DNA of 12,962 nt from Planctomycetaceae bacterium. Its GTDB lineage: Bacteria > Planctomycetota > Planctomycetia > Pirellulales > Thermoguttaceae. The notes under the pieces were generated by a model. That model was not told the origin of the DNA, did not search any database, and saw only the letters and a program-made list of their open reading frames with translations. The stretch is taken from positions 1 to 12,962 of the forward strand of contig JAIRLW010000561.1 of NCBI GenBank assembly GCA_031259095.1. Reading direction: 5' to 3'. This document shows positions 1 to 12,962 of this stretch, one piece after another; the first letter of the stretch is position 1; every line of letters starts with the position of its first letter. The position numbers were made by a program, and so were the translations under genes.

Positions 1-38
1 ATTACCTCATTAAAAACATAAACGAATCATGAGGTAAT
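1..38. repeat. 10-bp perfect inverted repeat at window edge
   Basis: ATTACCTCAT (1-10) is followed, after an 18-nt AT-rich spacer, by its exact reverse complement ATGAGGTAAT (29-38). It could form a hairpin or be part of a larger element cut by the window edge. There is no U-tract, so I do not call it a terminator. The rest of 1-175 holds no open reading frame that I believe in. Confidence 0.5.
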
Positions 39-105
39 GAGGTCGGTTTTGGTGGGATTCATTGCTACTGAGGTTTTTTGTTAGGAAAAAATAAGGTTGA
101 AAATA

Positions 106-121
106 AGGTTTGCGAAAACCT
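106..121. repeat. short hairpin with GNRA-type loop
   Basis: AGGTTT and AAACCT enclose a GCGA loop upstream of the DUF58 gene. A direct repeat of AAATAAGGTT lies just before and overlapping it. The stem is only 6 bp and has no downstream T-run, so its role is unknown. Confidence 0.3.
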
Positions 122-140
122 GTTAAAAGACGTTTTGGAA

Positions 141-159
141 AATTCCACTGATATATTAC
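141..159. mobile_element. isolated IS66-like MITE terminus
   Basis: AATTCCACTGATATATTAC here is identical to the right terminal inverted repeat of the 286-bp element at 8230-8515. The adjoining internal sequence matches neither end of that element. The opposite terminus is not found between base 1 and 140, so either the element extends left of the window or only one end survives. The terminus lies 16 nt before the DUF58 start codon. Confidence 0.7.
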
Positions 160-175
160 ACAATAAGCAATTACA

Positions 176-1048
176 ATGGATTTTGAAAATTTAATGTACG
201 GTTATCGTCTCGGCAGTCAGGCGATGTTTACCGAACCGCGTCAAACAACGCGCGGGATGATGGGCAATATGTTAAGTCGGAGTAGCGGGAGTAGTCTCGA
301 ATTTATGGAACATCGGGAATATTTGCCCGGCGACGATTTACGCCGTATCGACTGGAACGCCTACGCCCGAAGTGATCGGCTTGCCGTTAAACTTTTTCGG
401 GAAGAAGTCAATCCGCATGTCGATTTGTTGCTTGATATTTCACGATCCATGAATCTTGCCGGAACAAAAAAAGGAGAAGCAACTTATGCTTTAACCGGTT
501 TCTTTGCGTCAGCCGCAGCTGAATCGCGGTTTTCCTTCCGTGTTTTTGTAACCGAAAATGGTTGCCGGACATTGGAGCGATCACATTTGTTACCGATGGA
601 TTGGGAACCGTTTGATTTAACATCAACCAATTCGCCGAAAGACGCATTGCTCCAAATGCAGCCGGATTGGAAACCGCATGGAATACGGATTTTTGTCAGT
701 GATTTTCTTTTTATGGCGGATCCGGCGTTCATTGTTCCTCAAATTGCCGGAGACGCCGCCGTAACAATTTTCGTGCAATTACTCGCCGAATCAGACGCCG
801 AACCGCCTCAACAAGGCAATCTCCGTTTGACCGATTGTGAAAACGGGGAACAACTGGAATTATATCTTGACTTGTTAACGCGGGAGCAGTACAAACAGAA
901 TCTCGCAAGACATCAGGAAAATTATCATCTTACCGCTCGGCGTTACGGCGCTTCCCTGATGACGGTGATCGCTGAACATTTCCTCGAAACTGGTCGCCTT
1001 GATGAACTTTTCCACCTCGAATTACTAAAAGGGAAAGGAAATCTCTAA
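176..1048 (+). CDS. DUF58 domain-containing protein
   Basis: A 290-residue DUF58 protein, a compact full-length form. Residues 38-77 carry the family signature: the S-S-L-E-F segment, then R-E-Y-x-P-G-D-D-x-R-x-I-D-W and the A-R-x-x-x-L-x-V-K block ending in E-E. A von Willebrand A-like strand follows, with a MIDAS-type D-x-S-x-S motif (D87, S89, S91). There is no signal peptide or membrane segment, so it is probably cytoplasmic. DUF58 proteins are normally encoded next to a MoxR AAA+ ATPase and BatA/BatB-like VWA proteins, in a system thought to act as a chaperone or in stress and envelope maintenance. The downstream partners are absent here; moxR could lie upstream, outside the window. The ATG at 176 is taken because the signature follows at the usual distance, though no good Shine-Dalgarno sequence precedes it. 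Family assignment is firm; the cellular role is not. Confidence 0.93.
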   Translation: MDFENLMYGYRLGSQAMFTEPRQTTRGMMGNMLSRSSGSSLEFMEHREYLPGDDLRRIDWNAYARSDRLAVKLFREEVNPHVDLLLDISRSMNLAGTKKGEATYALTGFFASAAAESRFSFRVFVTENGCRTLERSHLLPMDWEPFDLTSTNSPKDALLQMQPDWKPHGIRIFVSDFLFMADPAFIVPQIAGDAAVTIFVQLLAESDAEPPQQGNLRLTDCENGEQLELYLDLLTREQYKQNLARHQENYHLTARRYGASLMTVIAEHFLETGRLDELFHLELLKGKGNL

Positions 1049-1058
1049 AAATACCATT

Positions 1059-1086
1059 ATACTTAATACTCAATACTCAATACTTA
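1059..1086. repeat. heptanucleotide tandem repeat, 4 copies
   Basis: Four consecutive 7-bp units run ATACTTA, ATACTCA, ATACTCA, ATACTTA, starting 10 nt after the DUF58 stop codon. The array is similar in period and AT-rich style to those at 5001-5032 and 8165-8206, and resembles the short tandem heptamers known from other bacterial intergenic regions. Confidence 0.8.
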
Positions 1087-1199
1087 AGGAAACTTCTAAA
1101 AACTTCGACTGAAATCGACCAAAATCGATTTTAGTCGAATTGGGGCGAATTGGGGCGATTGGGGGCGATCAAAAAACAAGTTCTTAGAAGTTGCCTTAA
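1084..1199. mobile_element. 116-bp palindromic MITE-like element
   Basis: The ends are 22-bp inverted repeats of the form TTAAGGMAACTTCTAARAAC followed by TT, with 2 mismatches between arms (1084-1105 and 1178-1199). Inside are a second hairpin (1106-1137; 13-bp arms with one mismatch) and three ~10-bp G-rich direct repeats of AATTGGGGCG type (1138-1167). No coding capacity. TA lies at both borders if the element proper starts at AGG, which would fit a TA-targeting family (IS630/Tc1-like), but TTAAGG is itself symmetric, so the duplication is not proven. Confidence 0.55.
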
Positions 1200-1224
1200 A
1201 TTTAAACACAAATTTGTCTTAAAA

Positions 1225-1292
1225 AATTATTGTCCCTTAACCCCAATTTTAGGGACAGAAGGGACTTTAGCGACAAATTGGGACAAATAATT
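1225..1292. repeat. GTCCC/GGGAC palindromic region
   Basis: AATTATTGTCCC (1225-1236) is mirrored by GGGACAAATAATT (1280-1292) with one bulge. Inside, TGTCCC and GGGACA form a smaller nested hairpin. The base pattern resembles the palindrome at 12797-12865. There is no T-run after the stem, so a terminator role is doubtful. Confidence 0.5.
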
Positions 1293-1591
1293 CTGTAATT
1301 TTAGAGAATGCCCTTAAAAGGAAAGGAAATTTTTTTCTTTTTCTGGAAATTCTATCTATTCTTTGTATTTTATCTATTTAGTTTTCATTTCTTAAACTTT
1401 ATCCTTTCGCTGTTCAATACAACTAATCTACGAGTTCTAGGAAAAAGAGAGAATTGTTAATAATTTCATTTTTTTTGAAAATTGCTCTGGAAATAAAACC
1501 GACTTTTTGTGTATTATGCAACTGTTCTCTTTTTTTTGCGATAAACGGATCAACAAAAAAAGAGTTCCAATGGAAATTTGACGTGATTATT
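1293..1591. other. AT-rich non-coding leader before the LysM gene
   Basis: The stretch holds long T and A runs and no convincing gene, RNA or promoter pair. A reading frame continuous with the LysM gene opens at a TTG at 1454, preceded by a purine-rich AAAGAGAG. Its 46 extra residues have no recognisable character, so this is treated as untranslated leader with an alternative-start possibility. Confidence 0.45.
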
Positions 1592-3754
1592 ATGAAGAGG
1601 TTCGTGAAAATTGTTAAAAGAATTGTAGTTGCCTTAGTGCTTTGCCTTGCGCTGGTCGGGGTTTATGCGCTCTTAAGGAAGGCTCCGCAATTGAACGTTT
1701 CCTCTGAAGATATTCATTATTTGAAAGAAGTTGGTATTTCCGCATCGGAATCCGCGTCGGACGAAGGACTTTCCGGCGCTCACGGTTCTGTTCAAGGTGC
1801 GCCGCCACTTGTTGCACCGTCGGGAACTCAAGGTTCCACAACACCGCCCGGCTCTTTCGGAATACCATCATCCTTTTCCGCGCCAACCCCATTGTTGGCA
1901 ACCGGATCAGAACCTCCGACATTAGCAACAACAACAGCAATCGTAAAAACCGAAGCTCCACCATTTGCAACAAATTCTGAAGATTTGCCATTGGCGGCAA
2001 ATTCCGAAGCGCCGCCATTTGTTACCGCTAACTCTGGAGTACTTACCGCTTCACCTTTTGCCATTCCGGTTCCGGTTCGAACTCCAGCAACTCCTTCGGT
2101 TCCATTACAACAAGTTCCAATACAACCGGTTCCACCAGTTCCGATTCAAACTCCGATGCCGCCGATTGTACCGGTTCCGCCGCCTCCATCACCGCCGCCT
2201 GATAAACCGGTTACACCTGATAAATCAGTTACATGGGATGGACCGATTACGGAAGTTGTTTTTGTACCCTCCACTGATCTTTCTGATCAATGGAGGGCTT
2301 CCGGCGTTGTGGAACATTCCGCCGAATCGTTTGAATCGTTGCCAAAACCGGTTGATCCGTTTTTGGCTTCCGCCGTTTCTGCACCGGTTCCAGTTCACAC
2401 TTCGGAACCGCCCGCGCCTGCCGCACAGAATCAGAATATCGTTTCGCCGAATAATAATGTTCTTGATAATGTTAATGTTAATGTTAATGTTAATGTTAAT
2501 AATAATTTACCGGTTAATAAAAAGAATGTTAGTGTTTCCGATAACCAAATTAAACGTCTTCCGGCTGTTGCGGAAAAACCGCTGAACGCGGAAACTCGAC
2601 AAGCGAAATTGCCGGAAACAAGTCAGACGGTTACAACGCCAACTGATTTTGAAAAAAATTCGGCTTTGTTTGTCCCGTCCATTCCCATCAATTCGCCTAA
2701 ACGGTTATATTCGCAAACATCGCCTTTGCCGGACGAAAAATATCCTCCGCTTAAATCGAAAGATTATCGACAAACGTCAATTCATCATAAAGATGTTGCT
2801 TTTGTTTCGGTAACGCCGTTGACGGGCGAAGCGCAACCAATGATTTCTTTTGTTCCGCAAAAAACGGAAAAGACTGAAACAAATGTCGTCCAAGAATCGA
2901 TTCCCGTAACAACCGTTTTGCCAACGGAACCGGAACAGGCAACAAGAATGCCGGAACCGGATACGTCGTTTGTGAACGCTTACACGCCGGCGGCTGAAGT
3001 AAAACCGATTATTGATTCGATTCCGTTTGTTGCGGTTGACAGTTCAGCGGTTTCGCCGGCAACAGAAGTTCCGGTACAGCAAACCGCACCGATGATTCGT
3101 GAAACGGTGGAACGTTTTATTAAGGCTCAGACACTGTTGATTGAATCGGGAGACGCCAACAAAATTCGCAACGCTTTTATCCAGTTAAGCCGACTTTATG
3201 AACATCAGGAGTTAAACGAAGCGGAAAAAGCGTCTATGAAACCGTTGCTTGACCGTTTGGCGTTGAATGTGATTTATTCGCGTAACGCTCATATTTTGGA
3301 ACCGGCATATACTATCAAGTTGGGCGATTCGATTGATTCTATTGCCCGAACATTCGACCTTTCACCGACATTGTTAATGAAAATCAATGGTCTTACCGGT
3401 GCAAGACCGTTGGAACCGGGAACGGAATTAAAAGTGATAGTGGGACATTTCGATGCGAAAATTTCTGCCGGACACCGCGAATTAACGTTAATATTAGGCG
3501 GTCTCTATGCCGGTCGTTTTCCGATTGCTCTGGGCGAGCGGATTGAACATTTACGCGGCGAGTTTTATGTCAGTTCTAAAACAGACACTTGGAACGAAAA
3601 ATCGTTGACATTAAACAATGGTGTTGTTTTGTACGGAACAGATCGTCCGCAACCCGGTGATCCGCTGGCAACAACTGTTCGGTTGAAACAACAAGACGCC
3701 AAAGAATTATTCGATATTTTGACCGAAGGTTCTGTGATTGTTTTCGAAGATTAA
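1592..3754 (+). CDS. membrane-anchored LysM protein with degenerate L,D-transpeptidase-like domain
   Basis: 720 residues from the ATG at 1592. This start puts a basic MKRFVKIVKR segment directly before one membrane helix (about 11-28), so the bulk should be periplasmic. Residues ~55-490 are a low-complexity Pro/Thr/Val stalk, including a run of Pro and an Asn-Val microsatellite. A helical segment (~500-570) leads into a LysM domain (~573-617), which binds peptidoglycan. The last ~100 residues resemble a YkuD L,D-transpeptidase: strands like HRELTLILGG and a conserved C-terminal D-A-K-E-L-F-D-I-L. The catalytic residues are replaced: the His of the I-H-G-T motif is Tyr681, and the Cys of S-x-G-C-I-R-L aligns with Thr695 in A-T-T-V-R-L. 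It is therefore probably a non-catalytic wall-binding protein. The gene converges on the cysteine desulfurase with 46 bp between stops. No Shine-Dalgarno sequence is evident; a TTG start at 1454 is possible but adds an unconvincing N-terminus. Confidence 0.82.
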   Translation: MKRFVKIVKRIVVALVLCLALVGVYALLRKAPQLNVSSEDIHYLKEVGISASESASDEGLSGAHGSVQGAPPLVAPSGTQGSTTPPGSFGIPSSFSAPTPLLATGSEPPTLATTTAIVKTEAPPFATNSEDLPLAANSEAPPFVTANSGVLTASPFAIPVPVRTPATPSVPLQQVPIQPVPPVPIQTPMPPIVPVPPPPSPPPDKPVTPDKSVTWDGPITEVVFVPSTDLSDQWRASGVVEHSAESFESLPKPVDPFLASAVSAPVPVHTSEPPAPAAQNQNIVSPNNNVLDNVNVNVNVNVNNNLPVNKKNVSVSDNQIKRLPAVAEKPLNAETRQAKLPETSQTVTTPTDFEKNSALFVPSIPINSPKRLYSQTSPLPDEKYPPLKSKDYRQTSIHHKDVAFVSVTPLTGEAQPMISFVPQKTEKTETNVVQESIPVTTVLPTEPEQATRMPEPDTSFVNAYTPAAEVKPIIDSIPFVAVDSSAVSPATEVPVQQTAPMIRETVERFIKAQTLLIESGDANKIRNAFIQLSRLYEHQELNEAEKASMKPLLDRLALNVIYSRNAHILEPAYTIKLGDSIDSIARTFDLSPTLLMKINGLTGARPLEPGTELKVIVGHFDAKISAGHRELTLILGGLYAGRFPIALGERIEHLRGEFYVSSKTDTWNEKSLTLNNGVVLYGTDRPQPGDPLATTVRLKQQDAKELFDILTEGSVIVFED
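2471..2500 (+). repeat. in-frame GTTAAT hexamer microsatellite
   Basis: Five perfect GTTAAT units encode alternating Val-Asn in the stalk of the LysM protein, followed by further Asn codons. Because the unit is 6 bp, copy-number change would lengthen or shorten the stalk without shifting the frame. Confidence 0.9.
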
Positions 3755-3800
3755 AGATTGATGAGCAGATCGCAGATCGGCAATCAGTAACAATAGACCG

Positions 3801-4997
3801 TTATGGATGAGTTTCTCTTGGTTTATTTGTTGCCTGATCCCAATAAGGCGACAAACGCCGTAATCTCGCAACAATTTCAGGAAATTTATCAATAACAAAA
3901 TCAATTTCGCTTTCTGTTGTGTAACGACTCAGGCTGAACCGGACAGAACCATGTTTTGCCGTAAAAGGAACATCCATTGCGGTTAAAACATGCGACGGTT
4001 CCAGCGAACCGGAAGTACACGCGGAACCGCTTGACGCACAAATTCCAATCGCGCTCAATTGATACAAAATTCCTTCGCCTTCAATATAATGTACAGCAAT
4101 ATTCAGCGTGTTCGGCATTCGTTCCACTCCAGAACCGTTGACTTCGACATTGGGAATTTTTTGTACAATTCCGGCTTCCAATTTATTGCGCAAATATTCC
4201 ATACGTTTCCGGTCTTCTTCGTGAGTTTCGGCGGCACGCTCAACCGCTTTTGCCATTCCGATAATATACGGAACATTTTCCGTTCCGCCGCGCCGTCCCA
4301 ATTCCTGATGTCCGCCAATCAGTAACGTCCGGCATCGCGTTCCGCGCCGAAGATACAAACCGCCAATCCCTTTGGGCGCATGAAATTTATGTCCCGAAAA
4401 CGCTAACATATCGACGTTGCAAAAATTTTCGTCCAGCCGAATGGGAATTTTTGTCATGGTCTGTGTTGCATCGCAAAGAAACAAAATGGACGAATCGGTT
4501 TCTTTGACAACCCGCGAAAGACGTTCAATCGGAAACACCACGCCGGTTTCATTGTTCGCATGCATTATCGAAACAAGAAGCGTGTCGCTCCGCAATTCCC
4601 GTACAAATTCTCCAAGATTCAAATTACCTTGACGGTCAACGCCGATAAAGGAAACTTCAAATCCTTCCCGTTGTAACGATTTTCCGACTTCGAGAACGGC
4701 GGGATGTTCTACGGCGGTCGTGATCAGACGCCGACGTTCAGGATTGGCTCGAATCGCGCCGAAAATCGCGGTGTTGAGACTTTCTGTTGCGCAAGAAGTA
4801 AACAGCAATTCCGATGGATGCGCCGCACCCAAAAATCCGGCAATCAATTCGCGTGAAGACTCAACCGCATGTTTTACCGGTTTAGCTGCGTCATACATGG
4901 AACTCGGATTGAAATATTCGTTCCCGAAAAACGGAGTCATCGCGTCCCGAACTTCGGGCGCAACCGCTGTTGTCGCATTATTGTCAAGATAAATCAT
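3801..4997 (-). CDS. cysteine desulfurase, NifS/IscS family (class V aminotransferase fold)
   Basis: A 398-residue PLP enzyme, the usual length for the family. It should convert L-cysteine to alanine and leave a persulfide sulfur for Fe-S cluster, tRNA or cofactor synthesis. The N-terminus MIYLDNNATT is the classic start. His98 (VEHPAV), Asp176 and Gln179 (CDATQT) hold the cofactor, and Lys204 in S-G-H-K-F-H forms the Schiff base. R-R-G-G-T-E-N (235-241) and the catalytic Cys327 in S-S-G-S-A-C-T-S-G-S complete the set, with the short loop and L-E-P-S-H-V-L following. The motif set favours the NifS/IscS (group I) branch over SufS. No scaffold gene (iscU/nifU) or regulator is adjacent, so nifS and iscS cannot be told apart. 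It is encoded opposite to and convergent with the LysM gene; no clear Shine-Dalgarno sequence. All key residues are intact, so it is expected to be active. Confidence 0.95.
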   Translation of the reverse strand: MIYLDNNATTAVAPEVRDAMTPFFGNEYFNPSSMYDAAKPVKHAVESSRELIAGFLGAAHPSELLFTSCATESLNTAIFGAIRANPERRRLITTAVEHPAVLEVGKSLQREGFEVSFIGVDRQGNLNLGEFVRELRSDTLLVSIMHANNETGVVFPIERLSRVVKETDSSILFLCDATQTMTKIPIRLDENFCNVDMLAFSGHKFHAPKGIGGLYLRRGTRCRTLLIGGHQELGRRGGTENVPYIIGMAKAVERAAETHEEDRKRMEYLRNKLEAGIVQKIPNVEVNGSGVERMPNTLNIAVHYIEGEGILYQLSAIGICASSGSACTSGSLEPSHVLTAMDVPFTAKHGSVRFSLSRYTTESEIDFVIDKFPEIVARLRRLSPYWDQATNKPRETHP

Positions 4998-5000
4998 TTT

Positions 5001-5032
5001 AGTGAATAGTTAATAGTGAGTAGTGAATAGTT
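5001..5032. repeat. heptanucleotide tandem repeat, about 4.5 copies
   Basis: Units AGTGAAT, AGTTAAT, AGTGAGT, AGTGAAT and a partial AGTTG lie 4 nt upstream of the cysteine desulfurase start codon (minus strand). The array therefore occupies its immediate 5' untranslated or promoter region. The same unit family recurs at 8165-8206. Confidence 0.85.
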
Positions 5033-5077
5033 GTAATTGTTCATACGCAACATAGTATTGTAACAAAAAACGGTAGG

Positions 5078-5098
5078 CGACCTTTCGCCGAAAGGTCG
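5078..5098. repeat. REP-like perfect hairpin
   Basis: CGACCTTTCG and CGAAAGGTCG form a perfect 10-bp inverted repeat with a single central base, inside a wider GC-rich context ending in GTGCCGG. It is similar in composition to segments at 10271-10295 and 12911-12937, suggesting a small dispersed palindrome family. No T-run follows. Confidence 0.6.
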
Positions 5099-5122
5099 TG
5101 CCGGTTGAGTCGTCCCTGCCTG

Positions 5123-5162
5123 TGATTGCCTCCCCAAAATTCGAAATAATCAGAAAAATTCC
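5123..5162 (+). repeat. 40-bp dispersed intergenic motif, copy A
   Basis: One of four copies in the window (others at 8560-8591, 10392-10428 and 12539-12579). The core reads TTCGAAATAATCAGAAAAAT and is preceded by TGATTGCCTCCCC, a left half shared mainly with the copy at 12539-12579. The 91-bp MITE begins 20 nt downstream. No gene starts downstream on this strand. Confidence 0.6.
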
Positions 5163-5174
5163 CCTGAAATAGTA

Positions 5175-5281
5175 CTATTTTTGTAATATACCAGTGGAAT
5201 ATTTATTTTTTATATTGCCCCTTCAGTGCCAATACTTTTTTAACCTCAAACAATAATTCCACTGACATATTACCTATTTTT
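5175..5281. mobile_element. 91-bp IS66-like MITE with 8-bp target duplication
   Basis: The element proper is 5183-5273. Its ends GTAATATACCAGTGGAAT and ATTCCACTGACATATTAC are inverted repeats with 2 mismatches, and it is flanked by exact 8-bp direct repeats CTATTTTT (5175-5182 and 5274-5281). Reverse-complemented, it matches the two outer arms of the element at 8230-8515: 59 bp on one side with 3 mismatches and 32 bp on the other with 2. It is far too small to encode a transposase. GTAA-type ends and 8-bp duplications are typical of the IS66 family. The right duplication abuts the stop codon of the large TPR gene. Confidence 0.88.
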
Positions 5282-8071
5282 TTATTCGAGTTCCTTTACC
5301 AGTTTTTCATCCCATTCACGTAGTTGCTTGTTTGAATTGAATTCGGGATGTTGTGTTAATAATTTTCGTTGTTGGGTGCGAAGAGTTTTGAGTTGAACGG
5401 GATCGGTTTGCCAATACACGCGGATATCCAACACTTGGCAAAGTTCCAACCATGTTTCCGGTGACGGAAATTCATGAATCGTTTCAATATCTTTCGCATA
5501 ATCATTCATCAATTCCATAGCATTATCGGTTTTTCCGCGTTTGAACAGAAACAAGGCGTAAGAAAGATGAACGCGCCGGAACATAAAGTAATCGTCCGAA
5601 GTCATCTCACTGTTTCGAAAACGTTCCCGAATCAGTTTCCGCGCCTCATCGAATAACAGCAACGGTCTCATTGTATCAAAAACATCTCCCGACACTTTGG
5701 CGTAATTGATCAACGAATGCGTAAGACAACGATCCGCATCAGGAATTTCCTGTCGAATCAAATCACGCGCCAAATTGATTTCCCGATCGAAAAGATGTTC
5801 CGCTTCCGTAAAACGTTTTATTGTTATACACGTATTCGCCCAATATTGTAATGCCCGCCGAAGTTCGTCCGCATAATAATTATAACTATTTTGTTCTGGT
5901 TCTTCCAAATCTTCTTCAGAAATAGACCAATCCGATTCTCCCGCTTCCGCTGCAAAATATTTATGTTGAGCCTTGAGTTTGTTCAGGTGAAGCAGGAGCA
6001 ATTCCCACTGTTCCACCGCAAACGCCCATTCTTCACACGCTTGTTCAGGTTTATTCATCAACATAAAAAAGGTTGCCCGTGTTTTATGGAAAAAAGCGGA
6101 CTTCACACAAAAAAATTGATTGATGTTTTGTTTTTCCGAATTACTTTGCTGTTTCCTGATAAGTTTAATTCCTTTCGTACACACGTCCATTGCCATATCA
6201 AGCCAACTTTGAAAATCTTCCGGTTCGTGTTGTGTTACACTTTCAGGCAGATGATCGGAATCCATCTCCGAAAGTCTTTTAAGCCGTCGAACAATTGTTT
6301 CCGGCAAATTGCCGTCCGACATCACTTCCTCCGAAAAATTACTGCTCCTGAGAATAATTTCAACAAAATTAGCAAATTGCGAATACGCGAGCAAGACATC
6401 GAATACCGCCAATTTATTACCGTCATTAAAAAGTCCGACCACATCGTCCATTGCATTTTGGAACAATATCATTGCATCACCGAGACGATGTTGCCGAGTC
6501 TGTAGGACCGCAGTATATTCCAATACTTCACTCCACCTTATTTTTGCAACATGAATATTTGTTGAGTCGGCTTCTTCGTCGGCAATGGATCGGAACAAAC
6601 GCATTGCCCGAATCGCATCTTTTTCCGCTGCCGAAAGATCGTCTTGCTCTTCCCATAACGTGCAGCGTAAACGATAAATAGACGCCAATTCGTCCCGAAA
6701 TTCCAACTTCCCGTCATCAACTACCGATTCAAGTATCTTCATCGACCCATTGATCAAAATAAACGCTTGTTCCGATTTTCCCAGTATTTGAAGAATCCCA
6801 ATCATTCTTCGGTACGCGGCAATGAGATTCGGTAAAATTTCGTCGTAACCCGCTTCCAAACGTTGGTGAAGAGTCGGTAACGCTTTTTCCTTCATCACCA
6901 GAGCATCTTCCAATTTTCCCTGAGCGACCAGCATGTTCGCCAGATTGAGCCGGACAATTCCAATCGAATACGGAATAAAAGTTTCATCTTCATCATCTTC
7001 CGGTCGAAATTCTGTAGCATATTGATATTGTTGCACCGAATCTTCAAACGACGTTGACGCTTCGTCATAACGTTTCATTGTGGTCAGGATAGTGCCGCGA
7101 TGCATCAACACATTCGCCAAACCAATACGAAGTGCATAATTTCCGGCTAACGGCATTTCGTTTTGGCGTAGAATTTCGTAATAAACGTCACGGCAACGGT
7201 CAAACTCTTCCAACGCCGCCGCAATATTACCGCGCCGTTCAAGAAGCATTCCATGCTGTAAATAAAGCGTTGTCAACATGATTTTCGCCTGCGATTCTCC
7301 GTCGGCAACCAAATTCCGAACAATCTGAATCGACTTTCGTAACGAACTAAACGCTTGCGGAAGATTGCCGAGTTGTTCGTAGAGTTTGGTCAATTTGAGT
7401 AACGCCTGAATTAGAATCGGGTACAGTTCATTGGCTCCGTCGGTGATTCCTTGATGAACCGTTTCAAACGCTTCTTGAAAATCAGGAAGAGCTTTTCCGG
7501 CGTCTCCGCTTTGAATTTTAAGATCGCCGGAGGTGAGGAGTGCGGGAATGAGTTGCAGCCGATATTCCGAGCCGTCGATATGAGTTAAACGCCGCCAGAT
7601 ATTCACTGCCTGCTCTTGCGCCGCAATTGCCGCCGAATAAGCCCCAAGAGGATGAATCAAAATTTTCGCTTTATTCGCCAATGCCATCGCCAAACCGTTT
7701 TGTGTGACGGGATTATTTCGGTCGGTTTTTTCGATGAAGTAGCGAATTGCTTCGTTCAACGCAACCAAACCCGCTTCCGCGCCGCGGTGAAACAAGGTGA
7801 TTGTTGCCCGAAACAGAAAACAAGGAATCAGAAACATCTGAAATTCGTCCTGATCATACTCTACCAATTTTTCAACAATCTCAATTGCTTCATCAACGCG
7901 AAAAATTGCATCTTCAAACTGCCGATTAACCGCCGAATTCTGAGCCGACAACAGCAACACTTTTGCCAGTTCCGGTTTCAGATAAAACTCGCCGGCAGCA
8001 ATTTTAGCACGAAGACGTACAACCGCTTCTTCAGGAGTTTCATGGTAATATTGGTTATCAAATTCATTCAT
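5282..8071 (-). CDS. large tetratricopeptide-repeat protein
   Basis: 929 residues from the ATG at 8071. The frame stays open to a TTG at 8104, with another ATG at 8083; none has a clear Shine-Dalgarno sequence, so the start is uncertain by up to 11 residues. There is no signal peptide or membrane helix, so it is expected in the cytoplasm. It consists almost entirely of helical TPR-like units of unusually long period (~48 residues) at about 35-69, 81-114, 127-160, 173-207, 218-252, 265-298, 315-349, 371-404 and 417-450, continuing less regularly to the C-terminus. Typical units read L-x-x-G-x-x-x-x-A-L-x-x-F-x-x-A followed by an acidic spacer. No enzymatic domain is recognised; a scaffold for protein-protein contacts is inferred. 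The repeat style matches the smaller TPR protein at 10543-11886, so the two are probably paralogues. The specific partner is unknown. Confidence 0.88.
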   Translation of the reverse strand: MNEFDNQYYHETPEEAVVRLRAKIAAGEFYLKPELAKVLLLSAQNSAVNRQFEDAIFRVDEAIEIVEKLVEYDQDEFQMFLIPCFLFRATITLFHRGAEAGLVALNEAIRYFIEKTDRNNPVTQNGLAMALANKAKILIHPLGAYSAAIAAQEQAVNIWRRLTHIDGSEYRLQLIPALLTSGDLKIQSGDAGKALPDFQEAFETVHQGITDGANELYPILIQALLKLTKLYEQLGNLPQAFSSLRKSIQIVRNLVADGESQAKIMLTTLYLQHGMLLERRGNIAAALEEFDRCRDVYYEILRQNEMPLAGNYALRIGLANVLMHRGTILTTMKRYDEASTSFEDSVQQYQYATEFRPEDDEDETFIPYSIGIVRLNLANMLVAQGKLEDALVMKEKALPTLHQRLEAGYDEILPNLIAAYRRMIGILQILGKSEQAFILINGSMKILESVVDDGKLEFRDELASIYRLRCTLWEEQDDLSAAEKDAIRAMRLFRSIADEEADSTNIHVAKIRWSEVLEYTAVLQTRQHRLGDAMILFQNAMDDVVGLFNDGNKLAVFDVLLAYSQFANFVEIILRSSNFSEEVMSDGNLPETIVRRLKRLSEMDSDHLPESVTQHEPEDFQSWLDMAMDVCTKGIKLIRKQQSNSEKQNINQFFCVKSAFFHKTRATFFMLMNKPEQACEEWAFAVEQWELLLLHLNKLKAQHKYFAAEAGESDWSISEEDLEEPEQNSYNYYADELRRALQYWANTCITIKRFTEAEHLFDREINLARDLIRQEIPDADRCLTHSLINYAKVSGDVFDTMRPLLLFDEARKLIRERFRNSEMTSDDYFMFRRVHLSYALFLFKRGKTDNAMELMNDYAKDIETIHEFPSPETWLELCQVLDIRVYWQTDPVQLKTLRTQQRKLLTQHPEFNSNKQLREWDEKLVKELE

Positions 8072-8130
8072 AGCAATGAGCATTAGAAAAAGTAAATTTG
8101 TCAAACAACCCCAAATTTTTTAACCACGTG

Positions 8131-8136
8131 ATTATA
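8131..8136 (-). promoter_or_regulatory. putative -10 box of the large TPR gene
   Basis: A perfect TATAAT on the minus strand, 59 nt upstream of the chosen ATG. No good -35 hexamer lies 16-18 nt before it, so the assignment is weak. Confidence 0.3.
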
Positions 8137-8164
8137 ACTCAAAACTCCAAATGGGAAAGAGAGG

Positions 8165-8206
8165 AATAGTTAATAATGAATAGTTAATAGTGAATAGTAC
8201 ATAGTT
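8165..8206. repeat. heptanucleotide tandem repeat, 6 copies
   Basis: Six 7-bp units run AATAGTT, AATAATG, AATAGTT, AATAGTG, AATAGTA, CATAGTT, upstream of the large TPR gene and 16 bp from the target duplication of the 286-bp MITE. The unit is the same family as at 5001-5032. Confidence 0.85.
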
Positions 8207-8221
8207 ACAGAGAATGAATTT

Positions 8222-8523
8222 GTCCCATCGTAATATATCAGTGGAATTATTGTTTGAGGTTAAAAAAGTATTTGCCCTGAAGGGGCAACAAGATTATAGC
8301 CTACCCCAACGGGGTAGGTTCAAGGACCATCACCAACCGAAGCCCTGAAAGGGCATCAAGATTATAAACGGTTCGTCATTTAATTATTTTCCTGTTGCCC
8401 TTTCAGGGCGTTGGGTTGACGGAGGGAACTTAACCCTACCCCGTTGGGGTAGGCTATAATACTAGCGCCCCTTTCGGGGCTAATATAAAAAATAAAAATT
8501 CCACTGATATATTACGTCCCATC
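8222..8523. mobile_element. 286-bp IS66-like MITE with 8-bp target duplication
   Basis: The element proper is 8230-8515. Its first 19 bp GTAATATATCAGTGGAATT and last 19 bp are perfect inverted repeats, and exact 8-bp direct repeats GTCCCATC flank it (8222-8229 and 8516-8523). The outer 59 bp (8230-8288) and 32 bp (8484-8515) correspond to the whole 91-bp element at 5183-5273. The middle 195 bp are extra and consist of REP-like hairpins. There is no coding capacity. GTAA ends plus 8-bp duplications indicate mobilisation in trans by an IS66-type transposase not present in the window. Confidence 0.9.
8293..8460. repeat. symmetric REP/BIME-like hairpin cluster inside the MITE
   Basis: A long inverted repeat: arm 8293-8357 and arm 8394-8460 around a 36-nt centre. 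Each arm carries a CCTACCCC/GGGGTAGG hairpin and a GCCCT/AGGGC hairpin. A further small GCCCC-type hairpin lies just outside on each side (8274-8286 and 8467-8480). The spacer word AAGATTATA recurs between hairpins (8290-8298 and 8359-8367). No gene is present. Confidence 0.85.
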
Positions 8524-8559
8524 TTAGTCTCTATCGTCTCTTCTGTCCTTAAAAACTTT

Positions 8560-8591
8560 TCCCACATTCTGAAATAATCGGAAAAATTTTT
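8560..8591 (+). repeat. dispersed intergenic motif, copy B
   Basis: The core TCTGAAATAATCGGAAAAAT is followed by TTTT; the left half is weaker than in the other copies. It ends 10-11 nt before the putative -35 box of the oxidoreductase gene, the same spacing as copy C has to its -35 box. Confidence 0.6.
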
Positions 8592-8601
8592 GAGTTCGGT
8601 C

Positions 8602-8630
8602 TGGAAATGGAAATGAAAAACCGGTACAAT
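8602..8630 (+). promoter_or_regulatory. putative promoter of the oxidoreductase gene
   Basis: A -35-like TGGAAA (8602-8607) and a -10-like TACAAT (8625-8630) are separated by 17 nt. Transcription would start near 8637, placing the inverted repeat 8644-8664 at the very start of the transcript. Hexamer matches are moderate. Confidence 0.4.
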
Positions 8631-8643
8631 GTTCGGATTCGTA

Positions 8644-8664
8644 TGTGGTTTGTGTCAAACCGCA
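8644..8664. promoter_or_regulatory. candidate operator (inverted repeat)
   Basis: TGTGGTTTG and CAAACCGCA, 9-bp half-sites with one mismatch around a TGT centre, lie just downstream of the putative transcription start and 40 nt before the start codon. Size and symmetry fit a dimeric repressor site. An RNA hairpin is an alternative reading. Confidence 0.4.
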
Positions 8665-8703
8665 TGATGTTGGATATTTATTATCTCAAAAAGGAGTCTG
8701 TTT

Positions 8704-10212
8704 ATGATGAAATCAACTCGCCGTAATTTTCTGAAAGCCGCAACAGTAACCAGTGTTGGTTTTATGGTTGCGGAGGGCAATGCTCAGGAAGCAGGTCATT
8801 CCCCTGATTCCCCAAATGAAAAACTTGGCGTCGCCTGTATTGGCGTTGGCGGCAAAGGAGGCGGTGACGCCGACAATGCCGCAAAATTCGGAAACATCGT
8901 CGCAATCTGCGATGTTGACAAACAAACACTGGAAAATAAAGGAAAAGGGGAAGCCTATCTCAAAGCGAAACAATATGTCGATTTCCGTGAAATGCTCGAA
9001 AAGCATGAAAAGGAAATTGATATTGTTACCATCAGTACGCCTGATCACATGCACGCGGCTGCAACCTTAATGGCAATGCGGATGGGGAAAAGTTGTTATA
9101 CCCAAAAACCATTGACTCGAACCATCTACGAAGCCCGAAAACTCGCTGAAGTGGCTAAAGAAACAGGTGTTTGTACACAAATGGGCAATCAGGGAACAGC
9201 GTTAGATTCGTCCCGTATGGCCATTGCCCAACTCAAAGCCGGAGTGATTGGTAAAACGTTGGAAGTGTTCGTTTGGTCGAATCGTCCGGTTTGGGCACAA
9301 GGTCCTAATCGCCGAATGACGTTGAATCGTTTTGCAAAAGACGCACGCGAAAAAATGACTACCGACAAAGCGGAAAAAGCAATCTGGGACAAATTCGCCG
9401 ATATTCAACGGAATTTAGGTCGTCTTGATTGGAAACACTGGATCGGAACCGCCAAATATCGTGAATTTTGGCCCGGAATCTATCATTCGTTCCAATGGCG
9501 CGGTTGGTGGGATTTTGGCAGCGGCGCACTTGGCGATATGGCTTGTCATCAGGTTACGGTTCCGTTCGCGGCTTGCGGTTTGAAAGACCCGACGTGGGTT
9601 CGAGCCAAATCAACCGGTCACGATTTCGATAGTTATCCGGCGAGTTCTATTATCGAATTTGAATTTCCGGCTAACGAAGAACGCGGTAAAATTCCGTTTT
9701 GGTGGTATGACCGCAGCGGCAATCGCCCGCCGCAAGACGTGTTTGCTCCTTACGGAGTTGAAAAACCGGCAAACAGCGGCGTGTTGATTGTCGGTGAAAA
9801 AGGCGCGTTCTACAGCAGCGATGATTATTGCGGGAAATACGAACTGCGAGCCAAAGGCGGTGAAATCATTCCGCCAATCCCCGAGGTGAAAGTCGATTAT
9901 GCCGAAAAGAAAGGGAACAACGATACTGATAATATGTACGAGTTGTTCCGTGCCGTGAAAGCGAAAGACCCGAAAATTTGTCATTCAAATTTCATTGACC
10001 GTGCCGGACCGTTGACGGAAACGATTCTGCTTGGCAATCTTGCTGTTTGGGCGGCTGCTGAAGGCGGCGCCGAAGGCGCAATGGGCGAATGGGGCGAAAA
10101 GATCGAATGGGACGCCAAAAATCTTGTCGTAACCAATTTGTCCAGTCTCAAAACTCCGGGTGTTGCCGGTCTTATCAAACCGATTTACAGTGAAGGTTAT
10201 CGGCTTGACTAA
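8704..10212 (+). CDS. Tat-exported Gfo/Idh/MocA family oxidoreductase
   Basis: 502 residues. An AGGAG ribosome site 7 nt upstream selects the ATG at 8704 over the one at 8707. The N-terminus has a twin-arginine signal (S-T-R-R-N-F-L-K at 4-11, then a hydrophobic stretch and Ala), so the folded protein, with bound cofactor, should be exported. Residues 41-160 are a Rossmann NAD(P)-binding domain: GVGGKG at 47-52, Asp70 ending strand 2, and T-P-D-H-M-H at 112-117. The family's E-K-P motif reads Q-K-P (134-136), a substitution I recall as common in planctomycete members. The C-terminal domain holds G-A-L-G-D-M-A-C-H (274-282), with His282 a likely catalytic or metal-contacting residue. Substrate is unknown; relatives act on sugars, inositols and glycosides. 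It appears monocistronic, with its own promoter, candidate operator and a downstream hairpin. Confidence 0.93.
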   Translation: MMKSTRRNFLKAATVTSVGFMVAEGNAQEAGHSPDSPNEKLGVACIGVGGKGGGDADNAAKFGNIVAICDVDKQTLENKGKGEAYLKAKQYVDFREMLEKHEKEIDIVTISTPDHMHAAATLMAMRMGKSCYTQKPLTRTIYEARKLAEVAKETGVCTQMGNQGTALDSSRMAIAQLKAGVIGKTLEVFVWSNRPVWAQGPNRRMTLNRFAKDAREKMTTDKAEKAIWDKFADIQRNLGRLDWKHWIGTAKYREFWPGIYHSFQWRGWWDFGSGALGDMACHQVTVPFAACGLKDPTWVRAKSTGHDFDSYPASSIIEFEFPANEERGKIPFWWYDRSGNRPPQDVFAPYGVEKPANSGVLIVGEKGAFYSSDDYCGKYELRAKGGEIIPPIPEVKVDYAEKKGNNDTDNMYELFRAVKAKDPKICHSNFIDRAGPLTETILLGNLAVWAAAEGGAEGAMGEWGEKIEWDAKNLVVTNLSSLKTPGVAGLIKPIYSEGYRLD

Positions 10213-10221
10213 GTTTGCCGT

Positions 10222-10251
10222 TGTAGGGACGCATGGTCGTGCGTCCCTACA
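10222..10251. repeat. strong hairpin downstream of the oxidoreductase gene
   Basis: TGTAGGGACGCA and TGCGTCCCTACA form a perfect 12-bp stem with a 6-nt loop, 9 nt after the stop codon. No T-run follows, so it is not a standard intrinsic terminator. It could end or protect the transcript, or be a dispersed palindromic repeat; I recall very similar GTAGGGACG-type palindromes from many genomes but cannot verify that here. Confidence 0.65.
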
Positions 10252-10260
10252 GAAAATGTT

Positions 10261-10390
10261 TGCTCGGAAGGCGGCCTTTTGGCAAAAGATCGCCGGCTTA
10301 GGAGGTCGGTGATCTTTCGCCAAAACATCACGTCGGCGATAGCCGGCGCGGCCGCGGGTGAAAACCCTTTGGCAAAAGGCCGTCTATCTT
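10261..10390. other. GC-rich, highly structured non-coding block
   Basis: Overlapping inverted repeats fill this stretch: GGCGGCCTTTT with AAAAGATCGCC (10270-10295, 2 mismatches); CGCCGGCT with AGCCGGCG (10291-10298 and 10341-10348) enclosing GTGAT/ATCAC; and GGGT-GAAA-ACCC (10356-10367), a GNRA-type tetraloop, inside CGGCC/GGCCG. It is richer in G and C than its surroundings. It could be a structured RNA or a composite of REP-like repeats. No open frame is convincing. Confidence 0.45.
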
Positions 10391-10391
10391 A

Positions 10392-10428
10392 TACTGTCTC
10401 TCAAAATTCCGAAATGATTAAAAATTTT
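10392..10428 (+). repeat. dispersed intergenic motif, copy C
   Basis: TACTGTCTCTCAAAATTCCG then AAATGATTAAAAATTTT; 2 bp are missing relative to copy B. It ends 11 nt before the -35 box at 10440, so an upstream promoter element or activator site is one possible reading. Confidence 0.6.
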
Positions 10429-10439
10429 CTGCGCTAGTC

Positions 10440-10467
10440 TTGCGTTTCCGTTAATCGGAATTATACT
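10440..10467 (+). promoter_or_regulatory. putative promoter of the small TPR gene and nrdR
   Basis: TTGCGT (10440-10445) and TATACT (10462-10467) are 16 nt apart and match sigma-70-type hexamers well. Transcription would start near 10474, leaving a leader of about 70 nt before the ATG at 10543. Confidence 0.5.
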
Positions 10468-10542
10468 TTAAAACTGTTATCAATTTTGTTTATTGATTTT
10501 TATGTTCAAATTTTCAACAGATTAAAAAATTGGGAGTCAAAA

Positions 10543-11886
10543 ATGTCGATGTTACCCGAAAATCAATGTAACGCAGACTGCAATCATCAACATGTTGATT
10601 TGGAAACGCTCAAAAACCGTGTTACCGAACTCGAAAAAACCGCAGTCAGAACCATTGAACAAAACGAAGAACTTGCAGAACTGTATGCCGCGTGGGCAAT
10701 AGAACTCTGTGAAAATGAGGACGCCTTCAATGAGGTACTCGATCTGTATGCCAAAGCAGAATCCGTACTCCAAACAACATTGGCGCTCGGCGAAGATGAT
10801 GAAATTCGCCGGCGGCTCGGTAATGTGTACCTTCATCGGGCAGTTATCTATAACGATTACGAAGAATTTGAACCCGCCCTCGATTCCTACGATCACGCCA
10901 TCAACATTCTTAAACCGTTGGAAAATAAAGGCGATGGCGAAGCAAAATACGATATTGCCGGAATCCGTCTGAATCGCGGAATGATCTATCAGGAACTCGG
11001 CGAATTCGAAAAAGCAAAAACCGATTTCGAGGAATCCTTCACCGCCTTTCGCGCCGTTGAAAAAATCAGCGATCTCGATACCCGCTTTTATATGGCAAAA
11101 GTCAGTGTCGCTCAAGGAAATCTGTTTCAGGATATGAGCGAACCTCTCGATAAAATCGTTGACGCCTACAATCGGGCAATGCGTCTTTTCGTCGAACTCA
11201 TTGACGTCGGTCAAATGGAACATGAACGGGAACTCGCTAATACCTTGTTACGGCGTTGTGCCGCAACCTATGAATTTTATACCAATAAAGAATTTGAATC
11301 GGAAACAGAACGTCTCAACAAAGTCGGCGACATTTTGATTGACGTCGGACGCGGAATCGAAATCCTCGAAAAATTAGCCCAAAACGGAGATTTCGAAAAT
11401 CGTTTCGACCTTTTCCTTGCGCTCAAAACCGAAGGAACGATGCTTTTGGACGTCAATAAACACCAAGAAGCCTATAACATCTTTGATCGGTTGATTCGGG
11501 ATTTTGCCGACTTCAACCAGGAAGAGGATCCGGAAGTTCTCAATGTTTTTGCGGAAACGTATGAGCATCGCGGCAGCGCCTTGCTGAATCTTGGCAACAC
11601 CCAAGAATCTCTGGCGGATTTTGATAACGCCATTGAAATCAAAGAAAAAATTCTGAGTCGGGAATCGGGTCCGGACGAATATTCCCGATCTGATTTCCTG
11701 CCGACATTGATACTTTCATACGCCAATCGCGGTAATGCTTATCTAACATTCGGAAATTCAGAACAAGCCAAAAAAGATATTCAACACAGTCTTGACCTCA
11801 TTCAGTCACTAGACAATGAGGAACCAAGCGGCGAATTAGAGGAAATCAAAAAACTCGTTGAAAATCTATTGGGACAACTGAAATAA
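10543..11886 (+). CDS. tetratricopeptide-repeat protein upstream of nrdR
   Basis: 447 residues from the ATG at 10543, chosen because GGGAG lies 6 nt before it; the frame is open to an ATG at 10486 that lacks such a site. There is no signal peptide, so it is probably cytoplasmic. The N-terminus has a C-x3-C-x-H-x-H cluster (residues 9-17), a possible small metal site, then a short coiled-coil-like segment (~19-45). TPR units lie at about 92-125, 139-172, 185-218, 291-320, 335-368 and 389-422, each with the G-x-F-x-x-A / D-F-x-x-A-I pattern and a long acidic spacer, as in the large TPR protein at 5282-8071. No enzymatic domain is seen; a protein-interaction scaffold is inferred. The nrdR start follows 25 nt after its stop on the same strand, suggesting one transcript. 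A functional link to NrdR is possible but not shown. Confidence 0.88.
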   Translation: MSMLPENQCNADCNHQHVDLETLKNRVTELEKTAVRTIEQNEELAELYAAWAIELCENEDAFNEVLDLYAKAESVLQTTLALGEDDEIRRRLGNVYLHRAVIYNDYEEFEPALDSYDHAINILKPLENKGDGEAKYDIAGIRLNRGMIYQELGEFEKAKTDFEESFTAFRAVEKISDLDTRFYMAKVSVAQGNLFQDMSEPLDKIVDAYNRAMRLFVELIDVGQMEHERELANTLLRRCAATYEFYTNKEFESETERLNKVGDILIDVGRGIEILEKLAQNGDFENRFDLFLALKTEGTMLLDVNKHQEAYNIFDRLIRDFADFNQEEDPEVLNVFAETYEHRGSALLNLGNTQESLADFDNAIEIKEKILSRESGPDEYSRSDFLPTLILSYANRGNAYLTFGNSEQAKKDIQHSLDLIQSLDNEEPSGELEEIKKLVENLLGQLK

Positions 11887-11911
11887 CAAAAGGGGAATTC
11901 TCTATTTTGCC

Positions 11912-12445
11912 ATGCGATGTCCGTTTTGCCATCAGGATAATGATAAAGTGGTCGATACGCGAACCAGTGACGACGGCTTTGTTGTTCGCCGCCGCCGGAC
12001 ATGCGGTACTTGCGGCAAACGTTTTACCACTTATGAACGAGTCGAAACGACTCAGATTCGTGTGATCAAGCGGAATGGTCAGCGCGTTCCGTTTGATCGT
12101 GAAAAACTCCGGCAAGGACTGGAAAGAGCCTGTTGGAAACGGCAAATCAGCGACGCTCAAATTTCGACGTTGATTGCTCAGGTTGAAAGCGATATTGATT
12201 CTATGTTTGAAACGGAGGTTGAGAGTCAATTTATTGGCGAGCGGGTGATGCAATATCTTGGAGAATTGGATCAGGTTGCTTTTGTCCGTTTTGCCAGTGT
12301 TTACCGGCATTTTCAGGATGCCAGCGATTTTGCCAAAGACTTAGGTGAAATGCTCGAAGACCCCGATGAAATTCCGTATCATCTAAAACACTTAAAACAT
12401 TCCCCAAAACTTCGTTTTTCAAAAGCAAATACAAAAAGAATCTAA
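11912..12445 (+). CDS. nrdR: transcriptional repressor NrdR (ATP-cone, zinc ribbon)
   Basis: 177 residues, slightly longer than the usual ~150-160 because of a basic C-terminal tail (about 156-177). The N-terminus MRCPFC is the canonical NrdR start and fixes the ATG, although the only G-rich run (GGGG) lies 16 nt upstream. Zinc ligands are Cys3, Cys6, Cys31 and Cys34, separated by V-V-D-T-R and the R-R-R-R patch that contacts DNA. An ATP-cone follows (~49-139), with V-I-K-R-N-G and P-F-D-R-E-K-L, ending at V-Y-R-H-F. NrdR represses ribonucleotide reductase genes according to dATP/ATP occupancy by binding paired NrdR boxes. No nrd gene or NrdR box is seen in the window, so its targets are elsewhere. 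Likely co-transcribed with the TPR gene. Family assignment is certain. Confidence 0.97.
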   Translation: MRCPFCHQDNDKVVDTRTSDDGFVVRRRRTCGTCGKRFTTYERVETTQIRVIKRNGQRVPFDREKLRQGLERACWKRQISDAQISTLIAQVESDIDSMFETEVESQFIGERVMQYLGELDQVAFVRFASVYRHFQDASDFAKDLGEMLEDPDEIPYHLKHLKHSPKLRFSKANTKRI

Positions 12446-12447
12446 TG

Positions 12448-12476
12448 AAGCGGGACATTTTTCGCTAACGCCGCTT
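12448..12476 (+). terminator. weak hairpin after nrdR
   Basis: AAGCGG and CCGCTT pair across a 17-nt loop directly after the nrdR stop. The stem is only 6 bp and is followed by GGGG rather than T, so termination is doubtful. Confidence 0.25.
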
Positions 12477-12538
12477 GGGGAATCTCTAAAAGACCATTTG
12501 CCAAAAACAACTGTTTATAGGCTGATTATTAAAATGGG

Positions 12539-12579
12539 TAAAATTTTTCTGACTATTTCGGGATTTAGGGAGACAATCA
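12539..12579 (-). repeat. dispersed intergenic motif, copy D
   Basis: On the minus strand it reads TGATTGTCTCCCTAAATCCC then GAAATAGTCAGAAAAATTTT, closest to copy A in its left half. Its left end overlaps the first degenerate unit of the 21-bp tandem repeat. No gene starts downstream on this strand. Confidence 0.6.
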
Positions 12580-12703
12580 GCCATAGATTAAAGACGATCA
12601 GGCGCAGATTAAAGACGATCAGGCACAGATTAAAGACGATCAGGCGCAGATTAAAGACGATCAGTCACAGATTAAAGACGATCAGGCGCAGATTAAAGAC
12701 GAT
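12572..12703 (+). repeat. 21-bp tandem repeat (five full and two partial units)
   Basis: The unit is ATTAAAGACGATCAGGCGCA plus G, beginning at 12587, with a degenerate partial unit before and a partial unit after. Units alternate between GCGCAG and CACAG forms, suggesting duplication as 42-bp blocks. The 21-bp period equals seven codons and every frame that stays open gives a heptad. Confidence 0.92.
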
Positions 12704-12712
12704 ATGAAGTAG
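12587..12712 (+). pseudogene. possible 3' relic of a heptad-repeat coiled-coil gene
   Basis: In one frame the tandem repeat reads I-K-D-D-Q-A-Q repeatedly, an acidic/polar heptad typical of coiled-coil proteins, ending D-D-M-K and a TAG at 12710. The first unit has TAG (12584-12586) where the others have CAG, and another in-frame TAG lies at 12566, so the frame has no start codon. An alternative frame from 12498 gives a basic 69-residue heptad protein (H-R-L-K-T-I-R), less natural in composition. Either the array is a decayed gene end or it is simply non-coding. Confidence 0.35.
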
Positions 12713-12796
12713 AAAACGACAATTTTGTCTTCAAAGGCAGGCGATGAAGGGTGAAACTCCTTCGATGAAATGCCGTCTATCTTTGGTCCCAAGAGT
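12713..12796. other. non-coding stretch with a hairpin shared with 10358-10390
   Basis: Bases 12751-12783 align without gaps to 10358-10390 (about 25 of 33 identical), sharing GTGAAA at the left and GCCGTCTATCTT at the right. In both places the GAAA sits in the loop of a short stem whose bases differ. No open reading frame. Confidence 0.4.
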
Positions 12797-12865
12797 CCCT
12801 ATTGTCCCATTTGTCCCAAAAATACTTGCCGTGAAGGGACATTAGGGATAAATAGGACATGAGGG
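12797..12865. repeat. GTCCC/GGGAC long imperfect palindrome
   Basis: Arm 12797-12820 pairs with arm 12842-12865 (19 of 24 positions), and an inner TTGCC (12826-12830) faces GGCAA at 12866-12870. GTCCC recurs with 9-bp spacing in the left arm. The pattern resembles 1225-1292 and the sequence around the target site of the 286-bp MITE. Confidence 0.5.
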
Positions 12866-12910
12866 GGCAATATTTTCCATAATCAACTGCTAAAAATAAG
12901 CGGACATAGA

Positions 12911-12937
12911 CGGCAACCTTTGGGCGGCAGGTTGCCG
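12911..12937. repeat. REP-like hairpin at the window end
   Basis: CGGCAACCT and AGGTTGCCG form a perfect 9-bp stem around a 9-nt loop, similar in composition to the hairpins at 5078-5098 and 10270-10295. No gene is visible between here and the window end. Confidence 0.55.
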
Positions 12938-12962
12938 ATCTCCATGATTCACTTTCTACTAT

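Follow-up and report, generated by a model that had tools for sequence, protein, structure and literature searches.

According to the accessible parts of the respective papers, high-copy MITEs of bacteria include the Correia elements of Neisseria, with more than 120 copies, and ERIC of the Enterobacteriaceae, with up to 711 copies in Photorhabdus luminescens (PMC10969869). MITECca01 of Cardinium cOegib, which is derived from IS982, is approximately 240 bp long and is present in 169 mostly intergenic copies that make up 3.5% of the chromosome (PMC9769881). For IS66, the ISBst12-group element ISDge4 from Deinococcus geothermalis is described with one ORF, an 8-bp repeat and the ends GTGACTACTCAGCA and GTAACTGCTCAGCA (PMC12898284), and two IS66 elements with 8-bp repeats have been tabulated (PMC3281130). 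In the accessible text of the papers found, MITEs are assigned to other families or to none, or are mentioned in general, and the word IS66 is absent from the main text of the MITE review PMC10969869. Since no IS66-tied MITE was found in the open literature searched, outside of which lie subscription papers and ISfinder, the family described below may be the first MITE family tied to IS66.

The window analyzed here is the whole stretch of 12,962 nucleotides of contig JAIRLW010000561.1 from a Planctomycetaceae bacterium (assembly GCA_031259095.1, genome G000). It contains a 286-bp element in the intergenic space that separates a TPR-protein ORF (5282-8104, leftward) from a Gfo/Idh/MocA oxidoreductase ORF (8704-10212, rightward). 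The span 8222-8523 takes in both copies of the target duplication, while the element proper occupies 8230-8515. Its ends are identical, in inverted orientation, over exactly 19 bases, and the flanking duplication is GTCCCATC with a length of 8 bp; lengths of 6, 7 and 9 to 13 bp fail. Under the assumption of independent bases, 4e-5 perfect 19-bp inverted pairs spaced 60-700 bp apart are expected in the window, and 7e-10 when an exact 8-bp duplication is also demanded. The first-pass annotation had described a 286-bp element with perfect 19-bp ends and an exact 8-bp duplication, which proved exact on re-measurement; the further statements that it lacks coding capacity (no stop-free stretch exceeds 43 aa) and that it was inserted between two genes likewise held. 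It is thus short, has no transposase gene, and carries terminal inverted repeats and a duplication of fixed length, as MITEs do. We consider it very probable that this feature is a MITE which carries the ends of an IS66-family element resembling the single-gene ISBst12 kind and which is moved by an IS66 transposase. The element and the further family members in the window are as follows:

8222..8229, no strand: target duplication, left 8-bp copy GTCCCATC
8230..8515, no strand: non-autonomous element (MITE), 286 bp
8230..8248, plus strand: left terminal inverted repeat GTAATATATCAGTGGAATT
8497..8515, minus strand: right terminal inverted repeat, 19 bp, perfect
8516..8523, no strand: target duplication, right 8-bp copy GTCCCATC
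5183..5273, no strand: second family member, 91 bp, with CTATTTTT at 5175-5182 and 5274-5281 (8-bp duplication)
1..159, minus strand: third copy, truncated at the contig start and belonging to another subfamily; its terminus occupies 141-159

As far as the accessible descriptions go, the likeness to ISDge4 and the ISBst12 group consists of the GTAA....TCAG ends, the 8-bp direct repeat and, as far as the degraded partner copy L194 described below suggests, a single IS66 transposase ORF. The window element differs from ISDge4 in that it has no gene and holds only the ends in common, and in that its terminus is confined to this planctomycete genus among the 60 genomes searched. It resembles the Correia and ERIC elements as a high-copy bacterial MITE, and MITECca01 as a short, amplified, non-autonomous element that has its ends in common with a parental IS. 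In contrast to the window family, however, MITECca01 has an IS982 parent and was not found in the other sequenced Cardinium strains (PMC9769881), whereas the window terminus is common to 14 species-level genomes of one genus and carries several size classes and cores. The family is new and heavily amplified and belongs to a known kind, the MITE.

The insertion signature was assessed on 140 unique nearest terminus pairs from this genome and its relatives, with at most 4 mismatches, a spacing of 50-700 bp and both flanks present. An exact 8-bp duplication was found in 34 of the 140 pairs, compared with 2, 1, 3, 0, 0, 0 and 0 pairs for the control lengths of 5, 6, 7, 9, 10, 11 and 12 bp, respectively, and 0-1 matches remained when the right flank was displaced by 1-6 bases. 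The 106 pairs without an exact duplication may be old, nested or mismatched. Relaxing the terminus to at most 6 mismatches gave 37 elements with exact duplications; these have the same ends and lengths of 58-587 bp, and their duplicated targets had an A+T content of 76% versus 56% in the window. In the sample from the window's own genome, 151 unique termini yielded 21 elements with duplications at up to 2 mismatches, 19 of which were exact.

Matches to the joined flanks were found for 11 of the 44 elements with both flanks, three of the 11 including the element's own locus, and five elements were viewed in detail. The L010 copy in G000 lies in a repeat and is flanked by AAAATCTT, while its counterpart L006 in the same genome has AAAATCTT once and no element; a further copy of this site, L024, shows a one-base difference. 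Likewise, the copy at L110 2396-2555 (AATAATTC) has an unoccupied partner, L150, with the 8-mer present once and no element, and comparison of L110 202-360 with L106 revealed a clean unoccupied site save for one base in the 8-mer. For L262 and L008 the joined flanks did not align cleanly at the junction. These paralogous unoccupied sites show that the 8-bp duplication arises on insertion. At the window locus itself, right-flank orthologues in the genus align only from approximately 8576, and the left gene was not found in any of the 19 right-flank loci examined, within up to 1.5 kb upstream of each. The closest left-flank orthologue (L314 in genome G014) is aligned to approximately 8176 and then diverges. 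Because the relatives' flanks cannot be aligned near 8222-8523, the GTCCCATC site is unreadable there, and no empty GTCCCATC allele was found among them. For the 91-bp member, compared by means of window positions 4600-5600, the flank match ends before the element in seven loci of relatives, and no empty site was seen in these.

The assembly of G000 comprises 3.84 Mb in 653 contigs and is 78% complete. The genome-wide search for the 19-bp terminus that had been proposed with the first-pass annotation returned 560 termini in it at up to 3 mismatches, and none with a reversed-pattern control. If each copy has two ends, this corresponds to about 280 copies, and the true number is probably higher, since contig ends would cut copies. 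Among the 40 of 444 candidate places that were scored, the closest other copy to the 286-bp element is 98% identical over 280 bases; the copy at the contig start is 98% identical to L264, another copy in the same genome. The 286-bp insertion appears to be recent, judging from its intact ends and the 98%-identical copy rather than from a dated empty site.

At up to 2 mismatches the terminus occurs in 14 of 60 genomes, namely the window's own and 13 of 20 genus-mates. At this threshold it was found neither in the other seven genus-mates nor in any of 39 genomes from other genera of the family and order. The highest counts were 1037 (G018), 968 (G020), 950 (G005), 760 (G014) and 358 (G004), and the lowest non-zero count was 4 (G017). 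Among the matches listed, the exact terminus is present in MAGs named 'Planctomycetaceae bacterium', such as Cd354_bin63, Pcl387_bin141 and Ncb351_bin97; from their isolate codes, these MAGs may come from termite guts. No exact terminus was found in viral contigs.

Also among the matches listed, a terminus lies 101-119 from the contig start in eight G000 contigs (C57, C123, C254, C344, C368, C376, C405 and C517), which thus begin equally far inside a copy. As contigs, the window's own included, begin inside copies, the MITE family probably contributes to the fragmentation of MAG assemblies.

The transposase family searched for in the genus genomes was IS66. The profile PF03050 (DDE_Tnp_IS66) had matches at E <= 0.001 in 11 of 21 genus genomes, exceeding the cut-off in 10, and its search of G000 gave no match. 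E values were 2.6e-24 for the L194 ORF, 1.9e-17 for L188 and 4.1e-12 for L196; PF03050 did not match a fourth ORF, the N-terminal piece of L188. The NCBIfam model transpos_IS66 was the best match for both proteins scanned, yet below its cut-off. In the loci examined, the sole two-ended, near full-length IS66 copy is L194 in G018, a degraded element of approximately 1549 bp (1574 with a second end-like stretch) with 3 mismatches in each end and no target duplication. Its PF03050 ORF starts 72 bp inside the left end, and the frame is broken further on. Since a gene 72 bp from the end leaves no room upstream for tnpA and tnpB, the partner is likely a one-gene IS66 element of about 1.55 kb like those of the ISBst12 group, known from broken or partial copies.

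Partial copies have the same ends. In L223 (G018) and L211 (G005) an exact 19-bp end is followed by the IS66 gene, and G014 holds IS66 pieces ending in GTAATATATCAGTGGAATA, one at the 5' side (L188) and two at the 3' side (L196 and L202). In G000, contig C24 (L207) begins inside an IS66 element and contains its first 203 bases with the terminus GTAACATATCAGTGGAATA; it was found with a sister protein query, and its identity to the G018 protein is 98% across 43 aa. In four genomes, among them the window's own, a total of five IS66 5' ends can be aligned, with the alignment starting at the terminus and running on into the gene; for the 3' side, three ends, drawn from two genomes, align as far as the same terminus. 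Four of the five 5' ends start with GTAA (L194 has CTAA), as do all three 3' ends. The proposal that the window element has IS66-like ends is thereby supported: sister species carry IS66 transposase genes between these ends, with PF03050 matches in L194, L188 and L196, and G000 carries only a 5' fragment. Its companion expectation, a full IS66 element with tnpA, tnpB and tnpC and the same ends, was borne out in part: IS66 DNA with these ends exists, but the partner looks one-gene and the 78%-complete own assembly has no intact copy.

Several loci extend this picture. The 616-bp element L189 in G019 has variant ends (3 mismatches) and retains the 3' part of an IS66 gene; no target duplication could be read for it, and it looks like a deletion derivative. 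Nor could a target duplication be read for the IS66 copies themselves. Other PF03050 loci, such as L184 (G008), L185 (G013) and L186 (G015), have no such terminus at up to 5 mismatches. Among the matches listed, an IS66 3'-end query in G000 gave terminus-sized stretches only, and G020, with its 968 termini, had no IS66 match by profile or protein. Other termini, of the GTAACYATTCAGT type, were observed at 2411 and 2832 of L314 and at 1200-2388 of L184, around the G008 PF03050 match, which suggests further IS66 terminus families in the genus. By eye, the longest ORFs next to termini in the loci examined look like ordinary genes; beside one terminus (L131) there is a DNA methyltransferase-like ORF.

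Between its ends, the 286-bp element carries six short GC-rich stem-loops, three left units and three right mirror units:

8274..8286, no strand: core stem-loop A GCCCTGAAGGGGC
8300..8318, no strand: core stem-loop B CCTACCCCAACGGGGTAGG
8342..8354, no strand: core stem-loop A' GCCCTGAAAGGGC
8397..8409, no strand: A' mirrored exactly GCCCTTTCAGGGC
8435..8453, no strand: B mirrored exactly CCTACCCCGTTGGGGTAGG
8467..8480, no strand: A mirrored imperfectly GCCCCTTTCGGGGC

This mirroring of the left stem-loops by the right ones makes the element a long, imperfect palindrome. Its core has no evident likeness to IS66 beyond the ends, and the element is therefore not a plain deletion derivative. Other family members, namely L262 and the copy at the contig start, have different cores. 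At up to 3 mismatches, 82 core units are present in the whole genome of G000. In the region 8050-8750, one terminator-like site was found compared with 0.7 expected, on the minus strand within the element, and two promoter-like sites compared with 2.1 expected, both outside the element.

In a rival reading, the ends come from a different family whose transposases also produce 8-bp duplications (IS6/IS26-like, IS256 or IS1595 elements, for example), and the IS66 genes next to certain termini are chance neighbours. Such chance neighbours would be favored by the density of the termini, whose spacing in several relatives is approximately 4-6 kb (1037 termini in the ~5.5-Mb G018 and 968 in the 4.0-Mb G020). 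A weak match of the IS6 profile (E 8e-4 and 1.4e-4, far below the cut-off) points in the same direction, as does the failure to find, in the loci examined, an intact IS66 copy that has both ends together with a target duplication; this outcome is expected, albeit not proven, to result from assemblies breaking at repeats. However, the terminus lies at a similar distance from the gene in all five 5' ends and likewise in the three 3' ends, and these can be aligned with one another. Chance neighbours would not align in this way, and the continuous alignments therefore indicate that the terminus belongs to the IS66 element. Moreover, the published ends of ISDge4 show, in the accessible text, the GTAA....TCAG pattern together with an 8-bp repeat (PMC12898284). 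An origin of the ends from another family is thus very improbable.

Slightly less probable still is that the feature is a REP-like or RNA-coding palindromic repeat, the hairpin being selected in RNA or DNA and the movement being incidental. The folding energy of the element is far below that of shuffled sequences (z = -16.7) and the core stem-loops are kept across 13 aligned copies, an alignment from which L262, of another subfamily, was left out. Yet any near-palindrome would fold likewise, and covariation is weak: a kept double change was seen in 5 of 87 pairs, 4 of the 5 in the terminal repeats, with a covariation term of -0.27. Covariation accordingly gives no support to selection on the hairpin, and the window contains no Rfam match at gathering thresholds. 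Nor are the core units free-standing, since 79 of 81 distinct units (at most 4 mismatches; this genome and relatives) have a terminus within 320 bp and the remaining 2 are equally close to a sequence end, in a sample of examined loci that is enriched for termini. Finally, L262 combines another core and the same ends with an exact duplication.

For the preferred reading, a MITE with IS66 ends, the following route can be proposed. A full IS66 element elsewhere in the cell would encode the DDE transposase, which would bind the ends of approximately 19 bp common to the short element and move the latter. Insertion would take place at an 8-bp staggered cut, the repair of which would yield the 8-bp duplication. 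We infer from these sequence comparisons that an IS66 transposase probably acts in trans on short elements and that the IS66 source is presumably active now or was so recently. The spread of the MITE and its many relatives with the same ends in G000 and in sister species apparently uses the transposase of a larger IS66-type transposon with the same ends. A much broader scenario, which we regard as unlikely, is a genus-wide radiation of IS66 MITEs, in which unrelated cores were captured between one set of ends, a few transposases drive hundreds of insertions per genome, many intergenic regions have been reshaped, and the hairpin core is kept for an element or host function, for example as a site of RNA processing or a bidirectional stop for transcription. 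With 358-1037 termini in each of five of the 20 genus-mates, 560 in G000 and none found in seven of the 20, the genus offers a natural system for studying the handling of short substrates by an IS66 transposase and the conditions under which a family of this sort expands or is kept out.

In the alignment of 13 copies, a 9-bp insertion is mirrored in both arms of L010 and is present in one arm only of L008 and L018, as if copies had exchanged arms. L006 and L012 each show an identical change in both ends. Arm-to-arm copying as a general process was rejected, as there were 0 symmetric versus 57 one-sided positions among the 37 elements with exact duplications, which is fewer symmetric changes than in shuffled end pairs (mean 3.3).

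Further repeats were observed in the window. An A+T-rich tandem repeat with the 14-bp unit GAATAGTTAATAGT lies at 8164-8207, just to the left of the 286-bp element; it has dozens of matches in G000 and genus-mates and seems to form another dispersed family, with no relation to the IS66 ends. The repeat at 1036-1159 (TCGAC...ATCGATTTTGGTCGATTTCAGTCGAA) also adjoins the MITE copy in L262, showing that the MITEs are interspersed with other dispersed repeats. After the NrdR-like gene, at 12571-12703, a 21-bp unit is repeated 6.3 times in tandem and keeps a reading frame open (RLKTI repeats).
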